Source of the DNA: Betaproteobacteria bacterium
GTDB taxonomy: Bacteria > Pseudomonadota > Gammaproteobacteria > Burkholderiales > WYBJ01
Reading direction: 5' to 3'
Assembly (NCBI GenBank): GCA_009377585.1
Contig: WHTS01000004.1
Span: 75,874-139,873, forward strand
Length of the DNA: 64,000 nucleotides
Positions 1 through 64,000 of this stretch are shown piece by piece. The stretch's first letter is position 1; each line of letters starts with the position of its first letter. The notes beneath the pieces are model-generated. The model searched no databases. It saw only the letters and a list, made by a program, of their open reading frames with translations, and was not told where the DNA came from. The position numbers and the translations under genes are program-made.

Positions 1-527
1 CCCATCCGATTGGCGCTACGGTTGATAGCAAGTTTTTTCATCATCAGGATTTCGAGCGGGACGCGGGCGATCTCCGCCGCCATGCGGTCGACCGTATCGG
101 CAAGCTCCGTCGCGGGCACCGAGCGGGTGGCGAAGCCGCACTGCTCGGCTTGACGGCCGTCCATCGTGCCGTGGAGGAACGCGAAGTCCTTGGTCTTGCG
201 GATTCCGACCACCGGCAGCCAGGCGCCCCAGATGAGGCCCATGACCATTCCGGGCGCCGCCTCCACAGGACCGATCTTTGCGTCGTGCGCCACCACCACG
301 ATGTCCGCCAGCCCGGCGAGAATCGTGCCGGCCGCGATGCAGGCGCCATGCACCTGGGCGATGACCGGCTTGGGGATCTCCCAAACGCGCATATAGGCGC
401 GCATGCGCTTCTCGAAATCGATCCGATGCCGCTCGTTCAGTGCGTTGATGCGCTCTGGACGGTTGAGCGTGAGCGTCACCCGATGACCGCCCTTCCGGTA
501 GAGCAGATCCTGGTACGTGCTTGCCAT
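1..527 (-). CDS. Enoyl-CoA hydratase/isomerase family protein (3' end outside window)
   Basis: The reverse strand from the ATG at 525-527 is open to the window edge, giving the first 175 residues. It begins MASTYQDLLYRKGGHRVTLT and has the crotonase-fold features of N-terminal beta strands, an LNRPERINALNE segment, and a VIAQVHGACIAAG oxyanion-hole stretch near residues 56-68. Crotonase-family enzymes hydrate or isomerise acyl-CoA thioesters in the cytoplasm; the exact substrate cannot be read from the sequence. GGGAG lies 8 nt upstream of the ATG and supports this start. The tail runs off the left edge, so the second half of the acyl-CoA site is not visible. The many CoA-handling genes further along make a role in acyl-CoA catabolism plausible. 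The next gene is divergent. Confidence 0.85.
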   Translation of the reverse strand, partial: MASTYQDLLYRKGGHRVTLTLNRPERINALNERHRIDFEKRMRAYMRVWEIPKPVIAQVHGACIAAGTILAGLADIVVVAHDAKIGPVEAAPGMVMGLIWGAWLPVVGIRKTKDFAFLHGTMDGRQAEQCGFATRSVPATELADTVDRMAAEIARVPLEILMMKKLAINRSANRM

Positions 528-655
528 GCTGTGCACTCCCAATCGATGATCGCGATCTTCGCTCGCGGCGCACTCGATTATAGGGAGCGTCGCTATGCCG
601 CAGGCGCCGCCGCGGCTACCATGCAGATCTTCAACACGATGCAGGAATAGTCTCG

Positions 656-1603
656 ATGGCGACCAGCCTGCTGGCACTGCTCGACGACATCAGCACGATC
701 CTGGACGACGTCGCCGTACTCACCAAGCTCGCCACCAAGAAGACCGCCGGCGTTCTCGGCGACGACCTCGCACTGAACGCGCAGCAGGTTGCCGGGGTGA
801 AGCCCAACCGCGAGCTGCCGGTCGTGTGGTCGGTCATGAAGGGGTCGTTCGTCAACAAGGCCATCCTGGTCCCGGCCGCGCTCGCGGTCAGTGCGTTCGC
901 ACCCTGGGCGGTCACGCCGCTGCTGATGGTGGGCGGCGCGTTCCTTTGCTACGAAGGATGCGAGAAGCTCGCCCATCGCTTTCTGCACGACGAAGCGGAG
1001 GATCGCGTCCACCATGCCGAGCTGGCGCAGGCGTTGTCCGATCCGGTGGTCGACGTGGTGCAGGTCGAGAAGAACAAGATCAAGGGCGCGGTGCGCACCG
1101 ATTTCATCCTCTCGGCGGAGATCATCGCCATCACCCTCGGCACGGTCGCCGCTCGACCGCTGCTCACGCAGGTGCTGGTATTGAGTGGCATCGCGCTCCT
1201 GATGACGGTGGGTGTCTACGGGCTCGTCGCCGGCATCGTCAAGCTCGACGATGCCGGCCTGCACCTGTCGCAGGTCGTGGGCGAGACGGCATGGGTGCGC
1301 GCGCGTCGTCGCCTCGGCGTGGCGATCCTGATAGCAGCGCCGTGGCTCATGAAGGGATTGTCGATCGCCGGCACCGCGGCGATGTTCCTGGTGGGTGGCG
1401 GCATCCTGGTGCACGGCGTTCCCTTCCTGCACCACGCGGTCGAAAGCCTGGTGCACGCCGTCGCCGGCATGCCCGCGCTGGGTGCGGCCCTGGAAATCGT
1501 CGCCGAAATGCTGGGCAACGCCGTGATCGGGATCGTCGCGGGTGCGGCTTTGCTCGCGGTGGTTAGCACAGTGCAAAGACTCCGGCGTCCGCGACCGGCC
1601 TAG
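656..1603 (+). CDS. yedI: DUF808 family inner-membrane protein (YedI-like)
   Basis: A 315-residue protein starting MATSLLALLDDISTILDDVA and matching the DUF808/YedI family along its whole length: the conserved N-terminal segment with K-KTAGVLGDD, the AL-AQQV-G segment, and an ENR-like PNRELPVVW stretch. Several hydrophobic helices are visible (about residues 68-100, 150-175, 180-205, 220-250 and 280-305). The family is an integral inner-membrane protein of unknown biochemical role. An AGGA motif lies about 10 nt before the ATG. The stop codon TAG at 1601-1603 coincides with the left boundary of a repeat element (A1), so the gene ends exactly where the element begins. It is followed by a ZIP transporter in the same direction. 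Confidence 0.88.
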   Translation: MATSLLALLDDISTILDDVAVLTKLATKKTAGVLGDDLALNAQQVAGVKPNRELPVVWSVMKGSFVNKAILVPAALAVSAFAPWAVTPLLMVGGAFLCYEGCEKLAHRFLHDEAEDRVHHAELAQALSDPVVDVVQVEKNKIKGAVRTDFILSAEIIAITLGTVAARPLLTQVLVLSGIALLMTVGVYGLVAGIVKLDDAGLHLSQVVGETAWVRARRRLGVAILIAAPWLMKGLSIAGTAAMFLVGGGILVHGVPFLHHAVESLVHAVAGMPALGAALEIVAEMLGNAVIGIVAGAALLAVVSTVQRLRRPRPA

Positions 1604-1711
1604 TGTTGCGAATCGCAAATTCGTTGTAATTCGTCATTCCCGCGCAAGCGGGAATCCAGAACGAGACTCCGCCTGGACCCCCGCGTTCGCGGGGGTGACG
1701 AACTTCTGCTA
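1601..1711 (+). mobile_element. MITE-like element A, copy 1 (right end shortened)
   Basis: First of three copies of a non-coding repeat (others at 13529-13763 and 41510-41630). It starts TA-GTGTTGCGAATCGC and contains two strong hairpins: ATTCCCGC-GCAA-GCGGGAAT and ACCCCCGC-GTTC-GCGGGGGT. These are bracketed by TTCGTCA/TGACGAA and TCCAG/CTGGA inverted pairs. The right end reads CTTCTG-C-TA-G and lacks about 10 nt (ACTCAGGACA) present in copy 3. The element occupies nearly all of the space between yedI and the ZIP gene. Confidence 0.75.
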
Positions 1712-1727
1712 GCAACAGGTGCAAACG

Positions 1728-2657
1728 ATGGAAGAAGTTCACACCGAACGGCTGCCGCTGCGCGAGGCATGGTTCGCGCACGTGCAGCAACATCCCTTTG
1801 CGGCCCTCGGCTTGACGATCGCCGCGGTCGTGGTGCTGGCGCTGGTGGCCTCCAGCGTCTACAACGCATTCGCGGGCGGAGCCGATCCACGCCTGCGCTA
1901 TGGTCTGCTCGGCGGCATGGCGGGATTGGCCGCGACCGCGCTCGGCGCATTCGTCGGCTTGGGGCTGCGCAACATCTCCAAACTGACCGAGGACAGCATG
2001 CTGGGCTTCGCCGCCGGCATGATGCTCGCCGCCAGCGCCTTCTCGCTCATCCTGCCCGGGCTCGATGCGGCCAGGAACATCACCGACAGCGCGCCGCTCG
2101 CCGCCTTGACGGTGGCATTGGGCCTCGCCTTGGGGGCCATTCTCATGCTGGGGCTGGATCGGTTCACTCCGCACGCGCACGAGGCAAGCGGCGTTTGCGG
2201 GCCTGCCGCCGAACGCATCAACCGCGTGTGGCTGTTCGTGTTCGCGATCGTCCTGCACAACCTGCCCGAAGGCATGGCCATCGGGGTGAGCTTCGCACAG
2301 GGCGATCTGAGCGTCGGTATGCCTCTGACCACCGCCATCGCCATTCAGGACATTCCCGAAGGCCTGGCGGTCGGATTCGCGCTGCGCGCGGCGGGCGTCA
2401 CGGCGCTGCGTGCCGCGCTGATCGCCGCGGCCTCGGGCGTCATGGAACCGCTCGGCGCGATCCTCGGCATCGGGCTTTCGAGCGGTTTCGCGATCGCCTA
2501 TCCGGTCGGGCTCGGCCTGGCGGCCGGCGCGATGATCTTCGTCGTCTCGCACGAAGTCATTCCCGAGACCCATCGCAACGGCCACGAGACGCCGGCCACG
2601 CTGGGGCTGATGGCGGGTTTCGGGGTGATGATGTTCCTCGATACCGCTTTTGCCTGA
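1728..2657 (+). CDS. ZIP family divalent metal transporter
   Basis: A 309-residue membrane protein with the ZIP-family signature. The paired metal-binding helices carry HNLPEG (TM4) and DIPEG (TM5), and the C-terminal half has HE-IPETH before the last helix. About eight transmembrane segments are visible, the first near residues 25-45. ZIP proteins import Zn2+, Fe2+ or other divalent metals into the cytoplasm; the lack of a long His-rich loop and the length (about 310) recall the GufA/ZupT-type bacterial members. The ATG at 1728 is chosen; an in-frame GTG lies at 1719 with little ribosome-binding sequence for either. The start lies only 16 nt after repeat A1, so its promoter must lie in A1 or upstream of yedI. 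Confidence 0.85.
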   Translation: MEEVHTERLPLREAWFAHVQQHPFAALGLTIAAVVVLALVASSVYNAFAGGADPRLRYGLLGGMAGLAATALGAFVGLGLRNISKLTEDSMLGFAAGMMLAASAFSLILPGLDAARNITDSAPLAALTVALGLALGAILMLGLDRFTPHAHEASGVCGPAAERINRVWLFVFAIVLHNLPEGMAIGVSFAQGDLSVGMPLTTAIAIQDIPEGLAVGFALRAAGVTALRAALIAAASGVMEPLGAILGIGLSSGFAIAYPVGLGLAAGAMIFVVSHEVIPETHRNGHETPATLGLMAGFGVMMFLDTAFA

Positions 2658-2693
2658 GCGCGAGGCGAAGTGCGCCCTCTTCGTGCCGCGCAA

Positions 2694-2813
2694 ATGCGGC
2701 CGGGGCACCATGGCAGACAGGTGCAGTTCGCCGCAGTCCCCGGCGCCGAGCATCACGTGACGCTCGACAACCCGGCCGGCCTCGTAACGGCGGTGCGGCA
2801 GTTCCTCGGATGA
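2694..2813 (+). pseudogene. Remnant of an alpha/beta-hydrolase C-terminus
   Basis: A 40-codon open stretch ends at TGA 2811-2813 and encodes a string typical of the last strand/helix of alpha/beta hydrolases: FAAVPGAEHHVTLDNPAGL followed by an amphipathic VRQFLG end. The GAEHHV segment corresponds to the loop that normally carries the catalytic histidine. No nucleophile elbow or oxyanion segment exists upstream, where the ZIP gene ends at 2657. I infer a decayed gene whose body was deleted. A genuine 39-residue peptide cannot be excluded but has no ribosome-binding site. Confidence 0.4.
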
Positions 2814-2828
2814 GCTGTCGGGCGCCGC

Positions 2829-3125
2829 TCAACCGTTGCTTTTGGGCGGGCGCTTGTGGAATTTCTTGCCGGATTTCTTGCCGTGCGGTGCGCCGCCAGG
2901 TTTGGGGTGCCCGCCTTGCGGCGCATTGGGATTGCGCCGCCCGCCACCACCGGGACCACCGCCACCGGGCCCACCGGGTTGCGGCGCGCCTTCGCGATTG
3001 CCTGGCGCCAGCATGATCTCGAGCTCGATCAGCTCGTCCCATTGCGCGTCGGTACGTTGGCGCTCGGGTATCGCAAGCAAGGCCTGCAGCCGCTGGCGCG
3101 GCGACATGGGTTGTTGTTCACTCAT
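2829..3125 (-). CDS. Small basic protein with Gly/Pro-rich tail, unknown function
   Basis: A 98-residue protein starting MSEQQPMSPRQRLQALLAIP. Residues 1-45 look like a compact helical domain (Q-R-LQALLAIPERQRTDAQWDELIELE), whereas residues 46-98 are a low-complexity Gly/Pro/Asn region ending in a strongly basic GKKSGKKFHKRPPKSNG stretch. This architecture, a short acidic-neutral helical head and a disordered cationic tail, suggests nucleic-acid or ribosome association, but no family is recognised. It is transcribed towards the ZIP gene and lies next to the SWIB gene on the same strand. GC and codon use match the neighbours. Confidence 0.6.
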   Translation of the reverse strand: MSEQQPMSPRQRLQALLAIPERQRTDAQWDELIELEIMLAPGNREGAPQPGGPGGGGPGGGGRRNPNAPQGGHPKPGGAPHGKKSGKKFHKRPPKSNG

Positions 3126-3277
3126 GGCTGCATTGTCTCATCTATCGGCAACGTCGGCATGCGAATGTTACCGCCGGATGGGCTTTGCCGGCTGCAGCAA
3201 CACGAAGAGCCGGACGGCAGCATGGCGCTGCGCTCTCCGGCCCCCGGAGCAATGTGCAATGTGAACGGCGCTTGGAG

Positions 3278-3622
3278 CTACTTGAGGTGTTTTCCGACCA
3301 GCTTGGTCATGTCGAACATCGAGACCTGCTTCTTGCCGCCGAACACGGCGCCCAACTTGTCGTCGGCGTTGATCATGCGGCGGTTCTTCGAGTCCTGCAG
3401 CTTGTTCTTCTTGATGTAGTCCCACAGCCGCTTGGTGACTTCGGTGCGCGGCATGGGCCTCTCGCCGATCACTGCGGCGAGCGCTGGAGACGAGCTGAGC
3501 GGCTTCATGAATGCTGCATTGGGCGTGCGTTTCACAGCCTTTTTCGCGGTAGCCTTCTTTGCGGTAGTCTTCTTCGCAGCGGGCTTCTTCGCCGAGGACT
3601 TCTTGGCGCTCTTCTTGGCCAT
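3278..3622 (-). CDS. SWIB/MDM2-domain protein with histone-H1-like Lys/Ala tail
   Basis: A 114-residue protein. Residues 1-33 are repeats of the AKK(S/P/T)A type (MAKKSAKKSSAKKPAAKK), resembling a histone-H1 tail and likely to bind DNA. Residues 36-112 form a SWIB domain: F-KPL--SPALAAVIGE, RTEVTKRLWDYIKKNKLQD, and KLGAVFGGKKQVSMFDMTKL. Bacterial SWIB proteins occur in chlamydiae and many proteobacteria and are thought to act on nucleoid structure. The start at 3622 is chosen because GGGAGA lies about 8 nt upstream; a longer in-frame extension exists but begins with unrelated sequence. Monocistronic by position, with 183 nt to the next gene on the same strand. Confidence 0.88.
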   Translation of the reverse strand: MAKKSAKKSSAKKPAAKKTTAKKATAKKAVKRTPNAAFMKPLSSSPALAAVIGERPMPRTEVTKRLWDYIKKNKLQDSKNRRMINADDKLGAVFGGKKQVSMFDMTKLVGKHLK

Positions 3623-3805
3623 ACGTTCTATCTCCCATCGGTTGGAATAATCGTCTGACTCGCTCCTCTGGCCTCGCGGCAGAGACGGCGCCAGCATGCC
3701 TAATGTGCCGAGCCATTGTCAACGGATTTCGCGCCTACCTTCCAGAGGAAAAACGCGCCTGTTGCGAATGCGGATGCAGGCGTGCGAGCGTTGCCGCGAC
3801 GGCGC

Positions 3806-4984
3806 CTACACGGCCTTTTCCGTGCGCAGCTTGGCACGCTCGGCGTCGCAATAACCGAGCTCGGCGAGGATCGCATCGGTGTGGCTGCCGACCGCGGGCA
3901 CCGCACCCAGGACGGGCGAGAAATCGGAATGCGTGGCCGGAGGACGCAGGACGGGAATCGCACCCACCGGCGAGCCCATCTCGGTCCAGCGCCCGCGCGC
4001 GCGCAGCTGCGGATGATCCCACACCTCGGCCATCTCGTTCATTCGGGCATTGGCAATGCCAGCCGCATCGAGGCGTGCCACCAGCGCCTCGGCGCTCAGC
4101 GAGCCGAACACCTCGCGCACGATCGTGAGCAACGCCGCGCGATTGTGCAACCGCCGCGTGTTGGAATCGAAGCGAGGATCGCGTGCGAGCTCCGGGCGCC
4201 CCAGCACCTTGTCGCAGAACACCGCCCACTCGCGCTCGTTCTGGATGCCCATCATCACGTCCTTGCCGTCGGCCGCCGTGAAGCGGCCGTACGGAACGAT
4301 GCTGGCATGATCGGCGCCGGTGCGCGGGATGGGCTTGCCGGCGAAATGCGCGTACAGCAGCGGTTGCAGCATCCACTCGCACAACGCCTCGAACATGGCG
4401 ACCTCGACCCGGCTGCCCTTGCCCGTTTGGCCGCGCTGCAGCAAAGCACTTAGGACGCCGGAATATGCGTACATGCCGGTGCAGATGTCGGCGATCGAGG
4501 CACCGACCTTCGACGGCTGCTGCGGCGTTCCGGTGATCGACAAGAGCCCCGCCTCGCTCTGGATGAGCAGGTCGTAGGCCTTCTTGTCGCGGTAAGGCCC
4601 GGCATCGCCATAGCCGGAGATGTCGCAGACGATCAGGCGCGGGAATCGCTCGGACAGCGTTGCCCAACCCAGGCCCAGGCGCTCGGCCGCTCCCGGCGCG
4701 AGATTCTGGATGAAGACGTCGGCACGGGCCAGCAGGCTCTGCATGATTTCGGCAGCGGCCGGGTGCTTCAGGTCGAGCGTGAGGCTCTGCTTGCCGCGGT
4801 TGAGCCAGACGAAGTAGGCCGACATGCCGTGCACGTTTTCGTCGTAGGCGCGCGCGAAATCGCCCACCTCGGGGCGCTCGATCTTGACGATGCGCGCGCC
4901 CAGATCGGCGAACTGCCGGGTCGCGAAGGGCGCCGCCACCGCCTGTTCCAGAGCGATGACCGTGATTCCGTCCAAGGGTCTCAT
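3806..4984 (-). CDS. CaiB/BaiF family III CoA-transferase
   Basis: A 392-residue protein beginning MRPLDGITVIALEQAVAAPF. It shows the family III layout: the N-terminal P-A-R-FADLGARIVKIERPEVGD block, NRGKQSLTLDLKHP, and YDLLIQSEAGLLSITG, whose Asp corresponds to the catalytic aspartate that carries the CoA-anhydride intermediate. These enzymes move CoA between a donor thioester and a carboxylic acid in the cytoplasm. The ATG at 4984 aligns with the usual family start. An acyl-CoA dehydrogenase gene lies 53 nt upstream on the same strand, so the two are probably co-transcribed: one activates the acid, the other oxidises the thioester. The substrate is not recognisable. Confidence 0.88.
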   Translation of the reverse strand: MRPLDGITVIALEQAVAAPFATRQFADLGARIVKIERPEVGDFARAYDENVHGMSAYFVWLNRGKQSLTLDLKHPAAAEIMQSLLARADVFIQNLAPGAAERLGLGWATLSERFPRLIVCDISGYGDAGPYRDKKAYDLLIQSEAGLLSITGTPQQPSKVGASIADICTGMYAYSGVLSALLQRGQTGKGSRVEVAMFEALCEWMLQPLLYAHFAGKPIPRTGADHASIVPYGRFTAADGKDVMMGIQNEREWAVFCDKVLGRPELARDPRFDSNTRRLHNRAALLTIVREVFGSLSAEALVARLDAAGIANARMNEMAEVWDHPQLRARGRWTEMGSPVGAIPVLRPPATHSDFSPVLGAVPAVGSHTDAILAELGYCDAERAKLRTEKAV

Positions 4985-5037
4985 GAGGCTACCTGCGGAT
5001 CGAAACGAGGAAGTAACGGGCCTCGCGCGCGCCTTGC

Positions 5038-6204
5038 CTAGAACGAGCGAGGCATGCCGAGGACATGCTCCCCGACATAGGAAAGGATCAGATTGGTGGA
5101 GATGGGCGCCACCTGATACAGGCGCGTTTCGCGAAACTTGCGCTCGATGTCGTATTCGGCGGCGAAGCCGAAGCCGCCGTGGGTCTGCAGGCAGGCGTTG
5201 CCCGCCTCCCACGAGGCCTCCGCGCCCAGGTACTTCGCCATGTTGGCTTCGGCGCCGCATGGCAGGCCTGCATCGAACAGCGCCGCGGCATGGAAGCGCA
5301 TCAAGTCGGCGGCGCGTACGTTCATGTACGCTTTCGCGATCGGAAACTGGATCCCCTGATTCTGGCCGATCGGCCGGTCGAACACGCGCCGCTCCTTGGC
5401 GTAAGCGGCCGCCTTCTCCACGAACCAATGGCCGTCGCCGATGCATTCGGCAGCGATCAGGATGCGCTCGGCATTCATGCCGTCGAGGATGTAACGAAAG
5501 CCTCGCCCCTCATCGCCGATCAGGTTCTCGGCCGGGACTTCCAGGTTGTCGAAAAAGAGCTCGTTGGTCTGATGGTTCACCATGTTGCGGATCGGCTTCA
5601 CGGTGAGCCCCTTGCCGACCGAGTCGCGCAGATCCACCAGGAACACCGACAGCCCGTCGGACTTGCGCGTCACCTGGTCCAGCGGCGTGGTGCGCGCGAG
5701 CAGCAGCATCAGGTCGGAGAACAGCACGCGCGAAATCCACACCTTCTGTCCGTTCACCAGGTAGCGATCGCCGCGCTTGACCGCCGTGGTCTTGAGCTTG
5801 GTGGTATCGGTTCCGGCGCCCGGTTCGGTGACGCCGAACGATTGCAGCCGCAGCTCTCCGCTCGCAATCTTCGGCAGATACGCCTGCTTCTGCTGCGCCG
5901 AGCCGTGTCGAAGCAGCGTCCCCATCGTGTACATCTGCGCGTGGCAGACGCCCGAGTTGCCGCCGCTGTGGTTGATCTCCTCCAGAATCACCGAGGCTTC
6001 GGAGATGCCCAGCCCCGAGCCGCCGTATTCTTCGGGAACGAGCGCGGCAAGCCACCCCGCTTCGGTCAGCGCTTTTACGAATTCCTCGGGATAGGCGCGG
6101 ACTTCGTCGATGCCGCGCCAGTACTCGCCGCTGAACTGGCTGCACAAGGCGCGCACGGCTTCGCGCAACTCGGAATAGGGCTCGGGACTCGCGATCTCGG
6201 ACAT
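5038..6204 (-). CDS. Acyl-CoA dehydrogenase
   Basis: A 388-residue flavoprotein with all acyl-CoA dehydrogenase blocks. The helical N-terminal domain carries LVPEEYGGSGLG, the central beta domain QSFGVTEPGAGTDTTK and NGQKVWIS, and the C-terminal domain RFDRPIGQ-type sequence (RVFDRPIGQNQGIQFPIA) and the QTHGGFGFAAEY substrate-loop segment. No obvious Glu base can be assigned with certainty. FAD-dependent alpha,beta-dehydrogenation of a short or branched acyl-CoA is the expected reaction, passing electrons to ETF. The start at 6204 (MSEIASPEP) matches the family; the longer upstream extension is not typical. It leads a two-gene operon with the CoA-transferase and is divergent from the ThDP enzyme gene. 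Confidence 0.9.
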   Translation of the reverse strand: MSEIASPEPYSELREAVRALCSQFSGEYWRGIDEVRAYPEEFVKALTEAGWLAALVPEEYGGSGLGISEASVILEEINHSGGNSGVCHAQMYTMGTLLRHGSAQQKQAYLPKIASGELRLQSFGVTEPGAGTDTTKLKTTAVKRGDRYLVNGQKVWISRVLFSDLMLLLARTTPLDQVTRKSDGLSVFLVDLRDSVGKGLTVKPIRNMVNHQTNELFFDNLEVPAENLIGDEGRGFRYILDGMNAERILIAAECIGDGHWFVEKAAAYAKERRVFDRPIGQNQGIQFPIAKAYMNVRAADLMRFHAAALFDAGLPCGAEANMAKYLGAEASWEAGNACLQTHGGFGFAAEYDIERKFRETRLYQVAPISTNLILSYVGEHVLGMPRSF

Positions 6205-6332
6205 GAGGAGCACACAACGAAGGAATTGAATGCGGGCACGCGCCTTGACGCTGCCGGCCTTGACTCTACACACTGCGCGCCACTAATCTTCCGACCGCTG
6301 GATTCTACGGCGTTTCACCCATTCGGGCATCC

Positions 6333-7940
6333 ATGAAGATCGCGGACTACCTGCTGCAAACGCTCGAATGCTGCGGCGTCGATACCGTGTTCGGCAATCC
6401 GGGCACCACCGAGATTCCGTTGCTGCGCAGCTTCGAGCGACGCGGCCGCGGCCGCTACGTGGTCGCATTGAGCGAAGTGGCCGCGGTGCCGATGGCGGAC
6501 GGCTTCGCGCGCGCGCGCCGCGGCCTCGGGGTCGTCAACCTGCATGTCGCGCCCGGGCTCGGCAACGGCATGGGCGCGCTCTACACGGCCGGGATCGCGC
6601 GCACGCCGTTGCTGGTGCTGATCGGCGGGCAGGATCGGCGCCTGCTGCACACCGCGCCCATCCTGTACGGCCCGCTGGAGCGCATGGCCGGCAGCGTCTG
6701 CAAGACGGTGCTGCGGCTCGATTCCGAGCACGATGCGGCCGCGAACGTGCGCAACGCGATGCGCGCGGTGCTCACTCCGCCGTTCGGGCCGGTCGCCCTG
6801 GTATGTCCGCCCGATCTCCTGGAGCACGAGATCGATGCGATTGCGGTTGCGGTCGAGCCCGCGCGCTTGGGCGGTCTTGGCGCCGCTTGTGCGGACGATC
6901 TCGCGCAGCGCCTGTGCCGGGCGCGCAATCCGGCCTTCGTCGCCGCCGAGGAAGTGCACTGGCACGATGCGGCCGGTGCGTTGCGCGAGCTGGCCGAGCA
7001 GCTGAGCGCGCCCGTGTACGTCGCGCCCTATACCGGTCTGCTGCCGGTCGATGCCGCGTCGAGCGCGTTCGCCGGCTATCTGTCGCCGAGCTTCGGCAGC
7101 ATCGGCGCCCGCCTTGTTGACCATGACCTCCTCGTCTTCGCCGGCGGGCGGACACTGCGCACCACACTTTACAGCCCGCTCGATCTGCCGCAGGACAAGA
7201 TCTGGTTGGGCGACGATCCCATGCTGCTTGCGCCGGCGGGCGAATACGCGGCCGCGCATCTGGTGGATCTGCGTGCAGCGTTCACTCGAATCGGTGCAGC
7301 CGTCGCCGAACGCCTGCCGGCACAACGTCCCGCGCGGCGGCATCGGCCCGAGCTCATGCTGCCGTCCGCGACCGCCGGCGTATTCCACCCCACCGCAGCC
7401 GTGCATGCGCTCGCGCAAGCATTTCCCGACGCGATCGTGTTCGACGAAGCCGGCCTGTCGACCTCGGATGTGCGCCAGTCGCTCACGTGCAATGCCGGTG
7501 ATTACTTCACCAACGGCTCCGGCGGCATCGGCTGGGGCCTCGCGGCCGCTGTCGGCGGCGCCATCGCGCGTGACGACCGGCAAGTGGTGGCAATCATCGG
7601 CGACGGCTCGGCGCTGTATGCCTCGGAAGCGTTGTGGAGCGCGGCGCACCAGGGCACTCGCCTGCTGCTGGTCGTGTTGTCCAATCGGCGCTATGCCACG
7701 CTCAATGCAGCGGCAACCAAGCTCACCGGAGCCGCGATGAAGGCGTTCACGCTGGAGCCGCCAGTGCTCGATTTTTCCGGCCTGGCCGCGTTGTACGGTT
7801 GGGAATTCGTTCGCGCTCGCGGCCAGGACGAGCTCGATACGACGCTGCGTCGCTTCGACGGACGCGTACGGCACAACACAGTCTTCGAGCTGGTCTTCGA
7901 TCCGGCCACCGTGCCGGTCGCCGCCGCCCGACATTTCTGA
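6333..7940 (+). CDS. ThDP-dependent decarboxylase, benzoylformate decarboxylase/acetolactate synthase-like
   Basis: A 535-residue thiamine-diphosphate enzyme with the three-domain POX/BFD fold. The ThDP-activating glutamate is in LSEVAA (E48), and NLH (His71) matches the active-site histidine of benzoylformate decarboxylase. The cofactor-binding motif runs from GDGS (423-426) to SNRRY (Asn451), 25-28 residues later as usual. The active-site serine of benzoylformate decarboxylase (NPGS) is replaced by Thr (NPGTTEIP). It probably decarboxylates a 2-oxo acid; the exact substrate is not evident. It is followed after 33 nt by a CoA-transferase and then an FAD oxidoreductase, suggesting one transcription unit that processes an aromatic or branched 2-oxo acid. 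Confidence 0.82.
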   Translation: MKIADYLLQTLECCGVDTVFGNPGTTEIPLLRSFERRGRGRYVVALSEVAAVPMADGFARARRGLGVVNLHVAPGLGNGMGALYTAGIARTPLLVLIGGQDRRLLHTAPILYGPLERMAGSVCKTVLRLDSEHDAAANVRNAMRAVLTPPFGPVALVCPPDLLEHEIDAIAVAVEPARLGGLGAACADDLAQRLCRARNPAFVAAEEVHWHDAAGALRELAEQLSAPVYVAPYTGLLPVDAASSAFAGYLSPSFGSIGARLVDHDLLVFAGGRTLRTTLYSPLDLPQDKIWLGDDPMLLAPAGEYAAAHLVDLRAAFTRIGAAVAERLPAQRPARRHRPELMLPSATAGVFHPTAAVHALAQAFPDAIVFDEAGLSTSDVRQSLTCNAGDYFTNGSGGIGWGLAAAVGGAIARDDRQVVAIIGDGSALYASEALWSAAHQGTRLLLVVLSNRRYATLNAAATKLTGAAMKAFTLEPPVLDFSGLAALYGWEFVRARGQDELDTTLRRFDGRVRHNTVFELVFDPATVPVAAARHF

Positions 7941-7973
7941 ATCCACCGTTTGAGAGAAAGCGGAGAGCACGCC

Positions 7974-9179
7974 ATGACACTTCCCCTCGCAGGCGCCAAG
8001 GTGCTCGACCTCACCAACGTGATGTCGGGCCCGTACTGCACCCTGATGCTGGCCGACATGGGAGCGGACGTGGTGAAGGTCGAAAGTTTCCCCGACGGCG
8101 ACATGTCGCGCCGGTTCGAGCCCAAGGCGAACGGCGAGTCGTACTGCTTCGCCGTGCTCAATCGCAACAAGCGCTCGATCGGGATCGATCTGAAGAGCGC
8201 GCAGGGCATGGAGGTCTTCAATCGGCTCGCGCGCCAGGCGGACTTCGTCGTCGAGAATTTCCGTCCCGACGTGAAGCACAAGCTCGGCGTCGACTACGAG
8301 AGTGTGAAGAAGATCAACCCGGCGCTGATCTACGGCTCGGTATCCGGCTTCGGCCAGAGCGGACCGTATGCCGCCAAGGGCGGCTACGACATCGTCGCCC
8401 AGGGCGTAACCGGCATCATGCGCATGACCGGCGAGGCAGGCGGGCGCCCGGCCAAGGTCGGCATCGCGATGAACGACATCGCGGCCGGCGCCACTTTGCT
8501 CTACGCGCTGCTCGGCGCCTACATCCATCGGCTCAAGACCGGCGAGGGCCAGTACGTGGAGACCTCGCTGGTGGACGCCGGACTGGCGTGGACCTTCTGG
8601 GAGTTCGGCGCTTTCTTCGGCGGCGGCGAACGGCCGGCCGCGACCGGCACGCGTCATCGCCGCTCCGCGCCCTACCAGGCATACAAGACACAGGACGGCT
8701 ACGTCACCGTGGGCGCGAACAGCAGCAAGCTGTGGGAAAGCTTCTGCACGCGCGTGGCGGAAAAACCCGAATGGCTGACCGATGCACGCTTCGTGGATCT
8801 GCCGGCGCGGCTGCGCAATGTCGATGCGTTGCAGGACGAGATCGAAAAGGTGTTCGTGCAGCAACCCACCGCCCACTGGTGGGAACGGCTCGATCGCGCC
8901 GGCGTGCCGGGCGGCCCCGTCTACACCTACGAGGAGTGCCTGAACGATCCGCACGTGCGCGCACGCGAGATGATCCGGGAGATCGATCACCCGGTCATCG
9001 GCCGCATGAAAGCCATGGGCCATCCGGTCAAATCCACCGCGCATATTGCCGAGATCCGCATGCCCGCGCCGCTGCTCGGTCAGCATACCCGCGCGATCCT
9101 GGCCGAGCTGGGCTTGGGCGACGCGGACGTCGAGCAGCTGGTCGCCGGTGGCGCAGTCTACGACGGCACTCGACGCTAG
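7974..9179 (+). CDS. CaiB/BaiF family III CoA-transferase
   Basis: A 401-residue protein starting MTLPLAGAKVLDLTNVMSGP. Family III features are complete: LMLADMGADVVKVE near residue 30, NRNKRSIGIDLKS, and YDIVAQGVTGIMRMTGE containing the expected catalytic Asp. The C-terminal half has PYQAYKTQDGYVTVGANS and HWWERLDRAGVPGGPV. ATG 7974 is preferred over an in-frame ATG at 7950 because GCGGAG precedes it and the shorter form matches the family start. It lies 33 nt after the ThDP enzyme gene and 21 nt before the FAD oxidoreductase gene, in the middle of a tight three-gene set. It is a different paralogue from the one at 3806-4984. Confidence 0.88.
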   Translation: MTLPLAGAKVLDLTNVMSGPYCTLMLADMGADVVKVESFPDGDMSRRFEPKANGESYCFAVLNRNKRSIGIDLKSAQGMEVFNRLARQADFVVENFRPDVKHKLGVDYESVKKINPALIYGSVSGFGQSGPYAAKGGYDIVAQGVTGIMRMTGEAGGRPAKVGIAMNDIAAGATLLYALLGAYIHRLKTGEGQYVETSLVDAGLAWTFWEFGAFFGGGERPAATGTRHRRSAPYQAYKTQDGYVTVGANSSKLWESFCTRVAEKPEWLTDARFVDLPARLRNVDALQDEIEKVFVQQPTAHWWERLDRAGVPGGPVYTYEECLNDPHVRAREMIREIDHPVIGRMKAMGHPVKSTAHIAEIRMPAPLLGQHTRAILAELGLGDADVEQLVAGGAVYDGTRR

Positions 9180-9200
9180 GCGCAAACGACCCGTCCCGGC

Positions 9201-10346
9201 GTGGCGTCGAAGCGACTGCTGCTGCTCGGCGGCGGGCATGCGCACGTGCAGGCCGTGCATGCGTTCGCAACCCGTCCCCCGCCGGCCGCCCGCGTGACGC
9301 TCATCGACCGCGCAGCGCTCGCAGCCTATTCCGGCATGCTGCCGGGATTGATCGCCGGGCACTACAGCGTGGCCGACAGCCACATCGACCTGGCGGCCTT
9401 GTGTGCATGGGCCGGCGTCGCGTTCGTGCAGGAAGAAGCCGTCAGCCTCGACCTCGAGCGGCGGATCGTCACCACGGCCGAAGGCGGCCGCCATGAATTC
9501 GATCTGCTGTCGATCGATACCGGATCGGCGCCGCCGCTCGACGCGATCCGCGGCGCGCGCGAGCATGCCATCGCCGTAAAGCCGATCGATGCTTTTCTCG
9601 CCGCCATCGATCGGCGCATCGCGCAGCTCGCGCAACAACCCGGCCCGGCGCTGGCCGTGATCGGCGCCGGGGCCGCGGGTTTCGAAGTCGTGCTCGCGCT
9701 CGAGCATCGCCTGCGAATGCGCGCGGGCGGCAACCACGCCGCAACCTTCCGGCTCATTGCCGAAAGTGAGACCGTCCTGCCTGATTTCCCGCAGCGCGTA
9801 CGCCGTCATGCCGAGCGGCGCCTGCGCGAGCAAGGCATCGTGGTTCACACCGCTCCCGCCGTATGCACGGTCGAGCGCGAAAGCGTGGTGCTGGCAAGCG
9901 GCAAACGACTGCCGGCCCACCACGTGGTGCTGGTCACCGGCGCCGCGCCGGCGCCGATGTTCCGCCATGCGGGGCTCGCGACCGACGAGCGAGGCTTCAT
10001 CGCAGTCGACGCCACGCTGCGCTCGGTCTCGCACTCGGACATATTCGCCTGCGGAGACGTGGCGGCCGTATTGGCGCACCCGCGGCCCAAGTCGGGCGTC
10101 TATGCCGTGCGCCAAGGTCCTCCGCTGACCGACAATCTGCGCCACGCGCTGCAGGGCGCGCCGCTGTGCCCGTTCGTTCCACAGCGCGAAGCGCTCGCGC
10201 TGCTTAGCACCGGGCGCAAGCACGCGATCGCGAACCGCGACGGCTTCACCGTGCAAGGCGACTGGGTGTGGCGGTGGAAGGATCGGATCGACCGGCGCTT
10301 CGTTCAGCGTTTCGGCGTGCGGGACGAACGGCGGGGGCGTACCTGA
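9201..10346 (+). CDS. FAD-dependent pyridine-nucleotide-disulphide-type oxidoreductase
   Basis: A 381-residue flavoprotein starting at GTG 9201. The N-terminal dinucleotide motif is LLLLGGGHAHVQAV, the second nucleotide fold is AVIGAGAAGFEVVLALEHRL near residue 153, and the C-terminal FAD segment is SDIFACGDVAAV. The GGGHAHV motif and the YSGMLPGLIAGHY segment are typical of the NADH-dehydrogenase-like domain found fused to selenide, water dikinase in some bacteria; here it stands alone without a kinase domain. No CxxxxC redox disulphide is present. It probably oxidises NAD(P)H and reduces a quinone or partner. It follows the CoA-transferase by 21 nt, and the poor ribosome-binding sequence hints at translational coupling. 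Confidence 0.78.
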   Translation: MASKRLLLLGGGHAHVQAVHAFATRPPPAARVTLIDRAALAAYSGMLPGLIAGHYSVADSHIDLAALCAWAGVAFVQEEAVSLDLERRIVTTAEGGRHEFDLLSIDTGSAPPLDAIRGAREHAIAVKPIDAFLAAIDRRIAQLAQQPGPALAVIGAGAAGFEVVLALEHRLRMRAGGNHAATFRLIAESETVLPDFPQRVRRHAERRLREQGIVVHTAPAVCTVERESVVLASGKRLPAHHVVLVTGAAPAPMFRHAGLATDERGFIAVDATLRSVSHSDIFACGDVAAVLAHPRPKSGVYAVRQGPPLTDNLRHALQGAPLCPFVPQREALALLSTGRKHAIANRDGFTVQGDWVWRWKDRIDRRFVQRFGVRDERRGRT

Positions 10347-10578
10347 GCGGCAGGCGGGCTCGACCGGCCAGCGGGCTCAAGCCGGCGCTCGATTCGTCCG
10401 CAATCACCGCACGAGAGGCCCATTCGACCGCTCGTCCGGAAGCGAGCGCACCCCGCTCGCACCGGCATGAAATTTGCATAGCCGCTCGGGCAGTCGGAAG
10501 ACAGCATAACCGTACGAATGGAGGAGCGCTTCCTGCAGCGGCGATCGGAAACCGCGGGCGTAGGATAGCGCCAACGCG

Positions 10579-11301
10579 ATGAAGGCAAGCCGGCTCGACA
10601 ACAAGGTCTTGGTGCCCGGGGGCGAAACGGTGAATCTTGCGCTGGACGAGATGCTGAAGCGCCTGGAGTTTCTTGAGCAGCGCGTCGAGCGCCTGGAAGC
10701 GGCCGCCGGGATGGGGCGCGCCGCCGCGGCAGCCTCCAACGCGGACGATTTCACCGCGACCGGTGCGCCTCAGCAAGCACACAGCGTCGCCTCGGCGGAG
10801 CCGATCGAGCAGCAAGGCGAAGCGCCCGCCCATCGCGGCTCGGTCGTCGAACAGCGCGGCGAAACATCCACCCATCGCGGCTCGACCGCCGAACAGCAGG
10901 GTGAAAGATCCACCCATCGCGGCTCGACCGCCGATGCGCCGGTGACCGAACGGCTCGACCGGGTGCCGGGACGCGATGCCGGGGCGGATCCGTTTCCCGA
11001 TCTGTCGCTGCTGGACGAGAAGGTGGAGCCCAAAAAAGGCCCGGCCGAGCACCTGCGGGTGCGCGCGGCGCTGGAGGACTATCCGCGGATTTCGACCCGC
11101 ATCGAGCAGCTTTGGGGAACGCCGGACTGCGAGGCGTATCTCAACAGCCTCGTCATCGATACGCGCGGCAACCGCCAGGGTTTCCCGCCTGCGATGATGG
11201 AAGAGCTTCTTTACCTCGGACGTCTGGCGCGCGCGCTCGTGATCCTGCGGGTGAGCGGCGATCTCTGGGACACCTTCGACCAGGTGGGCGATCGGCGCTA
11301 G
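10579..11301 (+). CDS. Unknown protein with coiled-coil start, tandem-repeat linker and conserved C-terminal domain
   Basis: A 240-residue protein of no recognised family. Residues 1-42 contain a short coiled coil (LDEMLKRLEFLEQRVERLEA). Residues 77-118 are three 14-residue repeats of the form EQ(Q/R)GE---HRGS(T/V)(A/V), encoded by a 42-bp tandem repeat. Residues 150-240 look folded (RISTRIEQLWGTPDCEAYL, IDTRGNRQGFPPAMMEELLY) and resemble hypothetical proteins seen in betaproteobacteria. It is soluble by composition. The repeat linker is probably disordered and variable in length between strains. It stands alone 232 nt after the FAD gene and its stop codon overlaps an opposing short reading frame at the palindrome CTAG 11298-11301. 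Confidence 0.65.
   Translation: MKASRLDNKVLVPGGETVNLALDEMLKRLEFLEQRVERLEAAAGMGRAAAAASNADDFTATGAPQQAHSVASAEPIEQQGEAPAHRGSVVEQRGETSTHRGSTAEQQGERSTHRGSTADAPVTERLDRVPGRDAGADPFPDLSLLDEKVEPKKGPAEHLRVRAALEDYPRISTRIEQLWGTPDCEAYLNSLVIDTRGNRQGFPPAMMEELLYLGRLARALVILRVSGDLWDTFDQVGDRR
10807..10932 (+). repeat. Three in-frame 42-bp tandem repeats inside a coding region
   Basis: Three units at 10807-10848, 10849-10890 and 10891-10932, each encoding a 14-residue EQxGExxxHRGSxx block. Units 2 and 3 are nearly identical at DNA level, so recent duplication is likely. Being a multiple of three, copy-number change would keep the host gene in frame. Confidence 0.85.
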
Positions 11302-11486
11302 CCAGGTGTCGCGCGAGGCGGCCGCCTGCGCCGCACGGCGAGCGCCACGGTACCGAGCCCCGCAAGCAATAGTGCCGCCGAGGAAGGTGAGCCGGTAGCT
11401 ACGCTCGTCCGTTTCGAGTGCGCATCGGCATGGTCTGCGCTCGGCGCATACGTATAATCCGCCGAGCGCGCGAGCACGCGCGACAC
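11298..11486 (-). other. Short reading frame ending in a PEP-CTERM-like tail (possible gene remnant)
   Basis: From a possible GTG at 11486 this frame encodes 62 residues. The last 30 have the layout of an exosortase sorting tail: a short polar lead (VATGSPSSAA), a hydrophobic helix (LLLAGLGTVALAV) and an Arg cluster (RRRRPPR). The diagnostic Pro-Glu-Pro is missing (GSPSS instead). It has no convincing start, overlaps the upstream region of the Bug gene on the other strand, and has no signal peptide. I read it as the decayed end of a PEP-CTERM protein or as chance. Confidence 0.3.
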
Positions 11487-11528
11487 GAACGCATCGCAGC
11501 GCAGCGCGGGATGTCGAGGAGGAAGCGA

Positions 11529-12548
11529 GTGAACCGAGTTTTGCCGGGACCGTCCGCGCTGCGGACGGTCCTGACCGTCGCCACGGCGGCGGTCCTGGCG
11601 AGCCAAGCCGTGCCGGCGTTGGCCGCAGCCGCACCCGACGGGGCCGCACGTTTTCCCGAGCGCCCGATCCGGTTGCTGGTCGGCTTCGCCCCCGGTGGCG
11701 GCACCGATACCACCGCGCGCGCCGTCGCGCAGAAACTGAGCCAGTCGCTCGGCCAGCAGGTCGTGATCGACAACCGGCCCGGCGCGGCGGGCAACATCGC
11801 CACACACATCGTCTCCACGGCCAACCCCGACGGCTACACCCTGCTCATGGGCACGATCGCGGCGCTGGCGATCAATCCCACCCTCTACGGCAACCTGCCG
11901 TTCGATCCGGTGCGCGACTTCGCCCCCATCACCCAAGCCGTGAACTCCACCAACGTGCTGGTGGTGCACCCATCGGTGAAGGCGAGCAATGTAAAGGATC
12001 TGATCGGCCTGGCAAGAGCAAGTCCGGGCAAGGTGCTCTACGGATCTTCCGGCGTCGGCGGCGCCGGCCACCTCGCCGGAGAGTTGTTCTGCACGATGGC
12101 CGGCGTCAAGATGACGCACGTGCCGTACAAGGGCGGCGGACCGGTGATGATCGATTTGCTGGCGGGTCAGGTGCATTCGGTCTTCGCCACCGCGGCGACC
12201 GCTATTGCCCACATCAAGAGCGGAAGGATCCGGCCGCTCGGCGTCACCACGGTCAAGCGCGCGGGCATGCTGCCCGACATCCCGACCATTGCGGAGCAGG
12301 GCATGAAAGGCTTCGATGCCAACAACTGGTACGGCTTGCTCGCGCCGGCGAAGACGCCGCGTGCGATCGTGGATAAGCTGAATGCCGAGGTGGTGAAGGT
12401 GCTGAACATGCCCGACCTCAAGCAGTACCTCTTCAGCCAGGGACTCGATCCCGCGCCGACCATGCCGCAGGAGTTCGGCGCCTACATCAAGTCGGAGATG
12501 GTCAAGTGGGCGAAAGTGGTCCGGGCGGCCGGCGCCTCGGCGAATTGA
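11529..12548 (+). CDS. Bug-family periplasmic solute-binding protein (tripartite tricarboxylate transporter receptor)
   Basis: A 339-residue exported protein. The Sec signal peptide covers about residues 1-33 (hydrophobic LTVATAAVLASQAVPALA). The mature part has the Bug/TctC hallmarks: RPIRLLVGFAPGGGTDTTAR, QQVVIDNRPGAAGNIA, DGYTLLMGT, VPYKGGGPVMIDLLAGQ, and LPDIPTIAEQG. Such proteins bind carboxylates or aromatic acids in the periplasm and deliver them to TctAB-type carriers; none is encoded here, as is common for orphan Bug proteins. The start is set at GTG 11529 because AGGAGG lies 6 nt upstream; a longer in-frame form starts at ATG 11511. It is followed after 28 nt by an exported methyltransferase. 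Confidence 0.88.
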   Translation: MNRVLPGPSALRTVLTVATAAVLASQAVPALAAAAPDGAARFPERPIRLLVGFAPGGGTDTTARAVAQKLSQSLGQQVVIDNRPGAAGNIATHIVSTANPDGYTLLMGTIAALAINPTLYGNLPFDPVRDFAPITQAVNSTNVLVVHPSVKASNVKDLIGLARASPGKVLYGSSGVGGAGHLAGELFCTMAGVKMTHVPYKGGGPVMIDLLAGQVHSVFATAATAIAHIKSGRIRPLGVTTVKRAGMLPDIPTIAEQGMKGFDANNWYGLLAPAKTPRAIVDKLNAEVVKVLNMPDLKQYLFSQGLDPAPTMPQEFGAYIKSEMVKWAKVVRAAGASAN

Positions 12549-12576
12549 GCGCGAGCGCCCGACGCCTGTTGCTGCC

Positions 12577-13494
12577 ATGAAGCGTCCTTTGCACCAGCGG
12601 GCTGCATGGCCGTTGCTGGCGATTTGCTGCTTCGTGCTTGCGCTTTGCCCGGCAATCGCGCGCGGGCAAGGCGAGCAGCCCCCGTTCGTGGTCACGCCGG
12701 CGCAGGTGGTCGATCGCATGCTCTCGATGGCGAAGCTAGGCCCCGACGACGTGCTGATCGATCTCGGCTCCGGCGACGGACGCATCGTGATCGAGGCGGC
12801 CAAGCGCTTCGGCGCACGCGGACTCGGCATCGAGATGAATGCGAGCCTGGTCGAGACGAGCCGTGCAGCGGCCCGGCGTGAAGGCGTCGCCGAGCGCGCA
12901 CGCTTCGAACGCGGCGACGCCCTAACAACCGATCTCGGCCCCGCATCGGTTGTCACGCTGTACCTCTCGCCCGAGTTGAACGAGCGCCTGCTGCCTCGCA
13001 TCCTCGCCGCCCTGCGACCGGGAAGCCGGGTCGTATCCCACGACTTCGCCATCAGCAACTGGGCACCGGACCGCACCGAGCGATTGAACGTGCCGGAAAA
13101 GAACAACGGCCGCGGCGGCGAAAGCGTCGTCATGCTGTGGATCGTGCCGGCCAACGCCGCCGGCCGCTGGCGCGGTGCCATCGGCCACGGCGCGCCTCGG
13201 CGCGCCATTAGTCAAGGCGCGGCCAGCCGCGCCTTCGAGTTCAGCCTCGGGCAACAGTTCCAGTTTCTCGAAGGCGGATTGCACGGGCCCACCGGCGCGA
13301 CGCTCGCGTTCAAGGCATCGCTCTCCGGCGACCGCATCACCCTGCAACTGCCGGCGCAAGGCGCGGCAGCCGCCGGAGAGGTCCACGCGCGTATCGCTGC
13401 CGACGCCATGACGGGCACCTGGGTCGCGGCCGACGGCGCCGTCTCGGCGCCGTTCGAAGCCCGCCGTATCGCAGCGCGCCCCGACCTCTACTGA
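12577..13494 (+). CDS. Exported class I SAM-dependent methyltransferase
   Basis: A 305-residue protein whose first 30 residues form a signal peptide or N-terminal anchor (basic MKRPLHQR, then WPLLAICCFVLALCPAIARG). Residues 38-190 are a Rossmann methyltransferase: motif I VLIDLGSGDGRIVIEA, motif II-like GIEMNASLVE, then VVTLYLSPELNERLLP and LRPGSRVVSHDF. The C-terminal third (about 210-305) is a beta-rich region with no recognised family. An S-adenosylmethionine enzyme directed to the periplasm is odd, because the cofactor is cytoplasmic; the N-terminus may instead anchor the domain at the cytoplasmic face. It lies 28 nt after the Bug gene and is probably co-transcribed with it. Confidence 0.75.
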   Translation: MKRPLHQRAAWPLLAICCFVLALCPAIARGQGEQPPFVVTPAQVVDRMLSMAKLGPDDVLIDLGSGDGRIVIEAAKRFGARGLGIEMNASLVETSRAAARREGVAERARFERGDALTTDLGPASVVTLYLSPELNERLLPRILAALRPGSRVVSHDFAISNWAPDRTERLNVPEKNNGRGGESVVMLWIVPANAAGRWRGAIGHGAPRRAISQGAASRAFEFSLGQQFQFLEGGLHGPTGATLAFKASLSGDRITLQLPAQGAAAAGEVHARIAADAMTGTWVAADGAVSAPFEARRIAARPDLY

Positions 13495-13528
13495 CAGATT
13501 AAAAGGGCCAGGCCGAGATCAACCTAGC

Positions 13529-13763
13529 TAGTGTGGTGAATCGCAAATTCGTCGTAATTCGTCGTTCCCGCGCAAGCGGGAATCCAGAACGAGACCCCAC
13601 CTGGACCCCCGCATTCGCGGGGGTGACGAACTTCTGACTTATCGAGCGTTCCTTATTTCATGTCACGCTCGTCCCTCACCCCCAACCCCTCTCCCGGGGG
13701 GAGAGGGGAGCGTCGCGTCCGTATTGGACTGTCGTCCAATACGGAACGATCAATAGGACACTA
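13529..13763 (+). mobile_element. MITE-like element A, copy 2, split by element B
   Basis: Left end TA at 13529-13530 followed by GTGTGGTGAATCGC. The body carries the same two hairpins as copies 1 and 3. After TTCTGACT the sequence is interrupted by element B (13640-13755) and resumes as GGACAC-TA at 13756-13763. Copy 3 shows the uninterrupted form (TTCTGACTCAGGACAC). The right-hand TA lies in the TAG stop of the malonyl-CoA decarboxylase gene. The element fills the gap between two convergent genes. Confidence 0.8.
13640..13755 (+). mobile_element. MITE-like element B, copy 1, nested in element A
   Basis: A 116-bp sequence bounded by TA at 13640-13641 and 13754-13755. The left terminus TCGAGCGTTCC pairs imperfectly with the right terminus (reverse complement TTGATCGTTCC), 13 of 18 positions matching over the longer arms. 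Internal hairpins are CCCCTCTCCC-GG-GGGAGAGGGG and CGTATTGGAC-TGTC-GTCCAATACG. Other copies lie at 30343-30536 and 60803-60918. No coding capacity. Confidence 0.8.
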
Positions 13764-15224
13764 GCGGCGCAGCAATCGCCGCAGCTCGCTCGAAAGCGCA
13801 ACCTTGCCGTGCAGCCGGTAAGCCTCGTGATTGCGCTCGATCTCGGCCGGGTCGTAGACATAGTTGACCATGATCCCGGCGGATTGCTTCATGCCCTTCT
13901 CCGAGGTATCCCCCAGCCAGTTGAGCCGCTCGATGCGCGCGCCGTTGTCGAGGTGGAAACGCGCGACGGAATCGACCGGCCGCAAGCCGTTGCGTGCCTC
14001 GGCCAGATAATGCGCACACGCGAACAGCATGGGTTCCTCGATCGCCTGCACGAGCTTCGGCTCCCGGCTCCAGGTACGGCCGTCGAGGCCGCTCCACAGC
14101 TCGCGCACATTGGCCGCCTCCATGCCGGCTTTCTTCAGCTTCGACTGCACCGATGCCGGCAGCATGACTGCGGCGGCCGCGGCCGATTGCAGCCAGCGAG
14201 CGAATCCCGGAACCGGCGACAAGGTGGCGAAATTGCGCAGTGCCGGGAAGTCGCGCTTCAGTTCGTCCACCACGCGCTTGATGAGGAAATTACCGAAGCT
14301 GATGCCGCGCAGCCCCGGCTGGGTGCTGGAGATGGAATAGAAGATCGCCGTATCCGCCTTGCGCAGATCGGCGGCCGGCTGATTCTCATCCAGCAGCCTC
14401 TGGATGCTGGCGGCGAGCCCCCTGGACAACGCCACCTCGACGAAGATGAGCGGCTCGCGCGGCATGCGCGGGTGGAAGAAGGCATAGCAGCGGCGATCGG
14501 AATCCAGCCGGTTGCGCAGGTCGTCCCAGGAGCGGATCTCGTGCACCGCTTCGTACGCGATCAGGCGCTCGAGCAGCGACGCCGGTGAATCCCAGGTGAT
14601 GGTCTGCAGCTCCAGGAAGCCCACGTCGAACCACAGTGCCAGCAGGCCGGAGAGCTCCCGCTCGAGCCCCTCCAGCTCCGGGTTTTCCCGCGCTGCTCCC
14701 AGCAGATCGGCGCGCAGGTCGACGAGGAACTTCACCCCGTCGGGCAGCCCGGTGAACTGGGTGAGGATCTTTACCCGCGGCGCGCGCATCGCTTCGCGCA
14801 GGGCGCGTTCATACTCGAGGTGAGACGCATCGTCCCGGGCCTCCAGCAACCCGCGCGCGGCCGCGCCGAGCACGCGCCGGTCCGGACCGAAGCTGGCGAT
14901 CAGCGCGAGGAATTCGCGCTTGCCGGCCGCGTTCAGGCCGAGGTAGGTCTGGCCGAGCGCCGCCGCCTGCAGCCGCGCCGACACTTCACCTCCGGCCTGA
15001 GCGACGCACGCATGCATCTGGCTTTCGAGCTCCTTCAGCTGGCGCCGGGTCATTCCGCCCGGCACTGCCTCGTCGGTCGACGCAACGCCGGCGATGCGCT
15101 GCCAGGTTTGCCGCAGCCGATCGAGCTGACGGCTGACGAAGCTCTCGCTGCGTATGACGGGAGGATTCTCGGCCTCCCGTCCCGGCGCCGCCACGCTCGT
15201 GCCTTGCAGTGCCGAATCAGGCAT
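13761..15224 (-). CDS. Malonyl-CoA decarboxylase
   Basis: A 487-residue protein with the malonyl-CoA decarboxylase fold: an N-terminal four-helix domain (about 1-160) and a GNAT-like catalytic domain. Conserved stretches include FLVDLRADLL, ELQTITWDSPASLLE, FYSISSTQPGLRGISFGNFL with the active-site Ser region, FATLSPVPGF, and VARFHLDNGARIERLNWL with the catalytic His. It converts malonyl-CoA to acetyl-CoA and CO2, which allows growth on malonate or relieves malonyl-CoA build-up. Start 15224 is supported by GAGGAGG upstream; the longer in-frame version begins with non-conserved sequence. The TAG stop at 13761-13763 coincides with the end of repeat A2. No matA/matC genes adjoin it. Confidence 0.92.
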   Translation of the reverse strand: MPDSALQGTSVAAPGREAENPPVIRSESFVSRQLDRLRQTWQRIAGVASTDEAVPGGMTRRQLKELESQMHACVAQAGGEVSARLQAAALGQTYLGLNAAGKREFLALIASFGPDRRVLGAAARGLLEARDDASHLEYERALREAMRAPRVKILTQFTGLPDGVKFLVDLRADLLGAARENPELEGLERELSGLLALWFDVGFLELQTITWDSPASLLERLIAYEAVHEIRSWDDLRNRLDSDRRCYAFFHPRMPREPLIFVEVALSRGLAASIQRLLDENQPAADLRKADTAIFYSISSTQPGLRGISFGNFLIKRVVDELKRDFPALRNFATLSPVPGFARWLQSAAAAAVMLPASVQSKLKKAGMEAANVRELWSGLDGRTWSREPKLVQAIEEPMLFACAHYLAEARNGLRPVDSVARFHLDNGARIERLNWLGDTSEKGMKQSAGIMVNYVYDPAEIERNHEAYRLHGKVALSSELRRLLRR

Positions 15225-15461
15225 CGACGCTTCCCTCCTCAAGGGAACGCCGGCAAACGCCGAAATTGTGAACGGGTAACGATATGCGGCATGGAAAACG
15301 GTCTGCTCGGGCCATGGTAGCGCGGTCGGGCTCGTTAGTGTGCTGGCATCAGGTTTGCTGTAGAGCATACGCCAGCCTCGAGGCCAGAGCATAGCGAATG
15401 CCGGCCGGAACGTGTCGATTTCGCGGCAGGCGATCGCGTCATTGGAACAAAGGAAAACAAG

Positions 15462-15635
15462 ATGCGTACTTCTTCACGCAACCCGCAGCGCAGCTTTGCG
15501 GCCGAGGATTACTTCGAGCGCAAGTCGCGCGAGCTGATCGTGCCGGAGGATGAGATCGAGGCCTGGGAGCTCGACTCGCAGGATCTGAACGGCCTGGGCG
15601 CGGCCGAGCACTTCAACGCCGCCGGCGCGGAATAG
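15462..15635 (+). CDS. Small acidic protein (57 aa), unknown
   Basis: A 58-codon gene with ATG 15462, AAAGGA about 6-7 nt upstream, and stop TAG 15633-15635. The product starts MRTSSRNPQRSFAAEDYFER, followed by an acidic helical part with EDEIEAWELDSQDLNGLG. Charge is asymmetric: basic in the first 12 residues, acidic later. No family is recognised. It sits between two genes on the opposite strand, in a position where an ordinary short gene is plausible. Codon use matches its neighbours and the ribosome-binding site is good. Confidence 0.5.
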   Translation: MRTSSRNPQRSFAAEDYFERKSRELIVPEDEIEAWELDSQDLNGLGAAEHFNAAGAE

Positions 15636-15672
15636 CACCGCTTCACCTCGGCAGCCGCCTTAGGGGCGCGGC

Positions 15673-16614
15673 TCAGGCGCGCCCGACGAGGCGCTTCAGC
15701 CCGAGCCATTGCTGGGCGAGGAAGCTCTCGCCGTAGTCCCGCCCTTCCAGTTGGTCGCGGACCCCCGTCGCGGTACCGCGATGGGCGAAGTTCGCCGTGC
15801 CGAACACCATGTCCCAGAGCGGAAGCAGAGTCGCGAAGTTGCACCCGTAGCGGGCGCCTTCGTGCCCCACGCCGAGCGCGTGGTGCGTGCGATGGAACCG
15901 CGGGCCCACCAGCAGCCGCTCGCCGAGCGCACCAAAGCCGAAGCGCACGTTGGCATGCGACAGGCTTTCGACGAAGCGTGTCAGCATCACGGCGGCCACG
16001 AACTGCTCGGGCGGCACGCCGATGAGGAACGCGACGCCCGCGAACCAGAAGCCGGCAATCAGCTCGTCCAGCAGATGATTGCGGTCGTCGTTCCAGAACG
16101 TCATCTGACGCTGGCTGTGATGCAGGACGTGCAAGGCCCACCACGGACGTAACCGGTGCTGCAGCCGGTGACGCCAGTAATCGGCGAGATCCAGCACCAG
16201 CAGATAGACGCAGAACGCCGCGAGCGGCGATTGCGCCAAGACCGGTACGAGATCTTCCAGGCCGCGCGGAATGTACCCGGCGGCGCGCAACTGCGCGTCC
16301 AGTGCATCCACGAGCGGGGTGAGCACGGCGTAGACCGCAATCGGGACAAGACCCACGCGGTTCAAGAACGTGTAGAGCACGTCGCTGCGCACGGCGCTGC
16401 GATCCTGCCAATGTTCGGCCGGCCGCCACAATTCCAGCGGCCGCAGCAGCAGGTACACCGCCGCGATCTGGACCAAGCCCAGCAGCACGAACTCGGTGGC
16501 ATCGAAGGCGGGCTCGGCGAAATCCATCAGCCCGAGCGCGTAGAGCGATGGCAGCACAGCGCTCTGAAACAGCCACCCCTGCAAGGTCACGAAGCGCTCG
16601 ACGATCCAGCTCAT
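15673..16614 (-). CDS. Sterol desaturase/fatty acid hydroxylase superfamily membrane protein
   Basis: A 313-residue integral membrane enzyme. It carries the eight-His di-iron signature of the superfamily: HRLQH at 149-153, HVLHH at 162-166, and HRTHH at 241-245. Four or five transmembrane helices are visible (about 15-35, 42-60, 85-105, 130-147, 188-210). The family uses O2 and a di-iron centre to hydroxylate or desaturate lipids; bacterial members act on sterols, hopanoids, carotenoids or alkylglycerols, and the substrate cannot be told here. ATG 16614 starts the conserved MSWIVERF form. It is separated from the upstream deacetylase gene by only 2 nt, so the two are probably translated from one message. 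Confidence 0.88.
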   Translation of the reverse strand: MSWIVERFVTLQGWLFQSAVLPSLYALGLMDFAEPAFDATEFVLLGLVQIAAVYLLLRPLELWRPAEHWQDRSAVRSDVLYTFLNRVGLVPIAVYAVLTPLVDALDAQLRAAGYIPRGLEDLVPVLAQSPLAAFCVYLLVLDLADYWRHRLQHRLRPWWALHVLHHSQRQMTFWNDDRNHLLDELIAGFWFAGVAFLIGVPPEQFVAAVMLTRFVESLSHANVRFGFGALGERLLVGPRFHRTHHALGVGHEGARYGCNFATLLPLWDMVFGTANFAHRGTATGVRDQLEGRDYGESFLAQQWLGLKRLVGRA

Positions 16615-16616
16615 GC

Positions 16617-17459
16617 TCAACCGGGAACTTTCATCGGGGCACGGGAGCTCGCCGGGAATTCGCGAACGTGTACGTTCGCGCCGGCGAACGGCGAGCCAGG
16701 TTGCGAGCCAGTTTGGGCTCGGCCGCCGCCCTCGGTCAAGGTGGCAAAGCAAAGGCCGCGCGCTTTCAACCCGGCGATCAGCGGATCGAGCTGCGGCCAG
16801 AACGGATCCTTCCGCGACCAGATGCCGAGGTGCATCATCAGGATGTCACCCACCTTCACGTTCCGGAGCGCGCGTTCGAGCAAGCGTTCGTTCGGATAGC
16901 GATCCGACGGCAGCTCGTCGCCGAGGAACCCGGCCTTCGCCCAGTGGACGTGACGCGCATAGCCGCAGGCCCGCGCGAATTTCAGCGCACGCGGCGTGGT
17001 GCGCCCGCCCGGCGCGCGCCAGATCGGATCGAGCCTGCGCCCGGTCATGCCCGCGAACGCGTCGTCCACGCGCTTCAGCTCCGCACAGAACGCCGCCTGA
17101 TCGAGCAGCTCCGTCGTGCCATCCCGACTGACGTAAGCAACCTTGTCGGCACCGACATCGCGGCGCAGATACCAATGGCGCCAGGTGTGGTTGCCGAACG
17201 CGTGTCCCTCCGCCACGCGCGCACGCCAGAACGGGCCCCAGGCCGGATCGAGGGAGGTGTCGCCGCGCTTGGTCGGCTCGTTGGCGACGAAGAAAGTCGC
17301 CTTCACGTCGTGCTTGCGCAGGATGGCGGCGATCGCCTCGGCCGGCTCCATGTGGCCGGTGTCGATGGTGAGGAAGACCTTCCCCTTGCACTCGGCGGCA
17401 GCCGCTACCGCCGCGGCGAACGAGAGCACGACCAGCAGGAGGCTACTGGCGCGGCGCAT
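16617..17459 (-). CDS. Polysaccharide deacetylase (NodB fold) with altered metal-site motif
   Basis: A 280-residue exported protein (signal peptide about 1-23). The NodB-fold elements are FLTIDTGHMEPAEAI (residues 29-43, motif 1), GNHTWRHW (89-96, motif 2, H91 and H95), and IWRAPGGRTTPRAL (motif 3). In canonical enzymes motif 1 is T-F-D-D-G; here it is T-I-D33-T34-G, so the second Asp, a metal ligand, is a Thr. A subgroup of proteobacterial proteins with TG(N/H)M shares this change, and its activity is uncertain. The start could be ATG 17459 or ATG 17480; 17459 fits the signal peptide. It overlaps the upstream beta-propeller gene by 17 nt, indicating an operon. Confidence 0.82.
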   Translation of the reverse strand: MRRASSLLLVVLSFAAAVAAAAECKGKVFLTIDTGHMEPAEAIAAILRKHDVKATFFVANEPTKRGDTSLDPAWGPFWRARVAEGHAFGNHTWRHWYLRRDVGADKVAYVSRDGTTELLDQAAFCAELKRVDDAFAGMTGRRLDPIWRAPGGRTTPRALKFARACGYARHVHWAKAGFLGDELPSDRYPNERLLERALRNVKVGDILMMHLGIWSRKDPFWPQLDPLIAGLKARGLCFATLTEGGGRAQTGSQPGSPFAGANVHVREFPASSRAPMKVPG

Positions 17460-18423
17460 GACCCCTGAAATAGATGCCATGGGGCGAGCGGCCGACCGGA
17501 ATCTGCGCGATCACCTTCTTGCTTGCCATGTCGATCACCGACACCTTCTGGATCCAGCGCGAGGTCACCCACAGCTCCTTGCCGTCGCGCGTGAGCTCCA
17601 TGCAATCGGGGCCGCCCGGCACGGCGAATTTCTCCACCACCGCGAGCTTCTGCATGTTGATGATCGCCACCGTATTCTCCACCCGGTTGGTGACCAGGAG
17701 GTGACGCTTGTCGCCCATCGGCAGGAAATTGTGCGCGCCTTTGCCAGTGGTGATGCGGGCAATGACCGCACGCTTGCGCCAGTCGATCACGTCCACACCG
17801 TCCGCGCCGGTCAGGCCCACCAGCAGGTGCTTGTCGTCCGGCGTCATCCAGATGCCCGCGGGCACCGGCCCGACCTTCACCTTCCAGACCTCGGCTTGGG
17901 TCGCGAGATCGATCGCCGCCACCTCGTTGCTGTCCTGCAGGGTGATGAAGATGAGGCTGGAATCGGCGTTGAAGGCGATATGGCTCGGCGTCTTCGGCGT
18001 CGGGATGCGCTTGAGCAGCTTGAACGTCGCCGCATCGTAGATATCGGTCTGATCCAATCGGAACGATGCCGACACGAAGTACTTGCGGTCCGGGGAATAG
18101 GCGATCTGGTATGGGTTGGAGATGCGCTCGACGCGCTGGCCGGGCCGGCCGGTCCGCGGATCCAGGAACACCATGTTGTTGCTGACGGCGTTGGCGACGA
18201 TCAGGTGCTTGTCGTCGGGTGTGGCCATCAGGTGGTGCGGTTCCTTGCCGACTGGAAGGCGGGCGGTTTCCTTGCGCGTCGCCATATCCACCAGGCTCAC
18301 CGTTCCCTCGCCGGAGTTGAGCACGATCGCAACCTGGGCGGCGGCGGGCGCCGAGCCGAGCACGCACAGGCACGCGGCCAGCGCCAGCGCGCAACGCGAT
18401 GAAGACAACCGATTTCCGCTCAT
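17443..18423 (-). CDS. Exported YVTN/YncE-like beta-propeller protein
   Basis: A 326-residue protein with a signal peptide (about 1-29; CALALAACLCVLGSAPAAAQ) and seven repeated blades of about 40-45 residues. The blades carry the recurring pattern of a small strand, G--PH/S--AF-PD-K, and (L)(F)(V)(T)-N---N-V--ID (for example PHHLMATPDDKHLIVANA and AHNFLPMGDKRHLLVTNR). Such YVTN-type propellers are periplasmic or secreted and serve as binding scaffolds; no catalytic residues are expected. It overlaps the start of the deacetylase gene, so the two exported proteins and the desaturase-like enzyme form a three-gene unit read leftward. Confidence 0.85.
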   Translation of the reverse strand: MSGNRLSSSRCALALAACLCVLGSAPAAAQVAIVLNSGEGTVSLVDMATRKETARLPVGKEPHHLMATPDDKHLIVANAVSNNMVFLDPRTGRPGQRVERISNPYQIAYSPDRKYFVSASFRLDQTDIYDAATFKLLKRIPTPKTPSHIAFNADSSLIFITLQDSNEVAAIDLATQAEVWKVKVGPVPAGIWMTPDDKHLLVGLTGADGVDVIDWRKRAVIARITTGKGAHNFLPMGDKRHLLVTNRVENTVAIINMQKLAVVEKFAVPGGPDCMELTRDGKELWVTSRWIQKVSVIDMASKKVIAQIPVGRSPHGIYFRGHAPRQ

Positions 18424-18544
18424 GCAGCCCTCGAGAACGCGCGCCGGCAGCGCGGCGCAACGCCAGCGGAAACGCCGCCGCCGTTGTAACGGTTGACCCG
18501 AGGCAGCGCAAGCCGGCAGCCTGCGCGCAGAATGAAACGAACCA

Positions 18545-20029
18545 TCAACGGTCGATGCCTCCCATGCACAGATATTTCACTTCGAGGAACTCCTCCATCC
18601 CGTACTTCGAGCCCTCGCGGCCGATGCCCGATTCCTTCATGCCGCCGAATGGCGCGACCTCGGTCGAAATGATGCCGATGTTGACGCCGACGATGCCGAA
18701 TTCGAGCGCTTCGGCGATGCGCCAGATGCGGCCGATGTCGCGGCTGTAGAAGTAGGCGGCCAGGCCGTACTCGGTGGCGTTGGCAGCCTCGACGAGCTCG
18801 GCTTCGGCCTTGAAACGGAACAGCGGCGCGACCGGACCGAAGGTCTCCTCGCGCGCCATCGCCATCTGCTGCGTCACCCCGGCCAGCACCGTCGGCTCGA
18901 AGAACGTGCCGCCGAGCGCGTGTCGCTTGCCCCCGACGATCACCTTGGCGCCCTTGCCGACGGCATCGGCGATGTGCTCCTCGACTTTCTCCACCGCCTT
19001 GGCGTCGATCAGCGGCCCCTGCGCCACACCGGGCTCCAGCCCGTTGCCGACCTTCATCTGCGAGACCTTGTCGGCGAGCTTCTTCGCGAAGGCGTCGTAG
19101 ACGCCGTCCTGCACGTACAGCCGGTTGGCGCACACGCAGGTCTGGCCGGCGTTGCGGTACTTGGAAGCCATCGCGCCCTCGACCGCGGCATCGAGATCGG
19201 CATCGTCGAAGACGATGAACGGGGCGTTGCCGCCCAGCTCGAGCGATATCTTCTTCACCGTGCCGGCACACTGCGCCATCAGCTGCTTGCCGATCTCGGT
19301 CGAGCCGGTGAACGTGAACTTGCGCACCAGCGGATTCTCCGTGAGCTCCTTGCCGATGGGACCGGAAGTCCCCGTTATTACGCTCAACACGCCTTTCGGG
19401 ATGCCGGCGCGCTCGGCCAGCTCGCACAGCGCCAGCGCCGAGAACGGGGTCTGCGAAGCCGGCTTGATCACCATGGTGCAGCCGGCGGCGAGCGCCGGGC
19501 CGGCCTTGCGGGTGATCATCGCGTTGGGGAAGTTCCACGGCGTGATGGCGGCGCAGACACCGACCGGCTGCTTGATGACGACGATGCGCCGGTCGGCGAA
19601 TTGCGCCGGGATGGTGTCGCCGTAGACGCGCTTGCCTTCCTCGGCAAACCACTCGATGAAAGACGCGCCGTAGGCGATCTCGCCGCGCGATTCCGCCAGC
19701 GGCTTGCCTTGCTCGGTGGTCATCAGCACCGCCAGGTCTTCCTGGTGCTGCATCATCAGGTCGAACCATTTGCGCAGCAGCGCGGCGCGTTCCTTCGCCG
19801 TTTTCGCGCGCCACGCCGGCCAGGCCGCATCCGCCGCTTCGATGGCGCGCCGGGTCTCGGCCGCCCCCATGCGCGGCACCGTCCCGACCACAGTGCCATT
19901 GGCCGGGTTGAGCACGGTCAGGGTGGATTTGTCGTCGGCATCGAGCCAGGCGCCGTCGATATAGCACTGGCTGCGGAAGAGCTTCGAATCGGTGAGCTTC
20001 GGGGGTTGAGCGGCTACCTTCTGCAACAT
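18545..20029 (-). CDS. gabD: NAD(P)-dependent succinate-semialdehyde dehydrogenase
   Basis: A 494-residue aldehyde dehydrogenase. The nucleotide-fold segment is [11 protein letters not shown], the catalytic Glu lies in LELGGNAPF and the nucleophilic Cys in GQTCVCANR. The C-terminal [17 protein letters not shown] and [13 protein letters not shown] segments are strongly GabD-like, as is the length. It oxidises succinate semialdehyde to succinate in the cytoplasm, the last step of 4-aminobutyrate or 4-hydroxybutyrate breakdown; related semialdehydes are possible. ATG 20029 ([12 protein letters not shown]) is preferred to a longer form because the extra sequence is unlike the family. It is transcribed alone, divergent from mlaA. 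Confidence 0.9.
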
Positions 20030-20254
20030 GGCAGGATCCTTTCGGCACGTTGCGATGAACACGTGCGGCCCGCGCCTGGGCGCCCGCGATTTGACCGCCC
20101 AGTATAGCAAGGCGGCCGCGCGCTCGCTGCACGCCTCGCAGCCGCCATCGCACGCGAAGCTGCCTGGTCGCGGGGCGCGCAGGCCGTTCACAGCCGCGTG
20201 TTCGTCGTGCACCCGCCGCTTAGCCGCTAAAGGTCGGGACAGGCGTTCCGTTAT

Positions 20255-20276
20255 CCCCTGGGCAGGGGCGTTTTTT
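20255..20276 (+). terminator. Rho-independent terminator-like hairpin without an obvious upstream gene
   Basis: CCCCT-GGGC-AGGGG at 20255-20268 is followed by CG and TTTTTT at 20271-20276. It points rightward in the gabD-mlaA divergent gap, where no gene reads into it. It may end an unrecognised small RNA starting after 20030, or be coincidental. Confidence 0.4.
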
Positions 20277-20303
20277 GCCAGTGCGCGACTGTTGCCGGAC
20301 TGT

Positions 20304-20312
20304 TGCTATAAT
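20304..20312 (+). promoter_or_regulatory. Extended -10 promoter for mlaA
   Basis: TGC-TATAAT: a perfect -10 hexamer at 20307-20312 preceded by the TGn extension. No good -35 hexamer is found at 16-18 nt, which an extended -10 can tolerate. It lies 42 nt before the mlaA ATG. Confidence 0.55.
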
Positions 20313-20354
20313 CCGCCGCTTGCGAAAACAACCAAATTGAAGAGCGACGCACCG

Positions 20355-21389
20355 ATGAGCGCCATCGAGTCTCGCACGCGACACCTGGTCGCGGCGATCA
20401 TGCTTGTCCTCGTAAGCGCGGTCTCCGGGTGCGCCCACACCAATCCCCGCGATCCGCTGGAGCAGTTCAATCGCGGCGTGTATAGCTTCAACGACACGCT
20501 GGACAACGTGGTGCTGAAGCCGGTTGCCACCGGCTATCGGGCAGTGACCCCGCAGTTCGTCCGCACCGGCGTACGCAACTTCTTCTCCAATCTCGACGAC
20601 GTCACCGTCGTCATCAACGGCGTGCTGCAGTTCAAGATCCCGCAGGCGCTGTCGGATACCGGCCGCTTCGTCCTCAATTCCACCGTCGGCCTGCTCGGCT
20701 TCATCGACGTCGCCACCCATCTCGGACTGGAGAAGCACAACGAGGATTTCGGCCAGACACTCGGCTACTGGGGCGTCGGCAGCGGGCCCTATCTGGTCCT
20801 GCCGTTCCTGGGCCCGAGCTCGTTCCGCGACGGCGTCGGGCGTTTCGTCGATGCCTTTTATACCGATGTCGTGTGGTACATCGACCACATCCGCACCCGC
20901 AACATCCTGGTGGGAACGCGCGTGGTGAGCAACCGCGAGGCGTTGCTCGACAGCGAGAAGATCCTGGAAGCCGCCGCGCTCGACCGCTACAGCTTCATCC
21001 GCGACGCCTACCTGCAGCGCCGGCGCAACCTGGTCTACGACGGCAGCCCGCCGCCGGAGCCGGAAGAGGAAGCGCCGCCGCCGCAAGGCAAGCCGCGCAG
21101 CGAAGCCCCGGACCTTACGCCCACGGTGCTCGTGGACCAGCTCGGCAACGTCGTCCTGGCCCCGGCCGGGGCACCCGTGCCGATCCTGGCCGCACCCGCT
21201 GCGGCGCCCTCCCGCGCGACGTCTTCCGGCCCGGCATCCGATTCCGCCGCTGACGGCAGTGAGCCCGCACAGGCGCCCACGGCGCAGCCCGCGGTCGGTA
21301 CGCAGCCGGCTGCGGTCGAACGCAGATCGGACAACGGCAACAGCCAGCATAGCCCGTCGCGGATCGTGCGCGTCTGGCTCGGCCGCTAG
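20355..21389 (+). CDS. mlaA: MlaA (VacJ) outer-membrane lipoprotein of the lipid-asymmetry system
   Basis: A 344-residue lipoprotein with a type II signal peptide and lipobox VSGC near residue 26. The MlaA domain covers about 32-235: DPLEQFNRGVYSFND, the NF-SN-DD--V--N--LQ segment, GRF-LNSTVG-LGF-D-A, and GYWGVGSGPYLVLPFLGPSS. MlaA sits in the outer membrane with porins and removes mislocalised phospholipids from the outer leaflet for retrograde transport by MlaC and MlaFEDB. The C-terminal 100 residues are Pro/Ala/Glu-rich and low-complexity, an extension beyond the usual 250-residue length. ATG 20355 fits the signal peptide. No other mla gene adjoins it here. Confidence 0.92.
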   Translation: MSAIESRTRHLVAAIMLVLVSAVSGCAHTNPRDPLEQFNRGVYSFNDTLDNVVLKPVATGYRAVTPQFVRTGVRNFFSNLDDVTVVINGVLQFKIPQALSDTGRFVLNSTVGLLGFIDVATHLGLEKHNEDFGQTLGYWGVGSGPYLVLPFLGPSSFRDGVGRFVDAFYTDVVWYIDHIRTRNILVGTRVVSNREALLDSEKILEAAALDRYSFIRDAYLQRRRNLVYDGSPPPEPEEEAPPPQGKPRSEAPDLTPTVLVDQLGNVVLAPAGAPVPILAAPAAAPSRATSSGPASDSAADGSEPAQAPTAQPAVGTQPAAVERRSDNGNSQHSPSRIVRVWLGR

Positions 21390-21426
21390 GCCGCCGGGTT
21401 CATCGAGCAACCATCGCGGGCGGCAA

Positions 21427-22302
21427 TCACCGCCGCTTTCGCCACGCGGTCATGCCGATGCCGGACAGGATGAGCAATGCACCGACGGCGTGAAATGCGT
21501 TCAATCGTTCGTCGAGCAGCGCCACTGCCAGGCCGGTCGTGAACACCGGCAGCAGGTTCAGGAACGCACCGGCGCGAGCCGCGCCGACCGTCTCCACGCC
21601 CTTGTTCCAGAATGCGTACGACAGGATGGACGTGAAGATCGCGAGATAGGCCACCGCCGCGACGATCGAGCGCGTAAAGGTCACCGGCCGCGTCGCGATC
21701 TCCCACAGGTGCAGCGGCAACGACGCGGCCGCCGCGATGGCGATCGTCGCCGCCAGATAGCAGCCCGGCGTCAATCCCGAACGGGCGCGCCCGAAGCACA
21801 CGGTGTAGATTGCGAAGCCGACCACCGCGGCGAGCACCCACAGGTCGCCCGGATTCACTGCCGTAGGTCCGCCGCCCGTCTGCAGTACGATGACCACCAC
21901 GCCGGCAAGCGAGACGGCCACACCCGACCATTGCAACAGAGCGAGCCGCTGCCGGTACAACAGGCCGCCGATTGCTGCGATGACGATCGGCAGCGCGGTG
22001 TTGATCAAAGCGGCATTGGTTGCGCTGGTCCATTGCAGTCCCAGGTAGACCAGGCTGCTGTACGCAGCCATGCCGAGAATGCCGGCCGGCACCAGACGAC
22101 GCCAGCCGGAGCGGATGCCCGCGGCGCCTGCAATCAGATCCCTGGCGACCCATGGCAGGAGGCAGAGCAACGCCGCGCTCCAGCGCCAGAACGACAGCGT
22201 GAACGGCGGCACCTCGTCGTGCAGCGCCCGCGCGGTAATCACGTTGCCCGCCCAGAACAGCACGCAAAAGCTCAGCAACGCGTATGCCGTGGCAGGTCGC
22301 AT
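21427..22302 (-). CDS. EamA/DMT superfamily transporter
   Basis: A 291-residue protein of ten predicted transmembrane helices arranged as two EamA repeats. The first repeat has FWAGNVITARALHDEVPPF and WRW, with VYLGLQWTSATNAALI; the second has GLTPGCYLAA and SYAFWNKGVETVGAARAGAF followed by LLPVFTTGLAVALLDERL. Family members export amino acids, metabolites or drugs across the inner membrane; substrate unknown. It ends convergently to mlaA with a 37-nt gap and lies 56 nt downstream of the SirB1-like gene, so the two may be co-transcribed. Confidence 0.85.
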   Translation of the reverse strand: MRPATAYALLSFCVLFWAGNVITARALHDEVPPFTLSFWRWSAALLCLLPWVARDLIAGAAGIRSGWRRLVPAGILGMAAYSSLVYLGLQWTSATNAALINTALPIVIAAIGGLLYRQRLALLQWSGVAVSLAGVVVIVLQTGGGPTAVNPGDLWVLAAVVGFAIYTVCFGRARSGLTPGCYLAATIAIAAAASLPLHLWEIATRPVTFTRSIVAAVAYLAIFTSILSYAFWNKGVETVGAARAGAFLNLLPVFTTGLAVALLDERLNAFHAVGALLILSGIGMTAWRKRR

Positions 22303-22358
22303 GCCCTAAGGACGATGACGATCGCGGCGCTGCGGGAGACGCCTTGCCGTGCGTGCCC

Positions 22359-23192
22359 TCAATTGAGCATCGAGCAGGTGCGCTGCAGCTCCACCACCCG
22401 GGCTCGAACGGCCTCGGCGTCGTCGGCCTCCGGCGCCAGCGCGAGATAGCTCTGGAAGTCGGCCAGCGCCGCACGGAAGCATTCCAGCGCGAGATGCAGG
22501 TTGGCGCGCTCGCGCCATTCGCGGGCGTTGTCGGGCGACAAGGCGAGAATGCGGGAGGTCGCCGCCAGCGCCTGCGGCAGCTGCCGGTAGTGCATGTAGA
22601 TGCCGCGCAGATTGCGCAGCAGCCGGGAAAGGATCTCTCTCTCGCGCGCCGGCGCAAGCAGCGCGGCCACCTCGGCCCGGCTCGGCGCCTTGCCCTGCAC
22701 CGGCGTCAGGCGTTTCTGCAGGTCCGCAATGCCGAGCGACGCCCCCTTGTGATAGGGATCCAGGATCGCCGTGCCGTCGTGCACCGGGCAACGGACCAGG
22801 AAGTGGCCCGGGAACGAGACCCCTTCGAGGCGCAGGCCGATGCCGCGCCCGAGGCTTATGTAGACGATCGCGAGCGTGATCGGAATGCCGGTGCGGCGCG
22901 CGAGCACGTCGTTGAGAAAGCTGTTGCGGGGATCGTAGTAATCCTCGGTGGCGCCGTGAAAGCCCAGCTCGTCGAACATGTAGCGGTTCAGCGCGCGGAT
23001 CGAGTCGGTCCGACCGATGTCGGGTCGCAGCCGCTTGCGCAGCGCCTCGGCCAAACCGTTCAGCACGCCGACGCAACCCTCGATGTCCAGGTCGGGATAC
23101 TCTTCGGCCGCGATCAGCAGCGCGCCCCGGGCCAGATCGATGGCCTCGTCGGGACCTCGCGCCATGTGCTCGAATTGCTCCGCCGCCTGCAT
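22359..23192 (-). CDS. SirB1-family protein (transglutaminase-like core with TPR tail)
   Basis: A 277-residue cytoplasmic protein matching the SirB1/YchA family. The core transglutaminase-like domain includes NRYMFDELGFHGATEDYYDP, NSFLNDVLARRTGIPITLAI, the VSFPGHFLVR block, and D-(Y/F)--G (DPYHKGASL). The typical active-site Cys is absent, as in the rest of the family (NSFLNDVL replaces it). Residues 185-265 form two TPR-like repeats (RNLRGIYMHYRQLPQALAA; ANLHLALECFRAALADFQSY). The family is implicated in regulation or protein interaction and has no known catalysis. The start follows the conserved first helix. Confidence 0.83.
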   Translation of the reverse strand: MQAAEQFEHMARGPDEAIDLARGALLIAAEEYPDLDIEGCVGVLNGLAEALRKRLRPDIGRTDSIRALNRYMFDELGFHGATEDYYDPRNSFLNDVLARRTGIPITLAIVYISLGRGIGLRLEGVSFPGHFLVRCPVHDGTAILDPYHKGASLGIADLQKRLTPVQGKAPSRAEVAALLAPAREREILSRLLRNLRGIYMHYRQLPQALAATSRILALSPDNAREWRERANLHLALECFRAALADFQSYLALAPEADDAEAVRARVVELQRTCSMLN

Positions 23193-23334
23193 CTATGCGT
23201 CCGCTGGCCCACCGCAATGTCATGTCACACAGTGCGATTGTGGCACGCGCATGCTGCCTAGACAAACCGGGATGATCGGCGCGACGATCGGCGCAGCTGG
23301 CGCTGCAGCGGCGGCGCGCGTTACCGACGCGCGT

Positions 23335-24825
23335 TCAGCGCGCGCACTCGAGCGTGTTCTTGGTCTTGCCTTCGGGATCGACCGATTCCAGCTGCACGGC
23401 GAAGCCCCAGAGCCGCGACAGGTGTTTCATCACCTCCTGCGCCTCTTCCAGCTTCAACGGCCGATTGCGCGCTTCGAAGTGCTTGAGGGTGAGGGAGCGG
23501 TCGCCGTCGCGCTCGAAGCGCACGACCTGGATGTCGGGAACCGAATTCTCGCGCTTGTACTGCTCCGACAGGAGCTTGCGCAGCCGCCGGTAGCCGTCCT
23601 CGTCGTGGATCGAATCGATCACCAGGTCCGATTCGGCTTCGTGGTCGGCCACGGCGAAGAAATGGAACTCGCGCATGAGCTTGGGCGACAGGAACTGACC
23701 GATGAACGATTCGTCCTTGAAGTTGCGCATGGCGAAGTCGAGCGACCTGCCCCAGTCGGAGCCCGCCATTTCCGGGAACCAGCGCCGATCCTCGGGCGTG
23801 GGCTTTTCGCACACCCGGCGCAGGTCCGTGAACATGGCGAAGCCGAGCGCATACGGATTGATGCCGCCGAAGCCGCGCTCGTCGAAGCCGCGCTGGCAGA
23901 CGACATTGGTATGCGACTGCAGGAACTCCAGCATGAAGCCGTCGTTGATCTGGCGCTTGTCGTAGAGGCGGTTGATTAGGTTGTAGTGCCAGAAGGTGGC
24001 CCAGCCTTCGTTCATCACCTTGGTCTGAACCTGCGGATAGAAGTACTGCGCGAGCTTGCGCACGATGCGCACGAGCTCCCGCTGCCAGGGCTCCAGCCGC
24101 GGCGAGTGCTTCTCCACGAAGTAGAGGATGTTCTCCTCCGGTTCGGCCGGAAAGTCGCGCTTCTTGCCGGTGGAATGCGTCGGCTCGCGCCCCGGAACCG
24201 TGCGCCACAGGTCGTTGAACTGCCGCTGCTCGTAGGCGGTGCGCGCCTCGGCGCGCACCCGCTCCTCGCGTGCCGACGGCGGCTGCGGACGCTTGAAGCG
24301 GTCGACTCCGTGCAGGCTCAGCGCATGGCACGAATCGATGATCGCTTCCACCTCGGCCTCGCCGTAGCGCTCCTCGCACTCCATCACGTAGCGGCGCGCG
24401 AACACGAGGTAGTCGATGATCGCGTCGGCCTCGGTCCACTGCCGGAAGAGATAATTGCCTTTGAAAAAAGAGTTGTGGCCGAAACAGGCGTGCGCGATCA
24501 CCAGCGCCTGCATCATCATGGTGTTCTCTTCCATGAGATAGGCGATACAGGGGTCGGAGTTGATCACGATCTCGTAGGCGAGCGCCTGATAGCCCTTGCG
24601 GTACGCCTGCTCGTTGCGAATGAACTCCTTGCCATAGGTCCAGTGCGGATAGCCGACCGGCAGCCCTGCGCTCGCATAGGCGTCGAGCATCTGCTCGGAG
24701 CTGATGACTTCGATCTGGTTCGCGTACGTGTCGAGATTGAACTCGGCCGCACACGCGCTGACCGCCTTTTCGTAGCGCTCGATCAGCTCGAAGTCCCAGT
24801 CCGCGCCGGTGGAGATGAAACTCAT
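23335..24825 (-). CDS. SpoVR/YcgB family protein
   Basis: A 496-residue protein matching SpoVR/YcgB. Recognisable blocks are YPHWTYGKEF, MEENTMMMQALVIAHACFGH, NNSFFKGNYLFRQWT-like sequence, FVEKHSPRLEPWQRE, TKVMNEGWATFWHY, and GINPYALGFAMF. It is cytoplasmic, of unknown biochemistry, and in proteobacteria is consistently encoded with PrkA and YeaH. The start ATG 24825 has GGAGGCGG upstream. It is the last gene of the prkA-yeaH-spoVR unit, 224 nt after yeaH; that gap contains short duplications. The upstream members are E. coli yeaG and yeaH homologues, under general-stress control there. Confidence 0.93.
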   Translation of the reverse strand: MSFISTGADWDFELIERYEKAVSACAAEFNLDTYANQIEVISSEQMLDAYASAGLPVGYPHWTYGKEFIRNEQAYRKGYQALAYEIVINSDPCIAYLMEENTMMMQALVIAHACFGHNSFFKGNYLFRQWTEADAIIDYLVFARRYVMECEERYGEAEVEAIIDSCHALSLHGVDRFKRPQPPSAREERVRAEARTAYEQRQFNDLWRTVPGREPTHSTGKKRDFPAEPEENILYFVEKHSPRLEPWQRELVRIVRKLAQYFYPQVQTKVMNEGWATFWHYNLINRLYDKRQINDGFMLEFLQSHTNVVCQRGFDERGFGGINPYALGFAMFTDLRRVCEKPTPEDRRWFPEMAGSDWGRSLDFAMRNFKDESFIGQFLSPKLMREFHFFAVADHEAESDLVIDSIHDEDGYRRLRKLLSEQYKRENSVPDIQVVRFERDGDRSLTLKHFEARNRPLKLEEAQEVMKHLSRLWGFAVQLESVDPEGKTKNTLECAR

Positions 24826-24891
24826 GCCGCCGCCTCCGTGCGACCATCGGTTCTCGACCGCAAAGGCGTCGGCGGCCGGGCGGCAGTTCGA

Positions 24892-25053
24892 TTTGCGGTC
24901 GATCCCCGCAAGCGGGCACCTCCGAACCGGCTGATGCAGGTCAACCGCCAAGCCGTCGGCGCCCGGCGCCATTCGCTTTGCGGTCGATCCCCACTGCGTG
25001 GGGCCCCTCGCCCGGGAAGCTCATGTCGCCGCCCCTCGCCCGGGAATCTCATG
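24892..25053. repeat. Short direct duplications between spoVR and yeaH
   Basis: Two kinds of direct repeats lie in this gap. TTTGCGGTCGATCCCC occurs at 24892-24907 and 24977-24992. A 23-nt block, gcccctcgcccgggaa-(g/t)-ctcatg, occurs at 25003-25025 and 25031-25053 with 22 of 23 positions equal, and the second copy overlaps the yeaH stop codon. The pattern suggests local slippage duplication of the gene end. Confidence 0.6.
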
Positions 25054-26329
25054 CCGCCTGTGCCCCCACATCTTTGCGGAAGAGCTCGCGGAACACGGGA
25101 TAGATCTCCTCGCGCCGCGTGACCCGCCGCATGGCGAACGACCCCGGCGCGGCGCTGATCTCCTGGTATTCCACCCACAGGCTGCTCATGCGCGCACCCG
25201 ACTCGTCGGGCGTCTCCAGGTAGGCGAAATAGCGCGTCTGCGGCAGGAGGCGGTCGGCCAGAAAACGCGCGCTCTTGCCCGCGTCGGCACCGAACGCGTC
25301 GCCATCGGAGGCTTGCGCCGCGTAGATGTTCCAGCCGCCGCTGGCGTAGCGGGCTTCGACGATCTCGGCCATCAGCTGCAGCGCCGAGAGCACCACCGTG
25401 CCGCCGCTCTTGCGATCATGGAAGAAGGTCTTCTCGTCCACCTCCTCGGCATTGTCGGTATGGCGGATGAACACCAGCTCGACGCGCTCGTACTTGCGCG
25501 TGAGGAACAGGTAGAGCAGCGTGAAGAAGCGCTTGGCCAGGTCTTTCTTCGCCTCGTCCATGGAGGCGGAGACGTCCATCAGACAGAACATGACGGCGCG
25601 CGCGGTCGGCTCCGGCACGTTGACGCGATTGCGGTAGCGCAGATCGAACTCGTCCAGGAAGGGCACGCGCGCGAGCTTGTGCTTGAGCTCTTCGATCAGG
25701 TCGCGCAGCGCCTGGAGCTCGGCCTGCGGCCGGTCTTCGGCGAGCGCGCGCACGAGCTCGTCATCGAGCGCTTCGATCTCGCGCGCCAGCGGCCCGCCGA
25801 GCGCGATCCGCCGCGCCAGCGAGGTTCGCATCGTACGCACGATCGCCAGGTTGGTCGGCGAGCCCGTGGTGGTATAGCCGGCGCGCTGCGGCTTGTGCTC
25901 CTCGATGCCGGCCAGCATGTTGCGCTCGAGCCGCGGCAGCTCCAGGTCCTCGAAGAAGATGTGGAGGAATTCCTCGCGCGAGAGTGCGAATACGAACTCG
26001 TCCTCGGATTCGCCCGTGCCGGGCTCCCTGCCGCCGCCCTCGCCGCTTCCGCCCTCGGGGCGCGGTATGCGGTCGCCCTTGGTGAACTCGCGGTTGCCCG
26101 GGTGGACGATCTCGCGGTCGCCCCCCGGGCCGTGCCGGAACACCGGCTCCGAGATGTCCTTGCGGGGCACGCTCACGTTGCCGCCGCGATCCATGTCGGT
26201 GATCGAGCGCTCGGACACCATGTCGTGTACGGCGCGCCGGATCTGCTCCTTATAGCGGCGCAGAAAGCGGGCGCGATTGACCGCGCTCTTGTTGGGAGCG
26301 TTCTCGCGCCGGTCGATCAGGTGGGCCAT
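25049..26329 (-). CDS. yeaH: DUF444/YeaH family von Willebrand-A protein
   Basis: A 426-residue protein of the YeaH/YhbH (DUF444) family. The N-terminus MAHLIDRRENAPNKSAVNR is the family start. A Gly/Glu-rich low-complexity segment runs at about 92-110 (GGSGEGGGREPGTGESED). The C-terminal von Willebrand-A-like domain has a MIDAS-type DVSASMDEA (D252, S254, S256), then HTDNAEEVDEKTFF and GGTVVLSAL. It works with PrkA in a general-stress pathway; in E. coli YeaG and YeaH act together. It follows prkA by 61 nt in the same direction. Nothing in the sequence is unusual except the duplicated 23-bp block over its stop codon. Confidence 0.93.
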   Translation of the reverse strand: MAHLIDRRENAPNKSAVNRARFLRRYKEQIRRAVHDMVSERSITDMDRGGNVSVPRKDISEPVFRHGPGGDREIVHPGNREFTKGDRIPRPEGGSGEGGGREPGTGESEDEFVFALSREEFLHIFFEDLELPRLERNMLAGIEEHKPQRAGYTTTGSPTNLAIVRTMRTSLARRIALGGPLAREIEALDDELVRALAEDRPQAELQALRDLIEELKHKLARVPFLDEFDLRYRNRVNVPEPTARAVMFCLMDVSASMDEAKKDLAKRFFTLLYLFLTRKYERVELVFIRHTDNAEEVDEKTFFHDRKSGGTVVLSALQLMAEIVEARYASGGWNIYAAQASDGDAFGADAGKSARFLADRLLPQTRYFAYLETPDESGARMSSLWVEYQEISAAPGSFAMRRVTRREEIYPVFRELFRKDVGAQAA

Positions 26330-26390
26330 GGGCTTCCTGCCTCGTTCAGGGGTTGCACTCGGGCTTCGAGCGAGCGTCGCCGGCCCGGGA

Positions 26391-28316
26391 TCAGGACGAC
26401 TTCCGCACCCGCAGGTACCAGTCGCACAGCAACCGCACCTGCTTCTCGGTGTAGCCCTTCGCCACCATGCGCGCGACGAAATTCTCGTGCTTGCTGCGGT
26501 CGTCGTCGGAGGCCTTGGCGTTGAACGAGATCACCGGCAGCAGATCCTCGGTGTTGGAAAACATCTTCTTCTCGATCACCTCGCGCAGCTTCTCATAGCT
26601 CGTCCACGCGGGGTTCCTGCCGCCGCTGGCGGCGCGCGCGCGCAGCACGAAGTTGACGATCTCGTTGCGGAAATCCTTCGGGTTGGCGATGCCCGCCGGC
26701 TTCTCGATCTTCTCCAGCTCCGCATTCAGCGAGGCGCGGTCGAACACTTCGCCCGTATCCGGGTCGCGGAACTCCTCGTCCTGGATCCAGCAGTCGGCGT
26801 AAGTCACGTAGCGGTCGAAGATGTTCTGCCCGTACTCGGCGTACGACTCGAGATACGCGGTCTGGATCTCCTTGCCGATGAACTCGGCGTAGCGCGGCGC
26901 GAGCCAGCCCTTGATGAACTCGAGGTAGCGGCGCTGCGTTTCCTCCGGCAGGTCCTCGCGGGCGATGCGCTGCTCCAGCACGTACATGAGGTGCACGGGG
27001 TTGGCGGCGATCTCGGTGTGGTCGTAGTTGAACACCGAGGAGAGCACTTTGTACGCGAACCGGGTCGACATGCCGGTCATGCCCTCGTCCTGGCCGGCGT
27101 AGTCGCGATACTCCTGGTAGGACTTGGCCTTGGGATCGGTGTCCTTCAGACTCTCGCCGTCGTACACGCGCATCTTGGAAAAGATGCTCGAGTTCTCGGG
27201 ATCCTTGAGCCGCGTGAGCGTGGAGAACTGCGCCATCGCGTCGAGCGTTCCGGGCGCGCACGGCGCCTGCGCGAGCGAGCTGCCGCGCATCAGCTTTTCG
27301 TAGATGCGCACTTCCTCCGAAACCTGCAGGCAGTATGGCACCTTCACGATATAGATGCGGTCGAGGAAGGCCTCGTTGCGCTTGTTGTTACGAAAACTCT
27401 GCCACTCGGCTTCGTTCGAGTGGGCGAGGATGATGCCCTGGAACGGAATGGCGCCGAAGCCCTCGGTTCCCTTGAAGTTGCCTTCCTGGGTCGCGGTCAG
27501 CAGCGGGTGCAGCATCTTGATCGGCGCCTTGAACATCTCGACGAACTCGAGCATGCCCTGGTTGGCCAGGCACAGGCCGCCGGAATAGCTGTAGGCGTCG
27601 GGATCGTGCTGCGCGTACTGATCGAGCTGGCGAATATCGACCTTGCCCACCAGCGAGGAAATATCCTGGTTGTTCTCGTCGCCCGGCTCGGTCTTGGCGA
27701 TCGCGGTCTGCCGCAGCACCGACGGGTGCACCCGCACGACGCGGAACTTGGAGAGATCGCCGCCGAACTCTTCCAGGCGCTTGACCGCCCACGGCGACGG
27801 AATCCCGCTCAAATAGCGGCGCGGGATGCCGTATTCCTTTTCCAGCGTCTCAGCGTACTCTTCCACGGCAAACAGGCCCAGCGGCGACTCGTTCACCGGC
27901 GAGCCCTTGAGCGCGTAGATCGGCTGGTGCTCCATCAGTTGCTTCAACCGCTCGGCGAGCGAGGATTTTCCGCCGCCTACCGGACCGAGCAGGTAGAGGA
28001 TCTGCTTGCGCTCTTCCAGGCCCTGGGCGGCATGGCGGAAGAACGACACGATCTGGTTGATCGCCTCGTCCATTCCGTAGAACTCGCGAAACGCGGGATA
28101 GCGCCGGATGATGCGGTTGGAGAACAGGCGCGACAGCCGCGGATCGTTGCGCGTGTCGACGACTTCCGGCTCTCCGATCGCGGCGAGCATGCGCTCCGCC
28201 GCGTTGGCGTACGCGGTGCTGTCCTGACGACACAGGTCGAGGTACTCCTCGAGCGACATCTCCGTTTCCTGCGCCGCCGAGTAGCGACTCTTGTAACCTT
28301 CGAGCAACGTCGTCAT
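26391..28316 (-). CDS. prkA: PrkA family serine protein kinase/AAA+ protein (YeaG)
   Basis: A 641-residue protein of the PrkA/YeaG family. The N-terminal AAA+ domain has the family start MTTLLEGYKSRYSAAQETEM and a Walker A LGPVGGGKSS (about 110-119, Lys117). Further blocks are YALKGSPVNESPLGLF, RRYLSGIPSPW, FVEMFKAPIKMLHPLLTATQ, and IILAHSNEAEW. The C-terminal domain, with KDPENSS and YGQNIFDRYVTYADCWI, is the kinase-like half. PrkA proteins are kinases or proteases linked to sporulation in Bacillus and to starvation and acid stress in enterics. Start 28316 has GGGAG 7-8 nt upstream. It leads the prkA-yeaH-spoVR operon; its promoter must lie in the 470-nt gap upstream. Confidence 0.94.
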   Translation of the reverse strand: MTTLLEGYKSRYSAAQETEMSLEEYLDLCRQDSTAYANAAERMLAAIGEPEVVDTRNDPRLSRLFSNRIIRRYPAFREFYGMDEAINQIVSFFRHAAQGLEERKQILYLLGPVGGGKSSLAERLKQLMEHQPIYALKGSPVNESPLGLFAVEEYAETLEKEYGIPRRYLSGIPSPWAVKRLEEFGGDLSKFRVVRVHPSVLRQTAIAKTEPGDENNQDISSLVGKVDIRQLDQYAQHDPDAYSYSGGLCLANQGMLEFVEMFKAPIKMLHPLLTATQEGNFKGTEGFGAIPFQGIILAHSNEAEWQSFRNNKRNEAFLDRIYIVKVPYCLQVSEEVRIYEKLMRGSSLAQAPCAPGTLDAMAQFSTLTRLKDPENSSIFSKMRVYDGESLKDTDPKAKSYQEYRDYAGQDEGMTGMSTRFAYKVLSSVFNYDHTEIAANPVHLMYVLEQRIAREDLPEETQRRYLEFIKGWLAPRYAEFIGKEIQTAYLESYAEYGQNIFDRYVTYADCWIQDEEFRDPDTGEVFDRASLNAELEKIEKPAGIANPKDFRNEIVNFVLRARAASGGRNPAWTSYEKLREVIEKKMFSNTEDLLPVISFNAKASDDDRSKHENFVARMVAKGYTEKQVRLLCDWYLRVRKSS

Positions 28317-28789
28317 AGATTTCTCCCGGCCCTGGGGCCTTTCAACCACCGGCAGTGCGGCCTTGCTGGGTATCGAAGACTCGGCCGCTTCCTGCAACTT
28401 CAGTTCCTGTGACACAACCTCCCGGGGTGCAGTTCATCGCTGATAAGCAAATGTCGGGCCGGCATGTACCTACGTATCTCCCGGCACAGCCTGCCAACCG
28501 ACGTCGGCCGTTCGCGAAAGTCCCCGCGACGCCAGCGGCTGGCCGCAACCTTCCCGCCTCGCCCGCGCCACGACCGCTTCCAGCGCATTGCTTACAAACT
28601 CAAAACCGCGGCGAGGCGCGCGTCGAACGTGCCTGCAATCGCGCACCGTCACCCTAACCCAATGCGGCTTCGCCAAAAACCCGGAGCAGGCGCGCCAAGC
28701 AGGGGTTATTGACGTGTTCGCATGCGCCGTCGCCGCGCCGCTGGCACGAAGCGCGAGAACTTTCGGTTGAATCGGTAAAGCCCGCAGGC
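28317..28789. other. Intergenic gap of about 470 nt upstream of prkA
   Basis: No convincing gene, tRNA, terminator or known repeat is visible. Short reading frames on both strands have no ribosome-binding site or recognisable product. Convincing sigma-54 (-24/-12) or SOS motifs were looked for and not found. The prkA promoter must be here, because prkA is read leftward from 28316. Confidence 0.5.
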
Positions 28790-29170
28790 TCATTGCGCCG
28801 GCACCGCGATCTCGACCAGGTTCTGGTCCGGATCGCGCACATAGACCGAGCGGATGGCGCCCATGCCGCCGCTGCGAACGACCGGACCAGCGACAATGGG
28901 TACGCCGTGCAGGCGCAGCCGCTCGATCACCTCATCCAGCGGAACTGCGGCGATGAAGCACAGGTCGAGCGAGCCCGGCGTCGGCGTGTGCGCCTTGAGC
29001 GTCGCCATGACAGCGGGTTGATGGACGTTGATCTTCTGCGTGCCGAAGCGCAGTGCGATTCGGCCCTCGGCGTAACGCTCGAGCGCCATGCCGAGCACAC
29101 CGACGTAGAACGCGAGGCACTTGGCTTCGTCGCGCGTGGTGAGAACGACATGATCGATGGCGGCGATCAC
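28790..29170 (-). CDS. VOC superfamily (glyoxalase/dioxygenase-fold) protein
   Basis: A 126-residue protein with the two-module vicinal-oxygen-chelate fold: IDHVVLTTRDEAKCLAFYVGVLGM at the N-terminus and IRSVYVRDPDQNLVEIAV at the C-terminus. The expected metal-site residues are H7 (DHV), the SLDLCF strand and E121 (LVEI). It most resembles small glyoxalase I or fosfomycin-resistance-like proteins of unassigned substrate. It is a single gene, with no partner on the same strand until prkA 470 nt downstream. The upstream tRNA-Arg lies 155 nt away in the opposite direction. Confidence 0.83.
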   Translation of the reverse strand: MIAAIDHVVLTTRDEAKCLAFYVGVLGMALERYAEGRIALRFGTQKINVHQPAVMATLKAHTPTPGSLDLCFIAAVPLDEVIERLRLHGVPIVAGPVVRSGGMGAIRSVYVRDPDQNLVEIAVPAQ

Positions 29171-29309
29171 TTAAGTCGCGTGCTCCTGCCCGGGGGGCTG
29201 ATGCCTATCATAGCTCCGATCGATGGCAACATTGCAAGCACCGATGCACCCACGCCGTGTAACCGCGCACGGACCTGTGCGATCCACGCGTCGGCTGCGG
29301 CTTGTGGGT

Positions 29310-29315
29310 TAAAAT
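29310..29315 (+). promoter_or_regulatory. -10 box of the tRNA-Arg gene
   Basis: TAAAAT at 29310-29315 lies 9 nt before the tRNA 5' end, the normal distance for a tRNA promoter. A clear -35 hexamer is not visible. Confidence 0.4.
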
Positions 29316-29324
29316 CGCCCGCAT

Positions 29325-29400
29325 GCCCCCGTAGCTCAGTGGATAGAGCTACCCCCTCCTAAGGGGTAGGTCGCACGTTCGATTCGTGTCGGGGGCGCCA
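29325..29400 (+). tRNA. tRNA-Arg (anticodon CCU)
   Basis: A 76-nt cloverleaf. The acceptor stem GCCCCCG/CGGGGGC is followed by discriminator G and an encoded CCA at 29398-29400. The D arm begins TAGCTCAGTGGATAGAGCTA, the anticodon stem-loop is ACCCC-CTCCTAA-GGGGT with anticodon CCT, and the T arm contains GTTCGATTC. It reads the rare AGG codon. The thermonuclease gene starts 16 nt downstream. Confidence 0.97.
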
Positions 29401-29416
29401 ATTCGAACCGCAACGA

Positions 29417-30187
29417 ATGGCGTTCATCGATCGACTCATCCTGCGAGTCGCATGCATGCTGGCCTGTGCCACAGGCAGCGCAGCGCATGCCCAGGCCGCG
29501 CCCGGCGAAATCCTGCACGCCAAGGTCGTCGCCTACGGCAGTGCGAGCGCCTTCGCCGTGCTCGATCCCGCGCAGAAGGTGAAGCGAGTCAAGCTGACGG
29601 GCGTCGACGCGCCGGAAAAGAAACAGCGCTTCGCGCAGCAGGCGCAGCGTCTGGCCTCCGACTATCTGGGCGCAAAAACGGTCGCCATCGCCATCGACGC
29701 AGTCGACGACGCTGACCGCGTCCATGGCCGCGTGAGCATTGACGGCCGCGATTTCGGTCTGGTGCTGCTCGAGGCGGGCCTCGCCTGGTGCGACCCTGAC
29801 GACAGCCCGCGCCTGCCCGCCGCATTGAAGGGTGCCTATGCGCACGCATGCGAACAGGCGCGCGGGCAGCGCCGCGGCCTGTGGCAAGACGCGAACCCGC
29901 TGCCGCCGTGGGAATATCGCAAGATCCCGCGCTTCGATCCGCCGCCCGGCCGTGCGGAGTCGAAGCATTGCCGGCAAATCGGCTACCAGACGCTGCAATG
30001 CGACGATGGCACGCGTTACCGCAGCGTCGGCAGCCGGGTGATCGGCTCGGACGGCACGGTCTACACCCGGCGCGGCAACACGGTGAGCGGCAGCGACGGC
30101 AATCGATTCGAGATCCAGGGCAAGACGACATATGGGAGCGACGGCAGCGTGTGCCGCGCCCGGGGCAGGCTGGTCGAGTGCCGTTGA
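29417..30187 (+). CDS. Exported thermonuclease-family (SNase-like) nuclease with repeat extension
   Basis: A 256-residue exported protein with a signal peptide at about 1-28 (VACMLACATGSAAHAQA). The SNase fold covers about 31-150. RVKLTGVDAPEKKQRFAQQA contains the conserved DAPE, and RVHGRVSIDGRDFGLVLLEAGLAW contains the catalytic Arg region; staphylococcal nuclease uses Arg, Glu and Arg at equivalent positions. Residues 160-256 are an extension with three related blocks, each built around GSDG (VIGSDGTVYTRRGNTV, SGSDGNRFEIQGKTTY, GSDGSVCRARG), a repeat seen in other betaproteobacterial nucleases. It cleaves DNA or RNA in the periplasm or outside. It may share its promoter with the tRNA gene 16 nt upstream. 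Confidence 0.85.
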   Translation: MAFIDRLILRVACMLACATGSAAHAQAAPGEILHAKVVAYGSASAFAVLDPAQKVKRVKLTGVDAPEKKQRFAQQAQRLASDYLGAKTVAIAIDAVDDADRVHGRVSIDGRDFGLVLLEAGLAWCDPDDSPRLPAALKGAYAHACEQARGQRRGLWQDANPLPPWEYRKIPRFDPPPGRAESKHCRQIGYQTLQCDDGTRYRSVGSRVIGSDGTVYTRRGNTVSGSDGNRFEIQGKTTYGSDGSVCRARGRLVECR

Positions 30188-30342
30188 ATCGTGCCGATCG
30201 CGCGCGCATCCAGCGCTTCCTCGATGCCGCCGGCATGGGAGCGCATCGTGCTGGTGGTCGCGACCGGCCTCGTCTTCCATCGGCGCACCCTCGACTAGCG
30301 ATGCACGACGCGAACGCGGGTGACGCCGCGCAGCGACGCCAT

Positions 30343-30536
30343 TATCGAGCGTTCCCTATTTCATGTCACGCTCGTCCCTCACCCCCAACCCCTCCCTTGC
30401 AGGGCGCGCATCGGCATGCAGGCCGATGCCGTTCGGCCGGCACGGACCATGGTCCGCGAATTCCAGGCCTCACCCCGGGGGGAGAGGGGAGCGTCGCGTC
30501 CGTATTGGACTATCGTCCAATACGGAACGATCAATA
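30343..30536 (+). mobile_element. MITE-like element B, copy 2, with 78-bp insertion
   Basis: Termini TA-TCGAGCGTTCC and GGAACGATCAA-TA match copies 1 and 3, as does the CGTATTGGAC-TATC-GTCCAATACG hairpin. The centre differs: between AACCCCT and CCGGGGGGAGAGG about 78 bp are inserted, part of which (30391-30429) is a dispersed repeat C that also occurs inverted at 34025-34063. Length is 194 bp against 116 bp for the other copies. Confidence 0.75.
30391..30429 (+). repeat. Dispersed repeat C, copy 1 (inside element B)
   Basis: A 39-nt block with a palindromic core gcgcatcggcatgc-(a)-ggccgatgc. It matches the reverse complement of 34025-34063 at about 36 of 39 positions. Confidence 0.65.
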
Positions 30537-30634
30537 GTAGCAGGCCCAATTTACGGACACCGCGCGCGCTGGTACTCTGTTTCGCAGGCACGCGACTGCC
30601 GTGCAACCCGGGACGCCGATCGCAACGACGACTC

Positions 30635-32356
30635 ATGTTCAAGTGGCTCGCGAAGCAATTCAACAAGGACAACGACGATCCCGAATCGCTCGCATCCGAG
30701 AAGGGTCTGGAGAACTTCATCGCCGCGGTTCCGGTGACGGTCCCGGCACGAACGGTCGAAGCGCTGGGCGAGCCGTTCGAGAGCGCGCGCAGTCTCGGAT
30801 TCGCACCCGACCCGTTGCGACGGGCGCTGAAGCGCCTGGATGAGCGCGCACAAGAGCCCGTGCAGGCGGTACGGGAGCGCCTGTTCGAAGACGAAAACGG
30901 ACGCGACATCGCCGACGGCGCCTGGCTCGTGCTGGCGCGCTACTTCCGCAACGTGCATGCCGGCTACGACGTGTGGCTCGAAGCCGTCCGCAGCCGCAGC
31001 GAGCCTGGCGAGCTCAGCGACGAAGAGCGCGGCGACGCCGTACTGATCGCTGGCCGCGCCATGGCGGCGCTCGGCCGCCACAAGGCGCTCATGCGCATGC
31101 GTTACCGCGACGTCGATCCCGCGTATTGGGACCGGTTGCACGCGCTGGCGGCCTGGAGCAGCGCCTTCGGCGGCAGCAGGACGCTGCTCGAGCTCTATCC
31201 TCGCAGCGGCTACCAGAGCAGCATCGAGCGCGAATACCTGATCGCACTGGCGTACGACGCGGCGCCCATCGGCAACCTGCTGCCGGCGCAACTGGTCGGC
31301 CTCGATGTGCTGCTGCGCCGTCTGGCGACGCATTTTCAGTTCGCCGATTCGTACCGCGATACGGCGCCGTTCGTGATCGAACCGGAACGCGAGCCCGGCG
31401 TGCGGCGTTCGCTCAAGGGCTTGAGCGCCCGCTCCGGTCAACGCTTCTTCGGCGTCGGCGGCGCCTATGCGCAGCTCGCGGCGCTGCGCAAGCAGGCTGG
31501 ACGCGAAGTCCCGGACTGGATGGCGCATGCGCATCTCGATCCGGCCTCCTACCGCAGCCTGCTCGACCTGCTGCTGCAGCACTGGTCGTCGCAGCCGCCG
31601 CAGCGCCAGCACCGGCGCGATCGCGTCGAGGCCGAGATGCTGGTGAGCCGGGGCGTGGGGCAAGTGCGCCGCATGATCGCCGCCAGCGAGTACGCGCAGG
31701 CGGGCGGCCTCCTGAGCTACGAGGACAGCGCGCCCTACGATCACAAGCTGTTCGGCAAGATCCGATTCGGCTCGGTCGAACAGCAGGCCGCCCCGCAGCC
31801 CGCGCAGGGCATCGAAGCGGCGCCGGTCACTCCGCTCGAGACACTGCAGAAATTCGAGCTCGAAGGCGACCGGCAGATGACCGAACGCTGGATGCTGACC
31901 GACTCGAGCGCGAACGGCTTTGGAGCGCTGGCGTCCGCGCACGGCGGCTGGGCGCGCACCGGGATGCTGATCGGCTTCCGCCGCCTCGACAGCCTCGACT
32001 GGAATATCGCCGTCATACGCCGCCTGAGCCGCTCCGCCGAAGGCAAGCTCAGCGTGGGCGCGCAGGCGATCGAAGGCAATGCGCTGTGCGCGCGCGTGCG
32101 TTTCGGCAGCGGCGATGCCGGCAATCCCTGGGTGGCAGTGGCTGGAACGAACGACGCTTTCCACGACGCCATCCTGCTGCGCTCGGAGGGACGGAGCCAC
32201 ATCCTGCTCGAGCCCGGCATTTTCGCCGGTCCGCAGGAATGCATGCTCTCGTTCGAGCGGACGTGGCGCCGTGCGCGCCTGGAGCGCAGCCTCGAGCGGG
32301 GTTACGACTTCGAGCTGGTGGAATTCAACCTGGCAGCAGAGGCGCCGGTCGCGTAA
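30635..32356 (+). CDS. Large cytoplasmic protein with a split PilZ-like C-terminus, function unknown
   Basis: A 573-residue protein with no signal peptide or membrane helix. Residues 1-320 are mainly helical (for example AHLDPASYRSLLDLLLQHW) and of unknown fold. The C-terminal part carries the two c-di-GMP-contact motifs of PilZ domains, but far apart: R324-Q-H-R-R328 (RxxxR) and D423-S-S-A-N-G428 (DxSxxG), with a 94-residue spacer instead of the usual 20-40. A following segment, TGMLIGFRRLDSLDWNIAVI, resembles the later beta strands of PilZ. If it binds c-di-GMP it could be a receptor of the kind linked to type IV pili in other betaproteobacteria. Start: ATG 30635 on the basic MFKWLAKQFN. 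Confidence 0.6.
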   Translation: MFKWLAKQFNKDNDDPESLASEKGLENFIAAVPVTVPARTVEALGEPFESARSLGFAPDPLRRALKRLDERAQEPVQAVRERLFEDENGRDIADGAWLVLARYFRNVHAGYDVWLEAVRSRSEPGELSDEERGDAVLIAGRAMAALGRHKALMRMRYRDVDPAYWDRLHALAAWSSAFGGSRTLLELYPRSGYQSSIEREYLIALAYDAAPIGNLLPAQLVGLDVLLRRLATHFQFADSYRDTAPFVIEPEREPGVRRSLKGLSARSGQRFFGVGGAYAQLAALRKQAGREVPDWMAHAHLDPASYRSLLDLLLQHWSSQPPQRQHRRDRVEAEMLVSRGVGQVRRMIAASEYAQAGGLLSYEDSAPYDHKLFGKIRFGSVEQQAAPQPAQGIEAAPVTPLETLQKFELEGDRQMTERWMLTDSSANGFGALASAHGGWARTGMLIGFRRLDSLDWNIAVIRRLSRSAEGKLSVGAQAIEGNALCARVRFGSGDAGNPWVAVAGTNDAFHDAILLRSEGRSHILLEPGIFAGPQECMLSFERTWRRARLERSLERGYDFELVEFNLAAEAPVA

Positions 32357-32368
32357 GCCCGCGCAGCG

Positions 32369-32662
32369 TCAGGGTGAGTCGCGCGGCGGATCGCTGCTCT
32401 CGGACTGGGCGCCGTGGCGCGCCGGCGGCGATGCCCGGTCCACGTCGTAGCCGGCGAGCTTGAGCAGCCATGCCACCACGAAGCCGGCGACCAGCGGCCA
32501 CCACTGCATCGAATAGCCGGCCACCAGGCCGGAACCGCAATAGACGAACGAAAGCAACAGCAGCGTGGGGTGGCGCGTGCGCCGATACACGAATAGCATC
32601 ATGAAGCCCAGCACGATGAACGCGCTGGCGACGAAGTAGAGCAGGATGACCAACAGGGTCAA
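32369..32662 (-). CDS. Small three-helix membrane protein, unknown
   Basis: A 97-residue protein: hydrophobic helices at about 2-22 (LLVILLYFVASAFIVLGFMM), 33-52 and 54-72, then a polar C-terminal tail rich in Pro, Ser and charged residues. No family is recognised. It ends 12 nt from the convergent PilZ-like gene. The next gene upstream on its strand (prpF-like) ends 137 nt away. Without homologues I can say only that it is probably an inner-membrane protein. Confidence 0.55.
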   Translation of the reverse strand: MTLLVILLYFVASAFIVLGFMMLFVYRRTRHPTLLLLSFVYCGSGLVAGYSMQWWPLVAGFVVAWLLKLAGYDVDRASPPARHGAQSESSDPPRDSP

Positions 32663-32799
32663 GACGGCGGATCCGGGCAGTTGAGGAGAATCGGCCGATT
32701 ATAGACGGCCCGGCCGCGGCGCTCGCGAAGGCGGCGCGAACGGAAAGCGAAAGACCGCATTGCTGTGAACCGCCTTGCCGTGGACGGACCGCAGCTTGA

Positions 32800-33996
32800 T
32801 CAGACCGGGGCTGTGGCTGCCTGCGAGGCACCGGCCGCGCGTGCGACACGCGACGCACGCACGTACACCGCGCCGTCGAACAACCGCCGCGCCGTCCGAT
32901 AGAACGCACCCTGCTCGGCCACCCATTGCCCGGCGCTCGACTGCACCGTCGCCGCCACCACCAGCACGCCCGAGGGCATGCCGATGCGCAGCGGCGTCTC
33001 CGCGTCGTCGGACTTACGCGCGGCGCGCTGCACGATGCTGCCTTCGATGCGAGCCGCCACCGCCATGCAAAGCGACGCGGTCAGCGGCAGCGCCCGATGC
33101 GTCTGGCCGTTGGACAGCATGCGCCCGGTGAGATCGACGTCCTCGGCGCGTATCGATTCGCCCGCGAGCGTGCGTGCCTCGCGCGGTTCGCAAACGAAAC
33201 CCACGAACGGCACGGTGGTCTTGCCTGCCGCGGCTGCGACGTCAGGCGCGATCCCCATCGCCACCGAAGCCGCCAGCCGGATCGCGCCAAGGCGCGCCAT
33301 CGCATCGCGGTCGGCATCCAATGCTTCCGGCATTTCGGTGCCCGTGAGCCCGACGTCTTCGGCGCGCACGAATACGCAGGCATTGGCCGCGTCCACCATC
33401 GAGGCCGCGATGCGGCCCACGCCCGGAACGTCGAGCAGGTCGATCGGGTTGCCCGTGGGCAGCAGCTGGCCGGTGGTCGCTCCCCCCGGACTGAGAAATT
33501 CCAGTCGCACCGGCGCGCCCGTCCCCGACACGCCGGGAATCGCGAGCTCGCCGTCGACCGCGGCCAAGCCCTCGTCGAGCGCGAAGCGGGCGCGGATGAT
33601 CTTGCGCGTGTTGGTGTTGTGGATACGCACCACCGCCTCGTCGCCCGCTGCGCTCACCAGACCTTCGTCCACGGCGAACGGGCCCATGGCCGAGGACATG
33701 TTGCCGCAATTGCCGGAATAGTCGACGCGCTTTTCCTTCACCAGCACCTGCGCGAAGGTGTAGTCGATGTCCGCATCCGGACGCGACGACGGTCCCACGA
33801 TGCACACCTTGGACAACGACGACACGCCACCGCCCATGCCGTCGAGCTGGCGCCCGCTCGGGTCGGGGCTGCCGATGGCGGCAAGGAAGATTTCGTCCCA
33901 CGCGGCGCGGTCGGCAGGCAGGTCCTGCTGGCGAAAAACGATCGCCTTGCTGGTGCCCCCGCGCATGAATACCGCCGGAAGCCTGAGCTGTTTCAT
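32800..33996 (-). CDS. PrpF-family (DUF453) isomerase/4-oxalomesaconate tautomerase-like
   Basis: A 398-residue protein of the PrpF family, starting MKQLRLPAVFMRGGTSKAIV. Further conserved blocks are SGRQLDGMGGGVSSLSKVCI, VDYSGNCGNMSSAMGPFAVD with the catalytic Cys loop, and DAANACVFVRAEDVGLTGTE. Members either isomerise 2-methyl-aconitate during propionate catabolism or tautomerise 4-oxalomesaconate in gallate breakdown; no prpB/C/D or gallate genes lie nearby to decide. AGGAG lies about 10 nt before ATG 33996. It is divergent from the dehydrogenase-MFS pair; repeat C copy 2 lies in the gap. Motif conservation suggests it is active. Confidence 0.87.
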   Translation of the reverse strand: MKQLRLPAVFMRGGTSKAIVFRQQDLPADRAAWDEIFLAAIGSPDPSGRQLDGMGGGVSSLSKVCIVGPSSRPDADIDYTFAQVLVKEKRVDYSGNCGNMSSAMGPFAVDEGLVSAAGDEAVVRIHNTNTRKIIRARFALDEGLAAVDGELAIPGVSGTGAPVRLEFLSPGGATTGQLLPTGNPIDLLDVPGVGRIAASMVDAANACVFVRAEDVGLTGTEMPEALDADRDAMARLGAIRLAASVAMGIAPDVAAAAGKTTVPFVGFVCEPREARTLAGESIRAEDVDLTGRMLSNGQTHRALPLTASLCMAVAARIEGSIVQRAARKSDDAETPLRIGMPSGVLVVAATVQSSAGQWVAEQGAFYRTARRLFDGAVYVRASRVARAAGASQAATAPV

Positions 33997-34024
33997 CGCC
34001 ACATCTCCTGAGTGAACCCCACGC

Positions 34025-34063
34025 GCATCGGCCGGCATGCCGATGCGCGCACTGCAAGTGAGG
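34025..34063 (-). repeat. Dispersed repeat C, copy 2
   Basis: Inverted copy of the 39-nt repeat inserted in element B at 30391-30429. The plus-strand core is GCGCATCGGCCGGCATGCCGATGCGC, a near-perfect palindrome. It lies in the divergent promoter region between prpF-like and dehydrogenase genes. Confidence 0.6.
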
Positions 34064-34138
34064 AAGAATCTGCATCGATTATGCCACGCGTCCCGGCGCG
34101 GGCGCCCCGCTGCTGCGGATGAGCGACGCGCATACGCC

Positions 34139-34147
34139 TGCTAACAT
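34139..34147 (+). promoter_or_regulatory. Possible extended -10 promoter (TGC-TAACAT)
   Basis: TGC-TAACAT at 34139-34147 lies 37 nt before the dehydrogenase ATG. The same TGCTAACATT string recurs at 56171-56180, upstream of the acidic-protein gene, and TGCTATAAT upstream of mlaA. No good -35 is seen. Confidence 0.35.
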
Positions 34148-34184
34148 TACGCCCGATCAATCGCACGAACCTCACGGAGGACGC

Positions 34185-35135
34185 ATGACCGACACATTCG
34201 CACCGCCCGAGCGCATCGGGTTCATCGGACTGGGCAGGATGGGCGCCCCCATGATCCGCAACCTGAAGAAGGCCGGATTCGAGCTGGCGCTGAACGACAT
34301 CGACCCGAAGCTCGCACGCACGCTGGGCGACGAGGTGGGCGGGCAGGTATTCGAACACCTTCCCGATCTCGCCCGCGCCTGCCGCGTCGTCATCACGATG
34401 GTGCCCGACGGCAAGATCGTGCGCGACATCGCGCTCGGACGCAAGGACTCGCCTGAGTCGGGCCTCGAGGAAAAGGCCGGGTCCGGGCTGGTCGCCGGCT
34501 TCGCCCGCGGCTCGGTGCTGATCGACATGAGCTCGTCGGCGCCCGTCGGCACGCGCGAGCTCGGCGCGGAGCTCGAGGCCCGCGGCATCGGCATGATCGA
34601 TGCGCCGGTGTCGGGCGGCGTGCGCCGCGCCGTCACGGGCCAACTCGCGGTCATGATCGGCGGCGATCCGGCGATCATCGAACGCTGCCGCCCAGTGCTG
34701 GGCGCGATGGGCAGCCAGCTGTTCGTCGTCGGCGACCTGGGCGCCGGCGATGCCATCAAGTGCCTCAACAATTACGTCTCGGCGGCGGGGCTGCTCGCGG
34801 CCGCCGAAGGCATGGTGGCGGCGCAGCGTTTCGGGCTCGACACCAAGAAAGCGCTGGAGGTGCTGAACGCCTCCACCGGCAAGAACAACAGCACCGAGCA
34901 CAAGTTCGCGCAGTTCATCCTGTCGCGCACGTTCGGCTCGGGCTTCTCGGTCGCTTTGATGGCGAAGGATCTGCGCACGGCGCTGGAGCTGGCGCAGCAG
35001 GTCGAGGCGCCCATGCCGCTGGGCGAGCACTGCGTGCCGGTATGGAACGATGCCGAGAAGACGCTCGGCGCCAACGCCGACCACACTGAAATCGTGCGTA
35101 TGCTCGAGCGCATCAGCGGCACGGAATTGCGCTGA
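34185..35135 (+). CDS. NAD(P)-dependent dehydrogenase of the 3-hydroxyisobutyrate dehydrogenase family
   Basis: A 316-residue beta-hydroxyacid dehydrogenase. The Rossmann motif is IGFIGLGRMGAPM near residue 9. The family substrate loop is DAPVSGGVRRAVTGQLAVMI, and the catalytic Lys lies in GDAIKCLNNYV. The C-terminal helical domain is typical. It probably oxidises a 3-hydroxy acid or reduces a semialdehyde in the cytoplasm. A textbook ribosome-binding site, GGAGG, lies 5-7 nt before ATG 34185. Its stop overlaps the likely start of the MFS gene, so translation of the two is coupled and the transporter probably imports the dehydrogenase's substrate. Confidence 0.9.
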   Translation: MTDTFAPPERIGFIGLGRMGAPMIRNLKKAGFELALNDIDPKLARTLGDEVGGQVFEHLPDLARACRVVITMVPDGKIVRDIALGRKDSPESGLEEKAGSGLVAGFARGSVLIDMSSSAPVGTRELGAELEARGIGMIDAPVSGGVRRAVTGQLAVMIGGDPAIIERCRPVLGAMGSQLFVVGDLGAGDAIKCLNNYVSAAGLLAAAEGMVAAQRFGLDTKKALEVLNASTGKNNSTEHKFAQFILSRTFGSGFSVALMAKDLRTALELAQQVEAPMPLGEHCVPVWNDAEKTLGANADHTEIVRMLERISGTELR

Positions 35136-36256
35136 ACGTCTATCTCGTCACCCTCACCTCGGTCCTGATTTCCGGCTGCTACGCGGGCAGTCGCCTGATC
35201 GCTTCGCTGTTCGCGCTCGAGCTCGGCGCCAATCCGTTCCAGGTGGGCGTCCTCGCAGGTCTCTACGCTGCGCTGTCGCTCATGCTCGCGATCCAGGCGG
35301 GCAAGTGGTCCGACCGCCTGGGCCCGGTGCGGCCGATGCTGCTCGGGTCGACGCTGTCCTGCGGCGGGCTCATCATCGCCTGGGCCTTTCCTTCCATCCA
35401 GGCGCTGTACATGTCCGCCGCGGTGATGGGCGCCGGCTTCATCTTCTTCAACGTCGCCGTACAAAGCCTGGTCGCGCTCATGAGCCGCCCGCACGATCGG
35501 GCGCGCGATTTCAGCATACTGAGCCAGGGCTATTCGGTGTCGGCGCTGATTGCGCCGCTGTCGGCGGGCTTCGCCGTCCAGTTCCTCGGCACGGCCGGGG
35601 GCTTCCTGCTGTTCGCATTCGCGGCCATCGTGCCGGTGCTCATCCTGTTCGGCATGCGGGATCTGCATTCGCTCAAGCCGGAACCGGCCGGGACGCAGCG
35701 CTCCAGCGTCTTCGAGCTGCTGCGCGATCGGCCCTTGCGCTCGAGCTTCGTGACCAGCGGCCTGGTCGTGACCGGATGGGATCTCTATACCTTCTACCTC
35801 CCGGTGTACGCGCACGGCATCGGGCTGGACGCAGCCGTCATCGGCGCAATCCTGGCCGTATTCGGCGCGGCCGCATTCACGGTGCGCTGGTTCATGCCGC
35901 CGCTGGTGCGGCGCTGGGGCGAGGCCGGGCTGCTCGCGCGCGCCATGCTGGTCGCGGCGCTCTTCTACCTCGCATTTCCGTTCGCTGAGAGCGCCTACGC
36001 GCTCGGTGCGCTGTCGATCGCCCTGGGGCTCACGCTCGGCCTGGGCCAGCCGCTGTCGATGATGATCACCTACGCCCGCGCGCCAGCCGCCCGCGCCGGC
36101 GAGGCGAACGGCCTGCGGCTCATGGTGAATCACTGCACGCACTTCGTGGTGCCGATCCTTTCGGGCGCGCTCGGGACCGCGTTCGGCGTGGGGCCGGTGT
36201 TCTGGATGAACTCCGCTTGCCTGGCGCTTGCGGCGAGGGTGCTGAAGCGATATTGA
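35132..36256 (+). CDS. Major facilitator superfamily transporter with likely CTG start
   Basis: The in-frame protein from CTG 35132 is 374 residues. TM1 is VYLVTLTSVLISGCYAGSRL, and the MFS motif A between TM2 and TM3 is GKWSDRLGPVRPM; 11-12 helices are visible. Between an in-frame stop at 35087-35089 and a GTG at 35243 there is no ATG, GTG or TTG, yet the residues before 35243 encode TM1. The start must therefore be a rare codon: CTG 35132 (CTGA overlapping the stop of the preceding gene) or ATT 35126. Starting at GTG 35243 would delete TM1. The CTG overlap is a variant of the common ATGA coupling. Substrate unknown. Confidence 0.82.
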   Translation: MNVYLVTLTSVLISGCYAGSRLIASLFALELGANPFQVGVLAGLYAALSLMLAIQAGKWSDRLGPVRPMLLGSTLSCGGLIIAWAFPSIQALYMSAAVMGAGFIFFNVAVQSLVALMSRPHDRARDFSILSQGYSVSALIAPLSAGFAVQFLGTAGGFLLFAFAAIVPVLILFGMRDLHSLKPEPAGTQRSSVFELLRDRPLRSSFVTSGLVVTGWDLYTFYLPVYAHGIGLDAAVIGAILAVFGAAAFTVRWFMPPLVRRWGEAGLLARAMLVAALFYLAFPFAESAYALGALSIALGLTLGLGQPLSMMITYARAPAARAGEANGLRLMVNHCTHFVVPILSGALGTAFGVGPVFWMNSACLALAARVLKRY

Positions 36257-36318
36257 GAAGTTTGCTTGCGAATTCGCAACAGAATGCGCTAACCCACGGC
36301 CCAGGCGCCGTCGATCGA

Positions 36319-36840
36319 TCAGGAATCCGCCGGACGGCGCCAGGCGAGCGGGGGCTCCCAGGTCACTTCCGGGAAATCCCGCGACCGCAGGCTCAACACC
36401 ATGCGCAGCGCCGATTCGACCCCGCGGTAATAACCGGCCACGACACCCGCGTCCTCGAAACCGAGCGTGCGATAGAACGCACGCGCCGCGAGATTGGTGG
36501 TGCGCATCTCCACGTGCACCGTTGCGATCCCGGCGGTGCGCGCGGACGTAAGCATCCAGTTCACCAGCCTGCGGCCAAGCCCGCGGCGGCGGAACCTGGA
36601 ATCGACCGCGAGCAGGCTCAAGTGGGCAATCTCGTCGCCGAACTGCGTGATGCAAAAACCCTGCACCCGTTGATCGCCGATGACGCTCGACAGCGTGTTG
36701 GGATCGCGAATCGAGACCAGCACGCGCTGCGGGCGCCAGGACCAGCCCAGCCCCGTTTCGATGGTGTCGCGCGACATGCGTGCGATTGCATTCGCATCCT
36801 CGATGCGTGCAAGCCGGATTTCGGTAGCGGACGTGCTCAT
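36319..36840 (-). CDS. GNAT family N-acetyltransferase
   Basis: A 173-residue acetyltransferase. The acetyl-CoA-binding motif A is HLSLLAVDSRFRRRGLGRRL, with R-R-R-G-L-G typical of the pyrophosphate loop, followed by ATVHVEMRTTNLAARAFY and TLGFEDAGVVAGYY, which resemble RimI-like enzymes. It probably acetylates an amine on a small molecule or a protein N-terminus; substrate unclear. ATG 36840 starts MSTSATEIRLARI. It is the second gene of a unit with the IclR regulator, 16 nt downstream of it, which suggests co-expression with that regulator. Confidence 0.85.
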   Translation of the reverse strand: MSTSATEIRLARIEDANAIARMSRDTIETGLGWSWRPQRVLVSIRDPNTLSSVIGDQRVQGFCITQFGDEIAHLSLLAVDSRFRRRGLGRRLVNWMLTSARTAGIATVHVEMRTTNLAARAFYRTLGFEDAGVVAGYYRGVESALRMVLSLRSRDFPEVTWEPPLAWRRPADS

Positions 36841-36856
36841 GCGCGTGCCTGCTCGC

Positions 36857-37606
36857 TCAAACGGCGGCTGCGCCGTGCGAAGCGCGCGCACCCAGGCGCC
36901 GGGACACTTCCTCGCCGGCGCGCGTGGCGATGCGGATGTGTTCCGACAAGCGCGGCTTCATGCGCGCAGTCGGACCGGCAATGGCGATGCAATACGTGAC
37001 GTCGTCGGTATCGCGCACCGGCGCGGCGACGGCGCTCACACCGACGATACGTTCGCCGTGGGTGACGGCGTAACCGGCGCTGCGCACCTGCTCCAGCTCC
37101 GAAAGCAGCTGCGAGCGCGGTTGGCCGGAAACCTTGGACGCGTAGCCCACCGCCTCCTTGAAATCGCTTCCGGGCAGGTACGCAAGCAGCAGCTTCGCAG
37201 TCGCACCGTCGACCAGCGGCACGTGCTGGCCGGGCTTCGCGATGCTCCCGAGCGGCGATTGGGTGTCGATCACTTCCAGGCAAACGCGTTCGCGTCCGCG
37301 CGCGGCATTCAGGATCACCGTCTCGCCTGAAGCCTTGGCCGCTTCCTCCAGCACCGAACGGGCGACGCGGCGAACATCGGACGATATTCCGACCAGGCGT
37401 GCCAGCCGCACGAGCTTGTGCGAGAGGCAATACTCCTGGTTCTCCTGGCGCACCAGGTAGCCCGCCTGCTCCAGGCTCTGCACCAGCCGGAACGTGGTCG
37501 ACTTCGGCAGCCCGACGCGATTGGCGATCGACTGCAGGTTCAGGCTCGGCCTGTCCTCGGAGAAACAATCGAACACTGCCATCGTGCGACCGACCCCGCG
37601 CATCAT
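36857..37606 (-). CDS. IclR-family transcriptional regulator
   Basis: A 249-residue regulator. The N-terminal winged helix-turn-helix, SLNLQSIANRVGLPKSTTFR then LVQSLEQAGYL, is followed by an IclR effector domain with SSDVRRVARSVLEEAAKASG, ETVILNAARGRERVCLEV, HVPLVDGATAKLLLAYLPG and VTHGERIVGVSAVAAPVRD. Such proteins bind a small organic-acid effector. ATG 37606 is chosen because GGA precedes it at 8 nt. It is divergent from the DUF35/CoA-transferase/thiolase operon, and I infer that it controls that operon, as is common in catabolic clusters. No specific operator is recognised in the 270-nt gap. Confidence 0.88.
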   Translation of the reverse strand: MMRGVGRTMAVFDCFSEDRPSLNLQSIANRVGLPKSTTFRLVQSLEQAGYLVRQENQEYCLSHKLVRLARLVGISSDVRRVARSVLEEAAKASGETVILNAARGRERVCLEVIDTQSPLGSIAKPGQHVPLVDGATAKLLLAYLPGSDFKEAVGYASKVSGQPRSQLLSELEQVRSAGYAVTHGERIVGVSAVAAPVRDTDDVTYCIAIAGPTARMKPRLSEHIRIATRAGEEVSRRLGARASHGAAAV

Positions 37607-37894
37607 CGTGATATTCCTTTCATGTTCCAGCGCCGGCGCGTCGAGCCATATTCGCCCGTGCGACGAGCTTCGGCGCGTGCTGCGATTATATGTCGACTGG
37701 GGCAATTGTTCGCTGCCGCGCGCATCGCTCTCGATGCGACGCGGTACGTGCTCGGAGCGGGTGCTGACCGCTCGGGAGCGACGCGAGGAACGCCTCGCCG
37801 CACTGACAAGCCCGGGTGCCGCGGCTATACTCGACGCGACATCGAACGAAAGCTACCGGCCCATGAGCAGCAAGCGGTGAGCGACGCCCCGCGC

Positions 37895-38305
37895 ATGTCC
37901 GAGCCGTTGCCGCAGCCGAGGCCCGACGCCGACAGCGCGCATTATTGGGCGCAAGCCCGGCACGGCAAGCTGGTGCTGCGCGCATGCACCGATTGCGGAC
38001 GCAGGCACTTTCCGCCCCGGCTCGCCTGTCCGTACTGTTGGTCGCAACGCTTGCAGTGGCTCGATGCAAGCGGCGAGGGCACGGTGTACACCTACACGGT
38101 CATGCAGCGTGCGCCACAACCGCAGTGGCTCGCGCGCGTGCCTTACGTGGTGGCGCTGGTCGACTTGGCGGAAGGGCCGCGCATGATGGCCAATATCGTG
38201 GGCGACGATGCGCTCGGGGTCGCCATCGGCGAGCGCGTCCATGTCTGCTTCGAAGACCGTGACGGCGCCGCCCTGCCCCAGTTCCGGCGCTCGCGCGGCA
38301 CCTGA
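37895..38305 (+). CDS. OB-fold nucleic-acid-binding/Zn-ribbon (DUF35) thiolase partner
   Basis: A 136-residue protein. The N-terminal rubredoxin-like Zn ribbon is CTDCGRRHFPPRLACPYC (two CxxC knuckles), followed by an OB fold with GEGTVYTYTVMQR and PYVVALVDLAEGPRMMANIV. DUF35 proteins act as partners of thiolase-like enzymes, binding acyl-CoA through the OB fold. Two starts are possible: GTG 37877 or ATG 37895; ATG is used, since neither has a clear Shine-Dalgarno. A five-codon ATG frame at 37863 ends within the GTG overlap. A CoA-transferase and a thiolase follow on the same strand. Confidence 0.85.
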   Translation: MSEPLPQPRPDADSAHYWAQARHGKLVLRACTDCGRRHFPPRLACPYCWSQRLQWLDASGEGTVYTYTVMQRAPQPQWLARVPYVVALVDLAEGPRMMANIVGDDALGVAIGERVHVCFEDRDGAALPQFRRSRGT

Positions 38306-38390
38306 TCGCCTCGGCCTTTTGCAAAGCAAACACTTTCCGCACACCGATGCACTGCGCCTCGATCGAATTTCTTCCCTCCAAGCGAAACGC

Positions 38391-39650
38391 ATGAATACCG
38401 ATTCGTCGTCCGCCGCGCCGCGCGGTCCGCTCGCCGGCATCCGCATTCTCGATCTCACCACCGTCCTGCTCGGGCCCTATGCCACCAAGTTCCTCGGCGA
38501 CCTCGGCGCCGACGTGATCAAGATCGAGACGATCACGGGGGAGCCGCGGCGCCACTACGGCCCGGCGCGCAATCCCGGCATGGGCTGTCAGTTCATCAAC
38601 CTCAATCGATCCAAGCGCGCGATCGCGATCGATCTGAAGCAAGCTGCGGGGCGGGATGCGTTCCTGCGGCTCGTTGCCACGGCCGACGCGGTGGTGCACA
38701 ACAGCCGAGCGCAGGCCATGGCCCGGTTGCGGCTCGATTACGAATCGCTGCGCGCCGTCAAGCCGGACATCGTGTATTGCGGCGCGGTCGGATTCGGCCG
38801 CGGCGGCCGCTACGCCGCGCGCCCCGCCTACGACGACGTGATCCAGGGGCTCACTGCGCTGCCTTCGCTGCTGGGCCGGATCTGCGGCCGGCCGCAATTC
38901 GTCCCGATCAACCTGGCCGATCGCGTCTGCGGGGTATACCTCGCCAACGCGGTTCTGGCGGCGCTCCTGCATCGCGTGCGCAGCGGCGAAGGCCAGGAGG
39001 TCGAGGTGCCGATGTTCGAGACGATGGCCGAGTTCGTGCTCTCCGAGCACATCTGGGAGCACAGTTTCGAGCCGCCGGTGGACTTCAAGGGCGAGATCCG
39101 GCTGTTCGACCGGCGCCCGTATGCCACCCAGGACGGCTACATCTCGCTGATGGCCTCCACCGACCGGCAATTCCGCGCCTTCTGCGATCTGATCGGGCGC
39201 CCGCAGCTCAAGTCCGATCCGCGCTTCGAGAACCGCACCCAGCGCAGCCGCCATCTGAAGGAGGTCTACGCCATCACCGAGGAAGTTCTGCGCACGCGCA
39301 CCAGCGCCGAGTGGCTGGCGCTGCTCGACGAGGCCGATATTCCGGCAGCCCCGCTGCACACGCTCGAAAGCCTGTTGCACGACCCGCATCTGGACGACGT
39401 CGGCTTGTTCGAGATTCGCGACCACCCGACCGAGGGCGCGCTTCGCACCATGCGCCTGCCGCTGCGCTTTTTCGGCAGCCGGCCGCACAACGCCCGGCCC
39501 TCGCCGCATCTCGGCGAGCACACCGAGGAAGTGCTGCGCGAGGCCGGCTTGAGCAGCCAGGAGATCGCCGCGCTGCGCGATGCCGGCGTCATTACGGTGC
39601 CCGCAACGACCGCGGCAGGCGCCGGCGAGGAACGCGGCGCGCGCCGATGA
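38391..39650 (+). CDS. CaiB/BaiF family III CoA-transferase
   Basis: A 419-residue protein starting MNTDSSSAAPRGPLAGIRIL. It shows the family blocks LLGPYATKFLGDLGADVIKI, NLNRSKRAIAIDLKQ, and RPAYDDVIQGLTALPSLLGR containing the expected catalytic Asp. Later come EVEVPMFETMAEFVLSEH and LLHDPHLDDVGLF. The C-terminus has a Thr/Ala-rich tail of about 20 residues. It is placed between the DUF35 gene (86 nt before) and the thiolase gene, whose ATG overlaps its TGA stop by 4 nt. This third paralogue in the window probably activates the substrate that the thiolase cleaves or condenses. Confidence 0.88.
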   Translation: MNTDSSSAAPRGPLAGIRILDLTTVLLGPYATKFLGDLGADVIKIETITGEPRRHYGPARNPGMGCQFINLNRSKRAIAIDLKQAAGRDAFLRLVATADAVVHNSRAQAMARLRLDYESLRAVKPDIVYCGAVGFGRGGRYAARPAYDDVIQGLTALPSLLGRICGRPQFVPINLADRVCGVYLANAVLAALLHRVRSGEGQEVEVPMFETMAEFVLSEHIWEHSFEPPVDFKGEIRLFDRRPYATQDGYISLMASTDRQFRAFCDLIGRPQLKSDPRFENRTQRSRHLKEVYAITEEVLRTRTSAEWLALLDEADIPAAPLHTLESLLHDPHLDDVGLFEIRDHPTEGALRTMRLPLRFFGSRPHNARPSPHLGEHTEEVLREAGLSSQEIAALRDAGVITVPATTAAGAGEERGARR

Positions 39651-40816
39651 GCCTGCGCAACAGTTGCGCTATCGTCGGCAGCGGCGAGTCCGATATCGGC
39701 AAGCTGCCGCACATGACAGGACTTGGCCTGAACGCGCAGGCCGCGCGGCGCGCCCTGGACGACGCCGGCTTGCGCCCCGGCGACATCGACGGCCTGCTCA
39801 CCGCCTATTCGATGACCGAGCCTTATTTCATGCTCGGCACCGTGCTGAGCGAATACCTGGGGCTGCGCCCGAGCTATTGCGCGTCGCTGATCGCAGGCGG
39901 CGCGACCCCGGCGATCATGCTGGTGCACGCCGCCGCCGCCATCGCCGCCGGCCAGGCGTGCACGGTGCTCATCGTGACCGGAGAGAACCGCGCGAGCGGC
40001 CAGAGCCGCGATCAGGCGGTCGCCGCACTCGCCTCCGCAGTCGGTCATCCGTACTTCGAGCACCCGTACGGCCCTTCCATCCCGGGCTGCTACGCCATGA
40101 TCGCGCGCCGCTACATGCACGAATATGGCATCACACGCCGCCAGCTCGCGCAGGTCGCCGTGACCACGCGCAGCCACGCCTGCCTGCATCCCAACTCGCA
40201 CATGCACATGCCGATCACGCTCGAGGATGTCCTCGGCGCCAAGCCGATCGCCGATCCGCTCACCCTGCTCGACTGCTGTCTCATCTCCGATGCCGCCGGC
40301 GCGCTGATCGTCACCCGGCCGGACCGGATCGGCGCCTGTCGCTCGCAACCCGTGTGGCTCCTCGGCGCGGGCGAATGTCACACCCACGAACACTTGCTGA
40401 GCGCGCCCAGCCTGACCGAATTCGGCAGCCTCCATTCCGGCAAGGCTGCGTACGCGATGGCCGGTCTCGGCCCCGGCGATATGGACGTGGCGCAGCTGTA
40501 CGACTGCTTCACGATCGTGCCCATCATCGAGCTGGAAGAGCTGGGATTCGCCGAGCGCGGGGGCGGCGGCGCCTTCTGGCAGTCGGGCGAGGCGGCGATC
40601 GGGGGCAAGCTGCCGGTGAACACCCACGGCGGCATGCTGTCCCATGCCCATGCGGGTGCGGCGGGCGGAATGTTCGGCATCATCGAGGCGGTCGCGCAGC
40701 TGCGAGGAGGCTTGGGCGAGCGGCAGGTCGAAGGCGCTAGAGCGGCCCTGGTGCATAATGAGGGCGGCGTGCTGTCGTCGCATTGCACGCTCGTTCTGGG
40801 GCGGGAACCGCGCTAG
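39647..40816 (+). CDS. Thiolase family protein (acetyl-CoA acyltransferase / SCP-x-like)
   Basis: A 389-residue protein of the lipid-transfer/SCP-x-like thiolase group. The N-terminal half has SCAIVGSGESDIGKLPH and PSYCASLIAGGATPAIM; this Cys is at the position of the thiolase nucleophile. The C-terminal half has NTHGGMLSHAHAGAAGGM with the conserved His-Gly-Gly, and ends SHCTLVLGREPR, a variant of the usual CxG-type second active-site motif. These enzymes cleave 3-oxoacyl-CoA or carry out related condensations, and the family works with a DUF35 partner. It starts at ATG 39647 within the stop of the upstream CoA-transferase (ATGA), so the unit is translationally coupled. Confidence 0.85.
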   Translation: MSLRNSCAIVGSGESDIGKLPHMTGLGLNAQAARRALDDAGLRPGDIDGLLTAYSMTEPYFMLGTVLSEYLGLRPSYCASLIAGGATPAIMLVHAAAAIAAGQACTVLIVTGENRASGQSRDQAVAALASAVGHPYFEHPYGPSIPGCYAMIARRYMHEYGITRRQLAQVAVTTRSHACLHPNSHMHMPITLEDVLGAKPIADPLTLLDCCLISDAAGALIVTRPDRIGACRSQPVWLLGAGECHTHEHLLSAPSLTEFGSLHSGKAAYAMAGLGPGDMDVAQLYDCFTIVPIIELEELGFAERGGGGAFWQSGEAAIGGKLPVNTHGGMLSHAHAGAAGGMFGIIEAVAQLRGGLGERQVEGARAALVHNEGGVLSSHCTLVLGREPR

Positions 40817-40855
40817 AGCGGCGCACCACCATCAACCCGTTCGGCATGAATTCCG

Positions 40856-41512
40856 ATGACGTTCCAAAGCGCAATCAGACTCGGGCGTCCCCGGCTTGTC
40901 TCGCTCTGCTGCATCACCCTGCTGTTCGCGTGCGCCTGGCTGGCGTGGCAGCCGCGCATGGCCATGGCGACCGAGCTGGTTCGCGATGGCTACTACTGGT
41001 ACGTTCCGGAGCACGAGAAATACTCGCGCACCAGTTTTTTCAGCGAGCCCAGCTTCCAGAGCGGAACGATCCGAATCACGCGCACGGAGCGCTTCCAATT
41101 CGTGGCAGCAAAACGCGGCTGGGCGCTGCTGCAGTTCGACAGCGGAACGCGGGCGTTCATTCACCTGCGCCTGCTGAACATTCTGCTGTGGAATCCGGCG
41201 GCCAGCGATCCCTGGTACGAATTCAAGCGCGCCTCGGTTTTCGCCGAGGAGCCGGAGAAGATCGAGGCGCGGCTGAAGTCGGGGCGCACCGAGCCCAATA
41301 CGGCCGAGTCCAAGGTGCCGATCTGGAAGCGCTACAAGGACAGCTGGGGCATCAACAAGGGCCGCAGCCAATCGAGCGACAGCGATGCGGACGGTGTTTC
41401 CACGCCAACGCCGGAGAAAAAGCGAAACAAGTATCCGCTGCTGCCGCCGATCGGGTCGCAACCGCAACCCGGGAACGGCGAGCAGCCGGCGCAGGATGAG
41501 GCAGCGCGCTAG
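40856..41512 (+). CDS. Exported protein of unknown function
   Basis: A 218-residue protein with an N-terminal signal peptide or anchor (about 1-38, RLVSLCCITLLFACAWLAWQ). Residues 42-120 form a likely folded beta-rich part (YYWYVPEHEKYSR, TIRITRTERFQFVAAKRGWA, AFIHLRLLNILLW). Residues 125-218 are charged and probably disordered, with Lys, Glu and Pro-rich stretches. No family is recognised. The stop TAG at 41510-41512 coincides with the left end of repeat A3. It follows the thiolase gene by 39 nt on the same strand, but its content suggests an envelope role unrelated to that operon. Confidence 0.6.
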   Translation: MTFQSAIRLGRPRLVSLCCITLLFACAWLAWQPRMAMATELVRDGYYWYVPEHEKYSRTSFFSEPSFQSGTIRITRTERFQFVAAKRGWALLQFDSGTRAFIHLRLLNILLWNPAASDPWYEFKRASVFAEEPEKIEARLKSGRTEPNTAESKVPIWKRYKDSWGINKGRSQSSDSDADGVSTPTPEKKRNKYPLLPPIGSQPQPGNGEQPAQDEAAR

Positions 41513-41630
41513 TGTGGTGAATCGCAAATTCGTCGTATATCGTCATTCCCGCGCAAGCGGGAATCCAGAATGAAACCCCGCCTGGACCCCCGCGTTCGCG
41601 GGGGTGACGAACTTCTGACTCAGGACACTA
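41510..41630 (+). mobile_element. MITE-like element A, copy 3 (uninterrupted)
   Basis: The most complete copy, 121 bp between TA 41510-41511 and TA 41629-41630. Termini are GTGTGGTGAATCGCAAATTC and, at the right, GAACTTCTGACTCAGGACAC, whose reverse complement matches the left at 14 of 20 positions. It has the two internal hairpins described for copy 1. It lies exactly between convergent genes, with its left TA in the TAG stop of the upstream gene. Confidence 0.8.
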
Positions 41631-41635
41631 GTTAC

Positions 41636-42484
41636 TCAGCCTGCCCTGCCGGACGCAACCCACTGCTCGCCTTCGCGCCGGGCGAGGCCATCGTGCTCGA
41701 GCTTGAGCAGATGCGCCGTTAACGAGCGCCGCGCCACCGGGTGCAGCTTGGGCGAGACATCGTCGTAGGCATGCACCACGAGCGCATCGAGGTCTCCGCG
41801 CCCGAGCGCCTGCAATGCGCCCAGCACCTTCTGCTCGCGCGCGAGGCGATGCTTGATCAGACGGCGCACTTCGTCGTGCGGCTTGTCGATCGGGTGACCA
41901 TGCCCCGGGGCGAAACGCCCCAGGTCCAGACCGAGCAATTTCTCGAGCGAGGCGAGATAGGCGCTCATGCTGCCGTCGGGCGGGCCGATGACCACCGTGG
42001 AGCCCTGCATGACGTGGTCGCCGGTGAAGAGCAGCCGCTCCTCTTCCAGCAGGTAGCACAGATGCTCGGACGAATGGCCCGGCGTATGTACGGCGCGCAG
42101 CCGGAACTCCGGCGTCTCGAGCCATTCGCCGTCTTGCAGCACGCGATCGGGTGCGAACGCGGTATCGTGGCGCCCGTCGTCCGGCGGCGGCTTGCCGAGC
42201 ACCTGGGCGTTAGTTGCCGCGCGGATCGCCGCCGTCGCCGGCGAGTGATCCAGATGCGTGTGGGTGCACAGTATCCAGCGCAGCCGTGTGCCGACGAGCT
42301 GCAGCAGCGCCTCGATGTGGCTCTCGATCGCAGGCCCGGGATCGATCAGCGCCAGCTCGCGCGTGCCGAGCACGTAGGCGTTGGTGCCGGGACCGGTCAT
42401 GACACCGGGATTGGGCGCGGTGATGCGCCGCACGCGCTCGCTCACCGTGTCGACCCGGCCGGGGGTGATGGCGCTCAGCTCCAT
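41636..42484 (-). CDS. Metallo-beta-lactamase-fold hydrolase (LACTB2-like)
   Basis: A 282-residue hydrolase. The metal-binding motif is THTHLDHSPA (HxHxDH), with further ligands in AVHTPGHSSEHLCY (His) and LFTGDHVM (Asp), and a final His in APGHGHPID. The C-terminal helical domain (about 200-282) with KHRLAREQKVL and LTAHLLKLEHDGL is characteristic of LACTB2/YcbL-type enzymes, which hydrolyse ester or thioester bonds or act as nucleases. It overlaps the 3' end of the NUDIX gene by 10 nt; the two are co-transcribed. Its TGA stop lies 6 nt from repeat A3. Confidence 0.88.
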   Translation of the reverse strand: MELSAITPGRVDTVSERVRRITAPNPGVMTGPGTNAYVLGTRELALIDPGPAIESHIEALLQLVGTRLRWILCTHTHLDHSPATAAIRAATNAQVLGKPPPDDGRHDTAFAPDRVLQDGEWLETPEFRLRAVHTPGHSSEHLCYLLEEERLLFTGDHVMQGSTVVIGPPDGSMSAYLASLEKLLGLDLGRFAPGHGHPIDKPHDEVRRLIKHRLAREQKVLGALQALGRGDLDALVVHAYDDVSPKLHPVARRSLTAHLLKLEHDGLARREGEQWVASGRAG

Positions 42485-43290
42485 TTCGGCTCCGGATTCA
42501 AAGCCGCTTCGGCGTACCCCGGCTCGCCGGGAAGCACCCGGGCGCCGTCGGCGCCGATGGCCGGGAGGATGGCGCGGATCTCCTTCTGCGAGCCGAGGCT
42601 GCACAGCAGGCCGGCGCAGTCTTGTGCCACGTCGAATTGGTGCAGCGTCGCGATGGTCGGTGTGCGCAGCGACAGCGTGCCGGCGCGGTCGCGCTCGAGC
42701 GCTTCGGCCGGCCGCACCCAGACCGTATCGATCAGCTCCTGCGCATCGTGCAGCGGCTGTTGGTGTTGCGGAGCGATGGCGGCGAAGAAGCGCGTGTCGT
42801 AGCGCTTCGGCGCCGCGACCGGCGTGATCCAGTGGCTGAAGTAGGTCAGGCGGTCGGCCGCGAGGCGCAAGTGTTCGCCTCGGCAGAAGTCGGCGAACAT
42901 GACCTTGCCCGCGTTCAGCGAGTCGCGGTGGGCGGCGAAGCGCGCCGCGGTTTCGGCATGCTCGAAGCGCACCAGCTCGCCGGCTGCGTCGTAGCACAAC
43001 AGCAACCCCGCCTCCTCGAAGCACTCGCGAATGGCGCCGATCCAATACGCCAGTCCGTCGCGCTCGAGCCCGAGCGCACGGCTGGCCGCGGCATCGTCGA
43101 TCCCGCTGCATAACGCGTACAACTCCGGGTCGCGATCCTCGCGATCGATCGCGCCGCCCGGAAACACATAGGCGCCCGGCATGAAACCGGCGCTATGGGT
43201 TCGCTGCATCATCAGGACTTCGAAACCGCCGGCGACATCGCGCACGATGGAGATGGTCGCCGCGGGGCGGGGGACTACGGGCTGATTCAT
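42475..43290 (-). CDS. NUDIX hydrolase (NUDT19-like, split Nudix box)
   Basis: A 271-residue NUDIX protein. The Nudix box is split as in NUDT19/NUDT8-type CoA diphosphatases: GAYVFPGGAIDREDRD near residue 40, an insertion of some 45 residues, then AIRECFEEAGLLL. The REcFEEAG core is complete, so catalysis is expected. Probable substrates are CoA or acyl-CoA, which fits the many CoA enzymes around, but this is inference. Start at ATG 43290; a longer in-frame extension would run into the tandem-repeat region and is rejected. It overlaps the MBL-fold gene downstream by 10 nt. Confidence 0.85.
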   Translation of the reverse strand: MNQPVVPRPAATISIVRDVAGGFEVLMMQRTHSAGFMPGAYVFPGGAIDREDRDPELYALCSGIDDAAASRALGLERDGLAYWIGAIRECFEEAGLLLCYDAAGELVRFEHAETAARFAAHRDSLNAGKVMFADFCRGEHLRLAADRLTYFSHWITPVAAPKRYDTRFFAAIAPQHQQPLHDAQELIDTVWVRPAEALERDRAGTLSLRTPTIATLHQFDVAQDCAGLLCSLGSQKEIRAILPAIGADGARVLPGEPGYAEAALNPEPKWS

Positions 43291-43403
43291 CGCATGGGTC
43301 GTGAACGAAGCGGCACGTTTGCAGTTTAGCACGGGGCACCCCCGCGTACGTCCAGCGCGCGGCCCGGGCCAGCGCCAATGCGCGCCTCGCGCTGCGCCAA
43401 TGC

Positions 43404-43495
43404 GCGCCTCGCGCCTGCTCGAATTTGCGCCTCGCGCCTGCTCGAATTTGCGCCTCGCGCCTGCTCGAATTTGCGCCTCGCGCCTGCTCGAATTT
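43404..43495. repeat. Perfect tandem repeat, four 23-bp units
   Basis: The 23-nt unit at 43404-43426 (cgcctcgcgc ctgctcgaat ttg) occurs four times without mismatch (43404, 43427, 43450, 43473). Immediately upstream are degenerate relatives with a GCGCCAATG ending. It lies between the NUDIX gene and a small membrane-protein gene. Coding is not supported in either direction. Confidence 0.9.
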
Positions 43496-43540
43496 GCGCC
43501 AACGATCCGCTGCAATCGACCGTGTGCTGCGGCCGCCTGC

Positions 43541-43849
43541 TCAGAGCGCCCCGTACATCATCAGGCGGCCGAGGAAGAGCACGCCCAATGCCACCATCGC
43601 ATACATCAGCAAGTCGTTGAAGAGCGCGTTGGCCTGGCTGGCGACGAGCCAGCGGCGCGCGAGCCAGACGACCAGCAGCACGCCCAGGACGATGAGCACG
43701 ATCGCGCTGACGCTGTGATCGAGCAGGTCGCCGAAGAAGCGTTCGACCCATCCGTTCTCGCCGATCGAGTGGTAGATGACGCCGGTGATTCCGATCACCA
43801 TCAGAGCCAGGATGAGGAAATAGCCGATATCGCGCAGCAGCCGGTTCAT
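43541..43849 (-). CDS. Small three-helix membrane protein, unknown
   Basis: A 102-residue protein with helices at about 8-26 (YFLILALMVIGITGVIYH), 45-66 (SAIVLIVLGVLLVVWLARRW) and 80-99. The first loop is charged (GENGWVERFFGDLLDH). It may be an inner-membrane protein of unknown role; no family name can be assigned from the sequence. It is read leftward towards the NUDIX gene, with the 23-bp repeat in between. Confidence 0.6.
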   Translation of the reverse strand: MNRLLRDIGYFLILALMVIGITGVIYHSIGENGWVERFFGDLLDHSVSAIVLIVLGVLLVVWLARRWLVASQANALFNDLLMYAMVALGVLFLGRLMMYGAL

Positions 43850-43865
43850 TCGCTCCCCTTCATTC

Positions 43866-43912
43866 GCTCCGCGTCGTTAGCTCCGCGTCGTTAGCTCCGC
43901 GTCGTTAGCTCC
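43866..43912. repeat. Tandem repeat of GCTCCGCGTCGTTA (3.4 units)
   Basis: Three exact 14-bp units at 43866-43879, 43880-43893 and 43894-43907, then partial GCTCC. It lies just upstream of the small membrane protein gene, in the gap before the lexA operon. Confidence 0.85.
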
Positions 43913-44059
43913 TCTTGAGAGGGCCGCCGCCCTCATGGCGGTGAAGCTATCGCGGGCTCCGCATGCCTGGCCGCCTCGCATGCCTCCCTGCCGCGGGTGG
44001 CGCCAGTGTAACCCAGGCACTCCGCGGCGCACCCAGGACTTATGCCACGCGCGTCCGGC

Positions 44060-44092
44060 TTGACATGCGGCGTAAACTGGATATATTCACAG
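44060..44092 (+). promoter_or_regulatory. SOS-regulated promoter of the lexA operon
   Basis: A consensus -35 TTGACA at 44060-44065, a 16-nt spacer, and -10 TATATT at 44082-44087. Overlapping the -10 is CTG-GATATATTCA-CAG at 44077-44092, an SOS box of the CTG-N10-CAG type with an AT-rich core. LexA bound here would block the -10. The operator lies 104 nt before the first gene, which is followed by lexA itself, as expected for autoregulation. Confidence 0.85.
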
Positions 44093-44196
44093 GTACCGCG
44101 GCCCCGCATTTCCGGCTGCGGCAAGACAGGCCGCGGCGGAATCGTCCGCTCGAGCCGAAACATACTGTCCATGGAGGGGCTTCGAAGGAGATCACC

Positions 44197-44589
44197 ATGG
44201 AAAAGCGAGCCGCAATGCACATTCTCAGCACCTTGGCCCAGGGGGTCGACCCGCATACCGGCGAGACTTTCCCCGCCGATAGCCCGTACCAGCACCCGGA
44301 TACCGTACGCGCCCTGTTCCAGGCCGTGCAGGCGATGGCCGATCCGGCCGGACGACCCCGCCCTGGCGCACAAGCCATCCCGGAAAACGCCGGCAAACCC
44401 TGGTCGGACGAGGAGGACAATGTCCTGGCCGAGGCATTCGATGCCGGCAAGCCCATTCCCGAGCTGGTGGAGCACCATCGCCGCACTCGCGCGGCCATCC
44501 AGGCGCGCCTGGTCCGGCTGGGCAAGATCGAGCCGCCCGCCGATCCGCCGCGCTATCGCACCGGACTGCCGGCGGCCCAGGCAGCCTAG
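44197..44589 (+). CDS. Unknown 130-residue protein, SANT/Myb-like C-terminus, first gene of the lexA operon
   Basis: A 130-residue soluble protein. Residues 1-45 contain a motif of the type ILSTLAQGVDPHTGETFP then SPYQHPDTVRALFQAVQAM. Residues 66-110, PWSDEEDNVLAEAFDAGKPI then EHHRRTRAAIQARLVRLGKI, look like a three-helix Myb/SANT-type DNA-binding unit. Basic residues are concentrated in its third helix. The ribosome-binding site GAAGGAG is 6 nt before ATG 44197. The gene lies directly behind the SOS promoter with lexA 69 nt downstream, so it is predicted to be induced by DNA damage. No family name is recognised; a nucleic-acid-related function is inferred. Confidence 0.75.
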   Translation: MEKRAAMHILSTLAQGVDPHTGETFPADSPYQHPDTVRALFQAVQAMADPAGRPRPGAQAIPENAGKPWSDEEDNVLAEAFDAGKPIPELVEHHRRTRAAIQARLVRLGKIEPPADPPRYRTGLPAAQAA

Positions 44590-44658
44590 CCCTATTGATC
44601 AGGACCATCTCGACTCTCTCCCGAAGCAGAGGGAGCGAGCCAACCGACGGAGTCGCGC

Positions 44659-45261
44659 ATGCAAGACCTCACCCCTCGCCAAACGGAAATCCTGGACCTG
44701 CTACGCACGCATCTGCACGAGACAGGGTTTCCGCCCACCCGCGCCGAGATCGCAGCGCATTTCGGCTTCAGCTCTCCCAATGCCGCCGAAGAGCATCTGC
44801 GCGCGCTCGAGCGCAAGGGGGCGATCGAGATCCTGCCGGGCGCTTCGCGCGGGTTGCGTCTGCTGCAGCCGCAAGGCCTGCCGGTCGTGGGCCGCGTCGC
44901 GGCCGGCGCGCCGATCCTGGCCGAGCAGCACATCGAAGGCTACTCGCGCGTCGATGCCGGCGTATTCAAGCCGCAGGCGCACTATCTGCTGCGAGTGCGG
45001 GGCTCGAGCATGCGCGATGCCGGCATCCTGGATGGCGACCTGCTCGCCGTGCACCGCACGCCCGATGCACGCGCCGGCCAGGTGGTGGTCGCGCGCGTGA
45101 ACGACGAAGTCACGGTGAAGCGCCTGAAGCGCCGCGGCAGCCAGATCCAGCTGCTGCCCGAGAATCCCGATTTCGCGCCGATCGAAGTCGATCTGCGCAA
45201 AGTCGAGCTCGTGATCGAAGGCATCGGCGTCGGCATCATCCGCAACGGCCGCTCGTTATGA
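44659..45261 (+). CDS. lexA: LexA repressor (SOS regulon)
   Basis: A 200-residue LexA. The winged helix-turn-helix is [20 protein letters not shown] near residues 26-45. The self-cleavage site is A82-G83 (VAAGAPI). The catalytic dyad is S117 in [10 protein letters not shown] and K154 in VTVKRLKR. LexA represses DNA-repair genes and, in contact with RecA filaments, cleaves itself. It is the second gene of the operon headed by the SOS box at 44077-44092, consistent with autoregulation. Length is that of the gram-negative LexA class. Confidence 0.97.
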
Positions 45262-45355
45262 CCGCGTGCGGCTACGTTCCAGCCACCTCGACTGCAGCAC
45301 TGCGGCTCGCTCAATGCGTTGGCTTCGATTCGGGCCGACTGACGAAATATCGGGG

Positions 45356-46111
45356 CTAGGACTGCGCATCGGCAATGGCCGCCAGCCAGATGATCTCTCC
45401 GGTGGAGATCAGGTTGTAGAGCATGTGCATGGCCATGGTGACCAGCAACGAGCCGGTGCGCAGGCGCGCGATGCCGAGCGTCACGCCGACGATGAAAATG
45501 ATGGCGAACTCGAGCGGATCGAACTCGTAATGGATCCACGTCCATGCCAGCGCGGTAATCAGCACGGCGCCGACCCGGCCCAGAGGTGAGGCCAGAATGC
45601 CCGCGAACACGAACCCGCGAAACAGCAGCTCCTCGAATATGGGTGTCGCGACCACCAGCGCGATCCAGAACAGCAGCGGCGATTGCACGCTGCGATAGAT
45701 CTCGACCCATTGCGCCGGCAGCAGCTCGCCCTTCACCAGGTAAATAACCAGGTCGGTCATCGCGACGATCAGCGCCATGGCGCCGAGCCAGCGCAGCCAC
45801 TCCTTCGCCGGCGCACGTACGATGCCGAGATAGGCGCGCGGGTCGAGCCTGTCGCGCAGCGCCGCCGCCGCGATCACCAGCGCGCCGCACAGGACGGTGC
45901 TGATGCAGGTGATCACCGCAAAATTCAGCGCCTGCGTGTTCTGCGCGGGAGACACCAGCCGCAGCGCCGCGAGCACACGATCCATGCCGAAGCCCATGGC
46001 CGCCTGCAGCAATTCCAGCGCATACCAGATCGCCAGGCTCAGGCCCAGGGTCGCGGCCAGCCCCCAGGGCCGGCCGCCGGATTCTTGGTAGGCAAGAGCA
46101 TCGGCGCGCAT
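45356..46111 (-). CDS. CPBP-family intramembrane metalloprotease
   Basis: A 251-residue membrane protein with about eight hydrophobic segments. The signature motif 1 of the CPBP (Abi/CAAX protease) family is PIFEELLFRGFVF, with two Glu in EExxxR. Motif 2 is WIHYEFDPLEFA, which includes the conserved His, and motif 3 is TMAMHMLYN with a second His. Such proteins are related to prenyl (CAAX) proteases and to bacteriocin-immunity proteins. Substrate unknown. ATG 46111 is chosen since the longer form begins with unrelated sequence. The gene runs convergently with lexA and divergently from the kinase-HDOD gene. Confidence 0.87.
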   Translation of the reverse strand: MRADALAYQESGGRPWGLAATLGLSLAIWYALELLQAAMGFGMDRVLAALRLVSPAQNTQALNFAVITCISTVLCGALVIAAAALRDRLDPRAYLGIVRAPAKEWLRWLGAMALIVAMTDLVIYLVKGELLPAQWVEIYRSVQSPLLFWIALVVATPIFEELLFRGFVFAGILASPLGRVGAVLITALAWTWIHYEFDPLEFAIIFIVGVTLGIARLRTGSLLVTMAMHMLYNLISTGEIIWLAAIADAQS

Positions 46112-46298
46112 GGTGAACGCATTGTAGCTTGAAGCATTGGCCGCCTTATTGACGGTTCGGAAAGTGGTTGACAAGCCGCTTTCCGCAATGCGCTCCCCTC
46201 TCTGCTATCCGCAATGCGCCCCCCCTCTCTCCGGGCGCGAGCTGTAATGCATTTTCCGCAAGCTCGCTAAGCGCCGTATTTGCCCTCGGCCAGCACCC

Positions 46299-48425
46299 AT
46301 GTCACACGCATGCAACGCAGCCGATAAAGAATCTTCATTTAAGGCCGTAGATGCGTTCGTCGGGGACTTGTCTCCCATCGCCATGACCCCAGTTGCTTCG
46401 AACGCAGAGCGCATCAACCGGTTTCGCCTGCTCCGGCCGCTGGGCCAGGGCGCGCAGGGCATCGTATACGCCGCTCACGACCCGGAGCTCGACCGGCAGG
46501 TCGCGATCAAGACCCTGCTCCTGAACGGCGCGGCGAGTGCCGACCAGGCCGAACAGTTCGTCGCAGCGGCGAAAACCGCAAGCAGCCTGAGCCATCCCAA
46601 TATCGTTCCTGTGTTCGAAGTCGGCATCCACGCCGGCCAGCCCTTCGTCGTGTTCGAATACGTCGAGGGCAGAACCCTGGCCGCCGCGCTCGAGGCGGAA
46701 GGTCCGCTGCCCATGGCGCGCGCCGTCGTGATGATGAGCCAGATCCTCGCCGGGATGGCGCATGTGCACGCGAGCGGCCTGCTGCACGGCGATATCAAGC
46801 CTGCCAACATTCTGATCGGCGTGAACAACATCCCGCGAGTGACCGACTTCGGTATCGCGCGGCCCGCGCACACCGCTGCCCTGGAGACCGTGAGCTGCGG
46901 CACGCTGCAGTACACCGCGCCCGAATGCCTGAGCGAGGGCCGGGCGGATTACCGCTCGGACGTGTTTGCGCTGGGCCTGCTGTTCCACGAGATGCTGACC
47001 GGCAAGCCGGTGTACGAGGCCGCCAACGAATACTCGATCATCTACAGGATCCTGAACGAGATTCCACCGCCGCCCTCGGCCTCCAATCCGCGCATCGACC
47101 GCCGCCTCGACGACATCGTATTGAAGGCGCTGCAGCGCGAACCGGATCAGCGCTATGCGGATGCGGACCAGATGAAGCTCGATCTGGACCGCTACCGCGT
47201 GCCTGCCGTAGCCGCGGCAAGCTCGGACCTGCGCGAGCAGGCGCTGCACGGCACGGTGGAGTTCCTGCTGCGACGCATGGCGCTGAAGAGCGATTTTCCT
47301 GCGCTCACGGCGAGTTTCAACCGCATCAATCAGCTTGCCGCGCAAAGCGAGGACGGTTCGATCAAGGCGATCTCCGACCTGGTGATGCGCGATTTCGCCT
47401 TGTCGCAAAAGCTGCTGCGAATCGCCAATTCCTCCGCCTTCGGCGCAGGCAATGTGACCCGCGTCTCGCAGGCGATCACCCTGCTCGGCTTGTCCCAGCT
47501 GCGCGCGGTCGCAACCGGCATGATGCTCACGAACGCCGGCAACGGCCGCGCGCGCGCCGGCGCGCTCGCCACCGCGCTGACCGATGCCTTCGTCGCCGGC
47601 GTGATCGCGCGCAACATCGGCCGCATGCTGCGACTGCAGAGCGTCGAGGAGCTGTTCATCTGCGGCATGTTCAGCCGGCTTGGCGAGCTGCTCACGTTGT
47701 TCTATCTGAGCGACGAACACGAAGCGATCGCGAGCCGCGTCGCCGACGATGGGATCGATTCGGCTACGGCCTCGCGCACCGTCCTGGGACTGACCTTCGA
47801 CGAGCTCGGTGCGCAAGTCGCGCTGCACTGGAAATTTCCCGAAGTGATCGTCCAGGCAATGCACGCGCTGCCCGCGGGCAGCGTCGCGGCGCCCCAATCG
47901 GATGCCGAGCGCATGCGCCTGTGCGCCGGCTACGCCCGGGAGCTTTGCACGCTGGCGCGGGAGACGCCGGCCAGCGGGCGCGAACAGGCCTTCGCCAGGC
48001 ATCAATGCCGCTATGCCGGCGCGGCTCCGGTCGAAGTTGCGCAGATCCGACTGCTCATCGGACATTCCGTCACCGCGGCCCTGCAGTACATGAGGGCTTC
48101 GGGGCTCAGGCTGATCGAGACGCCGCTGCTGGAGGCGATGCGCGCGTTGTCGCAACCGTGCGACGCCAAGGCGCAGGCGCCGAGCATCGGCGCTGGCCGT
48201 ACACCCGCCACCGGCGGCGATGGCACGCCTCGCGACATCGCGCAGGGGCCAACGCTCGAATTGCGGCGCGCGACAACGGAGCTCCGGCTTTTGACTGCAG
48301 AGCTCAGGCCTGCGACGAGCGAGCTGACGCCTGCGACCGCCGACATGACACCGGCGCCTACTGCTCGCGAGGACGGCATGGGCGCGCGACTGGCTCGAGC
48401 CTGGCGCAACCTGTTCTCGGCATAA
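46299..48425 (+). CDS. Serine/threonine protein kinase fused to an HDOD domain
   Basis: A 708-residue protein. Residues 42-300 are a Hanks-type kinase: glycine loop LGQGAQGIVYA (48-58), ATP-Lys K71 in VAIKTLL, catalytic loop LHGDIKPANIL (H163-G164-D165, N170), TDFGIAR (D183-F-G), and a TAPE end (about 206-209). HRD is HGD, so it is a non-RD kinase. Residues about 335-530 are an HDOD domain, a degenerate HD fold without metal ligands (DFALSQKLLRIANSSAF; ITLLGLSQLRAVATGMML). The last 70 residues are a repetitive Thr/Glu/Leu-rich tail. The fusion suggests phosphorylation-linked control of signalling or motility, which is inference. ATG 46299 is the longest start; ATG 46383 is an alternative. Confidence 0.88.
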   Translation: MSHACNAADKESSFKAVDAFVGDLSPIAMTPVASNAERINRFRLLRPLGQGAQGIVYAAHDPELDRQVAIKTLLLNGAASADQAEQFVAAAKTASSLSHPNIVPVFEVGIHAGQPFVVFEYVEGRTLAAALEAEGPLPMARAVVMMSQILAGMAHVHASGLLHGDIKPANILIGVNNIPRVTDFGIARPAHTAALETVSCGTLQYTAPECLSEGRADYRSDVFALGLLFHEMLTGKPVYEAANEYSIIYRILNEIPPPPSASNPRIDRRLDDIVLKALQREPDQRYADADQMKLDLDRYRVPAVAAASSDLREQALHGTVEFLLRRMALKSDFPALTASFNRINQLAAQSEDGSIKAISDLVMRDFALSQKLLRIANSSAFGAGNVTRVSQAITLLGLSQLRAVATGMMLTNAGNGRARAGALATALTDAFVAGVIARNIGRMLRLQSVEELFICGMFSRLGELLTLFYLSDEHEAIASRVADDGIDSATASRTVLGLTFDELGAQVALHWKFPEVIVQAMHALPAGSVAAPQSDAERMRLCAGYARELCTLARETPASGREQAFARHQCRYAGAAPVEVAQIRLLIGHSVTAALQYMRASGLRLIETPLLEAMRALSQPCDAKAQAPSIGAGRTPATGGDGTPRDIAQGPTLELRRATTELRLLTAELRPATSELTPATADMTPAPTAREDGMGARLARAWRNLFSA

Positions 48426-48523
48426 CGGCGCGGCGCTCGGCGCACAAGCGGCGCTCGGCGCACGCGACGCTCGGCGCAAAGTCAATTGCGGCCGCTGCTC
48501 AGTACCGGTAGCATCGCGCGGGC

Positions 48524-49249
48524 ATGGACACGACGACGCCGAAGAACACCGCCCGGCCGGGCTACCGTTACTATGAGTTCGTCATGGCGGCGTTCGTCGC
48601 CGTGCTGCTGTGCTCGAATCTGGTCGGCCCGGCCAAGATCGCGCAGCTGGAGCTGCCGCTGCTTGGAGCCGTCACCTTCGGCGCCGGCGTGCTCTTCTTC
48701 CCCATCTCGTACGTCTTCGGCGACATCCTGACCGAGGTGTACGGCTATTCCAGGGCGCGGCGCGTGATCTGGGCCGGCTTCGGCGCGTTGCTGTTCGCTT
48801 CCGCCATGTCGGCGGTGGTCGTGGCGCTGCCGCCCGCGCCCGGCTGGACCAACCAGAGCGCCTACGAGATCGCGTTCGGCTCCACCTGGCGCATCGCGCT
48901 CGCCTCGCTGATCGCGTTCTGGTGCGGCGAGTTCGTCAATTCCTTCGTGCTGGCGAAGATGAAGATCGCGACTGCCGGGCGCTGGCTGTGGACCCGCACC
49001 ATCGGCTCGACCATCGTCGGCGAAGGCGTGGATTCGGCGCTGTTCTATCCACTTGCCTTCTACGGCAGCGGTCTCATCCCGAACGAGATGCTGCCCAAGG
49101 TGATGCTGGCCCAGTTCGTGGCCAAAGTCGGCGTCGAGGTTCTGTTCACGCCGCTCACTTATCGCATTGTCGCGTTCCTGAAGCGCGCCGAACAGGAGGA
49201 CTACTACGACGTGCGCACGGACTTTAGTCCGTTCACACTGAAGACCTGA
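48524..49249 (+). CDS. yhhQ: Queuosine-precursor transporter (YhhQ/DUF165 family)
   Basis: A 241-residue membrane protein with about six hydrophobic helices. YhhQ features are the LCSNLVGPAKIAQL segment, the FFPISYVFGDILTEVYGY motif, the GEFVNSFVLAKMKI block, and RTIGSTIVGEGVDSALFYPL. Family members import 7-cyano- or 7-aminomethyl-7-deazaguanine for queuosine in tRNA. The start ATG 48524 gives MDTTTPKNTARPGYRYY. It follows the kinase gene by 98 nt. Nothing suggests it is regulated by a preQ1 riboswitch here: no candidate aptamer is seen in the upstream gap. Confidence 0.88.
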   Translation: MDTTTPKNTARPGYRYYEFVMAAFVAVLLCSNLVGPAKIAQLELPLLGAVTFGAGVLFFPISYVFGDILTEVYGYSRARRVIWAGFGALLFASAMSAVVVALPPAPGWTNQSAYEIAFGSTWRIALASLIAFWCGEFVNSFVLAKMKIATAGRWLWTRTIGSTIVGEGVDSALFYPLAFYGSGLIPNEMLPKVMLAQFVAKVGVEVLFTPLTYRIVAFLKRAEQEDYYDVRTDFSPFTLKT

Positions 49250-49447
49250 CCGCCGGCCCCGGGCGGTCCGTAAAGCCCCGGTAGAACATCCCGCCCACAA
49301 CCCGTTCTTCCGGAAGTGCGCTAAGCTGCGGCAAACGACGAGCCAATGATCGTACGGGTCAACGCCTGGGTCGGTCGGGCTGGCGCAACGCCGGCTGGAA
49401 TGCGCTCGGCGTGAGCCCCATGCATATCGCCTCGAACGGAGCACGGC

Positions 49448-50311
49448 ATGGAGATCGGACGACTGAACGGCATCATCGGCAAGCTGGAGCAAGGGAAAAG
49501 CGTTTGCGTGACGTTCGCGCCGGGCGATCCGGCCAATGCCCACATCGCGGCGACCGAGCCGTACGACGGCATCGTGTTCGAAATGGAGCACGGGCCGTAC
49601 GATGTCCGGACCTTGCGCGATTGCCTGCAAGGGCTCCTGAACCGGCGCCAGATCGTCGAATCGGGCTCGCTCGCGCCCGCGGTCACGCCGCTGGTGCGCA
49701 TTCCGCCCAACGGCGCGGAGATGAACCAGTGGGTCGCCAAGCAGGTGCTCGACAGCGGCGTCTACGGCATCGTGTGGCCGCATGTCAGCACGGTGGAAGA
49801 AGCCCGCAGCGCCGTCGCCTCGTGCCGGTATGCACGGCCCGAGGGCGCGCCGCGCTTCGAGCCGCGTGGCCAGCGCGGCGACGCCCCGGCGGCGGCCGCG
49901 CGCTATTGGGGCCTCACGCAGCCGGAATACTACGCTCGCGCCGATGTCTGGCCGCTCGATCCGAAGGGCGAGATCCTGGTCGCCATCATGTGCGAAGACG
50001 TGGTGGGGCTGAAGAACCTGCCGCGCATCCTGAAAGAAGTGCCCGGCATCGGCGCCGTCATCATCGGCGAGGGCGACCTGTCGCAGAATCTCGGCTTCCC
50101 GCGCCAGTACAAGCACCCCACGGTTGCCGGAGCCATCGCCGAAATCCTGGCGATCTGCAAGGCGCACGACGTCGCTTGCGGTCATCCGCACGTCGAGAAG
50201 GACAACGTGGACGAAGTGGTCGCGCAAGGCTTCCGCTGGCTGATGCCGCGGCCGGAGCGGTCCAACGCCACGGCTGCGCGCGCTCGCCAGCTCGCCGACG
50301 CACGTGCCTAG
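49448..50311 (+). CDS. HpcH/HpaI aldolase/citrate-lyase-family protein
   Basis: A 287-residue TIM-barrel protein of the HpcH/HpaI family. It begins MEIGRLNGIIGKLEQGKSV; the metal-ligand stretch YDGIVFEMEHGPYDV and the phosphate/pyruvate-binding TPLVRIPPNGAE are visible. Later blocks are MCEDVVGLKNLPRIL and GAVIIGEGDLSQNLGFPRQY. These enzymes cleave 2-oxo-4-hydroxy acids to pyruvate and an aldehyde. Between residues 130 and 165 there is a longer loop with APAAAARYWGL, so its substrate may be unusual. ATG 49448 is preceded by GGAGCACGGC. It is followed by convergent tamB. Confidence 0.85.
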   Translation: MEIGRLNGIIGKLEQGKSVCVTFAPGDPANAHIAATEPYDGIVFEMEHGPYDVRTLRDCLQGLLNRRQIVESGSLAPAVTPLVRIPPNGAEMNQWVAKQVLDSGVYGIVWPHVSTVEEARSAVASCRYARPEGAPRFEPRGQRGDAPAAAARYWGLTQPEYYARADVWPLDPKGEILVAIMCEDVVGLKNLPRILKEVPGIGAVIIGEGDLSQNLGFPRQYKHPTVAGAIAEILAICKAHDVACGHPHVEKDNVDEVVAQGFRWLMPRPERSNATAARARQLADARA

Positions 50312-50335
50312 CGGGATGAATGATGATTTCGGCGG

Positions 50336-53300
50336 TCAGTTCCAGCGCCTGCGATAGAAAACGCCCCCTCCGGAGGCCTCGCCGGCTTGCAGGCGCAGCA
50401 CGACGCGCCGGGTGAGGCTGTACTCGAGGCGCAGCAGGGTTTCCGCTGCACCGAAGCCTTGCTCGAACACCAGGTAGAGCCGGTCGGTGAGCCGCTTGCC
50501 CAGCGTCAAAAACTGCTCGCCGGCGCCGCCGCCCCGCAGGCCGAGCTCATCGAGCTTGAAGGCGTCCTTCAGCGGATTGGCGGCCTTGCCGAGCAAGAGG
50601 TTGCTGGCGAGCGGCAGGGCGGAGAGCTCGCCGGTGCCTGCTTCGTTCGGGGAGCGGCCGAGCACCAGCCAGGACAAGGCTTCGCCCTCGGGAACCGGGG
50701 GATCCGAGACGACGCGCACCAGCGGTGTTTGCAACGTGCCGGTCAGCGCAACGCCCGCCTCCACCGCCTGGCGCTTGCGCATCGCGACGATGTCGAGGCC
50801 GGGATTGTCGAGCGGTCCGTTGAAATGGATGTTGCCGCGATCGATCACCAGACGCTGGCCATAGGCCACGAACGTCCCGTCGCGCGCGTGGATCGTGCCA
50901 CTCGCCCGCAATTGTCCCGCCTCGTTGGTGACGATGCGCAGTTCCCCGGTCAGCCTCGCGTTCAAGCCATGACCGGAAATGTGCATCCGGTTGCCGAGGT
51001 CCAGGCGCAGGTCCAGCGCCAGATTCTGGAACGTACGCTCTTGCTGTTCCTTCCCGGGCGGCTCACGGCCCTCGATCACGACATCGCTGCTCAGCGTGGG
51101 CAGTGCCGACTCGCCGATGTCGAATTTGCCTTCGACTACGCGCAACGTTCCGGTCATCGCCAGCCGCTTGTCCTGCAGCGCCGCGTTGCCCTGACCGCCC
51201 ACCACCAGCTTGCGGTCGGGACGGCCGAGTGCCGTGAAGCGTTCCGCCCGCCAATCGACGGAAGCGCGGTCGAATCCGGCGCGAGCCAGCGTCCCTTGCG
51301 CGGTCAGAACGCCGTCTCCACCCCGTATGGAGAAGGATTCGATCCGGATGTCTTGCGGCGTGATCACGGCCTTGAGCGTGCCATCCCGCAGGCTCACGCC
51401 GTCGGCCGGCATCAGGATGCCCATGTCCGTGGCGTCGACCTGTCCGGTGATCTGAGGCTCACCTAGCGTCCCGCCGCCCTGCAGCCGTGCGTGTGCTTCT
51501 CCATGGAGGATCATCGCGGTGTCGATGAAGTCGGCGAACGGCGCGAGTTGCGCCACATCGATCGAGGCGGTGAAGTCGAGGGGCGATGCCGCGGTATAGG
51601 GAATCGCCTGCCCGCCGTCGACCGCGCCAATGCGGCCGCTTGCGGCTGCGCGCGCGAGCGCAAGCTCGACATTGGCCCGGAACTCGATCCTTCCCGGATC
51701 GATATCCGCACTGGCAGCAAGCGCGCTCAAGCCGAGATCGAACGGCTCCTTTGCGCCGACCAGCAAGTCCCCCGATTCGCGCGCGATACTGATCGCGCCC
51801 CGCAGTTGCGGGCTGGTCGCGACATCCCAGCGTCCCGAAAGGCTCAGCGAGCCCTTTACGGGCGCCTGTCTGTCGATCAGCCCGATCAGACGAGCGACCG
51901 GCATGGCTCGAAAGTTGCCCGCCGTGCGCAGATGTTCGTTGTCGTAATCCAGCGCTTCGACGACCAGACGTCCTCCCGCGATGCGCAGCTCGAACGGTTC
52001 CACCTGCACGAGTGCGCGCGCAATCCTGAGCGCCACCGGCCGAGCAAGCTCGATTGGAATCTCGCCGCGATTGGCAAGCTCGAGCACGGTGCCCTCCCAG
52101 CGGTTCTCCTCGGACAATCCCCCACGCAGCCGCAATCGCAAGTCGATCGGCTCGCCGGAGGCTTCGAGGACCGCCTCGTGCTGCGAGCGCCGGCCGTCGA
52201 AATTCAATCGAACGGTCCGCAGCGCGATCTGCGGTGTGGTAACGCCGGTAAGCGTTGCGCGCAGCTCCATAGGCGCATCCGGCGCCAGGCTGGCACGGCC
52301 GCGAACCTGCAGGGCATCGATCGAGCCGTATGCCGAGTGCATCAATTGCGCTGCGCTCGCATCGAGCTCGATGCTCGGAGCCTGGAACGTTCCGGACACG
52401 ACCGCGGTGCCGCGAGCCTGGCCACGTACTTCACCGCCAATCAGGTCGAGCCGCGGTGCATCGAACTTCACGGCAAGCGAATCGTCCTTGCCTCCGAATG
52501 CGCCGTTGGCCGCCAGGCGGTTTGCGCCCAACTCGAGCTCGACGTCGGCCTGTGCGACGCGTTCGGTGCTTGCCTCTATCGTGCCCTTGCCTGCGAGCGG
52601 CGCCCCGAGCCATCGGGAATCGTGCAGTGAAAGTTCCACCCGCCCGGCCGGTTCCTGCGCGACGCCCTCCGCGCGCATCGACGCGTTGATCGAGCCCCGC
52701 GGAAAGTCACCCCAGGCCGACGGGTCGAAGCGGTTCAGTTGCACCTGCGCGGTGAAGGGCGTCTGGCCGCTCAGATTGATGTGCGCCCGCCCTTTTGCGC
52801 TACCGCCTGTCGCTTCCGCGTCGAACCGCCTGATGTCGATTTCATTGCCGGCGCGATCGGCGGCGAATGCGAGGCGGACATCATCCTGGGATAGTTCGGC
52901 AACCACGCTCTGCGCAGAGGGCCCGAGCTCGAGTGTAGCGGCACCCGCCAGCCGGGTTTCCCGCAGGGCCGAATGGACGGCACGCAGGTCGAGACCCTTG
53001 GTGACGAGCTCGAGCGTCGCCTCCTGGCCCTCGACGTTGCCCGAGCCCGTCACGACTCCGGCCGCGCCGAGATCAACATGGAGTCGGGAGAAGGCGAGCG
53101 TCGACAGATCGGTGAGGACATGCGCCTGCAGGCTTGCCAGTGGCACGCGCTCCTGGTCGATAGGCCCAGGGACTGCATTGCGCACCATCACGGGTCCTTC
53201 CAACCGGTCACCCTTGCGCGCGAGCACGACCTCGGCACTGATCCCGGCGTGTGGCAGGCGCGTATCGATGGCGCGCGGATCGAGATCGTGGACCACGAGC

Positions 53301-54055
53301 TCGACGGCATCGAGTGGCTGCGGCTCGTCCGGTCGGATGGTCGCGGTTGCGGTTGCGCTCGCTCCTTGGCTGCGGGCGTGTGCCTCGACCTGCAATTGCG
53401 AAAGGTTGCCGATCACGCTCGCCCCTACCGTGGCGCTCGGATCAGCCGGCCGCACGAACGCCAGATGCGCCTTCAGCTCGAACGGCTTCCCGGCGTCGAT
53501 CGTCCCGCGCAGCGCGATCGCCTGGCCCGACACGGAGAAATCCAGCTCCTTCACGTGATGGCGCCGTTCGCCGCCGGCGTACTCGAGATGAACGTTGCGC
53601 AGCTCGACAACGCGGGTCGCGTTGTCGAAGACAAGGGCCCCGATGCGGGCGTTGCGGATGGAAACGTCGATCGGCAGGGCGATCGAATCCGGAAGCGGGC
53701 TGGGCGGATCGTCGCTCGGCTTGGTCTTGATCTCGATCCGCGCGGCGGCAAGATTCTCGACATCAGCAGACAACGTCAGCAGCGACCAAGGCGAAAGGGT
53801 GAAGCGCGCCTCTTGCACCCGCAAGGACAACTCCTCGGTCGTGAACGCGATTTGTCCAGCGCGAGCGCCCCCGGCAAGCGTGCCGCCAACGCCACGGATC
53901 TCCACCCGCTCGCCCGAGAAGCCGACGCCTCGGGCCGCCAGCCACTGCAGCCCCGACGTCGAGTAGAAGATCCAGGCGCCCCCGGCGACGATGGCCCCCA
54001 GGATGCAGACGATCAGGACGAGCAGCGCAACCCATGCCGCGCGCACTCTTGCCAT
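50336..54055 (-). CDS. tamB: TamB translocation and assembly module subunit
   Basis: A 1239-residue protein. The N-terminus, WVALLVLIVCILGAIVAGGA (about 8-27), is an inner-membrane anchor. The body is long beta-rich, taco-like repetitive sequence with recurring G-----V-G--N strands. The C-terminal conserved TamB domain (DUF490) contains DNPGLDIVAMRKRQ, LVRVVSDPPVPEGEALSWLV, FKLDELGLRGGGAGEQFLTL and YSLTRRVVLRLQAG. It spans the periplasm and cooperates with TamA in outer-membrane assembly or phospholipid transport. The ATG at 54055 overlaps the TamA stop by 1 nt (TGATG), so the pair is coupled. Confidence 0.93.
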   Translation of the reverse strand: MARVRAAWVALLVLIVCILGAIVAGGAWIFYSTSGLQWLAARGVGFSGERVEIRGVGGTLAGGARAGQIAFTTEELSLRVQEARFTLSPWSLLTLSADVENLAAARIEIKTKPSDDPPSPLPDSIALPIDVSIRNARIGALVFDNATRVVELRNVHLEYAGGERRHHVKELDFSVSGQAIALRGTIDAGKPFELKAHLAFVRPADPSATVGASVIGNLSQLQVEAHARSQGASATATATIRPDEPQPLDAVELVVHDLDPRAIDTRLPHAGISAEVVLARKGDRLEGPVMVRNAVPGPIDQERVPLASLQAHVLTDLSTLAFSRLHVDLGAAGVVTGSGNVEGQEATLELVTKGLDLRAVHSALRETRLAGAATLELGPSAQSVVAELSQDDVRLAFAADRAGNEIDIRRFDAEATGGSAKGRAHINLSGQTPFTAQVQLNRFDPSAWGDFPRGSINASMRAEGVAQEPAGRVELSLHDSRWLGAPLAGKGTIEASTERVAQADVELELGANRLAANGAFGGKDDSLAVKFDAPRLDLIGGEVRGQARGTAVVSGTFQAPSIELDASAAQLMHSAYGSIDALQVRGRASLAPDAPMELRATLTGVTTPQIALRTVRLNFDGRRSQHEAVLEASGEPIDLRLRLRGGLSEENRWEGTVLELANRGEIPIELARPVALRIARALVQVEPFELRIAGGRLVVEALDYDNEHLRTAGNFRAMPVARLIGLIDRQAPVKGSLSLSGRWDVATSPQLRGAISIARESGDLLVGAKEPFDLGLSALAASADIDPGRIEFRANVELALARAAASGRIGAVDGGQAIPYTAASPLDFTASIDVAQLAPFADFIDTAMILHGEAHARLQGGGTLGEPQITGQVDATDMGILMPADGVSLRDGTLKAVITPQDIRIESFSIRGGDGVLTAQGTLARAGFDRASVDWRAERFTALGRPDRKLVVGGQGNAALQDKRLAMTGTLRVVEGKFDIGESALPTLSSDVVIEGREPPGKEQQERTFQNLALDLRLDLGNRMHISGHGLNARLTGELRIVTNEAGQLRASGTIHARDGTFVAYGQRLVIDRGNIHFNGPLDNPGLDIVAMRKRQAVEAGVALTGTLQTPLVRVVSDPPVPEGEALSWLVLGRSPNEAGTGELSALPLASNLLLGKAANPLKDAFKLDELGLRGGGAGEQFLTLGKRLTDRLYLVFEQGFGAAETLLRLEYSLTRRVVLRLQAGEASGGGVFYRRRWN

Positions 54056-55860
54056 CAGAAGCTGTATCCCACCGAAAAATGAATCCGAACCTTGCCCGTG
54101 CGCTCGCCAAAAGCGACGTCCGCGCGCACAGGACCGATGGGCGACTTGTAGCGCATCCCGATGCCGACACCGAGCGCCAGATCGATTGCCTTCGGCTCGT
54201 CGAATGCGTCGCCGACATCGACGAACACCGCGGCGCCGAGCGTATCCGTCACCCAGTGCGTATATTCGGCGCTTGCGACCGCGAGATAGCGTCCGCCGAC
54301 GGTGGCATCGCCGAGCGGGACGCCGATGGATTCGAACGCATACCCGCGCACGGTCTGATCGCCGCCGGTGCGGAACAGGAATGTCGATGGAACCCCGGTA
54401 CGCGCTTCCGCGAGCACGACACCGAGCTCGGCGCGCATGAAGAAATCGTTGCGCTCGCCGAGCGGGACCAGCCAGTTCAAAATGCCGCGTGCGCGGGCGA
54501 ACTTGCGGCTGCTCAACGCCGGTATGCCGACCCCGACCTCCATGGTGCCGATCAGACCTTCGCGCGGAGTGAGAAGCTCGTCGGTCGTCCGGTACGTCTT
54601 GCGGTAGCCGACGAACACGGCGTGCGCGTCTTCCCGCCCGAAGCCGGCGATCGATCGTTCCTCGATGTGTCCGGAGACGAACAGCCGCGAGGGAACATGC
54701 TCCAGCCCCCAGTTGTGCGCATACTCGATCATGGCCGCACGGCTGATGAGACCCTGCACGTCGCTTCGCTCCAGCCCGGCGGAGTAGGTGCTCCACACCC
54801 CGCCCGGCCGCGGCGGCGCATCCAGCGATACCTTCAGGCTCTGCTCCTTTTCATTCAGATCGAGCACCGAGCGAAAGCGCAGCGCCCGCTCGAGCACATT
54901 GACGTGGCCGTAGTCGACTTTCAGACCCGCCCCGAGGTCGGTGGTGTACAGGATTCCGGTGTCCAGATTCTGCGTCGGGGCCTCGATCACCGCGATGTTG
55001 AGCGGCGCTGCGGCTGCCTTGGCGATGTCCGGCTCGACGGCGAAATGCACGGCGCTGAAGTAGCCCGTCTCGAGAAGGCGGCGCTGATAGAGCTCCATCT
55101 TGATTGCGTCGTACGGTTCACCGTAGCCGTGCGGATTGAAGTTCTCCACCACGGCGGGTGAATAGCGCTTCAATCCCGAGACGTTCACGCCCCCGGCATG
55201 AAAGATGGGACCGCTGTCCAACCTGAGCCTCAAGTGCGCCGCCGACTTTTCCGGGACGATCCGCGCCTCGCTTTCCACGAGCTTCGCTGCCGCATAGCGC
55301 CCGCGGCCCAGGCGCGCCAATGCTCCGCGCTTGGCCTCGACCCAACGGGAATCGAGAAATGGATCGCCCTTGCGCAGGCTCCACCCGTTCCGGACGGCTT
55401 CGATTCGCTCCTTGCCTTCGTCGTCGGCAAGGCCTGCTCCCTGGAAGTCGAGCTGAACGCTCTCCACTGTGGTTCGTGGACCGGGTTCGATCTGCAGACG
55501 CACGATTGCCTGATCGGCGGCCTCATCGATGGTGGCCCGCACGGTGGCCGAGAAATAGCCGTCGGTCGCGAGCGCTTCCTGCGTCGAGGCACACGCTTCC
55601 TGAACGAGCCGCCGCAGCAGCGGCATCGTCAATTCCTCGCTGGACTGCCAGCGCATCAAGGACAGGCGCTCGCGCAACAGCGTCTCATAGTGATGCGGGG
55701 CGTCGATCTCGACCCGGAACCGGACGCGTCGCCTTTCTCCGGACATCGAGTCACCGGGCTTTGTGAGTTCCTGCGGCTGCGCACTCGAGCACGGTGCGAC
55801 CGCAGTTATGACGATTGCGAGGAGAACAATTCTTCCCCACCGCCGCGTGGCCGGGCGCAT
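54055..55860 (-). CDS. tamA: TamA outer-membrane assembly factor (Omp85 family)
   Basis: A 601-residue outer-membrane protein: signal peptide about 1-28, three POTRA-like domains (about 50-300) and a 16-strand Omp85 barrel. The barrel carries FFMRAELGVVLAEARTGVPS, the RTGGDQTVRGYAFESIG motif (lid-loop RGY), and the final GIGMRYKSPIGPVRADVAFG and HFSVGYSF strand signal. The last residue is Phe, as usual for outer-membrane proteins. ATG 55860 gives a proper signal peptide; an upstream in-frame ATG at 55956 does not. It is first in the tamA-tamB operon, 422 nt from the divergent gene. Confidence 0.92.
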   Translation of the reverse strand: MRPATRRWGRIVLLAIVITAVAPCSSAQPQELTKPGDSMSGERRRVRFRVEIDAPHHYETLLRERLSLMRWQSSEELTMPLLRRLVQEACASTQEALATDGYFSATVRATIDEAADQAIVRLQIEPGPRTTVESVQLDFQGAGLADDEGKERIEAVRNGWSLRKGDPFLDSRWVEAKRGALARLGRGRYAAAKLVESEARIVPEKSAAHLRLRLDSGPIFHAGGVNVSGLKRYSPAVVENFNPHGYGEPYDAIKMELYQRRLLETGYFSAVHFAVEPDIAKAAAAPLNIAVIEAPTQNLDTGILYTTDLGAGLKVDYGHVNVLERALRFRSVLDLNEKEQSLKVSLDAPPRPGGVWSTYSAGLERSDVQGLISRAAMIEYAHNWGLEHVPSRLFVSGHIEERSIAGFGREDAHAVFVGYRKTYRTTDELLTPREGLIGTMEVGVGIPALSSRKFARARGILNWLVPLGERNDFFMRAELGVVLAEARTGVPSTFLFRTGGDQTVRGYAFESIGVPLGDATVGGRYLAVASAEYTHWVTDTLGAAVFVDVGDAFDEPKAIDLALGVGIGMRYKSPIGPVRADVAFGERTGKVRIHFSVGYSF

Positions 55861-56170
55861 CGGCAGGATCTGGACTGGACTCACGACGCGCCGCACGCAA
55901 CGCGTGTACCCCAGCGAGCTCAGATACTTTGCCGGTGGGCGGTTCCGAGGTCTCATGCCGAATGTTCCGGACTACGTCATGAGCGTGGTACGCAGCCCCC
56001 GCGCAAGGAGGGTAGAGACACCCGGCATTTTCGCGCGCACGCTCCGCGTTGGCCCGGATATTTCACCGGACCGGCCTGTTGACGAGACTTACGTCGAAGG
56101 AAAAGGCAATCGAGTCGGCCACCCGATTCTATCCTCGGTCAGCCGCACCGGTACCAATCCGGCGAACTCG
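55861..56170. other. Intergenic region upstream of tamA
   Basis: Between the tamA start and the promoter-like sequence at 56171 no supported gene, repeat or hairpin is visible. Short frames on both strands lack a ribosome-binding site. A tamA promoter is expected on the minus strand but not identified. Confidence 0.4.
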
Positions 56171-56179
56171 TGCTAACAT
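56171..56179 (+). promoter_or_regulatory. Possible extended -10 promoter (TGC-TAACAT)
   Basis: TGC-TAACAT at 56171-56179, identical to the string at 34139-34147. It lies about 104 nt before the GTG start of the acidic-protein gene. No -35 is clear. Confidence 0.35.
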
Positions 56180-56282
56180 TTTCGCTGCTCGCGCACCGAG
56201 CAGGAAACGCGGCGCGTGCGTGCGTGGATCACCGGGTCCCCGCAAGCGATGCCGGGAAACGATGAGCACAGCGGAGGGTACC

Positions 56283-56510
56283 GTGCGTAAATCCGACCTC
56301 GAAGAGCAGATTGAGTCGCTTCAGGACGTGCTGACCGACATCCGCGAGATGATCTACGGCGCGCTGGAACCGACCGACGACGAGCCCGAGACGCAGGTCG
56401 AAAGCCTGCGCAACGTGCTCGCCGACATCGAAGACATGATCGACTCGACGCTGGAGCCGATCGAGACGGAAGAGGAAGAAGAAGAGGAAGAAGAAGACGA
56501 CGACCGCTGA
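56283..56510 (+). CDS. Small acidic protein with an internal duplication, unknown
   Basis: A 75-residue very acidic protein. Two tandem units are obvious: QIESLQDVLTDIREMIYGAL then EPTDDEPET, and QVESLRNVLADIEDMIDSTL then EPIETEEEE, the second ending in a poly-Glu/Asp tail. Each unit is an amphipathic helix followed by an acidic linker, so a coiled-coil or helical hairpin is likely. No family is recognised. GTG 56283 is preferred because GGAGG lies 5 nt upstream; an in-frame ATG at 56262 would add seven residues. A hairpin that may terminate it follows at 56515. The role is unknown; such proteins may bind basic partners or metal ions. Confidence 0.6.
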   Translation: MRKSDLEEQIESLQDVLTDIREMIYGALEPTDDEPETQVESLRNVLADIEDMIDSTLEPIETEEEEEEEEEDDDR

Positions 56511-56514
56511 AAAT

Positions 56515-56532
56515 AGCGGTTACCGCTTTCTT
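56515..56532 (+). terminator. Terminator-like hairpin after the acidic-protein gene
   Basis: AGCGG-TTA-CCGCT at 56515-56527 is followed by TTCTTG. The stem is short and the T tract is imperfect, so efficiency is uncertain; the position 5 nt after the stop codon favours it. Confidence 0.4.
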
Positions 56533-56651
56533 GTCAGCTGCGGTGGGTCCGCACGAGTTGCGGTACTAGAGAACCGATCGATCTTCGCACCGTCGCTCCC
56601 CCTGTGGCGGAAGCGACCTCCCGCGCACGCGCGAGCCCAGGAGAAGTCAAG

Positions 56652-56684
56652 CCGTCTGGATTCCCGCCTGCGCGGGAATGACGC
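56652..56684. repeat. Single-hairpin relative of element A
   Basis: The sequence CGTCTGGATTCCCGCCTGCGCGGGAATGACG contains the hairpin ATTCCCGC-CTGC-GCGGGAAT. It is the inverted form of the left hairpin of element A, without the second hairpin or the TA-flanked ends. It lies near the 3' end of the dehydrogenase gene. Confidence 0.65.
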
Positions 56685-56686
56685 CT

Positions 56687-57766
56687 TCAGCTTGCTTTGC
56701 GCGCGATCTCGGCGACCGCCCGCGCAACGGCATCGCCCATCTCCGTGGTCGAGGCGCTGCCGCCCACATCCCGCGTGAGCCACTTGCCTTCGGCGATCAC
56801 CTGCGCCATGGCACCGTCCATCAACGCCGCCGCGCGCGCAGCCTTCGGCTCGTCGCGGGTTCGACCGAGCCACGCCATCAGCATCTGCCCGGACATGATC
56901 ATCGCATAGGGGTTCGCGATGCCCTTGCCGGCGATATCGGGCGCCGAGCCATGGGTTGCCTGCGCCATCGCATAGCGGCTGCCCACGCACAAGCCGGGCG
57001 CGAGGCCGAGGCCGCCCACCAGTCCCGCGCCCTCGTCGGTGAGGATGTCGCCGAACTGGTTGGTCGTGACGATCACGTCGAACTGCTGCGGATTCACCAC
57101 GAGCTTGAGCGCGCAGCCATCGACCAATACTTCGTCCAGCGTGCAGTCCGGATACTCCTTCGCCACCTTGCGGCATTCCTCGGCGAACATGCCGCACACC
57201 AGCCGGTACACCGGCTCCTTGTGCACGGCCGTGACCTTCTTGCGCGGGCGGGTACGCGCGATCTCGAACGCCTCACGCGCCACGCGGTTCGCACCTTTGC
57301 GGGTTACGACACGCGTGCCGATCGATATCTCATCGTTGGGCCGGAACTCGCCGCTGCCAGCCACGACCGTGCCGCTGTACTGCATGCCCTCGGTCACCTC
57401 GCGCAGGAACACGATGTCCACGTTCTTCTGCAGCGAAGGCAGGTTCGGATACGAGCGCACCGGCTTCACGCTCGCGAACATGTCGAACTGCTTGCGCAGC
57501 GGCGGCATGACCCAGGTCGGGTCGTTGCGCGGATAAGCGTTGTGGCCGATGGGACCGGTGATGAAGCCGTCGGTCTTCGCCAATTCGTCGACGGTGTACT
57601 TCGGCATCGTGTGACCGTGCAGCTTGTGCCCGAGCAGGCCGAGCGGCAGCTCCTGCCATTCGATCTCCAGATTCACGGCCTGCGCGGCCGCACGCATGAC
57701 CTTTACCGTCTCGGGCACGACTTCGAGCCCGATATCGTCACCCAGCATGACTCCGATCTTCAGCAT
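56687..57766 (-). CDS. Isocitrate/isopropylmalate dehydrogenase-family enzyme
   Basis: A 359-residue decarboxylating beta-hydroxyacid dehydrogenase. The substrate and metal motifs are present: VDGCALKLVVNPQQFDVIV, TNQFGDILTDEGAGLVGGLG, and the C-terminal HGSAPDIAGKGIANP. The N-terminus GVMLGDDIGLEVVPE replaces the usual GDGIG. It oxidatively decarboxylates a 2-hydroxy acid using NAD(P), in the style of 3-isopropylmalate, tartrate or homoisocitrate dehydrogenases; the substrate is not evident. No leuC/leuD neighbours exist, so catabolic use is favoured. It ends a set of leftward catabolic genes, downstream of the 155-residue orphan gene. Confidence 0.85.
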   Translation of the reverse strand: MLKIGVMLGDDIGLEVVPETVKVMRAAAQAVNLEIEWQELPLGLLGHKLHGHTMPKYTVDELAKTDGFITGPIGHNAYPRNDPTWVMPPLRKQFDMFASVKPVRSYPNLPSLQKNVDIVFLREVTEGMQYSGTVVAGSGEFRPNDEISIGTRVVTRKGANRVAREAFEIARTRPRKKVTAVHKEPVYRLVCGMFAEECRKVAKEYPDCTLDEVLVDGCALKLVVNPQQFDVIVTTNQFGDILTDEGAGLVGGLGLAPGLCVGSRYAMAQATHGSAPDIAGKGIANPYAMIMSGQMLMAWLGRTRDEPKAARAAALMDGAMAQVIAEGKWLTRDVGGSASTTEMGDAVARAVAEIARKAS

Positions 57767-57839
57767 CTGTCATGTCCCGCCTTGTTTGAAGGCTCGGAAA
57801 GCGGCTGACAAAGCGCTCTCCGTAATGACCTCTCGTGCC

Positions 57840-58307
57840 TCACGCCACCTTGCCGCGCTGCTCGATCTGCCCGAGGACTTTGGCTTTTGCGTCCACGGTC
57901 GCGTCAATCTTGGCGAAATCTTTTTTGCTGTAGCTGGAAATGTACTTTTCTCCAGTGTCTCTGTTGTAAATCGACTGAGCCAACAGGGCGACCGTCTCTT
58001 TGTTACTCGGGGCGAACGTATCCACCTTGGTCAGCGTGCTCCTGCTCTCATGGAAGATTTGCCCGTTCACCTTTTCAACCAGCTTGAGCGTCGAGCCTAC
58101 CATCTCGTTGCCGATCGAATAGCCCGCCGATTTATACACTTCCATTCGCCCTACGTTCTGGGGGTCGGGGTGCTTTTGCGTGATGTGACCGTATTCGTCC
58201 TTCGTCTGAAAGTACACGGTCGGAAAATCATGAAGGCTGCCTGAGTAACCTATGATGCTTTTGAACCATGTAGAAATCGTCTCTGTAGCCCATGACAAAC
58301 CTCTCAT
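57840..58307 (-). CDS. Orphan protein (155 aa) of atypical base composition
   Basis: A 155-residue protein of no recognised family. It starts MRGLSWATETISTWFKSIIG, is soluble, has mixed alpha/beta character, and ends in a charged Lys/Asp-rich helix (KKDFAKIDATVDAKAKVLG). The codons are clearly AT-richer than those of neighbouring genes, with many TTT, AAA and TAT codons that are scarce elsewhere in the window, so it is a candidate for acquired DNA. The start is uncertain: the best ribosome-binding sequence (GAGAGG) serves a different 21-codon frame at 58293. It sits between two catabolic genes on the same strand. Confidence 0.55.
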   Translation of the reverse strand: MRGLSWATETISTWFKSIIGYSGSLHDFPTVYFQTKDEYGHITQKHPDPQNVGRMEVYKSAGYSIGNEMVGSTLKLVEKVNGQIFHESRSTLTKVDTFAPSNKETVALLAQSIYNRDTGEKYISSYSKKDFAKIDATVDAKAKVLGQIEQRGKVA

Positions 58308-58356
58308 TCAGCGGAAATCGGAGAATCGTCGGCAACGTTGCGAGATCGTGCCCCCA

Positions 58357-59550
58357 CTACGTCGCCTGGGTTTTCGGCAAACGGCGGATGACCTTGAGCC
58401 GCTGGGTCGCATCACCCGCAAGATGCGTCCAGATGATGGCATCACGCACCAGTTTGTTCGCCTCGGCGTTCATCGTGAAGCCGGCGGCGCCGTGGATGTC
58501 CATGTTGAGCTCGGTCACTTCCTGAATTGCATCCGTGGAGAAGTTCATCACCAGCACGGCGTTGATCGAGCTGTAGCCGCCCTGGTCCATCTCCCAGGCG
58601 GTACGTAAGACGTACGAGCGCAACGCTTCGGTCAGCATGTGCATGCGGCCGATCTTGAGCTGTACCGTTTGTTGTTCGATCAGCGGTTTGCCGCCCTGCG
58701 TGCGCGTGCGCGCGAGGTTCAACGCCGACTCGCATGCCGCTTCGCATACCCCCAGCGCGTTCGCTGCAAGCTCCAGGTCGCCGAATTCCGACGCCGAGCC
58801 CTGGCGGATGCGCGCGCCGCCATTGACCTGGCCCACGACGTTCGCATGCGGCACGCGCGCGTCATCGAAGATCAGCTCGGCATTCTGGTAGAAGCGCCAG
58901 CCGCTCTTGTTGAAGATCTTGCCGATGCGAAAGCCCGGCGTATCCGAGGGCACCATGAAGATGGTCGTGCCTTCACGGGCAATGACTGATGAATCGGTGC
59001 GCGCGCTGACGAAGAAGAGCTTGCCGACGCTGCCATTGGCGATGAAGCACTTCTCGCCGTTCAGAATCCACTCGTCGCCGCGGCGCTCGGCCTTCAGATG
59101 GAAGCCCGCCTTGATGTCGTCCAGCGGCGGGTAGCGGTTGTCCGAGCCGGAGTTGGGCTCGGTGCTGGCCGAGCCGATGACGAACGTATCGTCGGCGAGA
59201 AAGGGCTCGAGGAAGCGCTTTTTCTGATCGTCGGTGCAGAATTCCGCGATCAGGTGGCTCCACTTCCAGTTCTGGCTGAACGCCTTCGAGATCGCGCTAT
59301 CGGCCTTCGCCAGCTCCGCCATGACGAGCGCCTGGGTGACGAAATCCGTGCCGTGACCGCCCCATGCCTTCGGCACCGCCGCCGTGCGGAAACCGAGCTG
59401 CGAGCCCTTCTTGATGATCTCCCAGTCCCAGGTTTCGCGCGGGTGCTGGATCGCGTCGCGCGCGAGAGCAATCGGTCGGATCTCCTCCGCGGCGAAGCGG
59501 CGCGCTCGCAGTTGCCATTCGCGCTGCTGCTCGTTCAGTGCAAAATCCAT
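58357..59550 (-). CDS. Acyl-CoA dehydrogenase
   Basis: A 397-residue flavoenzyme. The N-terminal domain has KAWGGHGTDFVTQALVMAEL, the central FAD domain VIGSASTEPNSGSDNRYPPL and DEWILNGEKCFIANGSVGK, and the C-terminal helical domain QQTVQLKIGRMHMLTEALRS and MDIHGAAGFTMNAEANKLVRD. The active-site Glu is not assigned with confidence. It probably oxidises a branched-chain or aromatic acyl-CoA. The Bug gene lies 15 nt upstream on the same strand, so the two are co-transcribed. It is a different subgroup from the dehydrogenase at 5038-6204, with an N-terminal MDFALNEQQRE start. Confidence 0.88.
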   Translation of the reverse strand: MDFALNEQQREWQLRARRFAAEEIRPIALARDAIQHPRETWDWEIIKKGSQLGFRTAAVPKAWGGHGTDFVTQALVMAELAKADSAISKAFSQNWKWSHLIAEFCTDDQKKRFLEPFLADDTFVIGSASTEPNSGSDNRYPPLDDIKAGFHLKAERRGDEWILNGEKCFIANGSVGKLFFVSARTDSSVIAREGTTIFMVPSDTPGFRIGKIFNKSGWRFYQNAELIFDDARVPHANVVGQVNGGARIRQGSASEFGDLELAANALGVCEAACESALNLARTRTQGGKPLIEQQTVQLKIGRMHMLTEALRSYVLRTAWEMDQGGYSSINAVLVMNFSTDAIQEVTELNMDIHGAAGFTMNAEANKLVRDAIIWTHLAGDATQRLKVIRRLPKTQAT

Positions 59551-59565
59551 GCGGCCGGACTCCGG

Positions 59566-60558
59566 TCATTCCACCTTGATATTGTTCTCACGCACGACCT
59601 TGCCCCACTTCTCCACCTCGGCGCGAACGAACTTGTCGAACGCCGCGGGCGAGTCGTTCACGACCACGCTCATGAAGCTCTTCGACAGCGTTTCGCGCAT
59701 CTGCGGCGCCTCCATGAGCGAATGCACGCGCGCGTGGATCTGTTTGAGCACGTCCTTCGGAACGCCGGCCGGCGCGAACATGCCATTCCATGCGTTGGTG
59801 CCGATGCCGGGCAGTCCCGACTCGGCCATGGTCGGCACGTCCGGCAGCTGCGGCAGGCGCTTCTCGGTGGTCGCCGCGAGTGCCTTGATGCGCCCGCTCT
59901 GCACGAACGACAAGCCGGAAGCGAGATTGATCAGCATGTATTGCACTTCGCCGGCCGCGATCCCGGGCAGCATCTGCGCCGCGCCGCCCTTGTAAGGAAC
60001 GTGCGTCGCCTGGAAGCCACCGGCACGCGCGAGCCGAACGCCGTCGAGGTGCGGATAGCTGCCGACACCCGAGGAACCGAAGTTGACCTTGCCGGACTGC
60101 GTCTTGGCCCAGGCGACGAACTCGCGCATGTTTTTGGCCGGCACGGTGCTGGGGGCCACGAACATGTGCGGCAGCTCGATGAGGTTGGTCACGCCGCTCA
60201 ACGCCTGTGAGGGCTTGATCTTGAGCTGGTGCGCGAAGGTGGTCTCGTTGATCGCGTTGGTCGAGACGTTGCCCACCAGCAGCGTGTAACCGTCGGCGGT
60301 CGACTTGGCGGCGAGCACGATGGCGATGGTGCCGGAAGCGCCGGCGCGGTTGTCCACCACCACCGGCTGGCCGGTGATTTCGGTGAGACGGTTGGCGACG
60401 TGGCGCGCGGTAATGTCGGTCGCGCCGCCCGGTGCATACGGCACGATCATGCGCACCGGCCGAGTTGGCCATGCTTCGCCTTTCCCCTGGCTTGCTGCCG
60501 GTAATGCCGCGCCAAGGGCCAGCGTGGCCACCGCGATGCTCGCTGCGAACTTCGCCAT
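59566..60558 (-). CDS. Bug-family periplasmic solute-binding protein
   Basis: A 330-residue exported protein: signal peptide about 1-23 (FAASIAVATLALGAALPAAS), then the Bug/TctC blocks RPVRMIVPYAPGGATDITAR, QPVVVDNRAGASGTIA, DGYTLLVGNVS, VPYKGGAAQMLPGIAAGEVQ, and LPDVPTMAESG. It binds an organic acid in the periplasm; no TctAB transporter is encoded nearby. The start ATG 60558 has AAGGAGGTAAG upstream, one of the best ribosome-binding sites in the window. It starts the Bug-acyl-CoA dehydrogenase transcription unit, suggesting that it scavenges the acid then oxidised as a thioester. Confidence 0.9.
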   Translation of the reverse strand: MAKFAASIAVATLALGAALPAASQGKGEAWPTRPVRMIVPYAPGGATDITARHVANRLTEITGQPVVVDNRAGASGTIAIVLAAKSTADGYTLLVGNVSTNAINETTFAHQLKIKPSQALSGVTNLIELPHMFVAPSTVPAKNMREFVAWAKTQSGKVNFGSSGVGSYPHLDGVRLARAGGFQATHVPYKGGAAQMLPGIAAGEVQYMLINLASGLSFVQSGRIKALAATTEKRLPQLPDVPTMAESGLPGIGTNAWNGMFAPAGVPKDVLKQIHARVHSLMEAPQMRETLSKSFMSVVVNDSPAAFDKFVRAEVEKWGKVVRENNIKVE

Positions 60559-60620
60559 TGCCTTACCTCCTTCTTCGTCGGTCACGCCTGGCGGGCGCTT
60601 TCGTCGACCAGCTCTTCTAT

Positions 60621-60732
60621 TGACCACCCCGTCCGCGACATCGTCGCGTCCCGCCCCTCCTCCGTCAGGAGGGGAAGTAATTCTTTCCCCTCCGCTCACG
60701 CGGAGGGGTGGCGCACAGCGCCGGGGTGGTGT
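60621..60732. repeat. Palindromic intergenic element D
   Basis: About 112 bp bounded by ACCACCCCG (60623-60631) and its inverted copy CGGGGTGGT (60722-60730). Inside are further GC-rich arms (CCTCCTCCGTCAGGAGGGG and CCCCTCCGCTCACGCGGAGGGG), so the element can fold into a branched structure. It lies between the Bug gene start and element B copy 3. Only one copy is seen here. Confidence 0.65.
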
Positions 60733-60802
60733 GGTTTCGATTCCTTCGGCCACCCGTCCGCGCATTGCGCGTCCCGGCACTCCTTGTCGGCAAAAGAAGT
60801 GC

Positions 60803-60918
60803 TATCGAGCGATCCCTATTTCATGTCACGCTCGTCCCTCACCCCCAACCCCTCTCCCGGGGGGAGAGGGGAGCGTCGCGTCCGTATTGGACTGTCGTCC
60901 AATACGGAACGATCAATA
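60803..60918 (+). mobile_element. MITE-like element B, copy 3
   Basis: TA at 60803-60804 and 60917-60918 bound 116 bp that match copy 1 closely, with TCGAGCGATCC at the left terminus. The same CCCCTCTCCC-GG-GGGAGAGGGG and CGTATTGGAC-TGTC-GTCCAATACG hairpins are present. The right end supplies the final codon and TGA stop of the adjacent oxidoreductase gene. Confidence 0.8.
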
Positions 60919-62037
60919 AGCCACCCCTCGCTTTTCCTGTTCCGCCGTGATCGGCAGCGGCACCGCGCGCTTCAGGCGCGCGGAAAGATCCATCGCCTTG
61001 GTAAGCATGAGTCGGTTGTGCGCCTCCTTGGCAGTGGCGTGCTGTGTCGGCACACCGACCGAGACGCGGTTGAGCCACGAGTTGGTCTCCTCGCGCATCG
61101 GCCCGCGCAGCTCGCCGAGCGCCATGTCCCCGACCGGGTAGCTGGTCAGAAAGTCTACGTGGCGGCGGCTGTCGGGCGCATAGCCTTCGGTCTGGATCTT
61201 CTCGGTCGCCAGCACGATGTCGCGGTGCGTATCGTCGATCGTGAGCACGCCCTCGACGCCGACAATGCCGATCTCGAGGCTGTAGACCGCACCCGGCCAC
61301 ACCACCGGCAGCGCCCAGGAAATGACCGACTGGTACACCGTTCCGTCGTCGAAAGTGATGATGTTGGCGGTACCGTCGATACCGCGCCACTTGGGGCCGA
61401 GCGCCTTGTCCACCGAGCGCGAGTAGACTTCGACGGCGGTCTTTCCTTCGAGCAGCCACATCGCGACGTCGAGCGCGTGCGTGCCGGAGATCACCATGGG
61501 CGAGATCGTCTCGGGCTTCTCGGTACGCTTGTAGTTGTCGATCGCGACCAGGCGGTTCATGAATGCGCGCGAGGTCACCATCGTGACTTCGCCGAGCGAG
61601 CCGGTCGAAACCTTCTCTTTCGCCACCAGCCAGCGGCGGCGGAAGCGCTGGGTGTATCCCACCACCGCATCGACCCCCGACTTCTCGATCTGCGTCATCA
61701 CGCGCTCGGAAGCCGCCAGCTCGGTGGCGAGCGGCTTCTCGATCAGCATCGGCAGGCCCCGTTCGACCGCGGCCGCGACCGGGTCGACGTGCAGGTGCTC
61801 GTCGGTCGCGATGACGACGGCATTGACTTCGGGCCGCGCGAGCAGCTCGCGGAAATCCTGGGTGACGAAATCGGCCCCCACCTTCTCGGCCACGATCTGC
61901 GCGCGCTCCGGATTCTTCTCCGCGATACCGATCCACTCGACTTCGGGATGGCGCGCGGCGAGCTCGCCGCGAATGAGCCCCACCCGGCCCGCGCCCACGA
62001 TGGCGAGCCCGATCTTCTTCGGTTGCTTCTTCGGCAT
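60913..62037 (-). CDS. Gfo/Idh/MocA-family oxidoreductase (second of a tandem pair)
   Basis: A 374-residue NAD(P)-dependent oxidoreductase. The Rossmann motif is LAIVGAGRVGLIRGEL. The family EKP motif lies in MLIEKPLATELA, with AVVGYTQRFRRRWLVAK following, and AMWLLEGKTAVEVYSRSV in the C-terminal beta-sheet domain. Substrates are usually sugars, inositols or related polyols. Start ATG 62037 has GGGAG 7 nt upstream. It lies 19 nt after its paralogue. Its last codon and TGA stop derive from element B copy 3, so the original C-terminus has probably been altered. Confidence 0.85.
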   Translation of the reverse strand: MPKKQPKKIGLAIVGAGRVGLIRGELAARHPEVEWIGIAEKNPERAQIVAEKVGADFVTQDFRELLARPEVNAVVIATDEHLHVDPVAAAVERGLPMLIEKPLATELAASERVMTQIEKSGVDAVVGYTQRFRRRWLVAKEKVSTGSLGEVTMVTSRAFMNRLVAIDNYKRTEKPETISPMVISGTHALDVAMWLLEGKTAVEVYSRSVDKALGPKWRGIDGTANIITFDDGTVYQSVISWALPVVWPGAVYSLEIGIVGVEGVLTIDDTHRDIVLATEKIQTEGYAPDSRRHVDFLTSYPVGDMALGELRGPMREETNSWLNRVSVGVPTQHATAKEAHNRLMLTKAMDLSARLKRAVPLPITAEQEKRGVAY

Positions 62038-62056
62038 GTGCAAACTCCCGGATCGT

Positions 62057-63103
62057 TCAGGCGCCGCGGCCTTCGGGCAGCGGCAGCGCAACCGCCTCGC
62101 CCCGCTCGGCGGAAAGGTCGGCCGCGATATAGCACTCCATCACGGTGCGCGCCTGCTCGGGCGTGACCAGCACCGGCCGGTCGAGCGCGCAGGCCTGCAC
62201 GAAATGGTCGGTTTCGGGCGCCATCGGCCCGGCGTAGGCATGACCGACGAACTCGCCCGGCATCGACGACATCGGAAAGCGGGCGCCATCCTTCATCGTG
62301 GTGATGACACAGTCCCGATGCGTGTTGTCGACGAAAACCGCGCCTTCGCTGGCGACGAACTCGATCCAGCACCAGGAGAAGTTCGGATGCCCCGGCGGCA
62401 GGATCCAGCCGGCGCCGACCACGAACACCACGCCGTCGTCCATGGTGATGGTGATCCACTGGCAATCGGGCACACCGGTATCCTTCTTCACGCCATGGAC
62501 CCACTGCGAATAGACCTTCACCGGCTTCCTCGGCTCCAGCAGCCACAGGATGTAGTCGATGTCATGGGTCGCCTCCATGGCCGCCGGCGAGAGCTTGGTG
62601 CGGCCGCTGATCTTGTTGCCGAGCGAGCGCGCGATATGGCGGCTCACCAGCGCCGAGATCGGCGTGCCGAGGGTGCCGTCGTTCAGGCGCTCCTTGACGT
62701 AGGCGAACTTGTGGTTGAAGCGCTGCGAGTAGCCGATGGTGAACTTGACCTTCATCTCGCGGGCGACCTGGATGAGCTCGTCGGCCTCGTGCAGCTCGAG
62801 CGCGATCGGTTTCTCCAGGAACACGTGCTTGCCCGCCAGCAGGCACTCGCGCGCCATCGGAAAATGCGTCGTCTCCGGCGTGGCGGAAATGAAGAAGGCG
62901 TCGATCTCCTTCACCTCCAGCAGCTCGCGCCACTCGCTCGTGGCCTTGCGCGGCTCGACTTCCTTCGCGACTTCGGCCAGGCGCTCGGGCCGGATCTCGG
63001 CGATATAGAGACCGTCCACCAGTGGATTGGCCTTGCACGCGGTGGCGCGAATGCCGCCGCACCAGCCGGTGCCGATGATGCCGACGTTGATGGGTGTGAT
63101 CAT
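62057..63103 (-). CDS. Gfo/Idh/MocA-family oxidoreductase (first of a tandem pair)
   Basis: A 348-residue NAD(P)-dependent oxidoreductase with Rossmann motif VGIIGTGWCGGIRATACKAN, the EKP motif in HVFLEKPIALEL, and the substrate-site YSQRFNHKF block. The C-terminal sheet domain includes HDIDYILWLLEPRKPVKVYS and WILPPGHPNFSWCWIEFVAS. It shares its layout with the adjacent paralogue (62037-60913), so the two probably arose by duplication and may act in sequence on one polyol or sugar acid. GAGAGGAAGCAG precedes ATG 63103. It is divergent from the VOC fragment. Confidence 0.87.
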   Translation of the reverse strand: MITPINVGIIGTGWCGGIRATACKANPLVDGLYIAEIRPERLAEVAKEVEPRKATSEWRELLEVKEIDAFFISATPETTHFPMARECLLAGKHVFLEKPIALELHEADELIQVAREMKVKFTIGYSQRFNHKFAYVKERLNDGTLGTPISALVSRHIARSLGNKISGRTKLSPAAMEATHDIDYILWLLEPRKPVKVYSQWVHGVKKDTGVPDCQWITITMDDGVVFVVGAGWILPPGHPNFSWCWIEFVASEGAVFVDNTHRDCVITTMKDGARFPMSSMPGEFVGHAYAGPMAPETDHFVQACALDRPVLVTPEQARTVMECYIAADLSAERGEAVALPLPEGRGA

Positions 63104-63157
63104 CTGCTTCCTCTCGTGGCGTGCCCGGAGCGTTGCAGCGACAAAGTCCGGACAAAG

Positions 63158-63511
63158 ATGGCGGGTCGATTCTACACCGGGCGCAACGATGCGCTGGGGC
63201 TGATGCACTTGCGCTCGCGGCGCGCCATGATCGACCTGGTATCGCTCGACGGCCCGCTGGGGCGGGCCGGCGGTGCGGCCGCCGGCGTGGAAGGCCGCAA
63301 CATGGACCATCTCTGCCTGCGAGTGGATCCGTTCGACGTGGACGAGCTGACGCGCTACTTCGAAGCGCTCGGCGTAGCGCCGGCGGAGGTGCGCACCCGT
63401 TTTGGCGCCGAGGGCGACGGCCTTTCGTTCTACATCCGCGACCCCGAAGGCAATCGGGTCGAGATCAAGGGCCCCGCCGCTGCGAGCGGAGCGGCGCCAG
63501 CGCCTGCCTGA
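63158..63511 (+). pseudogene. VOC-fold protein lacking its N-terminal module start
   Basis: A 117-residue frame from ATG 63158. The second half is intact VOC sequence (NMDHLCLRVDPFDVDELTRY; GDGLSFYIRDPEGNRVEIKG), and the first part (ALGLMHLRSRRAMIDLV) fits the later strands of the first module. What is missing is the usual opening of such proteins, a strand carrying DHV or DHF followed by the helix ending AFYxxxLG, about 35 residues. Upstream sequence is instead the start region of the divergent oxidoreductase gene. I infer 5' truncation. A short active form cannot be excluded. Confidence 0.5.
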
Positions 63512-63702
63512 CGCCGAGGCGGAAGAGAAAAGGGGTGCGCGACACATAGAGCTCTGCTGCGCAGTGCGCGAAGCCGTGGAGCCCGCGCGGCGATTTCCCG
63601 GCTCAAGAATGCCGCATCCGCGCCGTTGACGTTCGAGCCGTCCGTGGCAGGCTGCGCCTTTCGGCACCGCACCCGACCTCGGGCAGGATCAGCGTGCGGG
63701 CC

Positions 63703-64000
63703 ATGCGAATCCGGACATTGCGCAGTCGAATCATCGCCTTCCTCGTCGCGCTGCTGCTTGTCGTGCAGGGCGGCGGGTTCGTTTTGATCGACGCGGCGAT
63801 CAACGCCAACGCGCGCATGAAGACGCGCTCCGAGCTCGCTACCGGGACGCGCGTGTTCGAGCGCCTGCTGCAGCAAAGCCAACAGCATCTCGCCGACACG
63901 GTGGCAGTCCTGTCGGTCGACTTCGGTTTCCGCAAGGCGGTGGCGAGCAACGACCGTCCCACCATCGCCTCCGCGTTGAGCAACCACGGCCACCGTGTCA
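63703..64000 (+). CDS. Membrane-bound sensor protein, N-terminal part (cut by window end)
   Basis: The first 99 residues of a protein starting MRIRTLRSRIIAFLVALLLV. Residues 9-33 form a transmembrane helix. After it the sequence is extracytoplasmic in style: KTRSELATGTRVFERLLQQS then ADTVAVLSVDFGFRKAVASN and DRPTIASALSNHGHR. This last pattern is typical of the sensor region of membrane diguanylate cyclases and phosphodiesterases in proteobacteria; the catalytic part lies outside the window. The start may be ATG 63703 or GTG 63694. The gap upstream (63512-63702) holds nothing I can identify. Confidence 0.7.
   Translation, partial: MRIRTLRSRIIAFLVALLLVVQGGGFVLIDAAINANARMKTRSELATGTRVFERLLQQSQQHLADTVAVLSVDFGFRKAVASNDRPTIASALSNHGHRV

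Follow-up and report, generated by a model that had tools for sequence, protein, structure and literature searches.

The window, the 64-kb stretch of DNA analyzed here, comes from contig C4 in a draft assembly of 6,759,568 bases and 242 contigs and contains copies of two short repeats, elements A and B. At 13.5 kb, an element A on the forward strand extends from 13528 to 13764 between its CTAG bounds (13529-13763 from TA to TA) and measures 123 bp once an inserted element B and one TA are subtracted. The B copy occupies 13640-13755 on the same strand, lies in a TTAG target, and is bounded by the two TAs of a putative target duplication (13640-13641 and 13754-13755); its length of 116 bp counts both TAs, for a net insert of 114 bp. 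The original prediction described nested MITE-like elements at this site, and the nesting is real: A carries B between two TAs, the junction reads TTCTGACT-TA-B-TA-GGACAC as claimed, and recounting by eye reproduced the terminal inverted repeats (TIRs) of 14/20 for A and 13/18 for B. An A copy at 41509-41631 (+), which had been presented as the same element without B, does read TTCTGACTCAGGACAC but has CA rather than TA at the target and is therefore a near-empty site. The A copy at 1600-1712 (+) has a short deletion at its 3′ end and retains its CTAG end. A second 116-bp B is located at 60803-60918 (+), and a 194-bp form at 30343-30536 (+) has the ends of B and 78 nt of extra internal DNA with palindromes. 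The latter was considered as a further nested element and rejected, since it is the 194-bp form of B, of which seven full-length copies were found among the sequences examined. Rfam yielded no match up to an E value of 1 in 13300-14000. The window also contains a tandem array with 23-bp spacing (43347-43506) and a set of three repeats with 42-bp spacing (10806-10934).

Because most other A copies listed read CTCAGG at the position targeted by B at 13.5 kb, the host copy there probably underwent a C-to-T change, yielding TTAG, before B arrived. B also lies within A at C18:45593, at a different point of A. At C84:18057 and C24:44421 it occupies a terminal CTAG of A, and at C161:4234 it probably occupies the left one. 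At both internal sites, deleting B plus one TA restores the consensus length of A, whereas deleting B plus both TAs would leave A 2 bp short; by this length criterion, B duplicates TA on insertion. The proposal that filled and near-empty sites show TA-specific mobility of B is upheld by the TA targets, the nested sites, and this length-based duplication, the “empty” site of the window being only near-empty. In relatives, the orthologous 13.5-kb site carries neither A nor B in three congeners (G001, G002, and G003), but the correspondence is not precise to the base: in the nearest congener a further 16 to 18 nt beside A are also absent, and in the other two, divergence at this site precludes a base-level comparison. 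When 116 A/B matches (fragments included) were compared to 811,690 bases of G001, abutting flanks were found at the 13.5-kb site only. For the A copies at C21:41790 and C16:36289, both flanks are present in G001 but are separated by 45 and 259 other bases, respectively. A is flanked by CTAG, which fits insertion into TA, and comparisons with G001 to G003 returned no base-precise empty A site.

To describe the two families, the whole genome was searched, and 40 places were scored for each element from 201 (A) and 251 (B) loose candidates. Intact A copies are CTAG-bounded, and the longer A matches are ∼80 to 99% like the A consensus. The B end pattern with ≤1 mismatch matched 75 + 80 times, compared to 2 + 4 for a reversed-pattern control, and a 20-nt B-end pattern with ≤2 mismatches matched 55 + 60 times, compared to 0, so the abundance of B ends is not due to chance. 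In a pooled sample of 574,038 bases, picked for holding A, B, or IS630 matches, 41 full-length B copies were recognized by their paired ends: 29 of 116 bp, 7 of 194 bp, 2 of 115 bp, and 1 each of 114, 117, and 308 bp. Among the 34 copies aligning over all 116 positions, 15 are identical to the consensus, and B therefore appears to have spread recently. The 194-bp form differs from the 116-bp form by an internal stretch with CCTCAC repeats at its bounds, and the shorter form may be a deletion derivative of the longer one. The 308-bp copy (L105:9950-10257, on C14) consists of the longer B form with further internal DNA. For the B copy at G000:C4:63707-63822, the joined flanks align (73%) to paralogous sequence in L098, which suggests insertion within repeated sequence.

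The flanks of B copies genome-wide, whose inspection had been recommended, are TA at all ends examined, and the ends of both A and B are conserved in the other copies listed. C or T precedes the TA at 46/46 left ends examined, and A or G follows it at 49/49 right ends. All 41 full-length copies occupy YTAR targets (CTAG, 14; TTAA, 10; CTAA, 9; TTAG, 8), against a background of 52 YTAR among the 842 NTAN of the window. Outside this genome, the 20-nt B-end pattern had no match in any of the three congeners and one or two matches in 33 others of 200 genomes searched, nearly all with 2 mismatches; the control also matches once or twice in some genomes. An exact B 22-mer had no match in genome_contigs and a B 20-mer had none in viral_contigs, collections from which the window’s own genome is perhaps left out.

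Candidate sources of transposase were then compared by their ends. For A, an intact element on contig C103 with CTAGTGT ends, similar but not identical to those of A, encodes a 366-amino-acid IS630 transposase (NCBIfam NF033545; Pfam DDE_3) that stops before the end of its element and has relatives in 24 of 300 genomes of the order, its own included. An L062-type PWM was constructed from 28 ends of 14 IS630 elements, taken from 14 of 30 loci (L132-L161); the loci left out of this set and of the L061-type set described below were further copies or had no clear paired ends. All 14 elements used are CTAG-bounded, and a preference of IS630 for TA in CTAG was reportedly the subject of a 1991 title by Tenzen and Ohtsubo. 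With this PWM, just 2 of the 16306 TA-starting 27-mers in the background score as high as the A ends, and these are presumably the C103 element’s own ends. In plain identity, the best agreement of the A ends with L062-type ends is 19/27 and 18/27, levels that 3 and 7 background sites, respectively, also attain.

A 22-mer from the right end of A (CTAGTGTCCTGAGTCAGAAGTT) has exact matches in at least 120 stretches spanning many phyla, where it is carried by MITEs and by IS630 elements of ∼1.2 kb. The record titles among the 80 matches listed include Acidobacteria, Reinekea, Thioalkalivibrio, Planctomycetota, Rokubacteria, Chloroflexi, Gemmatimonadetes, Zixiibacteriota, and Amycolatopsis, many of the records being MAGs in which contamination is possible. 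The 120 stretches contain 126 A-type ends. A partner (≥14/24) lies within 500 bp of 63 of them, palindromic elements being counted twice, at 900 to 1700 bp in 6 (three of these weak, with 15 to 17 of 24), and at another distance in 1; the remaining 56 are partnerless, and for 36 of these the stretch ends within 500 bases. Three elements from other genomes (L300, L322, and L372; 1164 to 1203 bp) have ends paired at 23/24 positions and encode an IS630 transposase 48.6 to 49.8% identical to that of C103. The suggested search for an IS630 transposase with matching ends was therefore successful for A, with similar ends in C103 and near-identical ones in these three elements. In seven of eight printed loci (L300, L298, L297, L372, L364, L268, and L328), which are IS630 elements or fragments, the transposase frame reads RTSDSGH through the end and takes its stop from the TAG within the CTAG target, whereas in L322 the printed end is not in the transposase frame. 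IS870 likewise needs CTAG to form the stop codon of its own ORF, in which it resembles these seven loci; it is unlike A, which has no ORF and shares the stop of a host gene instead. The DDE_3 matches L064 to L067 showed no A- or B-like paired ends, and L064 has one unpaired A-like end (CTAGTGTGCCGGATC). The left-end 16-mer of A had a single viral match (L262). A 59-bp element at L342:6882-6940 resembles two A-type ends placed back to back around an 11-nt centre.

For B, the same search was partly successful: a relict was found, but no intact match. Seven DDE_3 matches were present in the genome. An IS630 element of 1111 bp on C156, with two overlapping ORFs and ends TATTGAGAATCC, agrees with the B ends at 14/27 positions at best, whereas a relict IS630 on C91 with ends TATTGAGCCTTCCATAATTCATGACAT agrees at 21/27 (left) and 19/27 (right); no other background site exceeds 18. 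An L061-type PWM, derived from 12 of 30 loci (L162-L191) and the C156 element, gave the B ends modest scores, equaled by 70 and 77 of the 16306 background sites, and the best identities to this set (14/27 and 13/27) are reached by 1824 and 4300 background sites. No intact partner with B’s own ends was found among the seven DDE_3 matches and the B-end places examined (100 of 155 matches), and such a partner may be missing from the 242-contig draft. Within these 100 places, unpaired B ends were considered as candidate ends of an autonomous element and rejected, since the ones retrieved belong to copies that are truncated, lie at a contig end, have a mutated partner, or are of the 194-bp type. 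In L104, candidate pairs of 1015 and 2843 bp, and in L094 one of 2214 bp, were judged by eye to be due to chance.

The target rule of B also bears on its source. A pyrimidine precedes TA at 24/26 ends of the L061-type set, with a purine at both ends of L176, and, by eye, at 10/10 ends of a closer relative in G420 (5 copies), whereas another IS630 group, in G529 (14 copies), has a purine there at 8/28 ends by eye. On this contrast between G420 and G529, YTAR looks like a property of the IS630 subgroup to which B would belong. A YTAR-targeting transposase of the IS5 family, rather than of IS630, could in principle move B, given that MITEPsy1 inserts at CTAG or YTAA and is tabled as “IS5?” and related by its authors to ISPsy2 (PMC3189936). 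The duplication made by MITEPsy1 is 4 nt, however, whereas in B the YTA on the left is followed by T, and R is found only on the right, so at most TA is duplicated; together with the resemblance of the B ends to the C91 relict, this makes an IS5 origin quite unlikely.

Very probably, then, A and B are two IS630/Tc1-mariner-type MITE families. They are 123 and 116 bp long, encode no transposase, occur in many dispersed copies, and end in TIRs. The earlier view that both follow IS630/Tc1-mariner MITE rules fits, with the refinement that two IS630 subgroups appear to be involved, one targeting CTAG (A) and the other YTAR (B). Both elements are GC-rich stem-loop repeats with fold z-scores of −5.0 to −6.9, a property shared with REP/BIME-like repeats, which are spread by a RAYT (Y1) transposase and beside which the TAs would be incidental. 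In addition, hairpin doublets resembling the A core occur without A ends in this genome (C15:43215, C132:5542, C49:22369, and others). REP elements would not, however, be expected to have strict YTAR or CTAG flanks, a length-based TA duplication, or IS630-matching ends, and BIMEs would show no TA duplication, whereas B makes one; a REP/BIME origin is accordingly very improbable. Scarcely credible is the alternative that A+B is a composite copied whole as one unit, leaving the nesting uninformative on B mobility: four clear copies and one probable copy of the 41 B adjoin or lie inside an A, but the insertion points and flanks of the nested cases differ, and the printed flanks of the remaining B copies contain no adjoining A.

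As two IS630-type MITE families, A and B would have been moved in trans, by cut and paste, into TA, which would be duplicated. A would carry the ends of the CTAG-inserting IS630 subgroup and B those of a second subgroup inserting at Y-TA-R. B would be the younger family, having inserted repeatedly into older A copies, both into YTAR sites in their interior and into the CTAG at their ends. We infer the cut-and-paste mode, the movement by those IS630 proteins, and the duplication of TA by A.

The inner CCCTCACCCCCAACCCCTCTCCC core of B was recognized by eye in the congener G001 with other ends, and A-type ends surround a B-like core in L367, also by eye, which suggests that cores may be exchanged between end types. 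In the window, a hairpin doublet at 56620-56683 is 81% like the A core and lacks A ends. Two G001 loci (L113:3450-3700 and L128:760-960) were seen by eye to contain repeats of their own with a B-like core and ends like TTATTGAGCTTTCGG and CTATTGAAAATCC.

Each of the three A copies identified in the window shares a CTAG with the TAG stop codon of an ORF. The stop (13761-13763, minus strand) of a 543-amino-acid ORF at 13761-15392(−) lies inside the terminal CTAG of the 13.5-kb copy, that (41510-41512, plus strand) of a 218-amino-acid ORF at 40856-41512(+) inside the left CTAG of the 41.5-kb copy, and that (1601-1603, plus strand) of a 315-amino-acid ORF at 656-1603(+) in the CTAG of the copy at 1600-1712. 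In the genome sample, 11/15 usable A copies are at a TAG stop, compared to 36/135 other CTAGs (Fisher P = 0.0005). In other genomes, the corresponding values are 12/26 and 9/99 (P = 5e-5), the 26 usable A-type MITEs being drawn from 34 elements with exact ends and several of them sharing assemblies or families and thus being nonindependent. A copies whose CTAG ends are mutated or whose flanks are short were left out of these counts, and genes were called by open frame and codon-position G+C, or by open frame alone at low-G+C loci, rather than with a gene finder. B shows no excess at stop codons (7/37 compared to 62/348; P = 0.51). Six of the seven stop-sharing genes at B meet its TATTGA end, gaining one tyrosine and a stop; a 392-amino-acid ORF at 60913-62091(−) takes its final codon and stop (TAT TGA) from the right end of the copy at 60803-60918.

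The first base of A after the TA is G, and TAG is consequently re-formed on either side of the element. An A copy entering the C-TAG stop of a gene would thus leave the protein unchanged, and this neutrality is the reason we would give for the stop codon bias of A. Selection removing within-gene insertions may by itself be sufficient to produce the bias. A broader reading, held tentatively and quite possibly wrong, is that A-type elements are stop codon residents across bacteria by virtue of a conserved IS630 end (CTAGTGTCCTGAGTCAGAAGTTCG), accompanied by modular MITEs that share stem-loop cores across end types and phyla. Under the residents reading, the CTAGTGTCCTGAGTCAGAAGTTCG end of an autonomous element would encode the last residues of its transposase and borrow the target TAG, the same end would restore TAG on both sides and make insertion into a C-TAG stop protein neutral, and MITEs would join this or other IS630 end pairs to stem-loop cores drawn from a small set. 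Among the matches listed from the open-licence literature, no title or opening of an abstract describes a stop codon habit of this type.

Several known systems are comparable. RUP of Streptococcus pneumoniae is a 107-bp repeat with 108 copies and TIRs like those of IS630-Spn1; it resembles A and B in its IS630-like TIRs, TA targets, and insertion into other mobile elements but differs in sequence, and the available text mentions neither a YTAR/CTAG rule nor a stop codon bias (PMC2229807). The Correia/NEMIS elements of Neisseria are short TA-ended MITEs in classes of ∼107 and 155 bp that differ by an internal segment, much like the two length classes of B, although they are a different element, and the ends of A and B connect the latter two to IS630 (PMC2229807). 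IS630 and ISY100 duplicate a TA target through an IS630-family transposase (PMC2170065), sharing that target with A and B, and are autonomous, whereas A and B are geneless. Coxiella MITEs offer a further comparison (PMC5896051). A and B are thus new elements of a known kind, and their interest lies in the stop codon habit of the A family and in the apparently exchangeable cores. At the 13.5-kb locus, TA duplication by a bacterial MITE is directly evident from the sequence, and two IS630 subgroups are separated by their target rules. A suggests a harmless route by which mobile DNA can spread, through stop codons that it rebuilds, and the shared cores suggest that some common bacterial stem-loop repeats may travel as the cargo of IS630 ends.
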